Source: Magnetospirillum sulfuroxidans (lineage in GTDB: Bacteria > Pseudomonadota > Alphaproteobacteria > Rhodospirillales > Magnetospirillaceae). From it: a stretch of 64,000 bases of DNA. This document shows, piece after piece, positions 1 to 64,000 of the stretch. The stretch is taken from contig NZ_JAGTUF010000002.1 of assembly GCF_018224925.1 (NCBI RefSeq), positions 124,001 to 188,000 of the forward strand, in the 5' to 3' direction. Under the pieces are notes generated by a model, which saw only the letters and a program-made list of their open reading frames with translations, did no database searches and was not told the origin of the DNA. Positions within the stretch are counted from its first letter, which is position 1. Every line of letters starts with the position of its first letter. The position numbers were made by a program, and so were the translations under genes.

Positions 1-1
1 C

Positions 2-256
2 GTGGCCTCCGCCGTTGACCAGCAAGGCGCGGCCACCGCCGAAATTGCCCGTAACGTGGCGCAAACATCGGATGCGGCGCAGGAAGTGGCCGAACGCATC
101 GCCCAGGTTTCCGGCGAGGCATCAAATACCGGCGTTTTGGCCGGGGAAGTCAGCGATGTTTCAAGTCTGGTCGCCGACGGGGTGGCGCGGTTGCGCGAAG
201 TTCTGCTTCATTCGGTCCGCACGTCCCTGGCCGAGGTCAGCGGCCGCTCGGCATGA
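2..256 (+). CDS. Methyl-accepting chemotaxis protein, C-terminal end (5' truncated)
   Basis: This is the last 84 residues of a reading frame that enters from before the window. The Ala/Gln/Ser-rich heptad pattern (AVDQQGAATAEIARNV, then AQEVAERIAQVSG) is typical of the C-terminal helix of the MCP signalling hairpin, which contacts CheA and CheW. The true start, ligand-binding domain and membrane segments lie outside. The final 20 bases overlap the 3' end of the convergent PilZ gene. Ligand specificity cannot be inferred from this fragment. Confidence 0.8.
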   Translation: MASAVDQQGAATAEIARNVAQTSDAAQEVAERIAQVSGEASNTGVLAGEVSDVSSLVADGVARLREVLLHSVRTSLAEVSGRSA

Positions 257-614
257 ACAATCCATCCAGGGACTGGCGTCGGGCATGGCGCACCACCAGC
301 TTGGCCAGGGAATAACCAGTTCGAAGAAAAGCCAGGCGCAAGCCGGCCGGACCTGTCGCCAGCACCCGGCCTTCCACCTCGACCGCTTGCCCCAGCAACA
401 CCACTTCGCCCTGATGCGGGATGACCCGCACCCTGATCACGGCACCGCGTTCAACCGTGCCGGGATCGGTCAGCCGCACCCCTCCCAAAGACACGTCGGC
501 GGCCGGCAACAGCTTACCGCCCAGCATCACCATCAGCCCATCACCGGCATAGCGGGTGAAACGGCGGCGTTCCATCGTCACCTCGTCCGCTTTAATTTTC
601 CGCCACGATGCCAT
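237..614 (-). CDS. PilZ domain protein (c-di-GMP receptor)
   Basis: This is a small protein of about 125 residues that is almost entirely one PilZ domain. The c-di-GMP binding signature is visible: an arginine cluster RRRFTRY near residue 18, and D-V-S-L-G-G about 20 residues later, matching the family pattern RxxxR...D/NxSxxG. It probably responds to cyclic di-GMP, perhaps acting on motility, since it faces a chemotaxis receptor gene and overlaps its last 20 bases tail to tail. Two starts are plausible: ATG at 614, preceded by GAGGGTG, and ATG at 575, preceded by GAGGTGA five bases away. The second would place the arginine motif almost at the N-terminus, as in many single-domain PilZ proteins. 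Confidence 0.82.
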   Translation of the reverse strand: MASWRKIKADEVTMERRRFTRYAGDGLMVMLGGKLLPAADVSLGGVRLTDPGTVERGAVIRVRVIPHQGEVVLLGQAVEVEGRVLATGPAGLRLAFLRTGYSLAKLVVRHARRQSLDGLFMPSGR

Positions 615-784
615 CACACCCTCACGTCATGCGTCAGGAGCATAATGACAAAGGTATGTGATAATCATTCGCGCCTTGCTTGAACGGGATATGAACACCT
701 TGCCGCCAACAGCCAACGCCCCCTTGATTCGGGCGGCTTTTCCCACCCACAATACAAAACCACCCCGGACCCCAAGGCGCCCCC

Positions 785-2209
785 GTGACGAAACTGCCGA
801 TCATCTTGGTTATCGACGACGAGCGGCAGTCGCAAGAGGCGTTGCGCCGCGTCCTCGCCGATGAATTCCAGGTTCTGACCGCCTCCAATGCCGAAGAGGC
901 CGCGGGGCTGTTGGATCAGGAACTGGTGCACGCCATCTTGTGCGACCAGCGCATGCCGGGAATGCAGGGCGTCGATTTTCTCAAGCAGGTGCGCGAGCGC
1001 TGGCCCGATCCGGTGCGCATGATCATTTCCGGCTATACCGCGTCAGAAGACATCATCGCCGGCATCAACGAAGCCGGCATCTATCGCTACATCACCAAGC
1101 CGTGGGAACCGGACGAACTGATCCGCACCATCCGCGAAGGGTTGCATCTGTGGCAATTGCAAACCGCTTCGGCCCAGGCCTCCTTGGACCTCAAGGTGGC
1201 GCCGGCCATGCTGGAAAGCCAGGTGGCGAAAAAGACCGGCCAGCTGAAGCGCGCCCACCACTTCGACCGCATCACCCATGCCCCCCATTCGCCGCTGACC
1301 GAGGCTATCGGCATGGCCAGCCGCGTCGCCGCCTTCGACATCTCGGTCTTGATCACCGGCGAATCGGGCACCGGCAAGGAATTGCTGGCCCGCGCCATCC
1401 ATTACAATTCGCCCCGCGGAAGCAAGCCCTTCGTCGTCGAGAATTGCGGCGCCCTGCCCGACCAATTGCTGGAATCGGAATTGTTCGGCTGCAAGAAAGG
1501 CGCTTTCACCGGCGCCTATGAAGACCGCATCGGCCTGTTTGAGCAGGCCGATGGCGGCACCATCTTTCTGGACGAAATCGGCGAAACCTCGCCCGCCTTT
1601 CAGGTCAAGCTGCTGCGCGTATTGCAGGAAGGCGAAATCCGCCCGCTCGGCGCCCGGCTGACCCGCAAGGTTGACGTGCGCGTCATCGCCGCCACCAACC
1701 GCAACCTGGAACAAGAAGTCCACGACAAGCATTTCCGTCGCGACCTTTATTACCGTCTGGCCGCCTTCCCCATCCACATCCCGCCCTTGCGCGAACGCCC
1801 CGAAGACATCGCCGTGCTGACCACCCGATTGCTGGCCGATACCGCCCGCAATTTCGGCAAAAGCGTCACCCATCTGTCGCCGCCGGCCATGGCCCTGCTG
1901 TCGGCCTATGACTGGCCCGGCAATGTGCGGGAATTGATGAATGAGATGCAGCGCATGGTCGCCCTGGCCGAAAGCCCGGTGATCGGCCCCGAACTGGTCA
2001 GCCCCCGCATTCGCGGTCAGGGCCGCCAAAGCATCCCGGCCGGCGGCCGCGGCCTGCGCGAACAAATCGACGTCGTCGAGGCGCGCATCCTGGGCGAATC
2101 GCTGCAACGCCACCAATGGAACATCAGCCGGGTGGCGGAGGAATTGGGCCTGAGCCGCGTCGGCTTACGGGCCAAGCTCAACCGTCACGGCCTCGAGCGC
2201 CCGGATTGA
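785..2209 (+). CDS. Sigma-54-dependent response regulator, HupR/HoxA-like
   Basis: This 474-residue NtrC-type activator has a receiver domain (about 8-120) with phospho-acceptor Asp54 (CDQRMPG), an AAA+ domain (about 165-395) with Walker A GESGTGKE at 192-199 and the sigma-54 contact loop GAFTGA at 239-244, and a Fis-type helix-turn-helix at the C-terminus. The central domain (GCKKGAFTGAYEDR, then LFEQADGGTIFLDEIGE) most resembles HupR/HoxA, the hydrogenase gene regulators. The start is GTG. The stop overlaps the kinase start in TGATG, so the two are translationally coupled. No hydrogenase genes are in the window, so the target is open. In the known HupR family the unphosphorylated form is the active one; whether that holds here cannot be read from sequence. 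Confidence 0.85.
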   Translation: MTKLPIILVIDDERQSQEALRRVLADEFQVLTASNAEEAAGLLDQELVHAILCDQRMPGMQGVDFLKQVRERWPDPVRMIISGYTASEDIIAGINEAGIYRYITKPWEPDELIRTIREGLHLWQLQTASAQASLDLKVAPAMLESQVAKKTGQLKRAHHFDRITHAPHSPLTEAIGMASRVAAFDISVLITGESGTGKELLARAIHYNSPRGSKPFVVENCGALPDQLLESELFGCKKGAFTGAYEDRIGLFEQADGGTIFLDEIGETSPAFQVKLLRVLQEGEIRPLGARLTRKVDVRVIAATNRNLEQEVHDKHFRRDLYYRLAAFPIHIPPLRERPEDIAVLTTRLLADTARNFGKSVTHLSPPAMALLSAYDWPGNVRELMNEMQRMVALAESPVIGPELVSPRIRGQGRQSIPAGGRGLREQIDVVEARILGESLQRHQWNISRVAEELGLSRVGLRAKLNRHGLERPD

Positions 2210-3513
2210 TGGGCAAGCCCCCCGCCATGGCCCCGGAACTTGCCAACAGCGAAATCGCCCAGGCCCAAGAGGCGGCGTGGATCGAAGTCATCCGCAAGAT
2301 GGAGGAGGTCTATTCCGACCTGATCCAGTACGAGATTGAACTCGAGGAAAAAAACACCGCGCTCGAGGAAGCCCAGCGCTTCATCACCTCGGTGCTGTCA
2401 TCGGTATCCGATATCTTGGTCGTTTGCGATTCCAAAGGTCGTATCCAGCAAGTCAATCTGGCGTTCCTGCGCCTGACCGACATCGCCGAAATCGATCTGG
2501 TCGGCCACCCCTTGGGCGATTTCCTGGCCGAGGATGTCGGGTCCTTGAACCATTGGCTGGAAGCCGGCCACGGCGGCGACCGCGAAGTGCGTTTCGTCCA
2601 TCGCGGTCAGGGCGTCACCGACCCGGTCGCCTTGACCTGCGCCACACTTTTGGATCATCGCGGCCTGCCCGCCGGCACCGTGCTGACCGGCCGCCCGGTG
2701 GGCGAGCTTCGCCGGGCTTATGAAGCCCTCAAGCAGGCTCAGGCGCAATTGGTGCAGCAAGAAAAGATGGCCTCGCTCGGGCGGCTGATCGCTGGCGTCG
2801 CCCACGAACTGAACAACCCCATCAGCTTCATCGTCGGCAATGTCCATGTGCTGACCAAATACCGCGAACGTCTCGAGGCCTATCTGGGCACCATCCACCA
2901 GGGCATCGATGAAACCGAGCGCGAGGCGCTGCGCAAAAGCCTGCGCATCGACACCCTGATGACCGACCTGCCGGCCTTGATCGCCGGAACCCAGGAAGGG
3001 GCGCAACGGGTGGCCGATATCGTCAAGTCGCTCAAACGTCTGTCGTTCAGCCAATCAGGCGGCGCCGAGGCGGTCAATCTGGCCGAAATCGCCGAAAACG
3101 CCGTTCATTGGGCAATCAAGGGCCGCAGCACCCTGCCCGATCCGGTCATCTCGTTGCCGCCGGTCCTGCTGACGCCCGGCCATGCCGGCCAATTGCATCA
3201 GGTCATGGTCAATCTGATGGAAAATGCCCTTGATGCGGTCAATGATCAGGGCAACAAGGCCGTCATCACCGTCAGCGGCCACCGCCAAGACGCACAGGTG
3301 GCGGTGGAAATCACCGATTCCGGCCCCGGCATCCCGCCCGAAAATCTCGACAAGGTGTTCGATCCCTTCTTCACCACCAAGCCGGTGGGCCAAGGCACCG
3401 GATTGGGATTGTGGATCAGCTATGGCATCGTCCGCGACCATGGCGGCGCATTGGTGGCGGAAAATGCCCCCGGCGGCGGCGCAAGGTTCCGACTGACTTT
3501 GCCCGCGATCTGA
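2209..3513 (+). CDS. PAS sensor histidine kinase, HupT-like
   Basis: This soluble 434-residue kinase is probably the partner of the upstream regulator. It has an N-terminal coiled coil (about 15-60), a PAS domain (about 60-170), a HisKA dimerisation segment with the phospho-acceptor in VAHELNNP (His199), and an HATPase domain with an N box ([11 protein letters not shown]), G1 box (DSGPGIP) and G2 box (GQGTGLGL). There is no signal peptide or membrane segment, so it senses an internal cue. The ATG at 2209 is chosen because it overlaps the stop of the regulator; an in-frame ATG 31 codons upstream lies inside that gene and is unlikely. The regulator-kinase order and the HELNNP box resemble HupR/HupT. 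Confidence 0.82.
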
Positions 3514-3584
3514 ACGCCGTGTTCAGAACCGATCCAGCGCAATCCCGGTGAGTTCCGAGCACCGGGATATGGGGGCATCACGGT

Positions 3585-4031
3585 CTAGATATCGTACATC
3601 AGCACCGGTTCGGGCTTTTTCAAAAACGCCATATCGGCCAAAGAGGTGTTGTCCAAGATGGCGGCAATGGCGTCGCGAACCTCGCCCATCACCGCCCGCA
3701 CGGCACAGCCGGATTCGTCGCGGCAATCGTCGCACCGACGATAGGCCGTGCGCGACACGCATTGCACCGGAGCCAACGGCCCGTCAAGCACGCGGACAAT
3801 GTCACCGACGGTAATGCGTTCAACCGGCCGGGCCAGGGAATAGCCGCCGCCCTTGCCCTTTTTCGAGGACAAGAACCCGCGATTTTTCAGTTCCAGCAAA
3901 ATGGCGTCAAGGAACTTCTTGGGGATGGATTCAGCTTCGGCGATATCGGCGATCAGCACCGCGCCGTCCTGGCCATTGCGTGCCAGATAGACCATGGCCT
4001 TCAAGCCATATTTGGCTTTGCTCGACAGCAT
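3585..4031 (-). CDS. Rrf2-family transcriptional regulator with four cysteines
   Basis: This 148-residue protein begins MLSSKAKYGLKAMVYLA, the typical winged-helix start of the Rrf2 family (IscR, NsrR, CymR). The recognition region (about 25-65) is complete, including KKGKGGGYSLAR. Four cysteines lie at 91, 100, 103 and 109 (C-x8-C-x2-C-x5-C). Rrf2 proteins with three cysteines here ligate an Fe-S cluster, so a redox or Fe-S sensing role is plausible, but the spacing does not match IscR or NsrR exactly. It lies 45 bp downstream of the glycosyltransferase on the same strand and may be co-transcribed with it. Confidence 0.85.
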   Translation of the reverse strand: MLSSKAKYGLKAMVYLARNGQDGAVLIADIAEAESIPKKFLDAILLELKNRGFLSSKKGKGGGYSLARPVERITVGDIVRVLDGPLAPVQCVSRTAYRRCDDCRDESGCAVRAVMGEVRDAIAAILDNTSLADMAFLKKPEPVLMYDI

Positions 4032-4076
4032 TTCCCCACCTTTTCCATCTGCTTTAGGGGGATATGGGCTTTCGGC

Positions 4077-5051
4077 TTAGCCTTTGTCAACCTCGCGGCG
4101 GCAGCCATGAGCGCTGCGCACCACATAAAGCGGCCGATTCTTCACTTCCGAGAACACTCGGCCAAGATATTCGCCAATCACGCCCAGACTGATCAACTGC
4201 ACACCGGAGAAAAAGGTGATGGCGACGATCAACGACGGATAGCCGGGAACGTCGATGCCCAGGATCAGCGTCTTGACGATGAACAGCAAGCCGTACAGCA
4301 AGGCGAAACTGGCCACCAAGCTGCCAATGAAGGTCCACACCTTGAGCGGCACCGAGGTGAACGAGGTGATGCCGTCGATGGCCAGCCGCCACAGCCGGAA
4401 CAGATTGAACTTGGTTTCGCCATGGGCGCGGTCGGCGACGTCAAAGGGAATGATGGTCTGCTTAAAACCGACCCAGGCATACAATCCCTTCATGAAGCGC
4501 GCATGTTCGGGCATGGCGTTCAAGACATCGACCACCTTGCGGTCCAGCAGGCGGAAATCACCGGCGCCGGGCGGCAATTGCACTTCCGACACCCGGCCGA
4601 ACATCTCGTAGAACGCCTTGGACGCCAAACGCTTGAAGGCGGTTTCCTGCTCTCGGTCGCGGCGGACGGCGATAACCATCTCGTAGCCGTCACGCCATTT
4701 CGCCATCATCTCCTTGATGGTTTCCGGCGGATGCTGCAAATCGGCGTCGATCATCACCACCGCTTGCCCGCTGGTGTGATGCAAGCCGGCGGTTAACGCC
4801 AGTTCCTTGCCGAAGTTGCGCGACAGCTCGACCACCTTTATCCTGGGGTCCCGTTGGCGATGTTCCAGCACGCGGGCGACGGTGTCGTCCTTGCTGCCGT
4901 CGTCGATACAGACGATTTCGTAACTTTCGCCCAGATCGGCCATCACCTGGGTCAGTCGGGCGAACAAGGTGTCCAGATTGCCCGCCTCGTTGAACATGGG
5001 CACCACCAGGGACAGAACCGGCGGGGCGGAAATGTCAGTCTTCTCGATCAT
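4077..5051 (-). CDS. Family 2 glycosyltransferase with two C-terminal membrane helices (GtrB/ArnC/DPM1-like)
   Basis: This 324-residue protein has an N-terminal GT-A fold starting LSLVVPMFNEAGNLDTLF, with the nucleotide-binding CIDDGSKDDT, the metal-binding IDADLQHPP (DxD), and the processive/polyprenyl motif GDFRLLDRK. Two hydrophobic helices (about 235-262 and 270-297) close the protein. The combination is typical of enzymes that transfer a sugar from a nucleotide donor to undecaprenyl phosphate at the inner face of the inner membrane. Sugar and final glycan are unknown. The start codon is only 21 bases from the start of the divergent deacetylase-like gene. Confidence 0.87.
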   Translation of the reverse strand: MIEKTDISAPPVLSLVVPMFNEAGNLDTLFARLTQVMADLGESYEIVCIDDGSKDDTVARVLEHRQRDPRIKVVELSRNFGKELALTAGLHHTSGQAVVMIDADLQHPPETIKEMMAKWRDGYEMVIAVRRDREQETAFKRLASKAFYEMFGRVSEVQLPPGAGDFRLLDRKVVDVLNAMPEHARFMKGLYAWVGFKQTIIPFDVADRAHGETKFNLFRLWRLAIDGITSFTSVPLKVWTFIGSLVASFALLYGLLFIVKTLILGIDVPGYPSLIVAITFFSGVQLISLGVIGEYLGRVFSEVKNRPLYVVRSAHGCRREVDKG

Positions 5052-5072
5052 GGCACACCATAGGAATCAGTT

Positions 5073-5948
5073 ATGGGCGGCAGTGTGGACAAAAGCGGAC
5101 AGGCGGTCAATCTCCGCCCCAAGATCACTCTGTGCGCCGATGATTACGGGCTGGCCCCCGGCGTCAGCGCCGCCATCCGCCACCTGATCGTCCTTGGCCG
5201 TTTGCAGGCCACCGGCTGCATGACCGGCAGCCCATACTGGCCCGAAGCCGCCGCCGCGCTCAAGCCCTTGGATGGCATGGCCGAGATCGGCCTGCATATC
5301 ACCCTGACCGACCAGACCCCGCTGGGCGCCATGCCCGATCTGGCGGCGGGCGGCACCCTGCCTGGGTTGGGCACGCTGTTGAAGCGCGCCTTGACCGGCC
5401 GGTTGGACGCGGACGAAATCGCCGCCGAAATCGACCGCCAGCTCGACGCCTTCGAAACCGCCTTTGGCCGCCCGCCCGATTTTCTTGACGGCCATCATCA
5501 TGTCCATCAATTGCCGATCGTCGGCGACGCGGTCATCAAGGCGTGGCAACGGCGTTTGGCCGGCCGGGCCTGGATTCGCTCGTGCGTTGAACCGTCGCTG
5601 TCCATCATGGCTCGCCGCATCTCACCGCTGCGGGCCTTGGTGATTTCGCATTTGGGCCAAAGCTTCCGCCGTCGTCTCGATCAGGCCGGCATCCGCCATA
5701 ATTGTTCGTTTCGCGGTGTCTACGACTTCTCCGGCAAGATCGCCTTTGACCAGTTGTTCCGCCGCTTCACCAGCAATCCTGGCCCCGACTGCCTGATGAT
5801 GGTCCATCCCGGCATGGTCGATGACGCCCTCCGCGCCGCCGACAGCCTGACCGACCAGCGCGCGGTGGAGTACCGTTTCCTCGCCTCGGATCAATGCGTC
5901 TTGGATTTGGCCGAACGCGGCATCGCCCTGACCCGTCTGTTTGCATGA
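5073..5948 (+). CDS. YdjC/ChbG/HpnK-family carbohydrate deacetylase-like protein
   Basis: This 291-residue protein belongs to the YdjC family, a metal-dependent TIM-barrel-like deacetylase fold. Metal-site motifs are present: CADDYG near residue 22, a Met-Thr-Gly-Ser stretch, GLHITLTD, and the histidine cluster DGHHHVHQLP. MVHPG lies toward the C-terminus. Family members remove N-acetyl groups from sugars (ChbG) or act in hopanoid head-group maturation (HpnK). The adjacent divergent glycosyltransferase suggests a glycolipid or polyisoprenoid-sugar substrate, which is inference. AGGA sits eight bases before the ATG. The stop overlaps the start of the MFS gene (ATGA), so the two form an operon. 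Confidence 0.8.
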   Translation: MGGSVDKSGQAVNLRPKITLCADDYGLAPGVSAAIRHLIVLGRLQATGCMTGSPYWPEAAAALKPLDGMAEIGLHITLTDQTPLGAMPDLAAGGTLPGLGTLLKRALTGRLDADEIAAEIDRQLDAFETAFGRPPDFLDGHHHVHQLPIVGDAVIKAWQRRLAGRAWIRSCVEPSLSIMARRISPLRALVISHLGQSFRRRLDQAGIRHNCSFRGVYDFSGKIAFDQLFRRFTSNPGPDCLMMVHPGMVDDALRAADSLTDQRAVEYRFLASDQCVLDLAERGIALTRLFA

Positions 5949-7102
5949 GCCGCCACGGCACCGCCGCCCGTTTGTCGTTCTACTACGCCGCCCTGTTCAC
6001 CGCAGTCGGCGCCCATATGCCGTTCTGGCCGCTATGGCTGAAGGACAAGGGCTTGGGCGCCACCGATATCGGCCTGATCATGGCCGCCACCTATCTGACC
6101 AAGATCATGGTCGGCCCGGCTGCCGGTCATCTGGTCGACCGCCATGGCGACCGCCGCCACCCCATGTCCCTGCTGGCCGCCGGCGCCACCTTGGTCTGGC
6201 TTTTGTTCTCGCTGGTTGACGGCTTCGGTCCGATCCTGGCGGTCACCGTGCTGGCGGTAGGGCTGTGGAGCGGGATCTTTCCGCTGGGGGAAAGCCTGGC
6301 GATGATGGAAACCCAACGCCACCGCCTGGATTATGGCCGGGTGCGATTGTGGGGATCGCTGACCTTCATCGCCAGCGCCATCGCCACCGGCAGCCTGCTG
6401 ACACGCCAGCCAAGCGCCGTGATGGTTTGGGTGGTCGCCGCCGCCCTGGGCCTGACCGCCCTGGCGTGCTGGTGCCTGCCCACCTCGGTCGCCGCCGGCC
6501 GCGGCAAGGCCCCGGCCACACCGTTATGGCCCTTGCTGAAGCATCCGGTCTTTCTCGCCTTCCTGGCCACCACCAGCGTGGGCACCGCCTCGCACACCGT
6601 CTATTACGCTTTTGCCACCATCCATTGGCAGGCGGCGGGCATCGACGGCGACACCATCGGCCTGTTATGGGCCGAAGGCGTCATCGCCGAGGTGGTGCTG
6701 TTCGCCTTTTCCGGTTGGGTGGTCGGCAAGCTGGGGCCGGGGCGGCTGTTGATCATCGCCACCTGCGCCGGCATGGTCCGCTGGCTGGGGCTGGGAATGT
6801 TCACCGCCATCCCGGCATTGGCGGCGTTCCAGCTGTTGCACGCGGCGACCTTTGGCTGCGCCCATCTCGGCGCCATGCATTTCATCGCCCGCGCCGTGCC
6901 CCCCACCTTGTCGGCACGGGCACAAGGCATGCTGTCGGCGGTGGCCATGGGGGCCGCACCGGGACTGATGAGCCCCCTGGCCGGCCGATTGTACGAATCC
7001 CTGGGCAGCAGCGCCTTTTTCGTCATGACCGGATTATCGCTGGTCGGCGCCGGACTGGCCCTGTTCCTGGCCCGGCGCTGGGATGGCGGCACGATCGTTT
7101 AG
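5945..7102 (+). CDS. MFS transporter, PPP/HcaT-like (MFS_1_like)
   Basis: This 385-residue inner-membrane protein has about twelve hydrophobic segments. The N-terminal region (SFYYAALFTAVGAHMPFWPLWL) and the family loop DRHGDRRHP after the second helix fit the MFS_1_like group that includes 3-phenylpropionate permease HcaT. ATG 5945 overlaps the upstream stop in ATGA; an earlier in-frame codon at 5894 would run into the deacetylase gene. The substrate is not known, and operon pairing with a deacetylase gives only a weak hint of a sugar derivative. The stop codon (7100-7102) shares two bases with the stop of the convergent chromate transporter gene. Confidence 0.82.
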   Translation: MSRHGTAARLSFYYAALFTAVGAHMPFWPLWLKDKGLGATDIGLIMAATYLTKIMVGPAAGHLVDRHGDRRHPMSLLAAGATLVWLLFSLVDGFGPILAVTVLAVGLWSGIFPLGESLAMMETQRHRLDYGRVRLWGSLTFIASAIATGSLLTRQPSAVMVWVVAAALGLTALACWCLPTSVAAGRGKAPATPLWPLLKHPVFLAFLATTSVGTASHTVYYAFATIHWQAAGIDGDTIGLLWAEGVIAEVVLFAFSGWVVGKLGPGRLLIIATCAGMVRWLGLGMFTAIPALAAFQLLHAATFGCAHLGAMHFIARAVPPTLSARAQGMLSAVAMGAAPGLMSPLAGRLYESLGSSAFFVMTGLSLVGAGLALFLARRWDGGTIV

Positions 7103-8406
7103 GCCCAGCCCAACTGCCGCGCCCCGGCCCCCACGGCGGCGCAGACGGTCAGCACCGGCACCATGCCCCACTTGAAGCGCAAGATGGCGATCATCGCCGC
7201 CACCGCCAACACCAAGGATAAGGGCTGCACCGTTCGCCACATCGGCCAAAAACCGTCGAAGCGGGAAAAAGCCACATGCAAGGCGAACCACAGGGCCAGA
7301 TTGAAGATGACGCCGACCACGGCGGCGGTGATGGCGGCCAATGCCGACGACAAAGCGGCATGACCGCGCAACCGCTCCACATGGGGGGCGCCGGCAAAAA
7401 TCCACAGAAAACTGGGAACGAAGGTAACCCAGACCGTCAGGCTGGCCCCCAGCACGCCGCCCAGCCACGGATTGAAATCGCCGGGCTGACGATACCCGGC
7501 CAGAAAGCCGACGAATTGATTGACCAGCACCAGCGGCCCAGGGGTGGTTTCCGCCAACCCCAACCCGTCCAGCATTTCACCGGCACTCAACCAGCCATGG
7601 CTTTCCACCGCCTGCTGCGCCACATAGGACAGCGCCGCATAGGCCCCGCCAAAGGTCACCACCGCCAATTTGGCGAAGAACAGGCCAATGACGGCGAAGG
7701 CGCCGTGGCCATGAATCCAGGCCAATCCCACCGGAGCCAGCCACAGCGCCAGCCACAGCGACACCGTGCCCATTGTCCCCATCGCGCCCATTGTCCCCGT
7801 CGTAACCTTGGCTGGCGCGCCACGTGCCACAATGCCGTCACGACCACGCCACCAGCCGGCCAGACCGGCGGCCAGCACGATCAGCGGAAACGGCAAACCG
7901 ACGGCGAAGATGGCCACGAACGACGCCAGCGCCAAGCCTCGGGCCCACATGTCCTTTAACGCCCGCGCGCCGATGCGCAGGCCCGCCTGCACCACCACCG
8001 CCAGCACCGCCGGTTTCAGCCCCAAAAACAGGCCCTGGACGAAATCCACATGGGTAAAGCCGGCATACAGCGCCGCCAGCCCCAGCATGACGACAAAGCC
8101 CGGCAACACGAACAACAGCCCGGCCACCAACCCGCCCTTGACCCCGTGCAGCAGCCAGCCGGCATAAGTGACCAATTGTTGGGCTTCCGGTCCCGGCAGC
8201 AGCATGCAGAAATTGAGCGCATGCAGAAAACGCGGTTCATCCAGCCAGCGTTTTTCGTCCACCAGAATGCGATGCATGGTGGCGATCTGGCCGGCGGGAC
8301 CGCCGAAAGACAGCAGGCCGATGCGCAGGAAGGCGCGCACGGTTTCGGGAAAATCAGGACGCATGTCGGCACCGTGACAGGGCTTGGCCCTGCGTTCCAG
8401 TGACAT
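7099..8406 (-). CDS. chrA: Chromate transporter ChrA (CHR family, long form)
   Basis: This is a 435-residue membrane protein of the long CHR family, which carries two homologous halves. The first half has the signature FGGPAGQIA and LPGPEAQQL; the second repeats it as FGGAYAALSYV and TTPGPLVLV. Known members expel chromate in exchange for protons or are sulfate-related transporters. Some hydrophilic sequence (about 200-215) separates the halves. The start is uncertain: ATG 8406 has a GGGA upstream, but ATG 8364 (MRPDFPETVRAFLRIG) begins exactly where most ChrA proteins begin. Its stop overlaps the convergent MFS gene stop. Confidence 0.88.
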   Translation of the reverse strand: MSLERRAKPCHGADMRPDFPETVRAFLRIGLLSFGGPAGQIATMHRILVDEKRWLDEPRFLHALNFCMLLPGPEAQQLVTYAGWLLHGVKGGLVAGLLFVLPGFVVMLGLAALYAGFTHVDFVQGLFLGLKPAVLAVVVQAGLRIGARALKDMWARGLALASFVAIFAVGLPFPLIVLAAGLAGWWRGRDGIVARGAPAKVTTGTMGAMGTMGTVSLWLALWLAPVGLAWIHGHGAFAVIGLFFAKLAVVTFGGAYAALSYVAQQAVESHGWLSAGEMLDGLGLAETTPGPLVLVNQFVGFLAGYRQPGDFNPWLGGVLGASLTVWVTFVPSFLWIFAGAPHVERLRGHAALSSALAAITAAVVGVIFNLALWFALHVAFSRFDGFWPMWRTVQPLSLVLAVAAMIAILRFKWGMVPVLTVCAAVGAGARQLGWA

Positions 8407-8460
8407 TTGCCATGTCCCGCTGATCGGGACCGATCGGCGGTGGCCTGACGGGATTTGGGA

Positions 8461-9846
8461 TTACACGGTCATGGCCAAAGGGGCGCTGCCGCAGGCCAGC
8501 AGATCGGCCAGGATGTGCAGGGCTTGCGCCAGCGTCTCCATATCGGGCGGGGCGGTGACCGAAGCGCGGACGCCGTCCATGTGCGGCCGGCCGACGGCGA
8601 AGGAATCGGTGGGCGGCAGGCTGACGGCACGGCGCGCCGCCTCGGCGACAAAGGCCGATGACGTCCACGGCAACGTCATCGGTAGCCAGATGTTGAAGGC
8701 CGGACGCGGCTTAGCAATCCCCAAAATCTCGCCGGCCAGGGCGATGCGGGCCAAGGCGTCGCGGCGTTGACGTTCGGCCGCTTCCTGGGCGATGCCGGCG
8801 TCAATCAGCATGCAGGCCGCTTCCAGCAAGGGGATCGGCAGCGCCAGAGACAAAGCGCCGATGGCGGCATCGAAACGCCCTTTGACCTCGCCCGGCAGCG
8901 CCGCGAAGGACGTCCGCAGCCCCGGCGTCACGCTTTTCGACAAGGTGGTCAGGTAAAGCGTGCGTTCCGGTGCGTGCACCAGAATGGGCGGCGGCGCGGT
9001 GGGATCGAGAAAGCGATGCACGCCGTCCTCGATGATAAAGGCGTCATGGCGGCGGGCGGCTTCGGCGATGGCCCGGCGGCGGCTTTCATCCAGCGTCGCC
9101 GTGGTCGGGTTCTGCACCGTGGCGGTGGTGTACAGCAACCGCGCCCCTTTGGCGAAGCCGCGCTCGACCTCGTCGGGGATCAGGCCGTTCTCGTCCATCA
9201 TCACGCCGACAAGCGAGCGCCCCAACAAGGTGACCGCCGATTTGAAGCCGGGATAGGTATATTCCTCGGCCAGGATGACATCCCCCGGCCGGGTCAGGGT
9301 GGCGATGGCGGCCACCAGGGCCTGCTGACTGCCGGCGGTGACCGAAACCTGGTCCAGCCCCACCTCGGCCCCTTCCAGGGCAAGCCATTTACGCCCCGCC
9401 ACCCGATGGCGCTGGGCAACGCTTTCCAGATTGTATGACAGCAATTGCGGCAGGTCGGCCCGCTTGGCCAATTGCGCCAGCACCGGCCCGACCGCCCAAG
9501 CCCCCTGATCGCCAGAGGGACGGTTGACCGCCATGTTGATGATCCCGGGATGTGGCGCCCAGGCTACCGACAAGTATTGCCCCAGGGCGGAATCTTTTTT
9601 GTCGGGATCGGTGACGAAGGTGCCGCGCCCAACCTCGCCCGACAGCAAGCCAAGCCGTTCAGCCTCGGTATAAGCGCGGGCGACGGTGCCGACCGTGACC
9701 TTCAGCCGCCAGGCCAGATCACGATGGGTGGGCATGCGGGTTCCCAGCGGCAACCGTTTCGCCGCCACGTCAGCAGCAATGGCATCGACGATGGCGCGGT
9801 ATTTCGGGCCGGGAAAGGCGGACAGATCGGGGAGCCAATTTGACAT
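8461..9846 (-). CDS. MocR-type transcriptional regulator (GntR winged helix fused to aminotransferase fold)
   Basis: This 461-residue fusion protein starts with a GntR winged helix (about 10-75; PTHRDLAWRLKVTVGTVARAY) followed by a class I aminotransferase-like domain (about 110-455). The PLP-lysine motif TTLSKSVTPGLR is present, as is the upstream EEYTYPGF, so PLP binding is expected. MocR proteins use PLP or an aldimine as effector and usually control an adjacent divergent gene. Here the divergent neighbour is the DUF1127 gene, and the space between them carries several TTCAAT repeats. The regulated pathway (vitamin B6, GABA, taurine or other) cannot be told from the window. Confidence 0.88.
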   Translation of the reverse strand: MSNWLPDLSAFPGPKYRAIVDAIAADVAAKRLPLGTRMPTHRDLAWRLKVTVGTVARAYTEAERLGLLSGEVGRGTFVTDPDKKDSALGQYLSVAWAPHPGIINMAVNRPSGDQGAWAVGPVLAQLAKRADLPQLLSYNLESVAQRHRVAGRKWLALEGAEVGLDQVSVTAGSQQALVAAIATLTRPGDVILAEEYTYPGFKSAVTLLGRSLVGVMMDENGLIPDEVERGFAKGARLLYTTATVQNPTTATLDESRRRAIAEAARRHDAFIIEDGVHRFLDPTAPPPILVHAPERTLYLTTLSKSVTPGLRTSFAALPGEVKGRFDAAIGALSLALPIPLLEAACMLIDAGIAQEAAERQRRDALARIALAGEILGIAKPRPAFNIWLPMTLPWTSSAFVAEAARRAVSLPPTDSFAVGRPHMDGVRASVTAPPDMETLAQALHILADLLACGSAPLAMTV

Positions 9847-9849
9847 GGT

Positions 9850-9949
9850 TTCAATAATGCAATTGACTCTATTGCCCCGTCAATCATTGATTCAATATCG
9901 CTTCAATCGGAGTTGCACCAATGATACGGATCAATTGGACGGGTTCAAT
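9850..9949. promoter_or_regulatory. Repeat-rich operator region between MocR gene and DUF1127 gene
   Basis: TTCAAT occurs at 9850, 9891, 9902 and 9944; the 9891 and 9902 copies are 11 bp apart, one helical turn. A 5-1-5 palindrome TCAATCATTGA lies at 9880-9890 and AATTGA at 9861-9866. A TTGACT box (9863-9868) could be the -35 of the rightward DUF1127 promoter. Direct repeats spaced by one turn are typical of MocR-family operators, so autoregulation and control of the divergent gene are inferred. Confidence 0.5.
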
Positions 9950-10130
9950 TTTCCCCTCTATCCAGATCAATATTCCCATCATCCGGGGAATTGACGCGGT
10001 GATGACCTGGATCGAGCGGGCTCAACAGCGGCGGGCTTTGGCTCGGTTGGATGACCGCTTGCTGCGCGATATCGGGATCAGTCGTGCCGATGCCCTGCGC
10101 GAAGCCGACAGAGCCGCCTGGAAAGGTTAG
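9921..10130 (+). CDS. DUF1127 (YjiS-like) small protein
   Basis: This is a 69-residue protein whose C-terminal half, RALARLDDRLLRDIGISRAD, is the DUF1127 signature: arginine-rich helix, L-x-x-L-D/S-D-R-x-L-x-D-I-G. Members are small and basic, and some bind RNA or affect phosphate, carbon or motility responses in alphaproteobacteria. The ATG at 9921 follows GGAG by eight bases. A second in-frame ATG at 10002 would give a 42-residue protein closer to the usual DUF1127 size; the extra N-terminal part looks mildly hydrophobic. It diverges from the MocR gene. Confidence 0.75.
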   Translation: MIRINWTGSIFPSIQINIPIIRGIDAVMTWIERAQQRRALARLDDRLLRDIGISRADALREADRAAWKG

Positions 10131-10241
10131 CGCCACAACCAAAGAAAATGCCGCATGCGCACATTTGCCTTTGCCGCCTGCATCCCCCGCTTTACACTAC
10201 CTCTTATTCGCAGCCAGGACGCAGGGGGGGAGGGAAGCCCG

Positions 10242-10664
10242 GTGCCGGCATACAAAGACAGCTTATTGCGACCAGTCCCCTGGTTGGTTTCGTTTGGCAT
10301 CGATGAAGGCCAGATCGACGCCGAGCACCGCTCGATGATCAATTTATGCAACGAGCTTTGCTTCGCCGCCGCGACCGACCCGTCGCAGGCGCGCCATAAA
10401 TTGGCGCAAGAAGACGTCGCCGCCTTATTGGCCCATCACTTCAGCACCGAAGAACGGGTGTTCGACGATATCGCCTTTCCCGATTCCCATCTGCATCGGC
10501 GCGAACACGACCATCTGCGTCGGTTGGTGTCGCCGCTGCTTTCCGCCCCGCACGAGACGCAATTCCTCGGCGCCCTGTTGCATGCCCGCACCGGTCTGGT
10601 CGAGCATATCATCCGTCACGATCTTGGCTTCAAAAGCCACCTTCTCCACCGTGACGGACGATAG
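10242..10664 (+). CDS. Bacteriohemerythrin
   Basis: This 140-residue four-helix protein has the full di-iron ligand set counted from GTG 10242: His29 (IDAEHR), His66 and Glu70 (HFSTEE), His85 and His89 (HLHRREH), His122 and Asp127 (HIIRHD). Bacteriohemerythrins bind O2 reversibly and are abundant in magnetospirilla, where they deliver oxygen to oxidases or act in aerotaxis. GTG 10242 is preferred because GGGAGGGA lies just upstream and because the hemerythrin fold begins a few residues later (PWLVSFGIDEGQID). An in-frame ATG at 10155 would add 29 residues with no domain and no clear ribosome site. Confidence 0.85.
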   Translation: MPAYKDSLLRPVPWLVSFGIDEGQIDAEHRSMINLCNELCFAAATDPSQARHKLAQEDVAALLAHHFSTEERVFDDIAFPDSHLHRREHDHLRRLVSPLLSAPHETQFLGALLHARTGLVEHIIRHDLGFKSHLLHRDGR

Positions 10665-10673
10665 CCCGCATTT

Positions 10674-11453
10674 TCAGCGATTGATAAACATCGCCGGCCG
10701 CTTATCGGCGAAGGCCGCCATGCCTTCGCGCCGATCCTCGGTGGCGAAGGTGGAATGAAACAGTCGGCGCTCGAAACGAATGCCCTCGGCCAAAGTGGTC
10801 TCAAAGGCGGCATTAACCGATTCCTTGGCCATCATCACCACCGGCAACGACATCGAGGCGATCTTTTCCGCCGCTTTCAGCGCCTCGGCCTCCAATTCGG
10901 CCAACGGCACGACGCGGCTGACCAGCCCGGCCCGTTCAGCCTCGGCCGCATCCATCTGCCGCCCGGTCAGGCACATTTCCATGGCCTTGGCCTTGCCGAC
11001 GGCGCGGGTCAGGCGTTGTGAACCGCCGGCGCCGGGCATGGTGCCCAGATTGATTTCCGGCTGACCGAATTTGGCGTTGTCGGCGGCGATGATGAAATCG
11101 CACATCATCGCCAATTCACACCCGCCGCCCAGGGCGTAGCCGGCAACCGCGGCGATCACCGGCTTTCTGATGGTGGTGACATGGGTCCAGCCGGTGTTGC
11201 AGAAATCGCGGAAATACACATCCATGAAGGACAAATCCTTCATTTCCTTGATGTCCGCCCCGGCGGCAAAGGCCTTTGGCGAACCGGTCAAAACGATGCA
11301 GCCGATGCCGTCATCGGCCTGAAAAGCATCCAGCGCCAAGGCCAGATCCTCGAATAGCGGCGTGGACAGCGCATTCAACGCCTGTGGCCGGTTCAGACGG
11401 ATCAGGCCGACCTTGCCCTGGGTTTCCACCAAGATGTTTTCGTACGTGGTCAT
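10674..11453 (-). CDS. Enoyl-CoA hydratase
   Basis: This 259-residue crotonase-fold enzyme hydrates trans-2-enoyl-CoA to 3-hydroxyacyl-CoA. Both catalytic glutamates of true hydratases are present, Glu113 (GGGCEL) and Glu133 (GQPEINLG), 20 residues apart as in the rat mitochondrial enzyme. The oxyanion-hole motifs [10 protein letters not shown] and YALGGG are intact. It heads a leftward group that follows the order SDR, 3-hydroxyisobutyryl-CoA hydrolase and malonyl-CoA synthetase upstream, so a role in branched-chain or short-chain acyl-CoA degradation is likely. Its 3' end faces the hemerythrin gene with only 9 bp between. Confidence 0.88.
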
Positions 11454-11533
11454 GAGAACCTCTTCTTATCAAAGCCTGCGCGGCGACTGAGCGGGCCCGT
11501 CACGGGCCGCGCCTCACCCAAAGCCCGCGGGCC

Positions 11534-12295
11534 TTACGCCGGCGGCATCCGCACCGCGCCATCCAGGCGGATGGTGCTGCCGTTGAGCATGGGGTTGTCG
11601 ATAATCGACAAAACCATGCGGGCGTATTCTTCCGGCAGGCCCAAGCGATGCGGGAACAAGGTCGAGGCCACCAGCGAGTCCAACACCTCTTGCGGCATGC
11701 CATTGACCATCGGCGTGCCGAAATAGCCCGGCGCGATGGCCATGACGCGGATACCGCTGGGCGCGAATTCCCGCGCCGCCGGCAATGACAGACTGGCGAC
11801 GCCGCCCTTGGAGGCGGCATAGGCGACTTGGCCGATCTGGCCATCGAAAGCGGCGATGGACGCCGTGTTGACGATGACGCCGCGTTCGCCATTGTCTTGC
11901 GGCTCCAGCCCCAGCATGTCGGCGGCGGCCAGACGCATGACGTTGAAGGTGCCGATCAGGTTGATCTGAATGACCTTGGCGAATGATTCCAGCGGCATCG
12001 GCCCCTTGCGGCCGACCACCTTGCCCGGCGTCGCCACTCCTGCGCAATTGACGGCGATGCGAGCCGGTCCATGCGCCTCACGGGCGGCAGCCAGGGCGGC
12101 TTCCACCGATTCGGCGCTGGTGACGTCGCAGACCACGCCGACACCGCCGATTTCCGCCGCCACCGCCGTGACGGCGGCTTGGTTGAGATCAAGCACGGCG
12201 ACTTTGACGCCCTGCTTGGCCAAGGCGCGGGCGGTTTCGGCGCCCAGGCCCGAGCCGCCGCCGGTGACGATGGCGGCACAGTTGTGGATAAGCAT
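11534..12295 (-). CDS. Short-chain dehydrogenase, 3-hydroxyacyl-CoA dehydrogenase type II (HSD10-like)
   Basis: This 253-residue SDR has the NAD-binding TGGGSGLG (11-18), NCAG (83-86) and the catalytic Ser146, Tyr159 and Lys163 (YAASK). The substrate-side features ([17 protein letters not shown], then [14 protein letters not shown]) match the HSD17B10 / 3-hydroxy-2-methylbutyryl-CoA dehydrogenase group, which oxidises 3-hydroxyacyl-CoA in isoleucine and fatty acid breakdown. The gene lies in line with an enoyl-CoA hydratase 80 bp downstream and the hydrolase 24 bp upstream, so it is probably co-transcribed with them. Confidence 0.85.
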
Positions 12296-12319
12296 GAAGT
12301 CCCTCCCTGGGATTTTTAT

Positions 12320-13348
12320 TTAAAAGCTGAGATCGCCACAGGCCGGCACCGTGTCAAAAGCGCGGGCCACCGCTTCGGTGCTGGCGGGTTCGGCCCAGAC
12401 CGGCTTGCCGTCCTTGTCGATGATGACGGCGCGGATGCCTTCGATGAAATCCGCCGCCGGGGCATAGACCTGGGACAAACGGAATTCCATGGCCATGCAG
12501 GCGTCGAAATCCAATGCCGCGCCACGGCGAATTTGTTCGAACGCCACCTTGCCCGCCGTCGGTGACTTGCCGTTGATGGCGGCCAAAGTGTCGGCGGCGA
12601 AGGCGTCATCTTCCACCGCCAAGGCGGCCAACACCCCGTCATAGCTGTCAGCGGCGAAACAGCGGTCAATCAGGTCGCGCCGCGCCGCCAGCGGCGCCGG
12701 GCCGGGATCGGCATGGAAAGCGTCCAGCACCGCCTTGACGTCCTCGGCCTCGGCCAGGGCGGCGCGCACTTCATCCTTGCGCGCCGATGGGACGAAATGG
12801 GTGGCGATGCCGGCATACAGGCAATCCGCCGCCTTAAGCCGCGCCCCGGTCAGCCCCAGATACATCCCCAATTGCCCCGGACAGCGCGGCAGGAAATAAG
12901 CGCCGCCCACATCGGGGAAGAAACCGATGCCGGTTTCCGGCATGGCGAAAAGGGTGCGGTCGCCGGCGACGCGATAGCGGCCATGAACCGAAACGCCGAC
13001 GCCACCGCCCATGACGATGCCGTCGATCATGGCGACATAGGGCTTGCCATAGGTCTTGATCTTGCGGTTCAGCCGGTATTCGTCCCGATAGAAGGTGGCG
13101 ACATGCTCCATCTGTCCGGCCTTGGCCGCGTCGTACAAGGCGCGAATATCGCCGCCGGCGCAAAACGCCTTTTCTCCCGCCCCCTCGATCACCACCACGG
13201 TGACGGCGTCATCGGCGGCCCACGCTTCCAGTTGCGGATGCAAGGCGTGAACCTGATCAAGCGTCAGCGCGTTCAGCGCCTTGGGCCGATTAAGAACGAT
13301 GCGGCCCAAGCCGCCCTGGCGTTCAAACAGAATTTCCGCTTCGCTCAC
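12320..13348 (-). CDS. 3-hydroxyisobutyryl-CoA hydrolase
   Basis: This 342-residue crotonase-superfamily protein has the hydrolase-type motif MPETGIGFFPDVGG, whose Glu and Asp match the catalytic pair of human HIBCH, and FCAGGDIRALYD for the oxyanion hole. It frees 3-hydroxyisobutyrate from CoA in valine degradation; its product is the substrate of the MmsB encoded at 17122. GTG 13348 is chosen as start because it overlaps the stop of malonyl-CoA synthetase (GTGA) and has GGAG eight bases upstream. An in-frame codon nine residues earlier lies inside the upstream gene and lacks this spacing. Confidence 0.85.
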   Translation of the reverse strand: MSEAEILFERQGGLGRIVLNRPKALNALTLDQVHALHPQLEAWAADDAVTVVVIEGAGEKAFCAGGDIRALYDAAKAGQMEHVATFYRDEYRLNRKIKTYGKPYVAMIDGIVMGGGVGVSVHGRYRVAGDRTLFAMPETGIGFFPDVGGAYFLPRCPGQLGMYLGLTGARLKAADCLYAGIATHFVPSARKDEVRAALAEAEDVKAVLDAFHADPGPAPLAARRDLIDRCFAADSYDGVLAALAVEDDAFAADTLAAINGKSPTAGKVAFEQIRRGAALDFDACMAMEFRLSQVYAPAADFIEGIRAVIIDKDGKPVWAEPASTEAVARAFDTVPACGDLSF

Positions 13349-14883
13349 GATGCTTGCTCCAGGCTGGTTTTCCACATCTCGGCATAGAAATCGCGCAGAA
13401 CGTTCTTTTGCACCTTGCCCATGGTGTTGCGCGGCAATTCCGGCACGAACACCACCTGCTTGGGCACCTTGTAATTGGCCAGCCGCCCCTTGAGATCGGC
13501 CAACACGGCCGCCGCCGACAATTCACGGCCGCTTTCGCCGACGATGATGGCCAGTCCGGCCTCGCCGAAATCCGGGTGCGGCATGCCGATGACGGCGGAT
13601 TCGACGACACCGTCCAAGCGGTCGATGACGTCTTCCACTTCCTTGGGATAGACGTTATAGCCGCCCGAGATGATCAGATCCTTGGCCCGGCCGACGATGG
13701 AGACATAGCCCTCGGCATCGATCACGCCGACATCGCCAGTCTTGAAAAAGCCGTCAGCGGTGAATTCCGCCTTGGTCTTTTCCGGCATGTTCCAATAGCC
13801 GATGAAGACGTTGGGGCCTTTGACCTCGATGCCGCCAACCTCGCCCTGGGGCAAGACGACGCCATTGTCGTCGGTGATCCGCACCGCCATGTCCGGCAGC
13901 GCCGGGCCGACGGTGCCGGCCTTGCGGGCGCCGACCAACGGATTCGAGGTGAACATGCCGCCCTCGGTCATGCCATAGCGTTCCAAGATGGTGTGGCCGG
14001 TACGGCTGACAAAATCGTTGAAGGTTTCCGACAGCAACGGGGCCGAGCCGGAAATGAACAGCCGCATATTGCGGCAGGTGTCGGCGTTCAAGCGCGGACT
14101 GGTCAGCAGGCGGGTATAGAAGGTCGGCACCCCCATGAACACGCTGGCTTGCGGCAGCAAGTCCAGCACCTGCTCGGCATCGAATTTGGCACAGAAAATC
14201 ATCGCCGAGCCGTTCAGCAGCACGCAATTGGTGGCGACGAACAGACCGTGGGTATGAAAGATCGGCAAGGCGTGCAACAGCACGTCATCAGGCTGCCACC
14301 CCCATAATTGGTGCAAGGTTTGGGCATTGGCGGCCAGATTGGCGTGACTCATCATCGCCCCCTTGGGCCGGCCGGTGGTGCCGGACGAATACAAGATCGA
14401 GGCGACATCGCCGCCGCCACGCGCCACCGTGGCGAAATCGGCCGGCTGGCTGGCGGCTTCATCGACCAAGCTGCCGGTATTGTCGGCGCCAAGGGTCAAG
14501 AGACGGGCGGCGATCCCGGTCTTGCCGATGATGGCGGCCAATTGCTCGGCCCGCCCCGGCTGGCAGATCACCGCCGCCGGCGCCGCGTCGGACAGGAAGA
14601 ATTCCAACTCGTCCGGCTGATAGGCGGTGTTCAGCGGCAACAATACCGCACCGGTCCGCAGACAGGCCATGTAGACGAAGATGGCTTGCGGGGATTTTTC
14701 CACCTGCACGGCGACCCGGTCGCCGGGCTTGACCCCCGAGGCCACCAAGACATGGGCGAAGCGGGCGGAAACCGCCTCGAGGTCGCCATAGGAAAACACC
14801 GGGCCAGCGGGCACGATGATGAACGGGCGGGAGCGATCGGCGGGAAAGCGCGAACGGAACAGCTCGAACAGATTGTCGGACAT
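13345..14883 (-). CDS. matB: Malonyl-CoA synthetase (MatB-like AMP-forming acyl-CoA ligase)
   Basis: This 512-residue ANL-superfamily ligase has the P-loop YSSGTTGRPKGAM, the A5-type ERYGMTEGG, and the C-terminal hinge TGDVGVIDAEGYVSIVGR followed by KDLIISGGYNVYPKEVE. The opening, FELFRSRFPADRSRPF, and VQVEKSPQAIFVYMACLRTG are typical of malonate-CoA ligases. It would make malonyl-CoA or methylmalonyl-CoA from the free acids. ATG 14883 has GGGAGGA nine bases upstream; a longer in-frame version to 14943 lacks support. The stop overlaps the next gene by four bases. A palindromic operator lies between it and the GntR gene just upstream. Confidence 0.85.
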   Translation of the reverse strand: MSDNLFELFRSRFPADRSRPFIIVPAGPVFSYGDLEAVSARFAHVLVASGVKPGDRVAVQVEKSPQAIFVYMACLRTGAVLLPLNTAYQPDELEFFLSDAAPAAVICQPGRAEQLAAIIGKTGIAARLLTLGADNTGSLVDEAASQPADFATVARGGGDVASILYSSGTTGRPKGAMMSHANLAANAQTLHQLWGWQPDDVLLHALPIFHTHGLFVATNCVLLNGSAMIFCAKFDAEQVLDLLPQASVFMGVPTFYTRLLTSPRLNADTCRNMRLFISGSAPLLSETFNDFVSRTGHTILERYGMTEGGMFTSNPLVGARKAGTVGPALPDMAVRITDDNGVVLPQGEVGGIEVKGPNVFIGYWNMPEKTKAEFTADGFFKTGDVGVIDAEGYVSIVGRAKDLIISGGYNVYPKEVEDVIDRLDGVVESAVIGMPHPDFGEAGLAIIVGESGRELSAAAVLADLKGRLANYKVPKQVVFVPELPRNTMGKVQKNVLRDFYAEMWKTSLEQAS

Positions 14884-14977
14884 GGATGAACATCCTCCCT
14901 GGGACGGTCGGCTCTGATGGCCGGCGCGAAATTCAGCGTCCAAGGACTAGCACAGGGATGTTCGTCAGGCCAGAGCT

Positions 14978-15009
14978 TTGTATCCAAAAATTGACAACAT
15001 TGGATACAA
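14978..15009. promoter_or_regulatory. Inverted repeat, likely GntR/FCD (MatR-like) operator upstream of matB
   Basis: Ten-base arms TTGTATCCAA (14978-14987) and TTGGATACAA (15000-15009) form a perfect inverted repeat around a 12-bp spacer. The second arm ends one base before the stop codon of the GntR gene, and the repeat is about 95 bp upstream of the matB start. FCD-type GntR proteins, including the malonate regulator MatR, bind TTGTA...TACAA type palindromes, so control of matB by the adjacent regulator is inferred. A hairpin role in the GntR mRNA is also possible, but there is no T-run. Confidence 0.6.
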
Positions 15010-15010
15010 G

Positions 15011-15676
15011 CTATCGCATGATGGATACGAATTCCGAGAAAATATCCGCCTGAATGGTCACATGCTTGCGCATGGCGGCTTGGGCGCGGTCAGGATCGGC
15101 GGCCAAAATGGCATCCAGAACCTCGCCGTGTTCGCCATAGGATTCGTCGATGCGCTTGGGATGATTGAGCTGATAGCGGCGATAAGGGGCAAGGCGGGCG
15201 AACAGCGAACGGGCCATGTCTTGCAGCACCACGTTGTGACTGCCGCGATAGACCGCCTCGTGGAACGCGTGGTTGACGGCGTAATATTCATCCAATTCCC
15301 GCGCCGCGCACAAGGCGCAGGAACGGGCGTGCAAGGCTTGCAGCGCCGTCTTTTCCTCGGCCGACATGCGCCGCGCCGCATAGCGGGCGCAAAGCCCTTC
15401 AATGTCGCTCATAACCTCGAACATCTGCACCATGCGATGCAAATCCAAAGGCGCCACCTCGGCCCCTTGGCGCGGCTGCTTGACCACCAGGCCGGAATAG
15501 ACCAATTGCAAAATAGCTTCGCGAACCGGGGTGCGCGACAGACCAAAACGCGCCGCCAGACTTTCTTCGTCCAGACGGGTGCCGGGGCGCAATTGACCGG
15601 AAAAAATCTCGGCCTCGATCACCTGGCGAATTTCGTCGGCCCGCGTCGCCGTCTTATCATTCTTCTTGGTGGCCAT
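15011..15676 (-). CDS. GntR-family regulator, FCD subfamily (MatR-like)
   Basis: This 221-residue regulator has an N-terminal winged helix (about 12-75; LDEESLAARFGLSRTPVREAI) and an all-helical FCD ligand domain (about 85-215) with the usual histidines for a metal or carboxylate ligand (NHAFHEAVYRGSHN, then HGEVLDA, then HVTIQ). Regulators of this group sense small organic acids. Its position directly upstream of malonyl-CoA synthetase suggests malonate or a related acid, as for rhizobial MatR; this is inference. GTATAC cores near 15770 in its own upstream region may be autoregulatory half-sites. Confidence 0.85.
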   Translation of the reverse strand: MATKKNDKTATRADEIRQVIEAEIFSGQLRPGTRLDEESLAARFGLSRTPVREAILQLVYSGLVVKQPRQGAEVAPLDLHRMVQMFEVMSDIEGLCARYAARRMSAEEKTALQALHARSCALCAARELDEYYAVNHAFHEAVYRGSHNVVLQDMARSLFARLAPYRRYQLNHPKRIDESYGEHGEVLDAILAADPDRAQAAMRKHVTIQADIFSEFVSIMR

Positions 15677-15904
15677 GGTTCCTCCGCTCCCGTCTGCTGC
15701 GGGACTTTATATACTGTTGAGACAAGGTACCCAAGCCGCGCATTTTCGCACACAAAAAAATGCCCCTGCGTATACAGACACTGGACTGCCGAATTGGGTT
15801 GTGTTACCCCTGAACCATCGCCCAGCAGGAAACCGACAGAGTTTCCAGGGGCGAGAGGCAGCGTCCGAGGGCACCATTCATCATCCCTCTTGCGCCGCCA
15901 TTAA

Positions 15905-15924
15905 AAAAACGTATGTTCGTTTTT
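15905..15924. promoter_or_regulatory. Inverted repeat upstream of acyl-CoA dehydrogenase gene
   Basis: AAAAACG (15905-15911) and CGTTTTT (15918-15924) form seven-base arms around six bases, ending 22 bp before the ATG of the acyl-CoA dehydrogenase gene. The position is suitable for a repressor site. TetR-type regulators of acyl-CoA degradation bind sites of this general form, but no matching regulator is adjacent. Confidence 0.4.
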
Positions 15925-15946
15925 GAGCAGCAGGGATGAAACCACG

Positions 15947-17086
15947 ATGCAGTTCGACCTGACCGAAGATCAGGAAGCGTTCCAAGGCGCAGCCCGCGAT
16001 TTCGCCCAAGGCGAGATGGCGCCCCATGCCGCCCATTGGGACGAAGCGGAAATCTTCCCCGCCGATTGCTTGCGCAAGGCGGCCGAACTGGGATTCGCCG
16101 GCATTTATGTCAAGGAAGACGTGGGAGGATCGGCGCTGACCCGCCTGGATGCCGCCTTGATCTTCGAGGAACTGGCCGCCGCCTGCCCCTCCACCGCCGC
16201 CTATATCTCCATCCACAACATGGCGGCATGGATGATCGACAGCTTCGGCACCGACGACCAACGGCGCCGCTGGCTGCCCGACCTGACCACCATGACCAAA
16301 TTCGCCAGTTATTGCCTGACCGAACCCGGTGCCGGCTCCGATGCCGCGTCCTTGCGCGCCAAGGCCCATCTGGACGGCGACCATTATGTTCTCAACGGCA
16401 CCAAGGCGTTCATTTCCGGCGGCGGGTCGTCTGACGTTTATGTGGTGATGGTCCGCACCGGCGGCCCCGGCCCCAAGGGCATTTCCTGCCTGGTGGTGGA
16501 AAAAGGCACGCCGGGCCTGTCATTCGGCAAACAGGAAAAGAAGCTGGGCTGGAAAAGCCAGCCGACCAGCGCGGTAATCTTTGAAGAATGCCGGGTTCCC
16601 GTCGCCAACCGCATCGGCCAGGAAGGCGAAGGCTTCAAGATTGCCATGAAGGGCCTGGATGGCGGCCGCTTGAACATCGGCGCGTGCTCCTTGGGCGGCG
16701 CGCGCGAATGCTTGCGGCTGGCGGTCGACTACACCAACCAGCGCCAGCAATTCGGCCAGACCATCGCCAGCTTCCAAAACACCCAGTTCCAATTGGCCGA
16801 CATGGCCACCGAACTGGAAGCCGCCCGTTTGTTGCTGCATCGCGCCGCCAGCGCCGTCGACGGCAAGCAAGCCGGCGCCACCACGCTGTGCGCCATGGCC
16901 AAACGGCTGGCCACCGATACCGGTTTTTCCGTCGTCGACCGCGCCCTGCAATTGTTCGGCGGCTACGGCTATATCAAGGAATACCCGATCGAGCGGTACC
17001 TGCGGGATCTCCGCGTCCACCGCATCTTGGAAGGGTCCAACGAAATCATGCGCGTCATCATCGGCCGGGCGCTGACCCAAGCCTAA
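15947..17086 (+). CDS. Acyl-CoA dehydrogenase, probable isobutyryl-CoA dehydrogenase
   Basis: This 379-residue flavoprotein has the three ACAD domains: N-terminal helices, a central beta domain with [14 protein letters not shown], and a C-terminal helical domain with the FAD-contacting [17 protein letters not shown]. The catalytic base lies in [10 protein letters not shown]. It would oxidise a short or branched acyl-CoA and pass electrons to ETF. The 3-hydroxyisobutyrate dehydrogenase gene 35 bp downstream and the hydrolase to the left make isobutyryl-CoA (valine pathway) the best guess. ATG 15947 ([12 protein letters not shown]) is preferred over a TTG eight codons upstream. Confidence 0.85.
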
Positions 17087-17121
17087 AAAATAACGACGTG
17101 AACAGGGAAGGAGACGAGGAT

Positions 17122-18012
17122 ATGGCTCAGATTGGCTTCATCGGCCTGGGCAACATGGGTGGCCCCATGATGCGCAACCTGCTGAAGGCCGGACATAGCG
17201 TCCGCGTCTTCGACCTGTCCGACGCGGCGCGCCAAATGGCCGCCACCGCCGGCGCCCAGGTGGTGGATACCGCATCCGCCACCGCTCAGGACGCCGACGT
17301 GGTGGTATCCATGCTGCCGGCGGGCGAGCACGTCAAGGCCGTCTATCTGGGCAAAGACGGGGTGATGGCCGCCGCCCCCAAGGGCTGCCTGTTCATCGAC
17401 AGCTCGACCATCGACGTCGCCAGCGCCCGCGACGTGGCCGCCGCCGCCGAAGCCAACGGCCAGATGCTGGTCGATGCGCCGGTCTCGGGCGGTGTCGGTG
17501 GGGCCGAAGCCGGCACCCTGACCTTCATGGTCGGCGGCAGCGACGCCGCCTTCACCAAGGCCCTGCCCTTTCTTGAGCTCATGGGCAAGACCATCGTCCA
17601 TGCCGGCGGCGCCGGCACCGGTCAAGCGGCCAAGATCTGCAACAACATGTTGCTGGGCATCTCCATGATCGGCACCTGCGAGGCCTTCGCCTTGGCGGAA
17701 AAGCTGGGCCTGGACGCGCAAAAACTGTTCGACATCTCGTCCAAGTCGTCGGGGCAGAACTGGTCGATGACCACCTATTGCCCGGTGCCCGGCCCGGTGC
17801 CGACTTCGCCCGCCAACCGCGATTATCAGCCCGGTTTCGCCGCCGCCATGATGCTGAAGGATTTAAAGCTGGCGGTCGAAGCCGCCGCCAAGTCAGGCGC
17901 CTCGGTGCCGTTGGGCTCGCAGGCGTCGCAATTGTACGCGCTCTATGCCGGTTCCGGCCATGCCGGCACTGATTTCTCCGGCATCATCAACATGCTGAGG
18001 GGGGACAAATGA
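17122..18012 (+). CDS. mmsB: 3-hydroxyisobutyrate dehydrogenase
   Basis: This 296-residue beta-hydroxyacid dehydrogenase starts with the Rossmann motif GLGNMGGPMMRNLLKAGH, followed by the substrate signature DAPVSGGVGGAEAGTL and the catalytic lysine region GTGQAAKICNNMLLG. It oxidises 3-hydroxyisobutyrate to methylmalonate semialdehyde with NAD. ATG 17122 has AAGGAGA ten bases upstream; the open frame extends far upstream only as an antisense-like shadow of the acyl-CoA dehydrogenase gene. Its stop overlaps the start of the LivG-like gene in ATGA, which links valine breakdown genes to the following transporter operon. Confidence 0.9.
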   Translation: MAQIGFIGLGNMGGPMMRNLLKAGHSVRVFDLSDAARQMAATAGAQVVDTASATAQDADVVVSMLPAGEHVKAVYLGKDGVMAAAPKGCLFIDSSTIDVASARDVAAAAEANGQMLVDAPVSGGVGGAEAGTLTFMVGGSDAAFTKALPFLELMGKTIVHAGGAGTGQAAKICNNMLLGISMIGTCEAFALAEKLGLDAQKLFDISSKSSGQNWSMTTYCPVPGPVPTSPANRDYQPGFAAAMMLKDLKLAVEAAAKSGASVPLGSQASQLYALYAGSGHAGTDFSGIINMLRGDK

Positions 18013-18815
18013 ACAGCCCATCCCCCTTGCTGGAAGTCCGCGACGTCTCGCTGGGCTTCGGCGGCGTCCGCGCCCTGACCGAGGTCAACTTCCACGTCAA
18101 CCAGGGTGAATTGTTCTCGATCATCGGCCCCAACGGCGCCGGCAAGACCTCGATGCTGAACTGCGTCTCCGGCCGTTACAAGCCGACCGCCGGCCGCGTC
18201 TTCTTCGAAGGCCGCGACGTCACCGCGATGACGCCGAACCAGCGCGCCACCATCGGCATCGGCCGGACCTTCCAAAATCTGGCGCTGTTCGGCCACATGA
18301 GCGTGCTCGACAACATCATGGTCGGCCGCCACCACCTGCTGAAGAACAATTTCGCCACCGGCGGGCTGTACTGGCTGGGGGCGCAAAAGGAAGAACTGGC
18401 CCACCGCCGCAAGGTCGAGGACATCATCGACTTCCTGGAAATCACCCATATCCGCAAATCCACCGCCGGCACCCTGTCTTACGGCTTGCGCAAGCGGGTG
18501 GAACTGGCCCGCGCCATGGCGGTCGAACCCAAGATCATCTTGCTGGACGAACCCATGGCCGGCATGAACCTGGAAGAAAAAGAGGACATGGCCCGCTACA
18601 TCGTCGACCTCAACGAAGAATGGGGGATGACGGTGGTGATGATCGAACATGACATGGGCGTGGTCATGGACATTTCGCACCGGGTCATCGTGCTGGAATT
18701 CGGCCGCAAGATCGCCGACGGCCTGCCCGACGACATCATGAGCAACGAACGCGTCAAAGTCGCTTATCTCGGCGTCGAGGATGACGACGACAAAGCCGCC
18801 GAAGCCGTGGCCTGA
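18009..18815 (+). CDS. Branched-chain-type ABC transporter ATP-binding protein (LivG-like)
   Basis: This 268-residue ATPase has Walker A GPNGAGKTS (40-48), signature LSYGLRKRVELARAM, Walker B IILLDEPMAG and the LivG-type C-terminal segment (VVMDISHRVIVLEFGRKIADG). The signature reads LSYGLRK rather than LSGGQQ, as in many LivG proteins of aromatic or fatty acid operons. It is the first gene of a complete HAAT-family importer whose other parts follow at 20775-24939. The start overlaps the mmsB stop. The substrate is probably an organic acid rather than an amino acid, given two CoA ligases in the same run. Confidence 0.87.
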   Translation: MNSPSPLLEVRDVSLGFGGVRALTEVNFHVNQGELFSIIGPNGAGKTSMLNCVSGRYKPTAGRVFFEGRDVTAMTPNQRATIGIGRTFQNLALFGHMSVLDNIMVGRHHLLKNNFATGGLYWLGAQKEELAHRRKVEDIIDFLEITHIRKSTAGTLSYGLRKRVELARAMAVEPKIILLDEPMAGMNLEEKEDMARYIVDLNEEWGMTVVMIEHDMGVVMDISHRVIVLEFGRKIADGLPDDIMSNERVKVAYLGVEDDDDKAAEAVA

Positions 18816-18828
18816 CAGGGGAATGACG

Positions 18829-20763
18829 ATGAGCCACGACTATAACGACGTCAGTCAATTCGACACCTTTCCCAAGCTGTTGATGGAAAACGCCCGCCGT
18901 TGGCCGAAAGATATCGCCATGCGGGAAAAGGAATTCGGCATCTGGAATCTGTTCACCTGGACCGATTACCTGGACCAAGTTCGCCGTCTGGCCCAGGGCC
19001 TGGCCGCCATCGGCGTGCAGCGCGGCGACGTTGTCGCCCTTTTGGGCAAGAACCGGCCCCAATGGCTGTGGGGCGAGTTGGCCGCCCATTCGGTCGGCGC
19101 CCTGTCCATGGGCGTCTATCAGGATTCCATGAATGCCGAAGTCGCTTATCTGCTGAACTACACCTCCGCCTCGGTCGTGCTGGCCGAAGACGAGGAACAA
19201 GTCGACAAGCTGCTGGAAATCGCCGCCGAAGTTCCGTCCTTACGCCACATCGTCTATTTCGATCCGCGCGGCATGCGCAAATATGCCGATGACAAGCTGA
19301 TCTTCGCCGACGATTTGCGGGCCATGGGCGACGATCTGGCGGCCAAGGACCCCAACCGCTTCGCCAATGACGTCGCCGCCGGCAAGGGCGACGATGTCTC
19401 GGTGCTGGTGACCACCTCGGGCACCACCTCGAACCCCAAGCTGGCCATGCTGCAATCGGGGCCGTTCCTGCGCCATTGCACCGCCTATTTGCGCGCCGAT
19501 GAAAAAAGCGCCGGCCAGAATTATGTCTCCATGCTGCCGCTGCCATGGATCATGGAACAGATCTACGCCGTCGGGCAGCCGCTGATTTGTCGCAACATCG
19601 TCAACTTCGTCGAGGAACCCGAGACGCAGATGCCCGACATGCGCGAAATCGGTCCGCATTTCGTCTTGCTGGCGCCGCGGACCTGGGAAGCCATCGCCGC
19701 CGAGGTTCGCTCGCGCATGATGGATTCGACCCCGCTCAAGCGCAAACTGTTCGATCTGGGCATGAAGCTGGGGATGCGGGCGCTAGACCAGGGCAAGCGT
19801 TCGTGGCTGGCCGATATGATTTTGTTCAAGGCGCTGCGCGACCGTATCGGCTTTTCCTATCTGCAATCGGCGGCGACCGGTGGCGCCGCCCTGGGGCCGG
19901 ATACCTTCCGCTTCTTCCTGGCCATGGGCGTGCCGCTGCGTCAGATTTACGGCCAGACCGAACTGGCCGGCGCCTACACCGTCCATCGCGGCAACGACAT
20001 TGATTTCGACAGCGTCGGCATTCCCTTCGATGACGCGCAATTGCGTATCGACAATCCCGACCATAACGGCGTCGGTGAAATCGTCGCCCACACCGACGGC
20101 ATGTTCACCGGCTATTACAAGAACCCGGAAGCGTCCAAGGTCGATATCGTCGATGGCAATTGGCTCAAGACCGGCGATGCCGGTTACATCAAGCCGGAAA
20201 ACGGTCACCTGGTGGTCATCGACCGCATCAAGGATCTGGCCACCACCTCGAACGGCGTGCGCTTCTCGCCCCAGTTCATCGAGAACAAGCTGAAATTCTC
20301 GCCCTTCATCGCCGAGGCGGTGATCTTGGGCGCGGACAAGCCCTATCTTTCGGCCTTGGTCTGCATCCGCTATTCCATCGTCTCGAAATGGGCCGAGCAA
20401 AAAGGCATCGCCTTCACCAACTACACCAACCTGTCTGGCCTCGAGCAGGTCTACGCCTTGCTCAAATCCGAGGTGGAGAAGGTCAACGCCACCCTGCCCG
20501 AGCCGCAGCGCATCCGTAAATTCCTGTTGCTGTACAAGGAATTGGATGCCGATGACGGCGAACTGACCCGCACCCGCAAGGTGCGCCGTGGCGTCATCAA
20601 CGAAAAATACGGCGACATCATCGATTCCATGTACGCCGACCGCCCGATGGTGCCGGTGGACGCGGTGATCACCTTCCAGGACGGTTCGACCACTCGGGTC
20701 AAGACCGAACTGAAAGTCATCACCTTGCTGCCGCCCCCCACCGTCGCGCAAGCGGCCGAATAG
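18829..20763 (+). CDS. Long-chain-type acyl-CoA synthetase (AMP-forming) inside the transporter operon
   Basis: This 644-residue ANL ligase resembles FAA1-type synthetases: the nucleotide loop TSGTTSNPKLAM departs from the usual SGTTGxPKG by Ser and Leu, the adenine motif is QIYGQTELAGAY, and the hinge region is WLKTGDAGYIKPENGHLVVI followed by DRIKDLATTSNGVRFSPQFIE. It would activate a carboxylic acid to its CoA thioester. ATG 18829 is chosen because AGGGGA lies six bases upstream. Placement between the LivG and LivH genes suggests the imported acid is activated on entry. Substrate chain length cannot be told. Confidence 0.85.
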   Translation: MSHDYNDVSQFDTFPKLLMENARRWPKDIAMREKEFGIWNLFTWTDYLDQVRRLAQGLAAIGVQRGDVVALLGKNRPQWLWGELAAHSVGALSMGVYQDSMNAEVAYLLNYTSASVVLAEDEEQVDKLLEIAAEVPSLRHIVYFDPRGMRKYADDKLIFADDLRAMGDDLAAKDPNRFANDVAAGKGDDVSVLVTTSGTTSNPKLAMLQSGPFLRHCTAYLRADEKSAGQNYVSMLPLPWIMEQIYAVGQPLICRNIVNFVEEPETQMPDMREIGPHFVLLAPRTWEAIAAEVRSRMMDSTPLKRKLFDLGMKLGMRALDQGKRSWLADMILFKALRDRIGFSYLQSAATGGAALGPDTFRFFLAMGVPLRQIYGQTELAGAYTVHRGNDIDFDSVGIPFDDAQLRIDNPDHNGVGEIVAHTDGMFTGYYKNPEASKVDIVDGNWLKTGDAGYIKPENGHLVVIDRIKDLATTSNGVRFSPQFIENKLKFSPFIAEAVILGADKPYLSALVCIRYSIVSKWAEQKGIAFTNYTNLSGLEQVYALLKSEVEKVNATLPEPQRIRKFLLLYKELDADDGELTRTRKVRRGVINEKYGDIIDSMYADRPMVPVDAVITFQDGSTTRVKTELKVITLLPPPTVAQAAE

Positions 20764-20774
20764 GAGACGCCCCC

Positions 20775-21668
20775 ATGTCCGGCAATCTTCTGACTCAATT
20801 GCTGTTGAACGGCCTTATCGTCGGCACGCTGTACGGTGTCGTCGCCATGTGCTTCGTGCTGATCTACAAATCCACCCAGGTGGTCAATTTCGCCCAAGGC
20901 GAATTTCTGCTGATCGGCGCCTGGACCTGCTGGTGGCTGGTGGTCGAAGCCGGCCTGCCGTTCTGGTTCTCGTTCCCCCTGACCTTCGTCTTCATGATGG
21001 TGTTCGGCATCGCCCTGCAAATGGTGGTGCTGCGACCGCTGATCGGCGAGCCGATCATCTCGGTCATCATGGTCACCATCGGCATGTCGTTGTTCTTCCA
21101 GTCGATCACCAAGTGGATTTTCGGCGCCGACGTCCAGCCCTTCCCCGAAATCTTCCCGGTCAAGGCGGTGGATGTGTTCGGCCTGCAAGTGCAGCCGGCC
21201 TATCTGATGAGCTTGGTGGTATCGGTCCTGGTGATGATCGGCTTCGCCTGGTTCTTCAAGTATTCCCGCATGGGTCTGGCCATGCGGGCCACCGCCTTCA
21301 ACCAACAAGTGGCGCAATCCCTGGGCATTTCGGTCAAGAACGTGTTCGCCATGGCCTGGGCCATCTCGGCCATGGTCTCGGCCCTGGCCGGCGTCGTCGT
21401 CGGCATGGTCAACGGCGTGTCCGGGGCGCTGTCGTTCTTCGGCATCAAGGTGTTCCCGGCGGTGATCGTCGGCGGCCTCGACTCGATCATCGGCGCCATC
21501 GTCGGCGGTCTGATCATCGGCTTGTTGGAAAATTTCGCTGAATATGTCGATGGCCAATGGCTGCATCTCGGCAATCTGTACACCGTGGCGCCGTTCTATG
21601 TGCTGATCATCATCTTGATGATCAAACCCTACGGCCTGTTCGGCACTCACAAGATCGAAAGGGTCTAG
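20775..21668 (+). CDS. ABC transporter permease, LivH-like
   Basis: This 297-residue membrane protein has about eight hydrophobic helices and the LivH hallmarks: LLNGLIVGTLYGVVAMCFVLIYKST near the N-terminus, VNFAQGEFLLIGA, and the cytoplasmic coupling loop MGLAMRATAFNQQVAQSLG. It forms half of the import channel together with the LivM-like protein encoded 5 bp downstream. The start follows a GGAG (20763-20766) with a spacing of eight bases. Confidence 0.9.
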   Translation: MSGNLLTQLLLNGLIVGTLYGVVAMCFVLIYKSTQVVNFAQGEFLLIGAWTCWWLVVEAGLPFWFSFPLTFVFMMVFGIALQMVVLRPLIGEPIISVIMVTIGMSLFFQSITKWIFGADVQPFPEIFPVKAVDVFGLQVQPAYLMSLVVSVLVMIGFAWFFKYSRMGLAMRATAFNQQVAQSLGISVKNVFAMAWAISAMVSALAGVVVGMVNGVSGALSFFGIKVFPAVIVGGLDSIIGAIVGGLIIGLLENFAEYVDGQWLHLGNLYTVAPFYVLIIILMIKPYGLFGTHKIERV

Positions 21669-21672
21669 GCCG

Positions 21673-22746
21673 ATGATCTCCTCCAGCCTGATCCCCTGCG
21701 GACAGTTCAAGACCAGCTATGCCAAGGACACCACCATTTTCGACACCCCGGTGATGCGGGCGTGGGCGGTGGGCGCCGTCTTGCTGCTGATCGCCACCCC
21801 CATGCTGGTCAACAATTACTATCTCAGCTTGTTGATCCAGATCGGTTTCATGGGCATCGCCGCCCTGGGGCTGAACATCCTGGTCGGCTATACCGGGCAA
21901 ATCTCGTTGGGCCATGCCGGCTTTTTCGGCTTCGGCGCCTTTGCCTCGGCCTGGCTGAACAACAAATTCGGCGTGCCGGTGATGCTGGCCATTCCGCTGG
22001 CGGCGGCGATGACCACCGTGCTTGGCTTGCTGTTCGGCATCCCGGCCGGACGTTTGAAGGGCCTGTATCTGGCCATCGCCACCTTCGCCTCGCAATTCAT
22101 CTTGGAAGATTTCTTCGCCCGCGCCGATTGGTTCTCGGGTGGTTCCAGCGGCGCCGCCGCCGCGCCGGTCAATCTGTTCGGCTATGAATTGTCCGGCGAC
22201 AAGGGCTTCTTTTACGTGGTCCTGTTCTGGGTGGTGGTGATGTTCCTGATCGGCAGCAACCTGCTGCGCACCCGAGACGGCCGCGCCTTTATCGCCGTGC
22301 GCGACCATTACCTGTCGGCCGAGGTCATGGGCATCAACCTGACCAAGTACCGCATCTTGTCGTTCGGCCTGTCATCGTTTTACGCCGGCCTGGGCGGCGC
22401 CCTTTACGGCCATTACCTGGGCTTCGTCTCGGCCGAGGGCTTCACCATCCTGATGTCCATCGAATTCCTTGGCATGATCATCATCGGCGGCCTGGGATCG
22501 GTTGCCGGCACCTTGATGGGCACCACCTTCATGGTGTTGCTGCCGGAAGTGATGGCCGGCAGCGTCTCGATCACCAAAAGCCTGATCGGGGGCGATGTCG
22601 GCTGGCTGACCGAAGGTCTGGCCTATATCAAGCAGGCTTCCATCGGCCTTGCCATCATCTTGTTCCTGATCTTCGAGCCGGACGGATTGGTCCATCGCTG
22701 GCGCCTGATCCGTTCCTACTGGAAGCTTTATCCGTTCTCTTACTAA
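21673..22746 (+). CDS. ABC transporter permease, LivM-like
   Basis: This 357-residue permease has about nine to ten hydrophobic helices. The LivM signature LGLNILVGYTGQISLGHAGF is present, as is the coupling loop GRAFIAVRDHYLSAEVMGIN. It has a short N-terminal hydrophilic lead of about 30 residues. It pairs with the LivH-like permease. The next gene, for the binding protein, follows after 61 bp with GGGAGGAA before its start. Confidence 0.9.
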   Translation: MISSSLIPCGQFKTSYAKDTTIFDTPVMRAWAVGAVLLLIATPMLVNNYYLSLLIQIGFMGIAALGLNILVGYTGQISLGHAGFFGFGAFASAWLNNKFGVPVMLAIPLAAAMTTVLGLLFGIPAGRLKGLYLAIATFASQFILEDFFARADWFSGGSSGAAAAPVNLFGYELSGDKGFFYVVLFWVVVMFLIGSNLLRTRDGRAFIAVRDHYLSAEVMGINLTKYRILSFGLSSFYAGLGGALYGHYLGFVSAEGFTILMSIEFLGMIIIGGLGSVAGTLMGTTFMVLLPEVMAGSVSITKSLIGGDVGWLTEGLAYIKQASIGLAIILFLIFEPDGLVHRWRLIRSYWKLYPFSY

Positions 22747-22807
22747 GCCAATAACGAGGCCCCCAAGGGTCCGCTTCAATCCAAAAACACATTGGGAGGA
22801 AATACGA

Positions 22808-24040
22808 ATGCGCAAACTTCTTCTGGCCAGTGCCGCTTTGACCCTGGTCACCGTCCAGGCCGCTCAGGCCGAGGACATTTTCGTTGGTCATCTGGCCGAT
22901 CTCACCGGCGCCACCGCTTCGGTGTCCAAGCCGTTCGCCGCCGGCGTCGCCGACGCCATGACCTACATCAACGCCCATGGCGGCGTCGGTGGCTCCAAGA
23001 TCAATTTCGAGACCGTCGACTATTCCTATCAGGTGCCGCGCGCCATGGCGCAGTACAAGAAATGGACGTCGGAAACCAAGATGGCGGCCATCCAGGGTTG
23101 GGGCACCGGCGACACCGAAGCGTTGTCGTCCACCGTCGCCAAGGATGAGATCCCCTATTTCTCCGCCTCTTATTCCGGCCACCTGACCGACCCCATGGGC
23201 AAGACCTCGGCCAAGCCGGCGCCTTATAACTTCTTCTATGGTCCCAGCTACACCGACGGCTGTCGCGGTCTGGTCGATTGGGCCGCCGCCGATTGGAAGA
23301 AGAAGGGCGGCAAGGGCCAGCCGAAATTCGTCCATATGGGCGACAATCACCCCTATCCAAACGCTCCCAAGGATGCTTGCGGCGCTTTTGCCAAGGAAAA
23401 GGGCTTCGAAATCCTCAACCCGATCCAATATTCGCTCAAGCCGGGCGATTTCAAGGCCCAGTGTCTGTCCTTGAAGGAATCGGGCGCGGATTACGCTTAT
23501 CTGGCCAACACCGCCGGCTCGACCATCTCGTTGCTCAAAAGCTGCGAAACGGTCGGCACCAAGGCCCAGTTCATGGGCAATATCTGGGGCATGGACGAAG
23601 CCGGTCTGAAGGCTTCGGGCGAAGCCGCCAACGGCATGGTCTGGGTTGTCGCCGCCGCCACCTGGCACGACAATACGCCGGGCATGGCCTTGGTGCGTGA
23701 AATCTCCAAGGTCTCCGATCCTTCCGGCAAGGAAGACCGTCCGGTGCATTACATGCGCGGCGTCTGCTCGGCCTATTACATGAAGGAAGCCATGGACATC
23801 GCCGCCACCATGCCCGGCGGCGTCACCGGCCCCAACATCAAGGCCTCCATGTACAAAAAGGCCAATTGGGTTCCCGCCGGTCTGGAAGGCGTCTGCCTGC
23901 CGTCGTCGTGGAAGGCCGACGACCATCGCGGCAGCACCCAGGTGATGGTCTATCAGGCCGATGTGAAGGGCGATTCCATCTCCATGCACAAGGTCCACAG
24001 CGTCGAGCTGCCCCGCCGCCCCGAGTGGCTGGGCTGGTAA
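22808..24040 (+). CDS. Periplasmic substrate-binding protein, LivK-like (Peripla_BP_6)
   Basis: This 410-residue exported protein begins with a clear signal peptide (MRKLLLASAALTLVTVQAAQA, cut before EDIFVGH). The mature part is a two-lobed type I binding protein: GHLADLTGATASV, then AWGTG-like lobes and an insertion with several cysteines (TDGCRG, KDACGAF, AQCLSL). It delivers the substrate to LivHM. The sequence is closer to binding proteins in aromatic and carboxylic-acid operons than to leucine-binding LivK. A strong terminator follows directly, which would raise its expression over the downstream ATPase gene. Confidence 0.87.
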   Translation: MRKLLLASAALTLVTVQAAQAEDIFVGHLADLTGATASVSKPFAAGVADAMTYINAHGGVGGSKINFETVDYSYQVPRAMAQYKKWTSETKMAAIQGWGTGDTEALSSTVAKDEIPYFSASYSGHLTDPMGKTSAKPAPYNFFYGPSYTDGCRGLVDWAAADWKKKGGKGQPKFVHMGDNHPYPNAPKDACGAFAKEKGFEILNPIQYSLKPGDFKAQCLSLKESGADYAYLANTAGSTISLLKSCETVGTKAQFMGNIWGMDEAGLKASGEAANGMVWVVAAATWHDNTPGMALVREISKVSDPSGKEDRPVHYMRGVCSAYYMKEAMDIAATMPGGVTGPNIKASMYKKANWVPAGLEGVCLPSSWKADDHRGSTQVMVYQADVKGDSISMHKVHSVELPRRPEWLGW

Positions 24041-24055
24041 TCAGCACGTGAAACC

Positions 24056-24087
24056 GGGTGGTCCGGTCCCGCCGGACCACCCTTTTT
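24056..24087 (+). terminator. Intrinsic terminator between binding-protein and LivF genes
   Basis: Perfect 11-bp arms GGGTGGTCCGG (24056-24066) and CCGGACCACCC (24072-24082) with a five-base loop are followed by TTTTT. It stands 16 bp after the stop of the binding-protein gene and 28 bp before the LivF start, so it probably acts as a partial terminator or 3' stabiliser within the operon. Confidence 0.85.
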
Positions 24088-24114
24088 ACCCTTTGCCTTG
24101 AAGGTAGTCCGATC

Positions 24115-24939
24115 ATGGCCGAACCCGCCTTGAAGCTCGCCCCGGAAGAGCCGTTGCTGTCCGTCAATAACATCGAAGTCGTCTATGACGACGTCATCTT
24201 GGTGCTGCGCGGTGTCAGCCTGGAAGTGCCCAAGGGCAAGGTGGTCACCCTGCTTGGCCCCAACGGCGCCGGCAAATCGACCACGCTGAAAGCCATTTCC
24301 GGCCTGCTGGCCACCGAAGACGGCGAAGTCACCCGCGGTTCCATCACCTTCGAGGGCGAGGAAATCGCCAACAAGAACCCGGAAGACATCGTTCGTCGCG
24401 GCATCTTCCAGGTGATGGAAGGCCGCCGCATCGTCGAGGACATGACCTGCCTGGAAAACCTGCGCCTGGGCGCCTTTACCCGCCGCGACGGCGGGGCGGC
24501 CATCCGCAACGATATCGACATGGTCTACAATTATTTCCCCCGCCTGAAGGAACGCACCGGCATGGCCGGTTACCTGTCGGGCGGCGAACAGCAGATGCTG
24601 GCCATCGGTCGCGCCCTGATGGCGCGCCCCAAGATGATCTTGCTGGACGAGCCGTCCATGGGCCTGTCGCCGCTGTTGGTCAAGGAAGTGTTCGGCATCA
24701 TCGAACAGCTTTGCCATGACCTGGGCATCACCATCTTGCTGGTCGAACAAAACGCCCGCATGGCCCTGAAAGTCGCCGATTTCGGCTACATCATGGAATC
24801 GGGCAAGATCATGCTTGATGGCGCCAAGGAAGACCTGATCAACAACGAAGACGTCAAAGAGTTCTATCTGGGCGGCGACAAGGAACGGAAATCGTTCAAG
24901 AACCTGAAATCCTACAAGCGCCGTAAGCGCTGGCTGTAA
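24115..24939 (+). CDS. Branched-chain-type ABC transporter ATP-binding protein (LivF-like)
   Basis: This 274-residue ATPase has Walker A GPNGAGKST (48-56), signature YLSGGEQQMLAIGRALM, Walker B MILLDEPSMGLSP and the LivF-type LLVEQNARMAL. It completes the importer. ATG 24115 (MAEPALKLAPEEP) is favoured; an earlier in-frame codon at 24058 lies inside the terminator hairpin. A basic tail rich in Lys and Arg (about 255-274) is present. REP-like hairpins separate it from the next gene. Confidence 0.88.
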   Translation: MAEPALKLAPEEPLLSVNNIEVVYDDVILVLRGVSLEVPKGKVVTLLGPNGAGKSTTLKAISGLLATEDGEVTRGSITFEGEEIANKNPEDIVRRGIFQVMEGRRIVEDMTCLENLRLGAFTRRDGGAAIRNDIDMVYNYFPRLKERTGMAGYLSGGEQQMLAIGRALMARPKMILLDEPSMGLSPLLVKEVFGIIEQLCHDLGITILLVEQNARMALKVADFGYIMESGKIMLDGAKEDLINNEDVKEFYLGGDKERKSFKNLKSYKRRKRWL

Positions 24940-24952
24940 CCCCCCTCTTCAC

Positions 24953-25027
24953 GCCCGCGCCAGCGGGCATCTTGGGGTTGCGGAAACAATATTGGGGCAC
25001 CTTCAGGACTCCCGCCCAGGCGGGAGT
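24953..25027. repeat. Two REP-like hairpins after LivF gene
   Basis: GCCCGC(gcca)GCGGGC at 24953-24968 and ACTCCCGCC(ca)GGCGGGAGT at 25008-25027 form two compact palindromes 39 bp apart in an otherwise empty 109-bp gap. The second has the form widely seen as dispersed extragenic palindromes of proteobacteria (TCCCGCC...GGCGGGA followed by GTGACGG). They may stabilise the 3' end of the transporter mRNA or reduce read-through. Confidence 0.55.
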
Positions 25028-25048
25028 GACGGAGCGAAAGAAAACCAG

Positions 25049-26278
25049 ATGAACGAATTCTACGATGCCAGCGAAACCCGTTCGACCGATGCGCGCGAAG
25101 CGGCCTTGTTCGCCGCGCTGCCCGGCCAGATCGCCCACGCCAAGGCCAAGGCCACCTATTTCGCCACCGTGCTGGCCGATGTGAACCCGGCCGACATCGC
25201 CGACCGCGCCGCCTTGGCCCGTCTGCCGGTGACCCGCAAATCCGATCTGATCGACCTGCAACAAGCCGCTCCCCCGTTCGGGGGATTGACCGCCACCGAC
25301 AAATCCAAGCTGTTCCGCGTTTTCGCCTCGCCCGGTCCGATCTATGACCCGGAAGGCGGCGGCACGGATTGGTGGCGCATCGGCCGCGCCCTGTGGGCCG
25401 CCGGTTTCCGCCCCGGCGAGCTGATGCACAATTGCTTTTCCTATCACTTCACCCCCGGCGGCATCATGTTTGAAACCGCCGCCCATGCCATCGGTTGCCC
25501 GGTGTTTCCGGCTGGTGTCGGCAACACCGAACAACAGGCCCGCGCGGTGGCCGATCTGCGTCCCGCCGGCTATTCTGGCACCCCGTCCTTCCTCAAGATC
25601 ATTTTGGAAAAGGCGGTCGAGATGGGGCTGGATCATTCGTCGCTGACCAAGGCCTGCGTCTCGGGCGAGGCCTTGCTGCCGCCGCTGCGGCAATCCTTGA
25701 ACGATCTTGGCGTCGATGTGGTGCAAGCCTATGCCACCGCCGATCTGGGCCTGATCGCCTATGAGAGCAAGGCCAAGGAAGGCTTGGTCGTCGATGAGGG
25801 CATCATCGTCGAAATCGTCCGCCCCGGCACCAACGACCCCGTCGTCGCCGGCGAAGTGGGCGAAGTGGTGGTGACCAGCTTCAATCCCGATTACCCGCTG
25901 ATCCGCTTTGGCACCGGCGATCTGTCGGCGGTCCTGGCCGGTCACAGCCCGTGCGGCCGCACCAATATGCGCCTCAAGGGGTGGATGGGCCGGGCCGATC
26001 AGACCACCAAGATCAAGGGCATGTTCGTCCATCCGCGCCAGATCAACGACGTCGCCAAGCGCTTTGACGTCATCGCCCGCGCCAAGCTGGTGGTGGAAAA
26101 GGATGGCGACGCCGACCGCATGACCCTGCATGTCGAAAGCGCCGATCACAGCGAGTCCCTGGCCGCCAGCATCCGCGACACCATGCAATCGGTGTGCAAG
26201 CTGAAAGGCAACGTCGCTTTCCACGCCCCCGGCGCCTTGCCCAATGACGGCAAGGTCATCGAAGACAAGCGCAGCTAA
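25049..26278 (+). CDS. Phenylacetate-CoA ligase family protein (PaaK-like)
   Basis: This 409-residue ANL-type ligase belongs to the PaaK family: the substrate loop YSGTPSFLKIILEKA, the AYATADLGLIAYE segment and the C-terminal GRADQTTKIKGMFVHP are present. PaaK-family enzymes activate phenylacetate or other aryl and short acids to CoA thioesters. At 409 residues it is slightly shorter than PaaK (about 430). ATG 25049 is used; the frame is open 19 codons further into the REP-like hairpin. This is the second CoA ligase in the run, so there may be two substrates or an alternate side chain. Confidence 0.82.
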   Translation: MNEFYDASETRSTDAREAALFAALPGQIAHAKAKATYFATVLADVNPADIADRAALARLPVTRKSDLIDLQQAAPPFGGLTATDKSKLFRVFASPGPIYDPEGGGTDWWRIGRALWAAGFRPGELMHNCFSYHFTPGGIMFETAAHAIGCPVFPAGVGNTEQQARAVADLRPAGYSGTPSFLKIILEKAVEMGLDHSSLTKACVSGEALLPPLRQSLNDLGVDVVQAYATADLGLIAYESKAKEGLVVDEGIIVEIVRPGTNDPVVAGEVGEVVVTSFNPDYPLIRFGTGDLSAVLAGHSPCGRTNMRLKGWMGRADQTTKIKGMFVHPRQINDVAKRFDVIARAKLVVEKDGDADRMTLHVESADHSESLAASIRDTMQSVCKLKGNVAFHAPGALPNDGKVIEDKRS

Positions 26279-26302
26279 CCAAGAAACAAGGACAGACATC
26301 CC

Positions 26303-27799
26303 ATGACCGTGTCGACCTCTCTCGAACTTGATCCCTTCAAGCTGGCCAAGTCCCTGTCGGGATTGAACTTCATTGCCGGCGAATTCCGTCCCGCCATGTC
26401 GGGCAAGACCTTCGACGTGCGCAATCCGGCCACCGGGGAAAAGGTCGCCACCGCGCCGTTCTCGGAACGGGCCGATGTCGATGCCGCCGTCAAGGCCGCC
26501 AAGGCGGCGCAAAAGGAATGGGCCAAACTGCCGGCGCGCAATCGCGGCAAGCTGGTGGCCGAATGCGGCCGCGTGCTGGCCGATCATGTCGAGGAATTGG
26601 GCCGCCTGCTGGCGCTGGAAACCGGCAAGGCGCTGCGCACCGAAAGCCGGGTCGAAGCCGGCGTTCTGGCCGACATGTTCGTGTTCTTCGGCGGTCTGGC
26701 CAGCGAACTCAAGGGCGAGACCGTTCCCTTCCACCCCGACATGATGACCATGACCGTGCGCGAGCCGGTCGGCGTCGTCGGCGCCATCATCCCGTGGAAC
26801 GTGCCCTTGCTGTTGATGGCGATGAAGGCCGCCGCCGCCCTGGTCGCCGGCAATGCCGTGGTGGTCAAATCGGCGGAAGAAGCGCCCTTGACCGTGCTGC
26901 GCGTCACCCAGATCATGAACAAAGTGCTGCCGCCCGGCCTGTTTTCCATCCTCGCCGGTTTCGGCCCGGAATGCGGCGCGCCGCTGGTCGAACATGTCGA
27001 CGTCAAGAAAGTCACCTTCACCGGTTCGGTCGAAACCGGCAAGATCGTCTATAAGGCCGCCGCCGAAAAGCTGATCCCGGTGACCCTGGAACTGGGCGGC
27101 AAGAGCCCGATGATCGTCTGTGCCGACGCCGACATGGAAAAAGCGGTGGCCGGCGCCATCGCCGGCATGCGCTTTACCCGCCAGGGCCAAAGCTGCACCG
27201 CGTCCTCGCGCATTTTCGTCCATGAAAGCATTCATGACGAATTCGTCCGCAAGGTTCAGGAAAAGGTCAATTCCATGGTCATGGGCGATCCCTTGGACGA
27301 AAAGACCGATATCGGCACCATCATTTCCGACGGCCAATTCGACCGTGTTCACAGCTACATCAAATTGGGCCGTGAAACCAAGGGCGCGACCGAAATCGCG
27401 CTCTCGGCCATGCCCACCGACCCCAAGCTGGAAAAGGGCTTTTTTGTCCAGCCGCGCATCTTCACCGGGGTGACCAATGACGACCGCATCGCCCGCGAGG
27501 AAATCTTCGGCCCGGTCTGCTGCGTCATCAAGTGGACCGATTTCGATGGCGTGATCGAAGCCGCCAACGACAGTGATTACGGCCTGGGCGCCACCATCTG
27601 GACCACCAATCTGAAGATGGCCATGGATGCCACCCGGCGCTTGGAAGCCGGCTTCGTCCAGGTCAACCAGAATCTGGTGGTGCAGCCCAACCTGTCCTAT
27701 GGCGGCGTCAAGGCCTCGGGCCTGGGCAAGGAGGCTTCGCTGGAATCCATGCTGGAGCACTTCACCCACAAGAAGACCATCATCATCAACATGCTGTGA
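26303..27799 (+). CDS. NAD(P)-dependent aldehyde dehydrogenase
   Basis: This 498-residue aldehyde dehydrogenase has all core motifs: the N-terminal cofactor region IPWNVPLLLMAMKAAAAL, FTGSVETG, the general base in LELGGKSP, and the nucleophile in GQSCTASSR. The C-terminal EEIFGPV is present. It oxidises an aldehyde to the acid, which the adjacent ligases could then activate. The start has an AAGGACA about nine bases upstream. There is no CoA-acylating signature, so a simple carboxylate product is expected. Confidence 0.88.
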   Translation: MTVSTSLELDPFKLAKSLSGLNFIAGEFRPAMSGKTFDVRNPATGEKVATAPFSERADVDAAVKAAKAAQKEWAKLPARNRGKLVAECGRVLADHVEELGRLLALETGKALRTESRVEAGVLADMFVFFGGLASELKGETVPFHPDMMTMTVREPVGVVGAIIPWNVPLLLMAMKAAAALVAGNAVVVKSAEEAPLTVLRVTQIMNKVLPPGLFSILAGFGPECGAPLVEHVDVKKVTFTGSVETGKIVYKAAAEKLIPVTLELGGKSPMIVCADADMEKAVAGAIAGMRFTRQGQSCTASSRIFVHESIHDEFVRKVQEKVNSMVMGDPLDEKTDIGTIISDGQFDRVHSYIKLGRETKGATEIALSAMPTDPKLEKGFFVQPRIFTGVTNDDRIAREEIFGPVCCVIKWTDFDGVIEAANDSDYGLGATIWTTNLKMAMDATRRLEAGFVQVNQNLVVQPNLSYGGVKASGLGKEASLESMLEHFTHKKTIIINML

Positions 27800-27813
27800 G
27801 AAGAGAGCAGTCC

Positions 27814-29004
27814 ATGACCACCGATCCCTCCAAGGACCCCATCGTCATCGTCGGTTCCGCCCGCACCCCCATGGGCGGCTTTCAGGGCGAATTGTCAGGT
27901 CTGACCGCCAGCCAATTGGGCGCCCACGCCATCAAGGCGGCGCTCACCCGGGCCAATGTCGCCGCCGATCAGGTGGAAGAGGTGATCATGGGCTGCGTCC
28001 TGCCCGCCGGCCAGGGCCAGGCTCCGGCGCGTCAAGCGTCACGCGGCGCCGGCATCCCCGATTCCACCGGGGCGACCACGGTCAACAAGATGTGTGGTTC
28101 GGGCATGCAGGCGGCCATGTTCGCCCATGACATGCTGATCGCCGGCACCAACAAGGTGATGGTGGCCGGCGGCATGGAAAGCATGACCAACGCGCCTTAT
28201 CTGCTCGACAAGGCCCGTGGCGGCTATCGCATGGGCCATGGTCGGGTGATGGATCACATGTTCCTTGACGGGCTGGAAGACGCCTATGACAAGGGACGAC
28301 TGATGGGCACCTTCGCCGAGGATTGCGCCCAGGCGTATCAGTTCAGCCGCGAAGCCCAGGATAATTTCGCCCTGGCCTCGTTGGACCGCGCCCGCAAGGC
28401 CGCCAATCTCGCCGCTGAAATCGCGCCCTTGACCATCAGCACCCGCAAGGGCGAAACCGTGCTGGCCGAGGACGAGCAGCCGCGCAAGGCCTTGCCCGAC
28501 AAGATTCCGACGCTCAAGCCCGCGTTCCGCGACGGCGGCACGGTGACGGCGGCCAATTCCTCGTCCATTTCCGACGGCGGCGCCGCCTTGGTGATGATGA
28601 AGCTGTCCGAGGCGGAAAAGCGCGGCCTGACACCCCTGGCCGCCATTCGCGGCCATTCCACCTTTGCCCAGGCTCCCAATCTGTTCACCACCGCCCCGGT
28701 CTTCGCCATGCGCAACCTGCTGGCCAAGCTGAACTGGCAGGCCGGCGCCGTCGATTTGTACGAAATCAACGAAGCCTTCGCCGTCGTCACCATGGCGGCC
28801 ATGCGGGATCTGGATCTGCCGCACGACAAGGTCAATGTTCATGGCGGGGCCTGCGCCCTGGGGCACCCCATCGGCGCCTCGGGCGCGCGTATCCTCGTCA
28901 CCCTGCTGTCGGCCTTGCAAAAGTACGACCTGAAAAAGGGCGTTGCCTCGCTGTGTATCGGCGGCGGTGAAGCCACCGCCCTGGCAGTGGAGCGGCTGAC
29001 ATGA
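27814..29004 (+). CDS. Acetyl-CoA acetyltransferase / 3-ketoacyl-CoA thiolase
   Basis: This 396-residue thiolase has nucleophile Cys94 ([10 protein letters not shown]), the His motif [17 protein letters not shown] and the second cysteine in LCIGGGEAT. It cleaves 3-ketoacyl-CoA to acetyl-CoA, or runs in reverse. ATG 27814 ([19 protein letters not shown]) is the natural start; an in-frame codon at 27796 overlaps the aldehyde dehydrogenase stop. Its own stop overlaps the acyl-CoA dehydrogenase start in ATGA, so the two are coupled. An enoyl-CoA hydratase and 3-hydroxyacyl-CoA dehydrogenase are not in this run but are available at 10674 and 11534. Confidence 0.9.
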
Positions 29005-30143
29005 TCCTGAGCGAAGAACAAAACCTCATCCGCGACACCGCACGGGCCTTCGCCCGCGAGCGTCTGGCGCCGGGCGCGGAAATGCGCGACCGGGACCATG
29101 CCTTTCCGGCGGCCGAACTGGCGGAAATGGGGGAATTGGGCTTTATGGGCATGGTGGTGCCGCCGGAATATGACGGCGCCGGCACCGATTACGTCTCTTA
29201 TGCCCTGGCGCTGATGGAAATCGCCGCCGGCGAAGGGGCGACCTCGACCATCATGAGCGTGCACAACTCGGTCGGTTGCATGCCGATCCTGAAATTCGGC
29301 ACCGAGGCGCAAAAGCAACACTATCTTCGCCCGATGGCGCGGGGCGAATGGATCGGCTGTTTCTGCCTGACCGAACCGGAAGCCGGATCCGACGCCGCCG
29401 CCATCAAGACCCGCGCCCGCAAGGCCGGCGATTTTTACGTCCTTGACGGCTCGAAGCAATTCATCACTTCGGGCAAGAACGCCAAGGTAGCCATCGTCTT
29501 CGCCGTCACCGACCCGGCGGCGGGGAAAAAGGGGCTGTCGGCCTTTATCGTTCCCACCGACACCCCCGGTTGGAATGTGGCCCGCATCGAAGACAAGCTG
29601 GGGCAGCATGCCTCGGACACCTGCCAGATCATTTTGGAGGATTTGCGCATCCCCGCCGCCAACCTGCTGGGGGCGGAAGGCGAAGGCCTCAAGATCGCCC
29701 TGGCCAATCTAGAGGGCGGACGCCTGGGCATCGCCGCCCAATCGGTGGGCATGGCCAGCGCCGCGCTGGAACACGCCACCGCCTACGCCAAGGACCGCAG
29801 GCAATTCGGCAAGGCCATCATCGAACATCAGGCGGTGGCCTTCCGGCTGGCCGACATGGCCACCCGCATCGAAGCGGCGCGGCAATTGGTCCTGCACGTC
29901 GCCACCTTGCGCGACGCCGGTCAGCCTTGCTTGAAGGAAGCGTCCATGGCCAAATTGCTGGCCAGTGAAACAGCGGAAAAAGTTTGCTCGGACGCCATTC
30001 AAATTCACGGCGGCTATGGGTATCTTGCCGATTTCCCGGTAGAACGCATTTACCGCGACGTCCGGGTTTGTCAGATTTACGAAGGCACCAGCGACATCCA
30101 ACGGCTGGTCATTGCCCGCGCCCTGGCGGCGGAAGCGGGCTAA
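29001..30143 (+). CDS. Acyl-CoA dehydrogenase
   Basis: This 380-residue ACAD has FAD and substrate motifs [14 protein letters not shown] and [20 protein letters not shown], and the catalytic Glu in [11 protein letters not shown], the short-chain/butyryl-CoA dehydrogenase pattern. It is more like butyryl-CoA dehydrogenase than the homologue at 15947. The start overlaps the thiolase stop by four bases. The context suggests it starts beta-oxidation of the acid imported by the Liv-type transporter. Confidence 0.88.
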
Positions 30144-30157
30144 CGGAGAGTAAAGCC

Positions 30158-30961
30158 ATGAAGGACATTCTGGTTCACATTGATGCCGGTGAACGCACCC
30201 GTATGCGCATCGAGGTCGCCGTCGATCTGGCCAAGCGTTTCGGTGCCCGCTTGACCGGCCTGTTCGCCCAAACCGACGGCCACCGCTCCGCCGCCGTTGC
30301 CCGCCTTGCCAGCGACGGCCTGAAAAAGGCCCAGGCCGAGGGCGAAATCCTGTTCAATTCCATGACCAAGGGTCTCGACACCCGGTTTTGGACCCTGCCC
30401 CATGGCGAGCCCGGCTTCGTCGCGGCCGAGATCATGTTCTGCTCGCGCTATTTCGATCTGGCGGTGCTGGGGCAAAACGACCCCAAGGATTCGCTGACCC
30501 CCGATGACATGGTCGAACAGACGGTGCTCAATTGCGGCCGTCCGGTGCTGGTGATCCCCTATCTCGGCAATTACAGCTCGGTCGCCAACCGCATCGTTGT
30601 CGCCTGGAACGCCGGCCGCGAGGCCACCCGCGCCGTCCATGATGCGCTTGATCTGCTGACCAGCGCCAAGACGGTCACCGTGCTGTCCATGCGCGCCCAC
30701 GATGATGGCAGCAACAGCCAGAACATGCCCCCCGTCAACATCGTCGATCATCTGACCAAATTGGGCATCCCCGCCGATGGCGAATTCCTGCCCGACGAAG
30801 AAATCGGCAAGATGGACATGCTGCTGTCGCGCAGTTTCGATCTGGGCGCCGACCTGCTGGTCATGGGCGCCCACGGCCAATACGGCCTGTCGCGCCTGCG
30901 CGGGTCGGGCACCCGCTATGTGCTCAAGCACATGACCTTGCCGGTGCTGATGAGTCACTGA
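30158..30961 (+). CDS. Universal stress protein family protein (two UspA-like halves)
   Basis: This 267-residue soluble protein opens with MKDILVHIDAGERTRMRIEVAV, a UspA-type first strand. The C-terminal half repeats the fold (NRIVVAWNAGREATRAVHDAL) and ends with the ATP-binding type motif MGAHGQYGLSRLRGSGTRYVL. ATG 30158 has GGAGAG eight bases upstream; the frame extends upstream inside the acyl-CoA dehydrogenase gene without support. Such proteins often accompany catabolic operons; its specific role here is unknown. Confidence 0.82.
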   Translation: MKDILVHIDAGERTRMRIEVAVDLAKRFGARLTGLFAQTDGHRSAAVARLASDGLKKAQAEGEILFNSMTKGLDTRFWTLPHGEPGFVAAEIMFCSRYFDLAVLGQNDPKDSLTPDDMVEQTVLNCGRPVLVIPYLGNYSSVANRIVVAWNAGREATRAVHDALDLLTSAKTVTVLSMRAHDDGSNSQNMPPVNIVDHLTKLGIPADGEFLPDEEIGKMDMLLSRSFDLGADLLVMGAHGQYGLSRLRGSGTRYVLKHMTLPVLMSH

Positions 30962-30968
30962 CCCCCCC

Positions 30969-30999
30969 CTTGGGCACGCGGTCATCCCGCGTGCCCAAG
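30969..30999 (+). terminator. Strong hairpin after the universal stress protein gene
   Basis: Perfect 13-bp arms CTTGGGCACGCGG and CCGCGTGCCCAAG around TCATC, eight bases after the stop codon. There is only a short TTT two bases further on (in ACGGTTTG), so it may be a weak terminator or an mRNA 3' stabiliser rather than a full stop to transcription into the thioesterase gene. Confidence 0.6.
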
Positions 31000-31032
31000 A
31001 CGGTTTGATGTGAAGACAAGGAAAGGCGGGCC

Positions 31033-31494
31033 ATGACCGGCTTCACCCCCAAGGACTCGAATTATCATCGTCGGGTCACTGAGAATTTCGCCAAACAGAC
31101 GCTGATGCACACCATCGGCGCCCGCCTGGGTCTGGTCGAGCCAGGACGCTGCGAGGTGATTTTGCCCAAACGCGACGATCTGTGCCAGCAACACGGCTTT
31201 GTCCATGCCGGGATCACCACCACCATCGCCGACACCGCCGCCGGCTATGCCGCCCTGTCGCTGATGCCGGAAACGGCCGAGGTGCTGTCCACCGAATTCA
31301 AGATCAACCTGATGAACCCAGCCGCCGGCAAGGCCTTCATCGCCCGCGCCGAAGTGCTCAAGCCCGGCCGCACCTTGACCGTGGTCCGCTCGGATGTGTG
31401 GGCCGAAAGCGAAGAGGGAACACACACCCTGATCGCTTCGATGCTGGCGACCATGATCAGCCTGGTCGACAATAGCGGCGGATCAGCGACGTAA
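31033..31494 (+). CDS. PaaI-family hotdog thioesterase
   Basis: This 153-residue single hotdog-fold protein carries the PaaI-type active-site stretch HGFVHAGITTTIADTAAGYAA, with the aspartate on the central helix, and a conserved EFKINLMNPAAG strand. It probably hydrolyses an aryl- or acyl-CoA and so rescues trapped CoA in the preceding pathway. The ATG follows GGAAAGGCGGG. The last 38 bases overlap the 3' end of the convergent histidine kinase gene. Confidence 0.83.
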   Translation: MTGFTPKDSNYHRRVTENFAKQTLMHTIGARLGLVEPGRCEVILPKRDDLCQQHGFVHAGITTTIADTAAGYAALSLMPETAEVLSTEFKINLMNPAAGKAFIARAEVLKPGRTLTVVRSDVWAESEEGTHTLIASMLATMISLVDNSGGSAT

Positions 31495-33943
31495 GCGCCG
31501 TGGCGTCGGCGCTTGCCCCCAAATGGGCGTCAAAGCCCAGGGCCGCCAGCCGCAGCGCCTCGCCCTCTTGGTTTATCGCGTTAAAGGCCACGACCGGGAG
31601 GAAACGGGTCGCCGGCTCTTGCCGTAAGGACCGGCACAATTCCAACCCGGCGCTGCCCGGCGGAACCATATCGACGATGACCAGATCGAAAGCCGGCTGC
31701 GCCGTCATGGCCAGACGCCCGGCCAAGGCCGGATCGCTGACAACCGTGACGTCCAAGCCGGAATTGGCCTCGGCCACCTGATTAATAACAGCGCGGTTCG
31801 GCGCATGCGCCTCGACATACAGCACCCGCCCGACACAACCAGCCCCATCCTGCGCAGACGGCAGCGCCGCCAATTCGACCCAGAAACTGCTGCCCTGCCC
31901 CGCGACGCTGGAAAAGCCGATGGTCCCGCCCATCCGCTCGATCAACGTGCGCGAGATGACCAGACCGATCCCCGCCCCCTCGATATTCGACCCTTCGGCC
32001 CCCAATCGGTTAAAGGGCTGAAACACCTGCGACTGAAGCGCGGCGGCGATCCCACAGCCGCTATCCGTCACCGTCAGCCGTATCTTGCCGTCGCCGGCGC
32101 GATGCACCGTCAATTCGACGCTGCCGCCGGAATGGTTGAACTTGATGGCGTTGGACAAGAGATGGTCAATCACTTCGGCCATGCGGACCGGATCGCCGCT
32201 CACCGCAACCGGCCCCTCACACCCCGTCAGCCGCATCTCAAGCATTGCCATCCGGACCCGCTCGGCCACGCGGCCGGCACAGTCCAAGGCCACCGCCGCC
32301 AGATCGAAACGTTCGACATTGAGTTGAATCTTGCCCGATTCCAGATCGGCCAATTCCAGCACCTGACCGATCAAGTCGGCCAGGTGCTGGCCCGAACGCA
32401 GGATATGGCCAACCGAACGCCGCTGGCTGGGGCCGAATTGCCCGTCGGCGGTGGCATCCAGCAATTGGGCGAAGCCGAGAATCGCGTTCAAGGGGGTGCG
32501 GAATTCATGGCTCATGGACGACAAGAACACGGTCTTGCTGCGGTTGGCGGCCTCGGCCTGTTCCAAGGCCTGGCGCAATTGATCGCGATGAGCGTTGGCG
32601 GCGCTGACGTCGGCGATCACCGACACCCGGCCCCCTTCGGGCGTGCGACGCTCGGTGCTGCGCAGCGTGCGGCCATTGCTCAGCCGCCACTCGCTTTGTC
32701 CTTGCCCGGAACGGAACTGCGCCAACCGCAAGGTGGTGAACTGATCCAAAGGCAATTCGGTGTCCACCAATCCCAATTTCCAGGTATGCACCAGCAAACT
32801 GGCGACACTGACGCCGGGAACGATCCAGGGCTCCAATTGCGGCACCTGATTGATGAACGTGCGATTGCATAGAACAAGGCGTTCTTCCGCATCGAACAAG
32901 GCGAAGCCGTCATCCACCGTCTCGATGGCGGCGGCCAAACGTTCCCGCGCCTGACGAAGCTTGGCCTCGGCCTCGCGCCGCTGGGTGGCGTCGAAGATGA
33001 TGACCAAATAGCCACCTTCCGAAGCCGCCGCCGAGACCACCATTTCCGCCCAGATCATCGCCCCCGAGCGGCGAATGATCCGCACATCCCCCCGCCAGGT
33101 GGTGCGAGAGGCCGTTTCCATGATGATGTCGGCGGTATCTTCGCCATAAGCGGAAAACAGCACCTGGCCCAATCCCAGGCCGATCAGCGTCCCGCCCCCA
33201 TATTCGGTCAGATCTTCGGCATAGGCATTGGCGAAGCTGATCGCGCCGTGGCGATCCAGCAATAAAACGCCATGGCCACTTTGAACAATCGCATCTTCCA
33301 ATGCCGCCTGCCGACGAACCTGAAGCCGGACCTCGGCGATGGCCGGGCGCAGAGCCAGCAGATACAAAAGCCCCAATCCCCCCCACAACACGCCAAAGGC
33401 TGCGACCGCAACCGCCTTGAGTTGATCAAGTTCGGCCGTGGCATGTTGCCGATAGCGGCTTGCCGCCTCTTCATTAAACAGCATGGCCTCGCGGTGATTA
33501 AGATTGTTGCCCTTATCCTTACCGTCCAGAAAGGCTTGCAGAATCGTCTGAAACCGGACCATCACCCCGGCTTCGCCATCCCAGGCGGTGGCATAAAGGC
33601 TGGCCACCTCGGCCGGGACATCGGGGTTGTCGATCAACCAGCGGGCATCGTCGCGCAAATGTTCCGCCACCTGCTCCAGTTCGTTGCGGTAACGCTGGCG
33701 CGCCAGCGCCGTGGTGCCCGGCTGCCCCAGTTTGCTGACCAGCAGGGCGGCGCGCTGGGCCATCATCCGTTGACCGCCGACCCGCTGCAACGCCTCGGCC
33801 TCTTCGTTCAACCCCGCCATGTTGACAATCAAGACAATCATCGCCGCCGCCAACAGCGTCGCCAACCCCATCACCAACACCAAGGTCCGCACGGTCAAGG
33901 CCCGAACGGTGGCGGAACTGGCGGAAGGAAGCTTCACGGACAT
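31457..33943 (-). CDS. Membrane hybrid histidine kinase with degenerate receiver
   Basis: This 828-residue kinase has a first membrane helix at about 18-42, a PilJ/NarX-like periplasmic helix region (QRVGGQRMMAQRAALL), a second helix near 170-195, two PAS domains (about 205-330 and 335-450), HisKA with His479 (SSMSHEFRTPLN), an HATPase domain with DSGCGIA, and a C-terminal receiver. The receiver is damaged: YVEAHAPN replaces the usual acidic pair, and no KP motif follows, although the central Asp in VIVDMVPPG remains. ATG 33943 is preferred over a codon at 34003 because it precedes the membrane helix closely. The gene diverges from the next kinase and overlaps the thioesterase gene. Confidence 0.82.
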   Translation of the reverse strand: MSVKLPSASSATVRALTVRTLVLVMGLATLLAAAMIVLIVNMAGLNEEAEALQRVGGQRMMAQRAALLVSKLGQPGTTALARQRYRNELEQVAEHLRDDARWLIDNPDVPAEVASLYATAWDGEAGVMVRFQTILQAFLDGKDKGNNLNHREAMLFNEEAASRYRQHATAELDQLKAVAVAAFGVLWGGLGLLYLLALRPAIAEVRLQVRRQAALEDAIVQSGHGVLLLDRHGAISFANAYAEDLTEYGGGTLIGLGLGQVLFSAYGEDTADIIMETASRTTWRGDVRIIRRSGAMIWAEMVVSAAASEGGYLVIIFDATQRREAEAKLRQARERLAAAIETVDDGFALFDAEERLVLCNRTFINQVPQLEPWIVPGVSVASLLVHTWKLGLVDTELPLDQFTTLRLAQFRSGQGQSEWRLSNGRTLRSTERRTPEGGRVSVIADVSAANAHRDQLRQALEQAEAANRSKTVFLSSMSHEFRTPLNAILGFAQLLDATADGQFGPSQRRSVGHILRSGQHLADLIGQVLELADLESGKIQLNVERFDLAAVALDCAGRVAERVRMAMLEMRLTGCEGPVAVSGDPVRMAEVIDHLLSNAIKFNHSGGSVELTVHRAGDGKIRLTVTDSGCGIAAALQSQVFQPFNRLGAEGSNIEGAGIGLVISRTLIERMGGTIGFSSVAGQGSSFWVELAALPSAQDGAGCVGRVLYVEAHAPNRAVINQVAEANSGLDVTVVSDPALAGRLAMTAQPAFDLVIVDMVPPGSAGLELCRSLRQEPATRFLPVVAFNAINQEGEALRLAALGFDAHLGASADATALTSLIRRYCRPG

Positions 33944-34095
33944 GACGGGGCAAAAGCCTTGAGAAAGGGACACAATGCATAGTGCGTACGAAAAATCCGA
34001 CATTGTAAAGATGAAGACGGCCAGCTCATCACTATGTAAGATCAGTCTCCGCCTTTCGGTGGAACCCTTTTGTCCTAAGAAATCTAGACGGAAGA

Positions 34096-36564
34096 ATGCC
34101 CCTGACCCTGCGCAAATCCCGCATCCAGACGATTATTCCAGTCGTTGCCATGAACGTGGCGGTTCTGCTGGGGGGGGTGGTGTGGCTGGCGGGAGAATAC
34201 AGCGACAAGCAGATTTCGGCTCAGGCGACCCTTTCCGCCCTGATCAGGGCCACCACGCTCAATGTCGCCAAAACATTCGAGATCGCCAGTGAATCGCTGC
34301 GATCAGGGGGGGCGGATCAGCCGATACAATCGCCGCTGATCTTGACCATCGACCACCAATTGCGACAAAGCGCCATTGGCCAGACCACCGCCATCGACGT
34401 CTCTGATCGCGACTATGCCCGCGTTCTGTCCCAACTTGAGGCCGGCGCCGCCTTTCCCGGCACCCCCGTTATCAACCCCGCGACGGGAATGCCGCAATGG
34501 CCGCTGTCGCTGCGGGTATCCTCGGCGGCTTTCAGCGGATTGGTCCGCATGCTGTCCATGGACGAAATCCAACGCCCGTTGGAAACCGCCCGCATCAAAC
34601 CCGACGGCATCGCCTGGATCATCCGCGACGACGGCACCATCCTTGCCGCCGCCCCCTGGCGGGCCGAGATGATCGGCCGCAACATCGCCATGATCGACCC
34701 CATCTTGGCCGCGCGCGCAAGCCCGGAACGATTGCGCGCGGTCGAGATTGACGGCACCGCCCATCTGGTCACCACCTCGGCGGTGGCCGGCGTTCCGTTG
34801 CGGGTGGTTGTGGCCGCCCCGACCGCTGAATTCTTCATTGATTTGTGGCGCGAAGCCGGTTTGTTGCTGGCCCTGATGACGATCATGATCGCCACCTCCA
34901 TTTACAGTGGCCGGCGACAATGGCTTTTGCTCAAGCAATTGGAGCATCTCAACACCTCGTTGCACCAACAGGTACAAAGCCAAAGCGCGGTACTTGACGC
35001 TGAAATCAAGGAACGTCAGGAACACCAGACCCTGGCGCGGGTGTTGCGCAACGCCTTGGAATATTCCGGCACCATGGTGCTGATCACCGATGTCAACGGA
35101 TTGATCGAATACGCCAATCCGGCATTTTTCAAGGCGACTGACTTTGAGCTGCCCGATATCATCGGCAAGCCGCCCTCGATGTTGCGGCATCGGGATTTGT
35201 CGCCCCCGGCCAGTACCTTGTGGCCGACCATCCTGGCGGGGCAAACCTGGTCCGGCATGTTTTGCAACCGTCGCCGCGACGGATCGCCGCTTTGGGTGTC
35301 GGCCACCATTTCCCCCGTCACCGACGCCGCCGGATCGATCACCCATTTCGTTGCCGTCGAGGAAGACGCCACCAGCCGCCGCGACGGCGAGGAGGAATTG
35401 CGTCAAGCCAAGCGTTCGGCCGAAGCGGCCAGCTTGGCCAAATCGGAATTCCTGTCCTCCATGAGCCATGAATTGCGCACGCCGATGAATGCCATTCTCG
35501 GTTTCGCCCAATTGTTGGTCAATTCCGACCGCGACAATCTGGGGGAACGGCCACGCTTTTATGCCGACAGCATCCTCAAAAGCGGCAACCACCTGCTCAA
35601 TCTGGTCAACGACATCCTCGACATGGCCCGCATCGAGGCCGGGCGGCTGTCGCTATCCTTTGAACGGGTGCAGCTTCAACGGGTGATGGCCGACATCATG
35701 CCGATGATCGCCACCATGGCCGAGCGGCGAAAGGTGACCCTGATCGACGAAATTTCCGCTCAATCGGCCCCGATCCTCGAGGCCGATTTCACCCGCTTAA
35801 AGCAAGTGCTGATCAATCTGGCCAGCAATGCGGTGAAATATAACCGGACCGGCGGCACCGTGCGTTTTTCCATCAGCCACGGCGAGACTGGACCGGTCCG
35901 CATCGCCGTCAGCGACAGCGGCATCGGCATTCCGGAAAAACGCCGCAGTGAAGTTTTCACCCCCTTCTCGCGCCTGGGGGCCGAAGCCTCCAGCGTCGAA
36001 GGCACCGGCATCGGCCTGACCATCTCGAAAATGCTGGTGGAAGCCATGGGCGGGCAGATCGACTTTTTCACCCAAGAAAACCTCGGCACCACCTTCTGGC
36101 TGGAAATCCCCCGCGCCGCCCGCCAGTCAGACGCCGCCGGCCTCCAGATCTCGGCCGAGGCGACCCTGCCGACAGGCTCCACCTGTCAGCTCACCTTGCT
36201 CTACATCGAGGACAATCCCTCGAACATCGAATTGATGGAAGAGATCATCGCCCAGGATTCGTGCTGTCGATGCCGGCTGCTGACCGCGACCAGCGCCGAA
36301 GAGGGCTTGATCCTGGCCCGACAGTACAAGCCAGGGTTGGTGATCATGGATATCAACCTGCCCGGCATCAACGGCATCGAAGCGGTGATGCGAATGAAAG
36401 CCGATCCCGAGTTGCGCCCGATCCCGGTTGTCGCCTTGTCCGCCGACGTCATGCCCGACACCATTCGCAATGGCATGAAGGCCGGCTTTCTGCGCTATCT
36501 GCGCAAGCCGCTCGACATCCCCGAATTCCGCAAAATCCTGCACCAGCTAAGCAACGTTTCCTGA
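34096..36564 (+). CDS. Membrane hybrid histidine kinase with intact receiver
   Basis: This 822-residue protein has a membrane helix at about 13-35, a Cache-like periplasmic sensor (about 40-250), a second helix near 255-275, a short coiled coil, a PAS/PAC domain (about 320-440), HisKA with His458 (SSMSHELRTPMN), HATPase (DSGIGIP, then GTGIGLTISK), and a receiver (about 695-820) with the acidic pair in YIEDNPSN, Asp752 (MDINLPG) and LRKPLD. It senses a periplasmic ligand and ends a phosphorelay on its own receiver; no HPt domain is encoded nearby. It diverges from the preceding kinase, 152 bp apart. Confidence 0.85.
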   Translation: MPLTLRKSRIQTIIPVVAMNVAVLLGGVVWLAGEYSDKQISAQATLSALIRATTLNVAKTFEIASESLRSGGADQPIQSPLILTIDHQLRQSAIGQTTAIDVSDRDYARVLSQLEAGAAFPGTPVINPATGMPQWPLSLRVSSAAFSGLVRMLSMDEIQRPLETARIKPDGIAWIIRDDGTILAAAPWRAEMIGRNIAMIDPILAARASPERLRAVEIDGTAHLVTTSAVAGVPLRVVVAAPTAEFFIDLWREAGLLLALMTIMIATSIYSGRRQWLLLKQLEHLNTSLHQQVQSQSAVLDAEIKERQEHQTLARVLRNALEYSGTMVLITDVNGLIEYANPAFFKATDFELPDIIGKPPSMLRHRDLSPPASTLWPTILAGQTWSGMFCNRRRDGSPLWVSATISPVTDAAGSITHFVAVEEDATSRRDGEEELRQAKRSAEAASLAKSEFLSSMSHELRTPMNAILGFAQLLVNSDRDNLGERPRFYADSILKSGNHLLNLVNDILDMARIEAGRLSLSFERVQLQRVMADIMPMIATMAERRKVTLIDEISAQSAPILEADFTRLKQVLINLASNAVKYNRTGGTVRFSISHGETGPVRIAVSDSGIGIPEKRRSEVFTPFSRLGAEASSVEGTGIGLTISKMLVEAMGGQIDFFTQENLGTTFWLEIPRAARQSDAAGLQISAEATLPTGSTCQLTLLYIEDNPSNIELMEEIIAQDSCCRCRLLTATSAEEGLILARQYKPGLVIMDINLPGINGIEAVMRMKADPELRPIPVVALSADVMPDTIRNGMKAGFLRYLRKPLDIPEFRKILHQLSNVS

Positions 36565-36632
36565 CGGCCGCCTTCTCGGATCCCGCGGATCAGAACCGAT
36601 CATCGGGAACCTCAAGCCGCGCGGCCCCTGGG

Positions 36633-36680
36633 GGCTAACCAAATCCCCATGCGTTTCACTCATCGGGATTTGGCCTTAGC
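36633..36680. repeat. Palindromic repeat, copy A (spans stop of STAS gene)
   Basis: CCAAATCCC and GGGATTTGG form nine-base arms, flanked by CTAA and TTAG, around a loop containing GTTTCACTCA. The TTA at 36676-36678 is the stop codon of the leftward STAS gene, so the hairpin begins inside that gene's end. A second copy in reverse orientation lies at 38604. It sits between two convergent genes and could serve as a bidirectional terminator. Confidence 0.65.
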
Positions 36681-37293
36681 TGACCCGGATTACCGTGTCT
36701 ATGGCGGTCAGGCGCAGTAATTCACGGACGGCGCCTTGTGGATTGCCCAACACCAGTTCCTTGCCCACTTTCCGGGCCTCATCGGCCGCCGTCATGATCA
36801 AGGACACCCCGATGGAATCGATGAAGCGCAACTGCCCCATGTCGATGGTTAAGTGACTGAAATCACCTGAAATCACGGATTGGATCACCGGCAAAAAGCA
36901 GCCCTGATCCTTGACAACAAAATTCCCGGCCAAGGCAACCCGCGCTTGCCGGCCGACACAGTGCAATGGTGAAATCCGTAAACCGCCCTCTTCCGCCGTC
37001 AGGGTGATGAATTCAAAGGAAATCTGCTCCAGCACCTCGGCCACCGCATCACGGGCATTCACCAATTCCAGTCGTGCGCCGGCAAGACTGGCTGCCCCCT
37101 GGGCCAGGGCGATCATGCCGATGCCATATGAATCCAGATAATCCAGATTCGTCAGATCAATGCGGACCCACGGCAATCCGCATTCGGAGATCTGGGCGAT
37201 CACCGCTTCGAACGCAATCGAGTCGCGAAACGTCAATCTGCCATCAAGGTGAAAGGTCAGACACGAAGCGTCCATCTGGGATATGCAATTCAT
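36676..37293 (-). CDS. Tandem STAS-domain protein (anti-sigma antagonist-like)
   Basis: This 205-residue protein consists of two STAS folds in a row. Domain 1 (about 8-98) has LDYLDSYGIGMI; domain 2 (about 112-204) has LRFIDSIGVSLIM. Each carries the D-S-x-G-I/V motif whose serine is phosphorylated in SpoIIAA/RsbV-type antagonists. There is no kinase, phosphatase or membrane part. It may be part of a partner-switching system; no anti-sigma kinase is adjacent. The start lies in AT-richer DNA that it shares with the divergent yajQ promoter. Its stop codon is inside repeat copy A. Confidence 0.8.
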   Translation of the reverse strand: MNCISQMDASCLTFHLDGRLTFRDSIAFEAVIAQISECGLPWVRIDLTNLDYLDSYGIGMIALAQGAASLAGARLELVNARDAVAEVLEQISFEFITLTAEEGGLRISPLHCVGRQARVALAGNFVVKDQGCFLPVIQSVISGDFSHLTIDMGQLRFIDSIGVSLIMTAADEARKVGKELVLGNPQGAVRELLRLTAIDTVIRVS

Positions 37294-37423
37294 CCTAAGC
37301 CCCTTTGCTATGCCCCATACATTAGTATATATTATCGTTGAATTGAAGACCTTTCACGGGACTAGCCACACAGGCCGCCATCGGCTAAACCAAGGGGATC
37401 AATGTTTCATTTTTGGGGTTCCC

Positions 37424-37912
37424 ATGCCTTCCTTCGACATTGTTTCCAAGACCGACATGGCCGAAGTGGACAACGCCATCGCCGGGATCGAACGCGAAAT
37501 CGGCACCCGCTTTGATTTCAAAGGGGCTAAATGCAGCCTGGAGCGGAAAGAGCAGGTCATCACCATCCTGGCCGACGACAATTCCAAGCTGTCGCAGATG
37601 CATGACTTCCTGAAAGTCTATTTCACCCGCCGCAAGGTCGATCCCAAGGCTTTGGATTTCAGCAAGACGCCGGAAAAGGCCTCGGGCAATGCCCTGCGCC
37701 ATGAAGTCACCGTCAAAGAAGGGATCGCCCAAGACGTGGCCAAGACCCTGATCAAGGCGATCAAGGACAGCAAGATCAAGGTTCAGGCCTCGATCCAGGG
37801 CGACGAACTGCGCATCACCGGCAAAAAGCGCGATGAGTTGCAGGAAGTCATCGCTTTGATCCGCCAGCAAGAGGTGGACCAGCCGCTGCAATTCGTCAAT
37901 TTTCGCGACTGA
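37424..37912 (+). CDS. yajQ: YajQ-family cyclic-di-GMP/nucleotide-binding protein
   Basis: This 162-residue protein shows the conserved YajQ ends: MPSFDIVSKTDMAEVDNAI at the N-terminus and QQEVDQPLQFVNFRD at the C-terminus, plus GTRFDFKGAKCSLE and DELRITGKKRDELQEVI. Family members have two ferredoxin-like folds and bind c-di-GMP or nucleotides, some acting as transcription co-regulators. ATG 37424 is taken because the conserved start follows immediately; a frame extension to 37283 runs through intergenic DNA. Confidence 0.92.
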   Translation: MPSFDIVSKTDMAEVDNAIAGIEREIGTRFDFKGAKCSLERKEQVITILADDNSKLSQMHDFLKVYFTRRKVDPKALDFSKTPEKASGNALRHEVTVKEGIAQDVAKTLIKAIKDSKIKVQASIQGDELRITGKKRDELQEVIALIRQQEVDQPLQFVNFRD

Positions 37913-37982
37913 GCTGCCCAAAGTTTAGGCTCCCTGTCCTTGGTTCCGCCGCCAAGCCATTGAGGTATCCTAGAAACCTTAT

Positions 37983-37997
37983 TGGCACGCCCTTTGC
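37983..37997 (+). promoter_or_regulatory. Sigma-54 promoter of nasT
   Basis: TGGCACG CCCT TTGC matches the sigma-54 consensus TGGCAC-N5-TTGC, with GG at 37984-37985 and GC at 37996-37997 ten bases apart. Transcription would start near 38009, 20 bases before the nasT ATG. This makes nasT a likely member of the NtrC/nitrogen-limitation regulon. Confidence 0.8.
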
Positions 37998-38029
37998 GTC
38001 ACCCATGGCGAATTGACGGAGTCCCAGGC

Positions 38030-38608
38030 ATGAGCCTGCGTGTGATCGTGGTTGACGACGAAGCCGACCGCGCCAGTTCAGTGCGTCATGCACTGGAAGG
38101 CGCCGGCTTTATCGTCGTCGCCACCTGCGCCACCGGCGCCGATTTGCCCCGCAAATTGGCTGAACTGGCCGCCGACGTCGTCATCGTCGATATCGACAGC
38201 CCCGACCGCGACACGCTTGAAGACATGCGCCGCGTCACCATGGAACAACGGCGGCCGGTGGTCATGTTCGCCCAGGACGGCAAACCGGAAACCATCAAGG
38301 CCGCCATCAACGCCGGGGTCGCCGCTTACGTGGTCGATGGCCTTAAACCCGACCGGGTCCGCCCGGTCATTGACGTCGCTATCGCCCGCTTCGCCCAATT
38401 TCAGGAATTACGCCTGGAATTGGACAAGGCTCGCACCACCTTGGCCGAACGCAAATTGGTGGAAAAAGCCAAGGGCATCTTGATGAAACGCCGCAAGGTC
38501 GATGAGGACGAGGCTTATCGGCTGATGCGGCGCATGTCCATGGACCAAAAACTGCGCCTGATCGACATCGCCAACAAGATTATCGAAGCGGCCGAGCTCC
38601 TCGGCTAA
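38030..38608 (+). CDS. nasT: Nitrate-responsive ANTAR antiterminator NasT
   Basis: This 192-residue response-regulator-like protein has a receiver (1-125) with VVDDEADR and Asp54 (IVDIDSPD), a short coiled coil, and a C-terminal ANTAR RNA-binding domain (about 130-187: ERKLVEKAKGILMKRRKVDE, then EAYRLMRRMSMDQKLRLIDI). NasT binds paired hexaloop hairpins in leader RNAs and prevents termination; NasS holds it inactive without nitrate. Both partner parts are found nearby: a fitting leader at 40597-40750 and nasS at 45029. ATG 38030 lies 33 bases after a sigma-54 promoter. The stop codon is inside repeat copy B. Confidence 0.92.
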   Translation: MSLRVIVVDDEADRASSVRHALEGAGFIVVATCATGADLPRKLAELAADVVIVDIDSPDRDTLEDMRRVTMEQRRPVVMFAQDGKPETIKAAINAGVAAYVVDGLKPDRVRPVIDVAIARFAQFQELRLELDKARTTLAERKLVEKAKGILMKRRKVDEDEAYRLMRRMSMDQKLRLIDIANKIIEAAELLG

Positions 38609-38654
38609 GACCCAATCCCCGTGAGTGAAACCCAAGGGATTTGGTCTTAGGCCC
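38604..38654. repeat. Palindromic repeat, copy B (spans stop of nasT)
   Basis: CTAAGACC and GGTCTTAG with internal AATCCC and GGGATT form a long imperfect hairpin. The loop contains TGAGTGAAAC, the reverse complement of the GTTTCACTCA in copy A, so the copies are inverted relative to each other. The TAA at 38606-38608 is the nasT stop. The hairpin lies between convergent nasT and receptor genes. Confidence 0.65.
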
Positions 38655-38685
38655 CAAGGGCCGGGCGGCATAAGGCATTGCCGGC

Positions 38686-40170
38686 TCAGCGCGCCAGCAC
38701 GCTGGCGGCTCCCTTGGTCTTTTGCACCGCTTGGCCGACTTGCTGCACCGCCACCGAAATCTCGTCGATATTTTCCGAAATGGTCGACACCGACGACGCC
38801 GCGCCTTGCATGTTCGCCGACATGCTTTGGGTCACCGCCGCCTGTTCCTCCACCGCCGAAGCGGTCACCGACACATATTCCTGGACATGACCGATGGCGC
38901 CGCGAATTTGGCTCAACGCCAGAACAACGTCGTTGGAAATGGATTGCATGCCGGAAATCTCGCGGGAAATCTGCTCGGTGGCCTTGGCCGCCTGATTGGC
39001 CAGATTCTTGACCTCGTTGGCAACCACGGCAAAGCCTTTGCCGGCCTCGCCCGCGCGCGCCGATTCGATCGTGGCGTTAAGCGCCAGCAAATTGATCTGG
39101 CTGGCAATGCCCTGGATCAGACTGACGATGCCGGTCATGTTCGACGTTGCCTCGGCCAGACGCCCGGTGGCTTCATCGGCGGCGGCGGCTTGCTGAAAGG
39201 CATCTTCGGTCGCCGCCTGCGACTTGGCCATGGATGAAGAGATTTCGGTGATCGAGGCCGCCAGTTCCTCGGCCGCCGAAGCGACCATCTGCACATTGGA
39301 CGACGCATCCGCCGCCGCCAGATTGGCGCCACTGGCCTTGGTTTCGGATTGCGACAAAGCGCCGTCGATCTCGCCGAAATTAACGTCGATCAGCGTCTTG
39401 AGATCGGCCAGCATCTTGACCTGATCGGTGACGTCGGTCGCGAATTTAACCACTTTGAACGGCTTGCCATTCATGTCGAAGATCGGGTTATAGGACGCCT
39501 CGATCCACACCTCACGCCCACCTTTGCCGATTCGCTTATACTGCGCCTGCTGAAATTCGCCGCGATTAAGGGCCGCCCAAAATTCCTTATATTCGGCGCT
39601 GTCAGCATAAGCGTGTTCGACGAACATGCGATGGTGCTTCCCCTTGATCTCTTCGATGCCATAGCCCAAGGCGCCGAGAAAATTGTCATTGGCGTCATCG
39701 ACAATGCCATCCAGACCGAAGCTGATCACCGCCTGCGACTTCAAGACAGCCTGCACCTGGCCGCCCATGTCGGCCAAATCCATCTTTTGCTGGCTCACAT
39801 CGACGGCCAGTTTGACCACCTTGTAAGGCGTGCCGTTGCGGTCACAGATGGGATTATACGACCCTTCGATCCAGACTTCACGCCCACCCTTACCAATACG
39901 CTTATATTGCGCGACCTGGGCTCTACCCTGACGCAACCCTTCCCAGAACTGAATGTATTCTTTGCTCTCCGCATAAGCGGCGTCAACGAACATGGCATGC
40001 TTGCGCCCTTGGACCTCGGACAGGTCATAGCCCATCAGGCCGAGGAAGTTGCTGTTCGCGGTCAGAATGGTCCCATCCATGGCGAATTCAATCATCGCCT
40101 GCGATGTATCCAAGGCTTTGATTTTAGCCAATGCATCGGCACCAGCACCGGAAAAAAATGACACGCCCAT
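38686..40170 (-). CDS. Soluble PAS-PAS methyl-accepting chemotaxis protein (Aer/BdlA-like)
   Basis: This 494-residue receptor has no membrane segment. It has two PAS/PAC units (about 12-130 and 135-255) that look duplicated: each ends in a nearly identical stretch, [16 protein letters not shown], then (G/A)SYNPI. The MCP signalling domain follows (about 300-494) with the conserved tip [23 protein letters not shown] domains of this kind bind haem or FAD and sense oxygen or redox state. ATG 40170 has GGAGG five bases upstream; an earlier GTG at 40182 would destroy that ribosome site spacing. Confidence 0.9.
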
Positions 40171-40562
40171 AACCGCCTCCACACAATCGACCAGATACCT
40201 AAGTATGCATCAACAACTCTGCGTTTTACAATCATTATTAAAAAGAGATTCTGCGAATGAGATTAAACAGACCAACAACACTTGACTAAAAATATTTGTA
40301 ATGATCACTTTTATCTAAAATTATATGAACAGACAGCAATAAAACTCGAAAACCCTGCATGGCACAATCGCCACCGGCGGCACGCCCCTGTCCCATCGGC
40401 GCTCGCGGATCGGGCCTCGCGGCCAAAGCCTTCTCGTCGCCGAACGGACGATCACGGCGCATATTGCTTGTATTTTAATCACAAGTCGGCTTTACGCTTA
40501 TTTTTTGTGCGCAGCGGAAATCCACAAATCCTGAAAGTCCTGAAAATCCGCCGTTGCGCGAT
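40171..40562. other. AT-rich intergenic region upstream of the nitrate operon
   Basis: This stretch between the chemotaxis receptor start and the sigma-54 promoter holds no convincing gene. It is clearly more AT-rich than the rest of the window, especially 40200-40350. It should carry the receptor promoter (leftward) and upstream activator sites for the nitrate operon (rightward). I could not identify a clear NtrC palindrome by eye. Confidence 0.5.
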
Positions 40563-40577
40563 TGGCATGCCGCTTGC
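40563..40577 (+). promoter_or_regulatory. Sigma-54 type promoter of the nitrate assimilation operon
   Basis: TGGCATG CCGC TTGC has the invariant GG (40564-40565) and GC (40576-40577) ten bases apart and differs from consensus only at the C of TGGCAC. The predicted start near 40589 is eight bases before the first leader hairpin, so the whole ANTAR element would be in the transcript. Confidence 0.7.
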
Positions 40578-40596
40578 GTTTACGATGGGACGACGT

Positions 40597-40690
40597 GGTT
40601 GTCTCAATGGCGAGAAGACCGCGCACCGAGATCAGATAACGGTTCTTCCGGGCGATGACGTCCGACGAGAACCAGGAACAACGGCGTTCC
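40597..40690 (+). promoter_or_regulatory. ANTAR (NasT) target leader RNA: hairpins P1 and P2
   Basis: P1 (40597-40620) pairs GGTTGTCTC with GAGAAGACC, one mismatch, and has the hexaloop AATGGC. P2 (40675-40690) pairs GGAAC with GTTCC and has the hexaloop AACGGC. Both loops have A at position 1 and G at position 4, the hallmark of ANTAR-bound RNA. P2 uses bases 40680-40690 that also form the 5' arm of the terminator, so P2 and the terminator exclude each other. A further hairpin (40641-40673) lies between them. NasT binding would stabilise P2 and allow read-through. Confidence 0.8.
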
Positions 40691-40750
40691 ACGGATTGCT
40701 CCTCTGGATTCAGAGGGTACGCAGCCCCGTGGAACGCCGTTTTTGTTTTT
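40680..40750 (+). terminator. Leader terminator of the nitrate operon
   Basis: Fifteen-base perfect arms AACGGCGTTCCACGG (40680-40694) and CCGTGGAACGCCGTT (40727-40741) enclose a loop with a nested hairpin CCTCTG(gatt)CAGAGG (40701-40716), and are followed by TTTTTGTTTTT. It ends 27 bases before the nrtA start. Its position before the operon and its overlap with P2 mark it as a conditional terminator. Confidence 0.9.
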
Positions 40751-40777
40751 GGCCTTTGCACACGAAGGAAGCAAAGC

Positions 40778-42187
40778 ATGACGAGCAAGACGGTGTTTCC
40801 GATGACTTTCAGCCGCCGCGCCGCTTTGGGCCTGGGCCTTGCCGCCGCCATGACGGCATTGGCGCCCTTGGCCGCCGACGCCGCCGCCTTGAAGCTGGAA
40901 AAGGACGAGCTGAAGCTGGGCTTCATCAAACTGACCGACATGGCGCCGCTGGCCATCGCCAAGGAAAAGGGCTTTTTCGAGGATGAAGGCCTGTACGTCA
41001 CGCTGGAACCGCAGGCCAATTGGAAAGTTCTGCTCGACCGGGTGATCTCGGGCGAATTGGACGGTGCCCACATGCTGGCCGGCCAGCCCCTGGGCGCCAC
41101 CATCGGTTATGGCACCAAGGCCCATGTCGTCACCGCCTTTTCCATGGACCTGAACGGCAACGGCATCACCGTTTCCAACGATGTGTGGGAAGCGATGAAG
41201 CCGTTCCTGGCCAAGGACAAGGACGGCAAGGTTGTGCACCCGATCAAGGCCGACGCGCTGAAGAAGGTGATCGACCAGTACCGGGCCGCCGGCAAGCCCT
41301 TTAACATGGGCATGGTCTTCCCGGTCTCCACCCATAATTACGAATTGCGTTACTGGCTGGCCTCGGGCGGGATCAATCCGGGCTATTACAGCCCCGACAA
41401 CGTCTCGGGCCAGATCGGCGCCGACGCCCTGTTGTCGGTGACGCCGCCGCCGCAAATGCCCTCGACCCTGGAAGCCGGCACCATCAACGGCTATTGCGTC
41501 GGCGAGCCATGGAACCAGGCCGCCGTCTTCAAGGGCATCGGCGTCCCGGTGATCACCGATTACGAAATCTGGAAGAACAACCCGGAAAAAGTGTTCGGCG
41601 TCACCGCCGATTGGGCGAGCAAAAACCCCAACACCCATCTGGCGGTGGTCAAGGCGCTGATCCGCGCCGGCCAATGGCTGGATGAAAACAACAACGCCAA
41701 TCGGGCCGAAGCCGTCAAGATCCTGGCCAAGCCGGAATATGTCGGCGCCGACGCCAAGGTGATCGCCAATTCCATGACCGGCACCTTTGAATATGAAAAG
41801 GGCGACAAGCGCGACGTTCCCGATTTCAACGTCTTCTTTCGCTACAACGCCACCTATCCCTATTACTCGGACGCGGTGTGGTACCTGTCGCAGATGCGCC
41901 GCTGGGGACAAATCGCCGAGGCCAAGCCCGATGCCTGGTTCGCCGACACCGCCAAAAGCGTCTATCGCCCCGACATCTATCTGAGCGCCGCCAAGATGCT
42001 GGTGGACGAAGGCAAGGCCAAGGCCGCCGATTTCCCCTTTGGCTCTGACGGCTATCGGGCGCCGACCAATGAATTCATCGACGCCATCACCTTCGACGGC
42101 AAAAAGCCCAACGATTACCTGAAGAACTTCGCCATCGGCCTTAAGGGCGCTCAAAGCGTGGTCGGCAACAAGGTGATCGCCAAGTAA
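40778..42187 (+). CDS. nrtA: Nitrate ABC transporter substrate-binding protein
   Basis: This 469-residue protein has a Tat-type signal ([17 protein letters not shown], cleavage near ADAAA) and an NrtA/CmpA-family body: [21 protein letters not shown], then [14 protein letters not shown] and [24 protein letters not shown]. It binds nitrate or nitrite in the periplasm. ATG 40778 has AAGGAA about nine bases upstream; the open frame further upstream runs through the leader terminator and is not coding. It is the first gene of the operon. Confidence 0.92.
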
Positions 42188-42199
42188 GCAACGGACCGG

Positions 42200-42222
42200 G
42201 GGCGGGCCGTCGCCCGCCCTTT
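42200..42222 (+). terminator. GC-rich hairpin between nrtA and nrtB
   Basis: GGGCGGGC (42200-42207) and GCCCGCCC (42212-42219) with loop CGTC are followed by TTT, 13 bases after the nrtA stop. The short T-run suggests partial termination or protection of the nrtA message, giving more binding protein than permease. Confidence 0.6.
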
Positions 42223-42249
42223 CCCCGCCGCGAAAAAGGACAACACGAC

Positions 42250-43332
42250 ATGACCAGCCTTTCCCAGGCCGCCGGCAATGCGCCGGCCCCCAAGCCCACC
42301 ACCGCCGTTATCGTCCCCGTCTTGCTGAAGATCGCCGCAATGTTGTCGGTGGCCGGTCTGGGCTGGGTCGCCCCGCTGATCCGACTGGCAATCGGTGACG
42401 CCCCGCGTCAGCAAGCGGCCGAGCTGTGGCGTCAACTGGGCATCCCCATGCTGTCCATCGGCTTGTTCTTGTTGGCCTGGGGCGTGGCGGCGCCACAGGT
42501 TCAGACCTCGCTTGGCGCCATTCCCGGCCCGGCCCAGGTGTGGGAGCAGGTGGTGGTTCTGGCCAAGGACCATGTGGCCGAACGGGCCAAGGCGGACGCC
42601 TTCTACGAACGCCAAGACAAGCGCAACGCCCAATTGCGGAGCGAGGATCCCCACGCCGAAATCAAGATCCGCAAATACACCGGCAAGCCCACCTATGTGG
42701 ATCAGATCTGGACCAGCTTGCAGACCGTCTTCATGGGCTTCGTGCTCGCCACCATCATCGCCGTGCCGCTGGGGGTGCTGTCCGGCCTGTCCAAGACCGC
42801 CCAGGCGGCGATGAACCCCTTGATCCAGATTTTCAAGCCGGTCTCGCCGCTGGCCTGGCTGCCGCTGGTGACCATGGTGGTCAGCGCCCTTTACGTCAGC
42901 GACACCCCCATATTCGAGAAAAGCTTCCTTAATTCCGCCATCACCGTGACCTTGTGCTCGTTGTGGTCAACCCTGATCAACACCGCCGTCGGCGTCGCCT
43001 CCATCGACAAGGATCTGATGAATGTCGGCCGCGTGCTCAACCTGTCTTGGTTCACCACCGTGCGCAAGTTGGTGCTGCCGTCGTCGCTGCCCTACATCTT
43101 CACCGGCCTGCGGCTGTCCCTGGGCGTGGGCTGGATGGTGCTGATCGCCGCCGAAATGCTGGCGCAGAACCCAGGGCTCGGCAAGTTCGTGTGGGACGAG
43201 TTCCAAAACGGCTCGTCGCAATCGCTGGCCAAGATCATGGTCGCCGTCTTCAGCATCGGCATCATCGGCTTCCTGCTCGACCGGCTGATGTTCGCGCTGC
43301 AATCCATGTTCACCTTCTCCGCCACCCGTTGA
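42250..43332 (+). CDS. nrtB: Nitrate ABC transporter permease
   Basis: This 360-residue binding-protein-dependent permease has two hydrophobic segments (about 22-50 and 65-87) and a polar region (about 95-155), followed by the standard permease core with the coupling loop [20 protein letters not shown]. NrtB-type residues [17 protein letters not shown] are present. The polar insertion ([20 protein letters not shown]) is longer than in cyanobacterial NrtB but is common in proteobacterial homologues. Confidence 0.9.
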
Positions 43333-43346
43333 TCAGGACGATTGTC

Positions 43347-45011
43347 ATGGCAATTCTGGAACTCAAGGGCGTCGGCAAAAGCTTCGGCCGCACCAATGTC
43401 CTGGCCGGCATCGACCTGGCCATCGAAGAAGGCGAATTCATCGCCATCCTTGGTTTCTCCGGTTCGGGCAAAAGCACCTTGGTGTCGTTGATGGCCGGCC
43501 TCAGCCAGCCCGATCAGGGCGAAATTCTGCTGCATGGTAAAAAGATCACCGGCCCCGGCGCTGATCGCGGCGTGGTGTTTCAAAGCTATTCCCTGATGCC
43601 GTGGCTGACCGTCCAAGGCAACATCGCCCTGGCGGTCAACGCCACCACCCCCAAGGCAAGCGCGGCCGAACGGGCGGAAATGGTGGCCAAATATATCCAG
43701 ATGGTCGGCCTGGCCCACGCCGCCGACCGCCGCCCGGCCGAGCTTTCCGGCGGTATGCGCCAGCGTGTCGCCGTCGCCCGCGCCCTGGCCATGCGCCCGG
43801 AAATCCTGCTGCTGGACGAACCTCTTTCGGCCCTGGACGCCCTCACTCGGGCCAAGTTGCAAGACGAGATCGAGGCGATCTGGTCCGGCGACAAGAAGAC
43901 GGTGGTGCTGATCACCAACGACGTCGACGAAGCCCTGTTGCTGGCCGACCGGGTCATTCCCCTGAACCCCGGCCCCGGCGCCACCTTCGGCCCCGCCTTC
44001 ACCGTCGACCTGCCGCGCCCGCGCGACCGCACCGCCGTCAATTCCGATGAAACCTTCAAGCGTCTGCGGGCCGAGATCACCGCCTATCTGATGGCCGCCG
44101 GCATCGAAAGCAAGGCCGCCATCAGCGACAGCAAGACCAGTCTTCCCGCCGTCTTGCCGATCACCGCCAACCGACCGCCCCAGGCCTATGCCCAGGCCGG
44201 CCGGGCCAACAATCCCGACCGCTATCTCGAATTCACCCAGCTTAAAAAGATCTATCCCACCGCCAAGGGACCGCTGACCGTGGTCGATGGGTTCGATCTC
44301 AAGATGAAGCAGGGCGAATTCATTTCATTGATCGGCCATTCCGGCTGCGGCAAATCCACCGTGCTGACCATGACCGCCGGCCTGACCGGGGTATCGGAAG
44401 GCGGCATCATTTTGGATGGGCGCGAAGTCACCGAAGCCGGCCCCGACCGCGCCGTGGTGTTCCAGGCCCCCAGCCTGTTTCCCTGGCTGACCGCCCTGGA
44501 AAACGTCGCCCTGGGCGTCGACCGCGTCTATCCCCACGCCAGCCCGGCGGAACGCCGCGACATCGTCACCTATTACCTGGAACGCGTCGGTCTGGCCGAT
44601 GCCCTTAATCGCCCCGCCGCCGACATGTCCAACGGCATGAAGCAACGCGTCGGCATCGCCCGCGCCTTCGCCTTGTCGCCGAAACTGCTGCTGCTTGACG
44701 AACCCTTCGGCATGCTGGACAGCCTGACCCGCTGGGAATTGCAGGAAGTGCTGATGGAAGTGTGGGCGCGGACCAAGGTCACCGCCATCTGCGTCACCCA
44801 CGACGTCGACGAGGCCATCTTGATGGCCGACCGGGTGGTGATGATGACCAACGGCCCCCATGCCCGCATCGGCAAGATCGTCGATGTGGATATCGAGCGT
44901 CCGCGCACCCGCCGCGCCTTGCTGGATCATCCCCGCTATTACCACTACCGCCAGGAAGTTCTGAACTTCTTGGATGAATACGAACACGGCGCCCAGGCGA
45001 AAGCCGGCTGA
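43347..45011 (+). CDS. Fused double ATP-binding subunit of the nitrate transporter
   Basis: This 554-residue protein joins two complete ABC domains. Domain 1 (about 3-255) has GFSGSGKST (36-44) and [15 protein letters not shown]; domain 2 (about 290-550) has GHSGCGKST (330-338) and the altered signature [16 protein letters not shown] Pro/Ala-rich linker lies between. It thus replaces separate NrtC and NrtD ATPases in one chain; the NrtA-like tail of cyanobacterial NrtC is absent. ATG 43347 follows nrtB by 14 bp; the frame open upstream is inside nrtB. Naming as nrtC or nrtD would be arbitrary. Confidence 0.88.
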
Positions 45012-45028
45012 ATCAGGGACAAACCGCC

Positions 45029-46207
45029 ATGACTTTGGAACTGAACCGCCTGAAACTGGGGATCGTGCCGCTGATGGACGCGGCCCCCATCGTCGTCGCC
45101 AAGGAACGCGGCTTCTTCGCCGAACAAGGCCTGGACGTGGATATCAGCCGCGAGCCCAGTTGGGCCAATATCCGCGACAAGGTCGCCGTCGGCGCCCTGG
45201 ACGGCGCCCAGATGCTCGCCCCCATGCCGCTGTCCATGAGCTTGGGTCTGGGGGCCATCCGCGAACCGGTGATCACCGGCCTGGCCCTCAATCTGGGCGG
45301 CAACACCATCACTTTGTCGGCGGCGCTGTGTCATCGCCTCTTGGCACAGGGCGGCCTGACCGGCGCCGCTCTCAAGCAGGTGATCGCCGACGACAAACTG
45401 GCCGGCCGGCCGGCCTTGGCTTTCGCCATGGTCTATCCGTTTTCCACCCATAATTACGAATTGCGCTTTTGGCTGGCCGCCGCCGGCATTGATCCCGACC
45501 GCGATGTCCGCCTGACCGTGGTGCCGCCGCCGCAGATGATCGGCCATATGTCGGCCGGCAACATCGCCGGTTTTTGCGTCGGCGAGCCTTGGGGGTCGCT
45601 GGCCGCCAGCATGGATCTGGGCACCATCGTCGCCACCTCGGACAGCATCTTCGCCGGCCGTCTGGAAAAGGTGCTGGGCGTCACCCGCGCTTGGGCCGAC
45701 AGCCATCCCGAAACCCATAACGCCCTGATCAAGGCGGTTCTCGCCGCCGCCTCGTGGTGCGAGGCCAATCGCGGCGAAACCGCCGATATCATGGCCCAAC
45801 CGGCCTATGTCAACGTCCCGCGGGAAACCGCCCGCGCCGCCCTGACCGGACCGCAAGCGCCGCATTTTTCCGCCCATTGCGCCAACTTCCCCTGGCGCAG
45901 CCAAGCCATGTGGTACCTGACCCAGATGCAGCGCTGGGGCCAATTGAGCCACAGCGTCGATCTTCGCCGCATCGCCGAGGAAGTCTATCGCCCCGACCTG
46001 TTCCGCCTCGCCGCCCTGGAACTGGGATTGCCGGTGCCGTTGATCGACCACAAAAGCGAAGGCGGCCATGCCCAACCCTGGATTTTGGACAAGGCCACCG
46101 CCCCGATCGCCATGGGACCGGACCTGATGTTGGGCGGTGTCCGCTTCGATCCCGCCCCAGGCTCTGAAACTCCGGCGCAGCCCGAGCATGCAGAAGGACT
46201 TTCGTGA
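45029..46207 (+). CDS. nasS: Cytoplasmic nitrate/nitrite sensor NasS (NrtA-like, no signal peptide)
   Basis: This 392-residue protein is a paralogue of NrtA ([59 protein letters not shown]) but starts directly with the mature fold; no signal peptide or Tat motif precedes it. NasS proteins bind nitrate in the cytoplasm and, without nitrate, sequester NasT. Here nasS is inside the nitrate operon rather than next to nasT. The stop overlaps the nirB start by one base. A second exported transporter component is the alternative, disfavoured by the missing signal. Confidence 0.85.
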   Translation: MTLELNRLKLGIVPLMDAAPIVVAKERGFFAEQGLDVDISREPSWANIRDKVAVGALDGAQMLAPMPLSMSLGLGAIREPVITGLALNLGGNTITLSAALCHRLLAQGGLTGAALKQVIADDKLAGRPALAFAMVYPFSTHNYELRFWLAAAGIDPDRDVRLTVVPPPQMIGHMSAGNIAGFCVGEPWGSLAASMDLGTIVATSDSIFAGRLEKVLGVTRAWADSHPETHNALIKAVLAAASWCEANRGETADIMAQPAYVNVPRETARAALTGPQAPHFSAHCANFPWRSQAMWYLTQMQRWGQLSHSVDLRRIAEEVYRPDLFRLAALELGLPVPLIDHKSEGGHAQPWILDKATAPIAMGPDLMLGGVRFDPAPGSETPAQPEHAEGLS

Positions 46208-48660
46208 TGAATTCTGTCCCCCGCCAACGTCTGGTCGTCATCGGTAACGGCATGGCCGGCATGCGCACGGTCGAGGAATTGCTGGCCCGCGCCCCGGTCC
46301 GCTATGACATCACCGTTTTTGGCGCCGAACCGCACCCCAATTACAACCGCATCATGCTGTCCTCGGTACTGGCCGGGGAAAAGCAGATCGACGACATCAT
46401 CATCAACCCACGCGCCTGGTACACGCAAAACGCCATCACCTTGCATGCGGGCGATGCCGTCATCGGCATTGACGCCAAGACCAAGACGGTCACCGCCGCC
46501 TCGGGCCTTCGCGTCGCCTATGACAAGCTGTTGCTGGCCACCGGCTCCAAGCCGTTGATGCCGCCGCTGCCCGGCCTGGACCTGCCCGGAATCGTCACCT
46601 TCCGCGATATCGCCGATATCGACAAGATGTTGGCGGCGGCCGAGGCCAAGCAGCGCGCCGTGGTCATCGGCGGCGGGCTGCTGGGCCTGGAAGCCGCCTG
46701 GGGCCTGAAACGGCGCGGCATGCCCGTTGCCCTGGTGCATCTGATGCCGACATTGATGGAACGGCAATTGGACACCGAGGCCGGCACCTTGCTGCAACGT
46801 GACCTTGATGAGCGCGGCCTGCATTTCTTCACCTCGGGCCAGACCGAACGGATCATCGGCAGCGAACGGGCCGAGGGCGTCGCCTTGGCCGATGGCCGCA
46901 CCGTTCCCGGCGATCTGGTGGTCGTCGCCATCGGCATCCGCCCCAATGTCGACATGGGCAAGGCGGCGGATGTGGACATCAATCGCGGCATCTTGGTCGG
47001 CGACGACATGGCGACCAGCGATCCCGACATTTATGCGGTGGGCGAATGCGTCGAACATAACGGCCAAGTCTTCGGCCTGGTGGCGCCGATCTGGGAACAG
47101 GCCAAGGTCTGCGCCGCTCGATTGGCCGGGGACACCGTCGCCAGCTACGTCACCCCGGCTTTGTCCACCCGTCTCAAGATCACCGGTATCGACGTGTTTT
47201 CCGCCGGCAAGCTGGCGGCCGAAGACGATGGTGACGAGGAAGTGGTGTTCCGTGACGCCGCCAAGGGCGTCTACCGCAAGCTGGTGGTGCGCGGCAACCG
47301 GCTGGTGGGCGCCGTCCTGTATGGCGATGTCGCCGATGGCGGCTGGTATTTCGACCTGATCAAGGGCAACAAGGACGTCGCCGAGATGCGCGACCGCCTG
47401 ATCTTCGGCCAAGGCTTCGCCGATCAGGATTGTTGCGGCGGAAGCAAGGCCGGTCTGAATGTCGCCGCCATGACCGATGACACCCAGGTGTGCGGCTGCA
47501 ACGGCGTCTCCAAGGGGGCCATCGTCAAGGCCATCGGTGAAAAGGGTCTGACCACGCTGGACGAAGTGCGCGCCCACACCAAGGCTTCGGCCAGTTGCGG
47601 CATGTGCACGCCGACGGTTCAGGCCATCTTGTCCTTCGTCACCGGGTCCGACGCCGCCGCGCCGGAAGTGATGTGCAAATGCACCGATCACGGCCACGAC
47701 CATGTTCGCCATGCCATCCTTGACCAGCGGCTCAAGACCATGGCGGATTTGCGCGAGGCCCTGGGCTGGAAAACCGCCGATGGTTGCGCCAAATGCCGGC
47801 CGGCGCTGAATTATTACCTGCTGTGCGCCTGGCCGGGCGAATACGTTGACGATTACCGCTCGCGCTTCATCAACGAACGGGTCCACGCCAACATCCAAAA
47901 AGACGGCACCTATTCGGTCATTCCGCGCATGTGGGGCGGCGTCACCACCCCGGCCGAATTACGTGCCATCGCCGATGTCGCCGACAAGTTCAACATTCCC
48001 ACCGTCAAGGTCACCGGCGGTCAGCGCATCGACCTGCTGGGGGTGAAAAAGCAAGATCTGCCGGCCGTCTGGGGCGACCTCAACCAGGCGGGGCTGGTCT
48101 CCGGCCACGGCTACGCCAAGGGGCTGCGCACGGTCAAGACCTGCGTGGGGTCGGAATGGTGCCGCTTCGGCACCCAGGATTCCACCGCCCTGGGCATCAA
48201 ACTGGAAAAGATGATGTGGGGATCGTGGACGCCGCACAAGGTCAAGCTGGCGGTGTCGGGGTGCCCGCGCAATTGCGCCGAGGCCACCATCAAGGATATC
48301 GGCATCATCTGCGTCGAGGCCGGCTATGACATGGTCATCGGCGGCAATGGCGGCATCGAGGTGCGGGTGACCGATCCGCTCACCCGGCTGACCACCGAGG
48401 CCGAGGTTCTGGAATATTCCGCCGCCTTCATGCAGCTCTACCGCGAGGAAGGTCATTACCTGGAGCGCACCGCCCCTTATCTGGAACGTGTCGGCCTCGC
48501 CCATATCAAGGCGCGCATCCTTGAAGACGATGCCGGCCGCAAGGCGCTCTACGCCCGCTTCTTGTTCGCCCAAAGCTTTGCCCAGGACGACCCGTGGGCG
48601 GAACGGGCCGGCGGCGGCGTCGATGCCCATGAATTCCAATCCTTAGCGGTGGTGAGCTGA
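46207..48660 (+). CDS. nirB: Assimilatory NADH nitrite reductase, large subunit
   Basis: This 817-residue enzyme has an FAD/NAD domain at the N-terminus (LVVIGNGMAGMRTVEELL, then AVVIGGGLLGLEAAWGLKRRG), a BFD-type [2Fe-2S] domain with Cys429, Cys431, Cys464 and Cys467, and the sirohaem/[4Fe-4S] domain with Cys646, Cys652 (CVGSEWC), Cys686 and Cys690 (CPRNC). It reduces nitrite to ammonium in the cytoplasm. ATG 46207 overlaps the nasS stop and has AGAAGGA upstream. All cofactor ligands needed are visible. Confidence 0.95.
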   Translation: MNSVPRQRLVVIGNGMAGMRTVEELLARAPVRYDITVFGAEPHPNYNRIMLSSVLAGEKQIDDIIINPRAWYTQNAITLHAGDAVIGIDAKTKTVTAASGLRVAYDKLLLATGSKPLMPPLPGLDLPGIVTFRDIADIDKMLAAAEAKQRAVVIGGGLLGLEAAWGLKRRGMPVALVHLMPTLMERQLDTEAGTLLQRDLDERGLHFFTSGQTERIIGSERAEGVALADGRTVPGDLVVVAIGIRPNVDMGKAADVDINRGILVGDDMATSDPDIYAVGECVEHNGQVFGLVAPIWEQAKVCAARLAGDTVASYVTPALSTRLKITGIDVFSAGKLAAEDDGDEEVVFRDAAKGVYRKLVVRGNRLVGAVLYGDVADGGWYFDLIKGNKDVAEMRDRLIFGQGFADQDCCGGSKAGLNVAAMTDDTQVCGCNGVSKGAIVKAIGEKGLTTLDEVRAHTKASASCGMCTPTVQAILSFVTGSDAAAPEVMCKCTDHGHDHVRHAILDQRLKTMADLREALGWKTADGCAKCRPALNYYLLCAWPGEYVDDYRSRFINERVHANIQKDGTYSVIPRMWGGVTTPAELRAIADVADKFNIPTVKVTGGQRIDLLGVKKQDLPAVWGDLNQAGLVSGHGYAKGLRTVKTCVGSEWCRFGTQDSTALGIKLEKMMWGSWTPHKVKLAVSGCPRNCAEATIKDIGIICVEAGYDMVIGGNGGIEVRVTDPLTRLTTEAEVLEYSAAFMQLYREEGHYLERTAPYLERVGLAHIKARILEDDAGRKALYARFLFAQSFAQDDPWAERAGGGVDAHEFQSLAVVS

Positions 48661-48661
48661 C

Positions 48662-48997
48662 ATGACCAACTGGATCGATATCGGCACCATCGCCGACATT
48701 CCCCGCCTGGGCGCCCGCACGGTGGAAACCGCGCTCGGGCAAGTGGCGGTGTTCCGCACCGCCGAGGACGAAGTCTTCGCCCTGATCAACAAATGCCCGC
48801 ACAAGAACGGCCCCTTGTCGGAAGGCATCGTCATGGGCCGCAAGGTCGCCTGTCCGCTGCATAATTGGGTCATCGACCTCAATAGCGGACATGCCGACGC
48901 CCCCGATGAAGGCTGCACCACCCCTTTGGCCCTCAAAGACGAAGGCGGCCGCCTGCTGCTGGGCCTGGACGCCGTCGCCGCGGTGGCCCATGGCTGA
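48662..48997 (+). CDS. nirD: Nitrite reductase small subunit (Rieske-type)
   Basis: This 111-residue protein keeps Rieske ligands: Cys45/His47 (CPHKNGPL) and Cys64/His67 (CPLHNW), so it can hold a [2Fe-2S] cluster, unlike the enterobacterial NirD that lacks them. It pairs with NirB. Its start is one base after the nirB stop, and its last eight bases overlap the start of nasA, so the three are tightly coupled. Confidence 0.92.
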   Translation: MTNWIDIGTIADIPRLGARTVETALGQVAVFRTAEDEVFALINKCPHKNGPLSEGIVMGRKVACPLHNWVIDLNSGHADAPDEGCTTPLALKDEGGRLLLGLDAVAAVAHG

Positions 48998-51587
48998 GCC
49001 CATCCGCACCACCTGTCCCTATTGCGGCACCGGCTGTGGAATCATCGCCGAAAAGTCCGCCGCTGGCTGGGCGGTGCGGGGCGACCCGGAACACCCGGCC
49101 AATTATGGCCGACTGTGTTCCAAGGGCACCACCCTGGCCGACACCTTGGGCCTGGAAACCCGGCTGTTGCAGCCCGTGGTCGATGGCCGCCCCAGCGATT
49201 GGGACACCGCCATCACCGAGACGGCGGGGCGTATCCGCGCCGTCACCGATCTGCACGGCCCCGACGCCTTTGCCTTTTACCTGTCCGGTCAGTTGCTGAC
49301 CGAGGATTATTACGCCGCCAACAAGCTGGCCAAGGGCTTCATCGGCACCGCCAATGTCGATACCAATTCACGCTTGTGCATGGCGTCCACCGTCGCCGGC
49401 CACCGCCGCGCCTTTGGCTCTGACACCGTCCCCGGCTGCTATGAAGACCTTGAACGCGCCGATCTGGTGGTTTTGGTCGGCTCGAATCTGGCGTGGTGCC
49501 ATCCGGTCTTGTTCCAACGCCTGAAAAAAGCCCGTGACCTGCGCGGCACCAAGGTGGTGGTCATCGACCCCCGCCGCACCGATAGCTGCGACATCGCCGA
49601 TCTGCATCTGCCATTGGCCCCCGGTTCGGACGTCGCCTTGTTCAATGGGCTGCTGGCCCATTGCGAGGCGGCGGGCGCGTTGGATTTCGCCTTTATCGAC
49701 GCCCACACCACCGGTTTCAGCGAAACCTTGGCGGCGGCGCGGGCCGGCGATGTCGCCGTCACCGGCCTGGATCGCGGCAACCTGACCCGTTTCTTCGACC
49801 TGTTCGCCACCACCCGCAAGGTGGTCACCGTGTTTTCCCAGGGGGTCAACCAATCCTCGGCCGGCACCGACAAGGTCAGCGCCATCCTTAACGTTCATCT
49901 CGCCACCGGCCGCATCGGCCATACCGGCATGGGACCGTTCTCGGTCACCGGCCAGCCCAACGCCATGGGGGGGCGCGAAGTCGGCGGACTGGCCAACCAA
50001 CTGGCCGCCCATATGGGTTTTGACCCGGTCAGCATCGACCGCGTCGGCCGCTTCTGGAAGGCGGCGAAAATGGCGACCTCCGAAGGGTTGAAGGCGGTCG
50101 AACTGTTCCGCGCCATTGACGCCGGCAAGGTCAAGGCCGTGTGGATCATGGCCACCAATCCGGCGGTCAGCCTGCCCGAAAGCGATCTGGTCCGCCGCGC
50201 CCTGGCCAAATGCCCGGTGGTTATCGTCTCGGATGGCGTCGCCGATACCGACACCTTGCGCTTTGCCCATATCAAACTGCCCGCCCATGCCTGGGGCGAA
50301 AAAAGCGGCACGGTGACCAATTCCGACCGCACCATTTCCCGGCAGGCGCCCTTCCTGTCCCCGGCCGGCGAGGCCCGCGCCAATTGGTGGGCGGTTGCGC
50401 AAGTGGCCCGCGTTCTTGGCCACGGCCAGGCTTTCGCCTGGCCAGGCCCCCAACAGGTGTTCGACGAATATGCCCGTCTGACCGGCTTCGAAAACGGCGG
50501 CAGCCGCGACCTTGATCTGTCCGAGGCCCTGAGCCTTGATTACGACCGCTTCCGTCCATTCCAGTGGGGCGGCAAGCGCATGTTCGGCGACGGCCGCTTT
50601 TATACCGCCGACGGCCGTGCCGTCTTGGTCCCGGTCAGCCATCGCCCGCCCAAGGAAAATCTCAGCCTTCGCTATCCGCTGCGCCTGAATACCGGGCGGT
50701 ATCGCGACCACTGGCACACATTGACCCGAACCGCCCTGGCTCCCCGATTGTCGGGGCACCGGCCCGAGGCGCTGCTTGATATCCATCCCGACGACGCCGC
50801 CAAGGCGGGCCTGACCGACGGCGCCCTGGCCGTGATCCGCAGCCGTCTGGGCCAGATGATCGCCCGCGCCCGGCTGACGCAGGAACAACAGCCCGGCCAC
50901 GTCTTTTTACCCATGCATTGGAACGATTGCTTCGCTGCCCAAGGATTGGTCGGCAGGCTATTGCCCGGTCATACCGATCCGCTATCGGGACAGCCGGAAT
51001 CCAAGCATGCGGCGGTGCGGGTGACCCCTTTCGCCGCCACCTGGGCTGGGGCGTTGATCTGCGCGGCCCCGCCGCCGCTGACGCCGCCATGGTGGAGCCG
51101 CCATCGCCAAGGCCCGGCGCAAGTGGTGGAGATGGCCGGAACCGCGCCCGCGCAGATCGCCGCCCAACTCGACGCCCTGGACCAGCATTTCGGCCCCCAT
51201 CGGCTGGAAATCGTCGATGCCGCCCGCGGCATCGCCCGCTATGCCTGGATCACCGATGGCAAATTGGTCGCGGCCTTGTTCATTGCCCCCGACCGGCCGG
51301 ACATGGCCCGCGCTTGGGTCGCCGGACTGATCGGCACCTCCTTGGAGGACGGAAGCGAACGCACCGCCATCCTCGCCGGCAAGGCCCCTGGTGGCCAAGC
51401 CGACCAAGGCCCCATTATTTGCGCCTGCTTTTCCGTCGGGCTGCACACCATCCAGCGCCTGATCGCCAGCGGCCAGGTTTCCAGCGTCGCCGCTATCGGC
51501 GCGGCGCTGAAAGCCGGGACCGGTTGCGGTTCCTGCGTGGGTGAACTGAAAGGATTATTGGCGCGAAAGGAAACGGCCCTCGCCTGA
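48990..51587 (+). CDS. nasA: Assimilatory nitrate reductase catalytic subunit with C-terminal [2Fe-2S] domain
   Basis: This 865-residue molybdoenzyme has an N-terminal [4Fe-4S] motif (Cys9, Cys12, Cys16, Cys43), a molybdopterin domain with the likely Mo-ligand Cys130 (NSRLCMAST), MPT-binding segments (ATGRIGHTGMGPFSVTGQPN) and a molydopterin-dinucleotide C-domain (LNTGRYRDHWHTLTRT). The last 60 residues form a BFD-like domain, CACFSVG followed by GTGCGSC. There is no Tat signal, so it is cytoplasmic. No separate NasB/NasC reductase is in the operon, so electrons probably come from ferredoxin or flavodoxin. ATG 48990 overlaps nirD by eight bases. Confidence 0.94.
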   Translation: MAEPIRTTCPYCGTGCGIIAEKSAAGWAVRGDPEHPANYGRLCSKGTTLADTLGLETRLLQPVVDGRPSDWDTAITETAGRIRAVTDLHGPDAFAFYLSGQLLTEDYYAANKLAKGFIGTANVDTNSRLCMASTVAGHRRAFGSDTVPGCYEDLERADLVVLVGSNLAWCHPVLFQRLKKARDLRGTKVVVIDPRRTDSCDIADLHLPLAPGSDVALFNGLLAHCEAAGALDFAFIDAHTTGFSETLAAARAGDVAVTGLDRGNLTRFFDLFATTRKVVTVFSQGVNQSSAGTDKVSAILNVHLATGRIGHTGMGPFSVTGQPNAMGGREVGGLANQLAAHMGFDPVSIDRVGRFWKAAKMATSEGLKAVELFRAIDAGKVKAVWIMATNPAVSLPESDLVRRALAKCPVVIVSDGVADTDTLRFAHIKLPAHAWGEKSGTVTNSDRTISRQAPFLSPAGEARANWWAVAQVARVLGHGQAFAWPGPQQVFDEYARLTGFENGGSRDLDLSEALSLDYDRFRPFQWGGKRMFGDGRFYTADGRAVLVPVSHRPPKENLSLRYPLRLNTGRYRDHWHTLTRTALAPRLSGHRPEALLDIHPDDAAKAGLTDGALAVIRSRLGQMIARARLTQEQQPGHVFLPMHWNDCFAAQGLVGRLLPGHTDPLSGQPESKHAAVRVTPFAATWAGALICAAPPPLTPPWWSRHRQGPAQVVEMAGTAPAQIAAQLDALDQHFGPHRLEIVDAARGIARYAWITDGKLVAALFIAPDRPDMARAWVAGLIGTSLEDGSERTAILAGKAPGGQADQGPIICACFSVGLHTIQRLIASGQVSSVAAIGAALKAGTGCGSCVGELKGLLARKETALA

Positions 51588-51625
51588 ACCGAAACCGGTC
51601 TCATCCCGCCCGGACAATGAACGGA

Positions 51626-52255
51626 TCATGGCAAAGGACGGCCGGTCTCCGTGACGGGTGAACCGGCACAGAAAGTCCCGTCCTGCCATTGGCTGATCCA
51701 TTGGGCCGCCTGAGCGGTCAAATGATCGGCGAACGCCGCGTCCAAGGGGCAGGAATGACGGATCAGGCGGAAATAGATGGGGCCGTACAAAAGGTCGGCG
51801 AGAAAAACCACCTTGTCGCGCTCGCCGCCCAAAATCTCCATCAATTCGCGGCATCGGGATTCGGCATGATTGACCAAGAAGCGCCGGCCGATTTCCGGCT
51901 GATATTGGGCTTCGGCCATTAATTGCCCAACCATGCGGCCGGTGGGACCGCTATAGACCTTGATCAGCCGGCGCATCTGGTTGGTGATGATCTCCACCGC
52001 CGAATGACCGCTTCGGTCGAAGGTGGCGTCTTGGCGCAATTCCTCGATGCAGGCATCCATCACCAGCTCGGCCTTGTTGTTCCACCAGCGATAGATGGTG
52101 GCCTTGGACACGCCGGCTTGCTTGGCAATGGCATCAATGGTCAGGTCGCGCAGATTGGACGTTTCAAACATCCGCCTCGCGGCCGACAAAATGGCTAATC
52201 GTGTGGCTTCGCAACGGGGCCGGCCCTGATGGCGAATCGGATCGGGAGCGTTCAC
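51626..52255 (-). CDS. TetR-family transcriptional regulator
   Basis: This 209-residue regulator has a TetR helix-turn-helix (about 18-65: LTIDAIAKQAGVSKATIYRWW). The C-terminal ligand domain is not recognisable to a specific ligand class. It lies 111 bp downstream of the small exported protein gene on the same strand, so the two may share a transcript. The perfect palindrome at 52668, at the promoter of that upstream gene, is the most likely binding site. Confidence 0.85.
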   Translation of the reverse strand: MNAPDPIRHQGRPRCEATRLAILSAARRMFETSNLRDLTIDAIAKQAGVSKATIYRWWNNKAELVMDACIEELRQDATFDRSGHSAVEIITNQMRRLIKVYSGPTGRMVGQLMAEAQYQPEIGRRFLVNHAESRCRELMEILGGERDKVVFLADLLYGPIYFRLIRHSCPLDAAFADHLTAQAAQWISQWQDGTFCAGSPVTETGRPLP

Positions 52256-52366
52256 GGGCGCAATTCCTTTGGCAATGGCTGATCATACGATAGCCCCAGC
52301 CGCGCCGCTACCCCCCTGCCCGAAGGGACCGCCCATCGGGAGGATATGGGCAGCCCCTTCCTGGGG

Positions 52367-52615
52367 TCAGCGGATAATCACGTGCGGGCCACTGTTGCTT
52401 TCATCGTGCAGAACCACAACGGCCGCGGTCGCGGTCGCGGTCGCGGCCGAACCGGTGGTCACCGGCTTGGCGCTTTCCACCTGAACCAGATGCGGGCCGC
52501 TATTGCCCTCATCATGCAGAACCAAGACGGTTTCAGAGGCCAGGGCCGGAGCAACGGCAAGGCCAGCCACAAGCGAAAGAGCCAAAGCGGATTGGGAGAT
52601 GATACGAGCGTTCAT
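52367..52615 (-). CDS. Small exported protein with duplicated VLHDE-NSGPH motif
   Basis: This 82-residue protein starts with a clear signal peptide (ISQSALALSLVAGLAVAPALA, cleavage before SETVLV). The mature part of about 56 residues is two copies of one unit: LVLHDEGNSGPHLVQ and VVLHDESNSGPHVII, joined by a Thr/Ala-rich linker encoded by GGTCGC repeats (TATATA). I do not recognise the family. The HD and H residues could bind metal. It has a good ribosome site (AAGGAC) and a TATATA promoter element under a 20-bp palindrome. It is probably periplasmic. Confidence 0.7.
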   Translation of the reverse strand: MNARIISQSALALSLVAGLAVAPALASETVLVLHDEGNSGPHLVQVESAKPVTTGSAATATATAAVVVLHDESNSGPHVIIR

Positions 52616-52667
52616 GATATTAAGTCCTTGTTGGTGAAGGGAAAGAACGTTTGATGACGCTATATAT

Positions 52668-52687
52668 AAAACGAAACGTTTCGTTTT
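52668..52687. promoter_or_regulatory. Perfect 20-bp palindrome, likely TetR operator
   Basis: AAAACGAAAC followed by its exact complement GTTTCGTTTT forms a 20-bp palindrome. It lies directly upstream of a TATATATA stretch (52660-52667), which would be the -10 region of the leftward small-protein gene, so a bound repressor would block this promoter. The TetR gene at 51626 is the closest candidate. It is also 118 bp upstream of the rightward modD-like gene. Confidence 0.7.
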
Positions 52688-52804
52688 TAAATAGGTTCAT
52701 ATTCCCATACCCTCCATGGACGCGGCCGTCATCCCCTGGACAAGCGGCGGACAGCGCGTTCTACTGGCTTTGCCGCCATGCCCCTTTCATCCCAAGGATC
52801 CGTC

Positions 52805-53635
52805 ATGCGTCTTGCCGATTCCGTTTTGCAGACCTGGCTGGCCGAAGACGCCCCCTTCGGCGATTTGACCACCACCTCTTTGGCCATCGGTTCCGTTGCC
52901 GGCCGCATGCGCTTTGCCGCCCGCTCCGCCATGGTATTGGCCCTGGGGGCCGAAGCCGCCCGCCTGCTGGAACTGGCCGGGGCCAAGGTCGAAGTGATCG
53001 CCGGCGACGGCTCGCATCTGGCGGCCGGCGACGATATCTTGCTGGCCAAGGGCGATGCCGGCGCCCTGTTGCTGGGCTGGAAGGTGGCGCAAACGTTATT
53101 GGAAATGGCCTCGGGCATCGCCAGCGCCGCCGCCGCCCTTGTCGCCGCCGCCCACGCGGTCAATCCCAACATCACCGTCGCCTGTACCCGCAAGTCGTTT
53201 CCCGGTACCCGAGCGGTGGCGGTCAAGGCGATCTTGGCCGGCGGCGCCGTGCCGCATCGGCTGGGATTATCGGAAACCGTGCTGGTCTTTGCCGAACATC
53301 TGGCCTTTACCGGCCATCGTCCGCTTTCCGGGGTGATCGCCGAACTCAAGCGGCGTTGCCCGGAAAAGAAAGTGGTGATGGAAGTGGCCGATCTGCAAGC
53401 GGCGCTGAAAGCGGCCGAAGCCGGAGCAGATGTGTTGCAGCTGGAAAAATTCAGCCCTGAACAGGTGGCCGAAACCGCCCATGCCTTGTCCGATTGGGGC
53501 GGGACCCTGGCCGCCGCCGGCGGGGTCAATGCGGGCAACGCCGCGGCTTACGCCCGTGCCGGCGCCGGCGTTCTGGTGACGTCGTCGCCCTATTGGGCAG
53601 CGCCCAAGGATGTGGCGGTAACCATCAGCGCCTGA
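52805..53635 (+). CDS. ModD-like protein (quinolinate phosphoribosyltransferase fold)
   Basis: This 276-residue protein has the NadC-type two-domain fold: LLAEDAPFGDLTT-like N-terminus, the TRKSFPGTRAVAVKAILAGG motif, and the barrel EVADLQAALKAAEAGADVLQLEKF. TRKxFPGT rather than TRKTTPG, together with HRLGLSETVLVFAEH, points to ModD, a NadC paralogue linked to molybdenum transport, rather than to NAD synthesis. No modABC is in the window, but the molybdoenzyme NasA is encoded 1.2 kb away. ATG 52805 has AAGGA six bases upstream. Confidence 0.75.
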   Translation: MRLADSVLQTWLAEDAPFGDLTTTSLAIGSVAGRMRFAARSAMVLALGAEAARLLELAGAKVEVIAGDGSHLAAGDDILLAKGDAGALLLGWKVAQTLLEMASGIASAAAALVAAAHAVNPNITVACTRKSFPGTRAVAVKAILAGGAVPHRLGLSETVLVFAEHLAFTGHRPLSGVIAELKRRCPEKKVVMEVADLQAALKAAEAGADVLQLEKFSPEQVAETAHALSDWGGTLAAAGGVNAGNAAAYARAGAGVLVTSSPYWAAPKDVAVTISA

Positions 53636-53707
53636 TCACGCCACCGGCGAAGCCCGGAAAAATACCCCCCGCCTTGGTTCCCCGCAGGTCGTCCAAGGAC
53701 AGCTCCA

Positions 53708-54034
53708 TCACCGGATCTCCACCGATTGGATCAGATCACCGGCCATCCGAAAGACGTATTCCAGTTGAAGCGGGCTTCCCGGAAAGTTGCCGCTGACCTT
53801 GGTCGCCACCGTCACCCGCTCGTCCTGGGACTGAACCGCCATCGGCGCGACATGGTATTGGTATTTGCGCCGCGCCTCTTGCAACCAGGCCTGGACGGCC
53901 TGACATCCTTCATGGCTACGCCCTTCATCATGCGCAACGGCGTCGGCGGCAAGGATGTGCCGCAGGCCGGAAGAATCGCCGCCATTGCTGACATCGAAGA
54001 AAATAGAAACAGCACCGGGAAGATGAATACTCAT
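53708..54034 (-). CDS. SnoaL-like (NTF2 fold) protein
   Basis: This 108-residue protein fits the NTF2/SnoaL-like fold: an N-terminal helix, AADAVAHDEGRSHEG for the pocket, then strands (YQYHVAPMAVQSQDERVTV) and EYVFRMAGDLIQSVEIR at the end. Members are small hydrolases, isomerases or ligand binders; no substrate can be named. ATG 54034 is used, though the frame is open to 54067. It diverges from the HxlR-type regulator gene, a common pairing in which HxlR controls its neighbour. Confidence 0.75.
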   Translation of the reverse strand: MSIHLPGAVSIFFDVSNGGDSSGLRHILAADAVAHDEGRSHEGCQAVQAWLQEARRKYQYHVAPMAVQSQDERVTVATKVSGNFPGSPLQLEYVFRMAGDLIQSVEIR

Positions 54035-54127
54035 GATCGCAACCTTCGGGCAAGGATTGATGATCATGAAGTTTCAACATAAAATCATTACTCCGCAAGA
54101 ACGCACAAAAAAGTAAGTTACGCACCC

Positions 54128-54469
54128 ATGCGCAAGCTCTATACCCCCACCACAGCAGCTTCCGACGTCGAAGCCACGATTAGACTTCTTGATGGGCGCT
54201 GGAAATTGATCATTTTGTTCCATCTTTTCGATGGAAAGGTGCAACGCTTTTCTGATTTCGAACGGCTGATCCCCGGCATCTCGCAGAAAATGCTGACCCA
54301 GCAATTGCGTCAGCTCGAGGCCGACGGCATCGTCGTCCGCAAGCTCTATCCGCAGATCCCCCCCAAGGTGGAATACCGCCTGACCGATTGGGGGCAGGCC
54401 CTGTGCCCAGCCTTGGACGCGTTATTGCAGTGGGCGGAACAGCGACACCCTCCCGGCGGCACGCCGTAA
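54128..54469 (+). CDS. HxlR-family transcriptional regulator
   Basis: This 113-residue winged-helix protein shows the HxlR pattern: a start near ATIRLLDGRWKLIILFHLF, FSDFERLIPGISQKMLTQQLRQL, and EYRLTDWGQAL at the end. HxlR proteins sense aldehydes, quinones or redox stress and usually regulate the adjacent divergent gene, here the SnoaL-like gene. The first cysteine typical of redox-sensing HxlR/YodB proteins is missing near the N-terminus; one Cys lies in ALCPALD. The stop codon is inside the first copy of a 25-bp tandem repeat. Confidence 0.85.
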   Translation: MRKLYTPTTAASDVEATIRLLDGRWKLIILFHLFDGKVQRFSDFERLIPGISQKMLTQQLRQLEADGIVVRKLYPQIPPKVEYRLTDWGQALCPALDALLQWAEQRHPPGGTP

Positions 54470-54545
54470 TGAAAACCACGGCGAAACGCCGTAATGAAAA
54501 CCACGGCGGCACGCCGTAATGAAAACCACGGCGGCACGCCGTAAT
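54461..54545. repeat. 25-bp tandem repeat, about 3.5 copies
   Basis: The block ACGCCGTAATG starts at 54461, 54486, 54511 and 54536, an exact period of 25. Each full unit contains GCCGT and ACGGC, which can pair across AATGAAAACC. The copies are nearly identical; the first-to-second junction has GCGAA in place of GCGGC. The first copy contains the stop codon of the HxlR gene and the last abuts a terminator hairpin. Confidence 0.85.
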
Positions 54546-54546
54546 G

Positions 54547-54573
54547 AAAAAGGCCGGGCGACAGCCCGGCCTT
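54547..54573 (-). terminator. Intrinsic terminator for the CoA-transferase genes
   Basis: AAGGCCGGGC (54550-54559) and GCCCGGCCTT (54564-54573) pair across four bases. Read on the minus strand the hairpin is followed by TTTTT (complement of the A-run at 54547-54551). It stands 26 bp after the stop of the leftward scoB gene. Confidence 0.85.
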
Positions 54574-54599
54574 CGATCATGCGAAAGACAATCCGTGGA

Positions 54600-55241
54600 T
54601 CAGGCGACCTTGAAATCAGCCTCGGTCTTGCTGCGCAATTCCTCGACGGTGACGCCATCAGCCATTTCCAGCAAGGTCATGCCGCCCTGACCATGCTTGT
54701 CGATGGCAAACACCGCCAGATCGGTGATGACCATGTCGACGACGGCAGCACCGGTCAGCGGCAGGTTGCAGGCCTTGAGCAGCTTCTTTTCGCCGTCCTT
54801 GGCGGTGTGTTCCATCACCACCACCACCTTCTTGACACCGGCGACCAGATCCATGGCGCCGCCCATGCCCTTGACCATCTTCCCCGGAATCATCCAATTG
54901 GCCAGATCGCCGTTTTCAGCCACCTGCATGGCCCCCAGGATCGACAGGTCGATATGACCGCCACGGATCATGGCGAAGCTGTCGGCCGAGGAAAAGAACG
55001 ACGAGATCGGCAATTCGGTAATGGTCTGCTTGCCGGCATTGATCAGATCGGCGTCTTCGTCGCCTTCGAACGGAAACGGTCCCATGCCCAGCATGCCGTT
55101 TTCCGATTGAAGCGTGACTTCCATACCATCGGGAATGAAATTGGCAACCAAAGTGGGGATGCCGATGCCCAGGTTGACGTAAAAGCCATCCTGAAGTTCG
55201 CGGGCGGCACGAGCCGCCATTTCGTCACGAGTCCAAGCCAT
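54600..55241 (-). CDS. scoB: 3-oxoacid CoA-transferase, subunit B
   Basis: This 213-residue protein is the beta subunit of a family I CoA-transferase: [18 protein letters not shown], the catalytic glutamate in [23 protein letters not shown], and the [11 protein letters not shown]-type glycine loop. It moves CoA between succinyl-CoA and acetoacetate or a related 3-oxoacid. ATG 55241 has GAAGGGGA eight bases upstream; the frame extends 15 codons into the scoA end. It is translated right after scoA (13 bp gap). Confidence 0.92.
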
Positions 55242-55254
55242 CGTTTTTTCCCCT

Positions 55255-55956
55255 TCAGACCCGCTTGCGCGTGGTGCGCTGTTCAATGCGCTTTTCGTAA
55301 TTCGTGCCCAAGATGATGCGCTTCACATAGATACCGGGCGTATGGATGTGGTCGGGGTCGATTTCACCCGGCTTCACCAGATGTTCCACTTCCGCCACGG
55401 TGATCCTGCCGGCGGTGGCCATCATCGGGTTGAAATTACGCGCGGTCTTGCGATAGACCAGATTGCCTTCGCTATCGCCGGTCCACGCCTTGACGATGGA
55501 CAGATCGGCGATCAGGCCGGTTTCCATCACATATTTTTCGCCATTGAATTCGCGCACTTCCTTGCCGTCGGCGACGACGGTGCCAACGCCGGTCTTGGTG
55601 AAGAAGGCGGGAATGCCGGCGCCGCCGGCCCGGATGCGCTCGGCCAGGGTGCCTTGCGGGTTGAATTCCAGCTCAAGCTGGCCCGACAAATATTGTTGGG
55701 CGAACAATTTGTTCTCGCCCACATAGGACGACACCATCTTCTTGATCTGGCCGTTGTCCAACAGACGCCCCAGGCCCCAGCCGTCAACGCCGCAATTGTT
55801 GGAGATAACCGTCAGGTCCTTGACCCCGGCTTCCTTGATCGCCTCGATCAGATTTTCGGGAATGCCGCACAGGCCAAAGCCGCCGGCCATGATGGTCATG
55901 CCGTCGCGCAACAGCCCGGCAAGGGCGCTCGTAGCGTCTGAATGGACTTTTCGCAT
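55255..55956 (-). CDS. scoA: 3-oxoacid CoA-transferase, subunit A
   Basis: This 233-residue alpha subunit has the start [31 protein letters not shown], and [19 protein letters not shown], the typical SCOT/AtoD motifs. With ScoB it forms the transferase for ketone-body or 3-oxoadipate-type acids. AAAGGA lies five bases before the ATG. It is the first gene of a two-gene operon ending at the terminator at 54547. Confidence 0.92.
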
Positions 55957-56120
55957 GGTTTCCTTTGTCCGTTTTTTGGCGGCCGTGGCCGGCCCGCCTC
56001 CCTAAAGCGAACGGCTCACCCGTCCAGCTTGGTTCAGACCTTACCGCGAAGCCGAAGGCCGGAAAAGAGTCTCGGTGGACAAATTGGCAGTTCATGACCG
56101 AATTCAACCCGGCCGGCATC

Positions 56121-56144
56121 CTGCTGACACCACGCTGTCAGCAG
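56121..56144. promoter_or_regulatory. Palindrome upstream of the VOC/WYL genes
   Basis: CTGCTGACA (56121-56129) and TGTCAGCAG (56136-56144) are perfect nine-base arms around six bases. They lie 63 bp before the VOC gene start in a 250-bp gap that otherwise shows only weak promoter-like sequence. The WYL regulator encoded in the same operon is the natural candidate to bind it. Confidence 0.55.
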
Positions 56145-56206
56145 GGCTTTGCTATGGTCTTGCTCATGGCGCGCCCCACCCCATGGCAACACAAAAGGAA
56201 ACCATC

Positions 56207-56587
56207 ATGCAAATCTCCGCCAATGTCTGCGTCTGGTTCGAAATTCCAGCCACCGATCTGGACCGGGCCCAGCATTTCTATCAGGCGATTTTCCCCCAGG
56301 CGATACGCCGCATGGCCTGCGACACCGCCGGCGACGTCATCGTCTTTGATGCCGAGGAGGGCGCGGTCAAGGGGGCCATCGTCAAGGCCGGCGATCACCA
56401 TAAGCCCGGCGCCGCCTCGGTGGTCTATCTGAACGGCGGCGCCGACCTGGCCGAGCCGCTGTCGCGCGTCGAAGCGGCCGGCGGCAAGGTGCTTTTGGCC
56501 AAGACCGCCTTGCCGGCGCCGTGGGGCTTCATGGCCCATTTCGAAGATAGCGAAGGCAACACCGTCGGCCTACATTCGCTGGCCTAA
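56207..56587 (+). CDS. VOC (glyoxalase-like) family protein
   Basis: This 126-residue protein has one vicinal-oxygen-chelate unit pair: an N-terminal VCVWFEIPATDLDRAQHFYQ and a C-terminal GFMAHFEDSEGNTVGLHS. It resembles the YCII/PhnB-like 'predicted enzyme related to lactoylglutathione lyase' group. Metal ligands are plausible (Glu at FE and the C-terminal His) but the reaction is unknown. ATG 56207 has AAAAGGAA six bases upstream. The WYL regulator gene follows after 20 bp. Confidence 0.8.
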   Translation: MQISANVCVWFEIPATDLDRAQHFYQAIFPQAIRRMACDTAGDVIVFDAEEGAVKGAIVKAGDHHKPGAASVVYLNGGADLAEPLSRVEAAGGKVLLAKTALPAPWGFMAHFEDSEGNTVGLHSLA

Positions 56588-56607
56588 CCAACGGGAGAAA
56601 CCGGGCC

Positions 56608-57291
56608 ATGCGCAGGGCCGATCGTCTGTTTCAGATTTTACAAGCCCTGCGCGGCGGGCGGCTGACCACCGCCCGCCATCTCGCCCACCGGCTGGAGGTG
56701 TCGGAACGAACCATCTATCGCGACATCGCCCAATTGATCGCTTCGGGGGTGCCCATCGATGGCGCCGCCGGGGCCGGCTATATCCTGCGCGATGGCTTTG
56801 ATATCCCGCCCTTGATGTTCGACCGCCACGAACTGGAGGCCCTGGTGATCGGCGCCCGCATGGTCCAGGCCTGGGCCGGCACCCAATTGGGCCGCGCCGC
56901 CAGCCAGGCCTTGGCTAAAATCGAAGCGGTCATCCCCGAAAACCTGCGCCCCGGCATGGAACAATCACGCCTGTTCGCCCCCGATTTCCGCTCGCCCCGG
57001 CAAACCCGCGCCAATCTTGACCATGTCCATGCCGCCACCTCGACCCGTCACCGCCTGAAATTCGACTATGTGCGCGAAGACGGCACCGCTTCAAGCCGGA
57101 CCGTCCGGCCGTTGGGGCTGTTTTTCTGGGGGCATGTCTGGACCCTGGTGGCATGGTGCGACCTGCGCGATGATTTCCGCGCCTTCCGTCTGGACCGCAT
57201 GAGCGCGGTCACGGTGACCGCGGATGCCTTCAGCGAAACCGCCGGCCAAAGCCTGAATGATTATCTGCTTCGGGTTCGCGGGCAAAAATGA
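56608..57291 (+). CDS. HTH-WYL (YafY/DeoR-like) transcriptional regulator
   Basis: This 227-residue protein starts with an HTH_11 domain (MRRADRLFQILQALRGGRLTT, then LEVSERTIYRDIAQL) and continues with a WYL ligand-sensing domain: RTVRPLGLFFWGHVWTLVAWC, then DLRDDFRAFRLDRM. It probably controls its own operon with the VOC protein. A palindrome at 56121 could be the site. GGGAG lies about eleven bases before the ATG. Confidence 0.85.
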   Translation: MRRADRLFQILQALRGGRLTTARHLAHRLEVSERTIYRDIAQLIASGVPIDGAAGAGYILRDGFDIPPLMFDRHELEALVIGARMVQAWAGTQLGRAASQALAKIEAVIPENLRPGMEQSRLFAPDFRSPRQTRANLDHVHAATSTRHRLKFDYVREDGTASSRTVRPLGLFFWGHVWTLVAWCDLRDDFRAFRLDRMSAVTVTADAFSETAGQSLNDYLLRVRGQK

Positions 57292-57373
57292 TGGCAAGGG
57301 CTCTTGCCTTCGCGCCCGCACAATGAGCTATACTAAGGCATCCGCCGTCACCCTTTCTTACCGCCGAGGAACC

Positions 57374-57610
57374 ATGCCGCTGTATTCGTTTCAGTGCACG
57401 GCCTGCAAGGCCGAATTCGAAACCCTGGTGCGATCGTCGGACACGCCCGTCTGCCCCGAATGCGGCAGCGACAGGTTGGAACGCTTGATCGGCTCTCTGG
57501 CCCCCGCCGGCAAGGTCGACGGCCTGCTATCGGCGGGCCGGGCCCAGGCCGCGCGCGAAGGTCATTTCAGCAATTATTCCAAATCCGAGCTCAAGCGTCG
57601 GAAGAAATAG
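57374..57610 (+). CDS. FmdB-family zinc ribbon protein
   Basis: This 78-residue protein starts MPLYSFQCTACKAEFE and has CPECGS, the FmdB/CxxC zinc ribbon (C-x2-C...C-x2-C). FmdB-like proteins are small putative regulators of unknown function. The Lys/Arg-rich tail (SKSELKRRKK) is basic. Its 3' end overlaps the convergent GGDEF/EAL gene by 20 bases. Confidence 0.85.
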   Translation: MPLYSFQCTACKAEFETLVRSSDTPVCPECGSDRLERLIGSLAPAGKVDGLLSAGRAQAAREGHFSNYSKSELKRRKK

Positions 57611-60230
57611 CCCCGTCCAGGATGGTTTTTTCAAAGCGCAAGGCGGTCATCGGCCGACCATACAGATAGCCCTGGGCCTGATCGCAGCCGTGATCGCGCA
57701 GGAAGATTCCGGCGGCCTCGTCCTCGACCCCTTCGGCGATGACCGTCAGGTTCAGGCTATGGGCCATCTGGATGATCGCCCGAGTGATGGCGGCGCTATC
57801 ATTGTCGGTGTGGACGTCGCGGATAAACGACTGGTCGATCTTCAGCTTATCGACGGCGAAACGCTTGAGATAGGCCATGCTGGAATAACCGGTGCCGAAA
57901 TCGTCGATGGACAATTGCACGCCCATGCGGCCCAACCGCCGGGCCATGTCCATCACCGCTTCGTGATCTTGGATCATGATCGATTCGGTCAGTTCCAGTT
58001 CCAGCGCGGCGGGGTCAAGGCCACTTTCGGCCAAGGCCTCGCCCACCGCCTTTTCCAGATCGCCGCGACGGAATTGCAGGGCCGACAGATTGACCGCCAT
58101 GGTCAATTTGTGGCCTTGCGCCTGCCACAGCGCCGCTTGCCGACAGGCTTCGCGCAAGACCCAATCGCCCATGGGCACGATCAGGCCGCTATCTTCGGCC
58201 ACCGGGATGAACTCACCGGGCAGCACCAGACCACGTTCGGGATGATTCCAGCGGATCAACGCCTCGGCGCCGATCAGCGTCCCGCCATTCAACGAGACTT
58301 GAGGCTGGTAATGCAGTTCGAACTCGCCGCGTTCCAGCGCCCGATGCAAGCCGCTGCGCAACGCCAGATGAGCCACGGCCTCGACATTCATGCGGGCGGC
58401 AAAGAACCGATAGGTTGATCGGCCACTTTGCTTGGCGTGGTACATGGCGGTATCGGCCTTTTTCAACAGCGTGTCGAAATCGTCGCCGTCATCGGGGTAA
58501 AGGGCGATCCCCATGGACAGGGATGAATTGATGTCCTGATCGTCGATGAACAGCGGCGCCGTCATCACCTTTTGGATTTTCTCGGCCACCTCGACCACCG
58601 CGTCGGCATCGCGCGGATTATTAAGAACAATGATGAATTCATCGCCGCCCAGGCGGGCGATGGTGTCGCTTTCGCGCACGCATTGGCGCAACCGCTTGGC
58701 CACATCCTTCAACAGCCGGTCCCCAGCCGCATGACCCAGCGAATCATTGACCGTCTTGAACTGATCAAGATCGATGAACAGCAGGGCCATCCGCCGATTT
58801 TCCCGCTCGGCCAGGGTGATGGCCTGCTCCACCCGATCCTGAAGCAGCAAGCGATTGGGCAGTTCGGTCAACGGATCATGATGGGCAAGGAATTCCAGCC
58901 GCGCCTGCGCCACCTTGCGTTCCGAGATATCGCGCACCACCACCAGCAAACGGTCCTGACCATCGCTGAGGCTGGCACGGCGGATCGCCACTTCGGCCCA
59001 GAACAATTCGCCGTCCCAGCTGCGCGCCAACCATTCGAATTGCTGCGGCATTCCCGCCGTCGCCGCCCGCATCCAGCCCTCGGCCTCGGTCTGACCATAG
59101 GGCGGACGCCCTTCGCTGATCCGCTCAAGGGGGATGGATTCCACCGCGACATCCCCGACGCGATACATCTCGCGCATGCGGCGATTGACCATCAGCAGGC
59201 GGCCGCTCTCGACCTCGTGAATAAAGATGGCGTCGTTGACATTGTCGAAGATGGTCCGGAACCGTCCCTCGCTTTCCGCCAGTTCATTCATTGCCTGGGT
59301 CAGGCTGGCGGTCTTGCGCGCCACCTGCCGGCGCAGCAGCCAGTTCCACCCCAACAGAACCAGCGCCAGCGCCGAACCGCCAAGGACATACATTCCCAAG
59401 CTGCGCCAGATTTCGGCCTGCAAACGGCCATTGACGGAAGAGCCGAACCAGCGTTCCTCGATGACCGCGCGCTCACGCGGGCTGATCTGTTCGAACCCCT
59501 GACGCACCAGCGCCAGCAGCGCCGGCCGGTCCTTGCTGACCGCCCAATGGAACTGGCCGGAATAGAGCGTCTGCGTCTGCCGCAACACGTCTTGAACACC
59601 GGTCTTGTACATCAGGTACAGAGCCGGCGGTCGATCGATGCAGGCAACCAATGTTTCACGCGCCGCCAAGGCCTCGACCACCGCGTCATAGCTGGGATAA
59701 GGGCGGATAGAGGTGATCCCCCGCCCTTTCAGCCAATCAATGCAAGCGTCGCCGGCCTTGACGCCGACGGTGAAGCCACGCAGGGAATTGGCATCGACGA
59801 TTCCCGACAAATCCCGATGAAAGAAGATGGAAACGTCGATGGTGGCGTGTGGCGCCGAGAAAGACAGGGTTTTCTCGCGCGCTTCGGTGCGGAACAAGGT
59901 GTCGATGACATCCGCCTTGCCCTCGGCCATCCGCCGTTGCGCCTGCCCCCAATCCATGCCTTGCAGATCCACGGCGATGCCGGTTCGTTCCGACCACAAG
60001 GCCCAGACATCCTTGAGGATGCCCTGAAGCTGGCCCGCCTGATCGCGGAAGATGTAAGGCGGATAATTGTCGTCGATGACCACGGTGATGCTTTGCCGCG
60101 CGCCATCCTCATCGTTTTGGCTTTGGGCCTGAAGCGGCCCCCAGCCCAGGAAAACCGCCAGCACCGCCGCCGCGCAAGCGCGAACAAACCATCTCAAAGC
60201 AAGACCATGGCGTCGTGCCGGCTCTTCCAT
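57591..60230 (-). CDS. Periplasmic-sensing PAS-GGDEF-EAL cyclic-di-GMP protein
   Basis: This 879-residue inner-membrane protein has a signal-anchor or signal peptide (LRWFVRACAAAVLAVFLGW), an extracytoplasmic SBP_bac_3 domain (about 45-270; ITVVIDDNYPPYIF), a membrane helix (about 280-300), PAS (about 325-440), GGDEF (about 450-610; LGGDEFIIVL intact) and EAL (about 625-870; GAEALIRW, then DDFGTGYSS). Both catalytic motifs look complete, so it may make and break c-di-GMP in response to an amino acid-like ligand. ATG 60230 is chosen; the frame is open to a TTG at 60266. It overlaps fmdB by 20 bases. Confidence 0.87.
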   Translation of the reverse strand: MEEPARRHGLALRWFVRACAAAVLAVFLGWGPLQAQSQNDEDGARQSITVVIDDNYPPYIFRDQAGQLQGILKDVWALWSERTGIAVDLQGMDWGQAQRRMAEGKADVIDTLFRTEAREKTLSFSAPHATIDVSIFFHRDLSGIVDANSLRGFTVGVKAGDACIDWLKGRGITSIRPYPSYDAVVEALAARETLVACIDRPPALYLMYKTGVQDVLRQTQTLYSGQFHWAVSKDRPALLALVRQGFEQISPRERAVIEERWFGSSVNGRLQAEIWRSLGMYVLGGSALALVLLGWNWLLRRQVARKTASLTQAMNELAESEGRFRTIFDNVNDAIFIHEVESGRLLMVNRRMREMYRVGDVAVESIPLERISEGRPPYGQTEAEGWMRAATAGMPQQFEWLARSWDGELFWAEVAIRRASLSDGQDRLLVVVRDISERKVAQARLEFLAHHDPLTELPNRLLLQDRVEQAITLAERENRRMALLFIDLDQFKTVNDSLGHAAGDRLLKDVAKRLRQCVRESDTIARLGGDEFIIVLNNPRDADAVVEVAEKIQKVMTAPLFIDDQDINSSLSMGIALYPDDGDDFDTLLKKADTAMYHAKQSGRSTYRFFAARMNVEAVAHLALRSGLHRALERGEFELHYQPQVSLNGGTLIGAEALIRWNHPERGLVLPGEFIPVAEDSGLIVPMGDWVLREACRQAALWQAQGHKLTMAVNLSALQFRRGDLEKAVGEALAESGLDPAALELELTESIMIQDHEAVMDMARRLGRMGVQLSIDDFGTGYSSMAYLKRFAVDKLKIDQSFIRDVHTDNDSAAITRAIIQMAHSLNLTVIAEGVEDEAAGIFLRDHGCDQAQGYLYGRPMTALRFEKTILDGAISSDA

Positions 60231-60398
60231 TGCGTCATGGTGCCGGATTCGCCATACGGTTGACAAGCGGCATGGTCAGGCGAATCCCTGCGTACATATT
60301 GAGCATCCCGTTATGCGCCTATTTTTTAGGCCATATCCCAGATCCCTGTGCTAGGGTGTCCCGAACCATTTTAGTCTTCGCCGCGTATCCGAGGGATC

Positions 60399-63300
60399 AT
60401 GGGCATTCACGTCAAGCTGCGTCATTCCACCGTTTATCATTACGACCGTCCGGTCGCCCTTTCCCCCCAGATCGTCCGCCTTCGCCCGGCCCCGCATTCG
60501 CGCACGCCGGTATTGTCCTATTCGCTGGATGTGCGGCCCAAGGGGCATTTCATCAACTGGCAGCAAGACCCGCAGGGCAACTGGTTGGCCCGGCTGGTGT
60601 TTCCGGAAAAGGTGACGGAATTCATCGTCGACGTCGATCTGGTCGCCGATATGTCCATCGTCAATCCGTTCGATTTCTTTTTGGAAGAATCGGCGGAGAA
60701 CTTTCCCTTCACCTATCCCCCCGAATTGGATCACGAGCTGCGCCCGTTCCTGCTCAAGGAAGACGCTGGACCGCTGCTCAAGGCCTATGTGCAATCCATT
60801 CCCACCGCGCCGATGCAGACCACCAACTTTTTGGTGGCGCTGAACCAGCGCCTGCAAAACGACATCAGCTATACCATCCGCATGGAACCCGGCGTACAGA
60901 CGCCGGAACAAACCTTGGGATTGCGCACCGGCTCGTGCCGCGATTCGGCTTGGCTGCTGGTGCAGATCCTGCGGCATCTGGGCTTGGCCGCCCGCTTCGT
61001 TTCCGGCTATCTGGTCCAACTGGTCCCCGACATCAAGTCGCTGGATGGCCCGGCCGGGGCAAAAGAGGATTTCACCGATCTCCACGCCTGGACCGAGGTT
61101 TATCTGCCCGGCGCCGGCTGGATCGGCCTGGACCCGACCTCGGGCCTGCTGACCGGCGAGGGCCATATTCCATTGGCCGCCTCGCCCGATCCGACCTCGG
61201 CGGCGCCGATTACCGGGGCGGTGGAAAAGTGCACGGTCAGCTTCGAACACATCATGGACGTGACCCGGATTCTTGAAACCCCGCGCGTCACCAAACCCTA
61301 TTCCGAGGAACAATGGCAGGCGGTGCTGGCTTTGGGCGACAAGGTCGACCTGCGCCTGCAAGCCGGCGACGTGCGCCTGACCCAGGGCGGCGAGCCCACT
61401 TTCGTTTCGGCGCTGGATATGGATAGCGACGAATGGAATACCGACGCCGTCGGCCCGACCAAGCGCAGCTATGCCGATTCCCTGATCCGCCGTCTGCGTG
61501 ACCGCGTCGCCCCCAACGCCATGATCACCCACGGCCAGGGCAAATGGTATCCGGGCGAAAGCTTGCCGCGCTGGGCCTTTGCCCTGACCTGGCGCGAGGA
61601 TGGCGAACCGGTCTGGCATCGGGCCGAGCTGATCGCCCAGGAAGGCGACAGCGCCAATCCCAGCATCGAGACCTCGGCGGCCTTTACCGCCTTGTTGGCG
61701 GAAAAGCTGGATACCGATCCGCAATTCGCCCTGCCGGCCTATGAAGACGCCGCCTATTACCTGATGCGCGAACAAAACCTGCCGGTCAACGTCACCCCCG
61801 ACGACACCCGGCTGGCCGATCCAGAGGAACGCGCCCGACTGGCCCGCGTCTTCCGCCACGGCCTGGGCAACGCCATCGGCCATGTGCTGCCGCTGCAACC
61901 GTGGCAGGCGCGGGACGGACACCGCTGGATCACCGGGCCCTGGCCGACCCGCGACGGCCGTCTGGTCAGCATCCCCGGCGATTCGCCTTTGGGCTTCCGC
62001 CTGCCGCTGGAAAGCCTGCCGTTCATCGCCCCCGAGGATTATCCGTTCCACGTCGAACGCGACCCGTTCGAGCAACGCCCGCCCTTGCCTTTGCGGCAAC
62101 GGGCGATGACCAGCCGGGCGCCGGCCGAGCCGGCCGATGCCCGCGTCATCCCGCAGACCGCCGGCAAACCCCATGCCTTGCGCAAGACCGCCAAGGGCAT
62201 GGTGTCGGAATCTGTGCGCACCGCCTTGTGCGTGCAGCCGCGCGAAGGCCATTTGTGCGTGTTCCTGCCGCCGCTGGAGACCGCCGAGCAATATCTGGAT
62301 CTGATCGAAGCCATCGAGGATAGCGCCGCCGCTCTGAACCAGCCGGTGCGCATTGAAGGGTATCCCGCCCCCACCGATCACCGCCTCAAGACCATCAAGG
62401 TCACCCCTGACCCCGGCGTCATCGAGGTCAACGTCACCCCGGTGACCCATTGGCGGGAACTGGTGCACGATACAGAAACCCTGTACGAGGAAGCGCATCT
62501 GACCCGTCTGGGCACGGAAAAGTTCATGATCGACGGCCGCCATGTCGGCACCGGCGGCGGCAATCACATGGTCTTGGGCGGGGCCACCCCGGCCGACAGC
62601 CCGTTCCTGCGCCGCCCCGATCTGCTGGGAAGCCTGATCCGCTTTTGGCAGAACCATCCCAGCCTGTCCTATCTGTTCTCGGGCCTGTTCATCGGCCCGA
62701 CCAGTCAACATCCGCGCATCGACGAAGCCCGCGACGATTCCCTGTACGAGCTGGAAATCGCCTTGTCGCAATTGCCCGGCCCCGGCGCCTCGTGTCCGCC
62801 GTGGCTGGTCGATCGCATCTTGCGCAACGTTCTGGTTGACGCCACCGGCAACACCCACCGCACCGAAATCTGTATCGACAAGCTGTATTCCCCCGACGGC
62901 CCCACCGGCCGGCTGGGACTGGTCGAATTCCGCGCCTTCGAAATGCCGCCCCATGCCCGCATGAGCCTGGTGCAGCAATTGCTGCTGCGCGCGCTGATTT
63001 CCGCCTTCTGGGACCAGCCTTATACCGCCCCGATCATCCGCTGGGGCAGCGCCTTGCGCGACCGCTTCATGCTGCCGCACTGGATCGCCCACGACCTTGA
63101 CGACGTGGTCGCCTATCTCGGCGGTCAAGGCATCGCCTTCGACCGCGCCTGGTTCGCCCCCCATCTGGAATTCCGCTTTCCGGTGGTTGGCGAAATCAAT
63201 CACCAAGGCATCCGCCTGGAAATCCGCAATGCCTTGGAACCCTGGCATGTCATGGGCGAGGAGCCCGGAGCCGGCGGGACCGTGCGCTATGTGGATTCGT

Positions 63301-63716
63301 CGGTGGAGCGCTTGCAGGTCAAGGCCTCCAACCTGTTGGGCGAACGCTATAAGGTCGCCTGCAACGGCGTTATCGTGCCCTTGGCCGATACCGGCACCTG
63401 TGGCCAGGGAATTGCCGGGATACGCTATCGGGCATGGTTGCCGGCCTCGTGCCTGCACCCCACCATCGGCGTGCATTCGCCCCTGGTCTTCGACCTGATC
63501 GACACCTGGACCGGTCAGGCGGTGGCCGGCTGCACCCATCATGTGGCCCATGCCGGTGGCCGCAATTACTCGACCTTCCCGGTGAATTCGTACGAGGCCG
63601 AGGCCCGTCGACGCGCTCGCTTCTTCCCCTTTGGTCATTCCCATGGCAGGGTGGCCGCCAATCCGGGACGTATTCACCCCGACTATCCCAACACCTTGGA
63701 CCTTAGGTTGCAGTAG
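60399..63716 (+). CDS. Transglutaminase-like/DUF2126 fusion protein
   Basis: This 1105-residue protein starts with a bacterial transglutaminase N-domain ([20 protein letters not shown]) and a transglutaminase core with Cys180 (GSCRDSAW), His229 (HAWTEVYLP) and Asp245 (LDPTSG). The remaining 800 residues form a DUF2126 region ([12 protein letters not shown], then [12 protein letters not shown]). Such fusions sit with circularly permuted ATP-grasp and alpha-E proteins in predicted amidoligase clusters; the substrate is unknown. There is no signal peptide. The ATG is preceded by GAGGGA at short spacing. The next gene is an ATP-grasp protein, as expected. Confidence 0.87.
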
Positions 63717-63781
63717 GGGAGGCAAAGATCAAGCGTCGACAAACCGACTGGCAGAACGCCGGGCCGCTTGAGGTCGAGCAA

Positions 63782-64000
63782 ATGTACGCCCCTCCCGATG
63801 GCGTGCACGATGAGATGCTCGGCCCTGACGGGCAGGCACGTCCCCATTGGCGTGCCTTTCTCAATTCCTTTGCCGCATTGTCCCCCGATGATCTGGTGCA
63901 ACGCTGGGAACTGGGCCAAAACCTGCTGCGCGACAATGGCGTCACCTATAACGTTCACGGCGACCCCGAAGGGTTGGAACGGCCGTGGACGCTGGACCCC
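63782..64000 (+). CDS. Circularly permuted ATP-grasp protein (3' truncated by window end)
   Basis: Seventy-three codons run to the end of the window without a stop. MYAPPDGVHDEMLGPDG followed by RPHWRAFLNSFAALS and RDNGVTYNVHGDPEG is the N-terminus of the circularly permuted type 2 ATP-grasp family (COG2308). ATG 63782 has GAGG eight bases upstream. The same frame is open back to 63719, and an SD-like GGGGAGG at 63716-63722 precedes ATC at 63728, so a longer N-terminus with a rare start is possible. It directly follows the DUF2126 fusion gene. Confidence 0.82.
   Translation, partial: MYAPPDGVHDEMLGPDGQARPHWRAFLNSFAALSPDDLVQRWELGQNLLRDNGVTYNVHGDPEGLERPWTLDP

Follow-up and report, generated by a model that had tools for sequence, protein, structure and literature searches.

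The 64,000-nucleotide stretch of Magnetospirillum sulfuroxidans DNA analysed here (the window) carries, directly before a set of nitrate genes, a leader which the initial annotation had read as an ANTAR antitermination RNA with two hexaloop hairpins, an extra hairpin between them and a terminator. ANTAR RNAs are described as dual stem-loops in the parts of the published work used here (PMC3369931, PMC8934654, PMC8164766), and the question raised by this locus is what a third hairpin means for such a leader. Our analysis indicates that it is very likely a NasT-opened transcription attenuator with three hexaloops, placed ahead of the nitrate genes. Judged by sequence, it is a variant of the ANTAR leader with three hexaloops, seen repeatedly in different alphaproteobacterial families, and by analogy its mechanism is most likely the NasT antitermination which is already known.

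Three hexaloop hairpins and a terminator in the leader

All elements of the leader lie on the forward strand. Folding placed the distal hexaloop hairpin, P0, at 40594–40623, with the loop AAUGGC at 40606–40611 (its first base is A and its fourth G, hereafter A1 and G4), and the proximal hexaloop hairpin, Pm, at 40641–40673, with the loop GAUGAC at 40654–40659. Sequence and folding together gave P2, the candidate antiterminator hairpin GGAAC-AACGGC-GUUCC at 40675–40690 (loop 40680–40685, again with A1 and G4), while the intrinsic terminator at 40680–40750 has 15-bp arms (40680–40694 and 40727–40741) enclosing an inner hairpin, followed by TTTTTGTTTTT, and on its own folds at -41.8 kcal/mol. The loop and 3' arm of P2 form part of the 5' arm of the terminator, so that the two compete for bases 40680–40690, and because these bases are common to both, P2 and the full terminator are mutually exclusive. 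The segment 40589–40757 folds at -81.8 kcal/mol with the terminator (free fold) and at -66.6 kcal/mol when P2 is forced. In all of this the initial annotation was borne out, both in where it placed the three hairpins and the terminator and in the A1/G4 residues and mutual exclusion which it described. The 171-nt stretch 40590–40760 has a folding z-score of -5.97, with none of 200 shuffles equally low.

The spacing of the hairpins differs from the assignment made at first. Measured from loop to loop, Pm lies 26 nt and P0 74 nt before P2, and it is therefore Pm, which had been called the extra hairpin, that sits at the known P1 distance (24 nt in eutP of Enterococcus faecalis, taken from A29/A53; PMC3369931) and not the hairpin that had been named P1, which is our P0. 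The linker between P0 and P2 is 51 nt long (40624–40674) with a hairpin inside it, and is thus outside the short linkers that define dual-hexaloop RNAs, while that between Pm and P2 measures 1 nt if the Pm stem forms completely and 10 nt if only the inner Pm stem forms. Conversely, the pair of perfect A1/G4 hexaloops is provided by P0 and P2, whereas Pm lacks A1 and has a near-perfect loop of the GANG type.

A descriptor for an A1/G4 hexaloop overlapping the 5' arm of a T-tailed stem found the leader in the window, with an upstream partner, and on the opposite strand two weak sites of 8 bp, of which one also has an upstream hexaloop. A search for the P2 box that allowed no mismatch gave a single site in the genome. 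Rfam gave no matches, and so no ANTAR family, at gathering scores over the whole window, and only two chance-level matches, neither of an ANTAR family, at E up to 10 over 40300–40900. A promoter/terminator scan did not report the leader terminator, as its limit for terminator loops is 8 nt; it listed two sigma-70-like sites compared with 1.2 expected. Upstream, at 40563–40577 on the forward strand, lies TGGCATGCCGCTTGC (GG-N10-GC at 40564–40577), which we take to be a sigma-54-type promoter. RNA is accordingly predicted to start at ~40589, directly before P0. In 18 of 21 family leaders, a count made without a shuffle control, a GGCAY-N5-NTGC motif ends 24–41 nt before the distal loop.

Gene context of the leader

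All genes described here are on the forward strand. The nasT gene (38030–38608, where 38030 is a chosen start and the longest open reading frame begins at 37982) encodes the REC and ANTAR domains expected of the NasT of a NasS-NasT system (Pfam ANTAR, 7.1e-20; Response_reg, 3.1e-13). No other ANTAR match was obtained in the genome. The gene lies 2 kb upstream of the leader and sits behind a chemoreceptor gene on the opposite strand. The first gene after the leader is nrtA (40778–42187), for a nitrate-binding protein with a signal-like N-terminus (NMT1_2, 1.3e-97 with a longer open reading frame), and its product clusters with the annotated CmpA/NrtA of Ruegeria and Roseibium with 100/100 support in an unrooted tree. 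The permease gene nrtB (42250–43332) has ntrB as its best NCBIfam match, under the cut-off (158.6 of 209.05 bits), and is followed by an nrtC/nrtD-type ATPase gene (43347–45011, start codon picked by eye) with two ABC domains in one frame (ntrCD, in two stretches). Thus the nrtC- and nrtD-type ATPase domains are fused into a single reading frame at 43347–45011.

Next, at 45029–46207, is a gene for an NrtA-like protein which, judged by eye, has no signal peptide, and which we take as NasS, the cytoplasmic nitrate sensor, from this feature and its placement in the tree. In the unrooted tree this candidate belongs to a seven-row clade (98/95) with nasT-adjacent proteins of three relatives (G014, G028 and G030), with the NrtA clades apart, but the proteins next to nasT in Rhodobacterales, Roseibium, Phyllobacterium and G052 do not group with it. 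It is followed by nirB, for the nitrite reductase large subunit (46204–48660; TIGR02374, 2.7e-274), and by an assimilatory nitrate reductase gene (48891–51587, start unrefined; Molybdopterin, Molydop_binding and Fer2_BFD, with a NasC-like match below cut-off). We infer that nrtA-nrtB-nrtCD-nasS-nirB-nas form one operon, and nasS is apparently among the genes that the leader controls. In four annotated plasmids (Ruegeria, Roseibium, Rhodobacter and Phyllobacterium) the order is nasT, a substrate-binding protein at the place of nasS, nrtA, and the rest, with product names given by the record annotators as ANTAR proteins and ABC-transporter substrate-binding proteins. There nasT and the nasS-like gene are adjacent, whereas in the window nasT is solitary and nasS is downstream of the leader; with nasS behind a leader opened by NasT, its expression would exert negative feedback on NasT.

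Conservation and covariation within the family

We assembled 21 leaders with a GGAAC-type P2 from the relatives first fetched, the window included, and built alignment A3 and covariance model R1 from 18 of these rows, the window among them. Two leaders were left out since their Pm loops were misplaced in a first MAFFT alignment, A2 (L070:9762 and L073:10563), and one since it has no Pm hexaloop (L063); model R1 recovers all three (L063 there as L126). Over the 18 rows the three-hairpin structure is paired in 80.4% of cells, compared with 68.0% in shuffles and 32.5–48.8% in slid pairings, and 73 cells are changed on both sides compared with 34.8 in shuffles (0/500 as high), a comparison that is flattered because the structure was drawn partly from the fold of the window itself and the aligned leaders are relatives of one another. 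Of the five covariation measures, two gave weak results, namely the number of pairs with changes on both sides (16 against 14.0, reached by 44/500 shuffles) and the number of further pair types (41 against 36.7, reached by 56/500). Changes on both sides are seen among the relatives in 7/10 pairs of the P0 stem and in 9/12 pairs of the Pm stem (helices 2 and 3), while the three outermost Pm pairs form in only 55.6% of cells. The P2 stem is invariant in 18/18 rows, so that covariation cannot be tested there, an invariance that is expected since this stem must also form the terminator.

In the genome of the window, model R1 has one strong match (80.9 bits, E 9.9e-15), followed by one of 16.7 bits (E 1.49). 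Of the 55 genomes of the window's family, 30 carry a leader that it recognises, and across the class 4 of 387 genomes do, two of these being weak matches beyond the family (E about 1e-3). The precise form seen in the family is therefore local, and any wider claim rests on the descriptor scan given below. Conservation of the loops and stems in relatives, which had been proposed as a check of the initial annotation, is thus seen both in the covarying stems of the 18 rows and in these family genomes. Among named genomes the exact P0...P2 pattern was found in 23 stretches (records very near the window's genome are possibly omitted), under names including Magnetospirillum, Paramagnetospirillum, Telmatospirillum and Phaeospirillum, Rhodospirillales and Proteobacteria metagenome-assembled genomes, and one such genome labelled Stygiobacter.

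P0 and Pm in 37 family leaders

We then compared 37 matches to the model in the family loci scanned, looking for P0 with A1 and G4 and for Pm with a purine at position 1 and G4 (position 2 was left free); as the model was trained on P0, Pm and P2 together, complete leaders are favoured among the 37, and the rows are related. P0 is present as an A1/G4 hexaloop in 35/37 leaders, 36–78 nt before P2, and its loop reads AAYGGC in 34 of the 35. Pm is present in 33/37 as a hexaloop 23–30 nt before P2 (loop to loop), with the loop RANGNN. Like the window, 22 leaders have G at position 1 of this loop, and the other 11 have A. Position 2, for which the scan did not ask, is A in 33/33. Pm is therefore a conserved third hexaloop hairpin and no oddity of this genome, and the initial description of it as unusual does not hold. 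Pairing of G1 with C6, which would turn Pm into a tetraloop, is possible in 9 of 15 G1 loops, would be G-U in 3 and is impossible in 3, and so fails to account for the set as a whole.

All 37 leaders keep one or more A1/G4 hexaloops upstream of P2. In the two where P0 is missing, L125 and L196:10723, Pm has A1, and P0 is present in all 26 leaders in which Pm has G1 or is lacking, which reads as P0 and Pm backing each other up.

Several leaders depart from the common form. In L126 (the same as L063; genome G002) at 1501–1583 the proximal hexaloop is absent and a plain hairpin is found instead, and in L127 (G028) at 1501–1564 it is likewise absent, with the distal loop 36 nt from P2 and the leader between nasT and a nasS-like gene. 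L125 (G019) at 1501–1599 is a leader in a genome with no detected ANTAR protein (assembly 95% complete, 360 contigs). Genome G073 (L196) has a two-hairpin leader at 10723–10773, with an A1 hairpin at the place of Pm, before an open reading frame of an MFS-type transporter (NarK-like by eye), and three-hairpin leaders at 7452–7552 and 4145–4239 before nrtA-like and nasS-like frames (by eye). With one two-hairpin and two three-hairpin leaders under its single ANTAR match, G073 is a natural experiment.

Leaders in other families and other classes

The descriptor scan was extended to 85 loci, made up of part of the ANTAR-gene surroundings from other families and eight plasmid records (including that of the betaproteobacterium Caballeronia), and gave 49 candidates with P2 plus terminator from 41/85 loci, 47 of them alphaproteobacterial. 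Using distance windows that were set after inspecting earlier scans of these loci, a distal A1/G4 hexaloop 36–80 nt upstream was found in 30/49 (200 shuffles: mean 1.8, maximum 6), a proximal hexaloop with R at position 1 and G4 at 15–30 nt in 31/49 (mean 1.6, maximum 7), and both together in 19/49 (mean 0.0, maximum 1). Without the two Caballeronia rows these values are 28, 31 and 19 of 47, and of 4000 random genomic 90-mers drawn from 70 of the loci, 4.4% (177) were distal-like and 4.6% (185) proximal-like. The 19 candidates with both hexaloops span 12 of 25 family labels. The 49 also include 7 with neither upstream hexaloop, 9 with only a proximal A1 loop and 3 with only a proximal G1 loop. 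Six were judged false-looking, and the 43 left after their removal consist of 14 with distal and A1 proximal hexaloops, 5 with distal and G1 proximal, 9 with distal only, 9 with proximal A1 only, 3 with proximal G1 only and 3 with neither.

Clear three-hexaloop cases are L250, L249, L217 and L216. In Rhodobacter sp. CZR27 (L258) three A1/G4 hexaloops are visible by eye between the nasS-like gene and nrtA, the upstream two at distances of 50 and 23 nt from the P2 loop; the scan missed this leader as its P2 stem is only 3 bp. In an earlier descriptor listing L253, L254, L256, L257 and L258 had no candidate near the nas genes. The slightly different, stricter filter behind the 49 candidates gave one in Ruegeria (L254), with no upstream hexaloop, and in Paracoccus AK26 (L253) no such leader was seen in the stretch inspected. 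This filter dropped some earlier candidates (for example L172, L184 and L236) and retained some false-looking ones. At L248 (G303) three candidate leaders of differing hairpin make-up (952, 4639 and 9957) lie within ~9 kb around one ANTAR gene.

Outside the class we ran the same scan on 25 loci that belong to other classes of this phylum, and again on Caballeronia. It gave 23 candidates, some surely false, with a proximal hexaloop in 9 (17–28 nt), a distal hexaloop in 8 (40–86 nt), and both in 0/23. In eleven loci of this set the ANTAR frame is 404–478 amino acids long, which is the length of NIT-ANTAR proteins such as NasR; four have the two-hairpin form at 25–27 nt, four have candidates with no proximal hexaloop and three have no candidate, and none of the 11 has a distal hexaloop at 36–80 nt (L279 has one at 86). 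The published two-hairpin form is thus seen outside the class, while the double upstream arrangement has so far been seen in Alphaproteobacteria alone. In two genomes of one family in the same phylum (f222; L278 at 8610 and L271 at 8578), A1/G4 hexaloops lie 83–86 and 48–51 nt before P2 with a non-hexaloop hairpin between them, which is yet another spacing.

Roles of P0, Pm and P2

In the mechanism that we propose, transcription would start at ~40589, probably by RNA polymerase carrying sigma-54 and under nitrogen control, so that P0 would be transcribed first. When nitrate is absent NasS would hold NasT and the nascent RNA would form the 15-bp terminator, and when it is present NasT would be freed, bind the hexaloop hairpins and stabilise P2. 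As the P2 bases belong to the 5' arm of the terminator, this would give read-through into nrtA-nrtB-nrtCD-nasS-nirB-nas. Binding by NasT and the response to nitrate we infer by analogy with the characterised systems. A contrasting view, that this is an ordinary terminator or a leader under other control with coincidental hexaloops, we regard as highly improbable: a terminator by itself would look identical, yet the hexaloop frequencies exceed those of shuffles and random 90-mers, the stems covary, the single ANTAR gene is nearby upstream and nitrate genes follow. Conservation, terminator exclusion and this gene context likewise support the initial reading of a NasT-type antitermination leader.

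For the three hairpins we tentatively favour P0 as the main loading site, Pm as a weaker intermediate at the usual place of P1, and P2 as the antiterminator. How NasT would use them is a proposal that we hold more loosely still, in which it is loaded on P0 at the onset of transcription, passed to Pm (weak because of G1 in the window and in most relatives) and delivered to P2 shortly before terminator formation, or else an oligomer of NasT holds all three loops. In structural work on EutV, one dimer cannot hold both loops and is thus proposed to be recruited first to P1 and then to P2 (PMC8934654), and with such transfer a third loop would fit as an early loading site or relay station; freed NasT of Paracoccus is an oligomer broadly consistent with a hexamer (PMC3795266), so that simultaneous binding of three loops may also be possible. 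Against this arrangement stand G1 in the window's Pm (mutations of A1 reduce binding and induction by EutV; PMC3369931), the absence of Pm from 4/37 and of P0 from 2/37 family leaders, and the 74 nt between P0 and P2, which is beyond the spacing reported as workable for EutV, where a linker extended to 14 nt, or one made 20 nt longer, harmed antitermination (PMC3369931, PMC8934654).

It is also conceivable, though in our view unlikely, that this is an ordinary dual-hexaloop leader in which Pm and P2 are the working pair despite G1, and P0 is an accessory or earlier loading site. The distance of Pm from P2 would suit this, being close to that in eutP and in the two-hairpin leaders found outside the class next to long ANTAR frames, as would the conserved Pm stem and A2, and the occurrence in G073 of a two-hairpin leader with A1 at the Pm place alongside two three-hairpin ones; however, G1 is found in 22 of the 33 family Pm loops, with P0 present in all 22 of these leaders and in the four that have no Pm. 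Less likely again is that P0 and P2 are the working pair and Pm only a spacer that folds up the linker, as the initial annotation suggested in saying that the hairpin may tune the spacing. The plain hairpin at the Pm place in G002 agrees with this, as do other leaders (e.g. L226 and L248:952) that have P0 plus an intervening hairpin with no hexaloop, and the single-stranded linker from P0 to P2 shortens to 18 nt if the Pm hairpin is counted as a point. A spacer has no need of a loop sequence, however, and a purine-and-G4 hexaloop with A2 is kept at this place in most family leaders, and in far more of the candidates beyond the family than in shuffles; a loop conserved on a covarying stem argues that Pm is more than a spacer, although it may tune the spacing.

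Should the relay or three-loop holding prove true, the rule of two hexaloops would be a special case and three hexaloops would be a standard form of alphaproteobacterial nitrate leaders. The dual-hexaloop ANTAR model rests largely on EutV, with the transfer of the dimer from P1 to P2 an open point (PMC8934654), and leaders with a third hexaloop, their natural versions without P0 (G019) or without Pm (G002 and G028), and the mixed leaders of G073 are test cases for it. Searches that consider short linkers only could misassign or miss alphaproteobacterial nitrate leaders.

Comparison with known ANTAR systems

In the open-access literature that our search covered, we found no description of an ANTAR or NasT leader with three hexaloops. 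The eutP, eutG, eutS and eutA leaders (EutV), nasF (NasR) and amiE (AmiR), as far as the parts of the papers used here describe them, resemble the window leader in their A1/G4 hexaloops and in a P2 that overlaps the terminator (PMC3369931, PMC8934654), as well as in an ANTAR protein acting in trans, predicted in our case, and a target in nitrogen metabolism. They differ in having two hexaloop hairpins where the window leader has three, and in the latter P2 has its perfect partner 74 nt upstream, and the loop at the usual distance of P1 begins with G. Linkers between the hairpins are 5–12 nt in the eut leaders (PMC3369931), and 2–25 nt was used as a criterion for actinobacterial ANTAR RNAs (PMC8164766).

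Among NasT systems, the leaders of nosR and related genes in Bradyrhizobium diazoefficiens, which we compared by their description, are alike at the level of mechanism, as NasT freed from NasS binds them and prevents the terminator (PMC6759348). In Paracoccus denitrificans the same two kinds of protein act with a hairpin leader before nitrate genes (PMC3795266, PMC5424462); in Paracoccus NasS and NasT dissociate with nitrate or nitrite and NasT binds the nasA leader RNA (PMC3795266). There nasT and nasS are cotranscribed, whereas in the window nasT is alone and nasS follows the leader. The nasA hairpins HI and HII of this species lie 137 and 91 bp upstream, an offset of 46 bp (PMC3795266, PMC5424462), and mutation of HI severely lowers induction, but mutation of HII does not (PMC5424462). 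From this offset our guess is that HI may equal P0, and if HI is indeed the distal hexaloop, then the Paracoccus denitrificans mutants would already show its importance.
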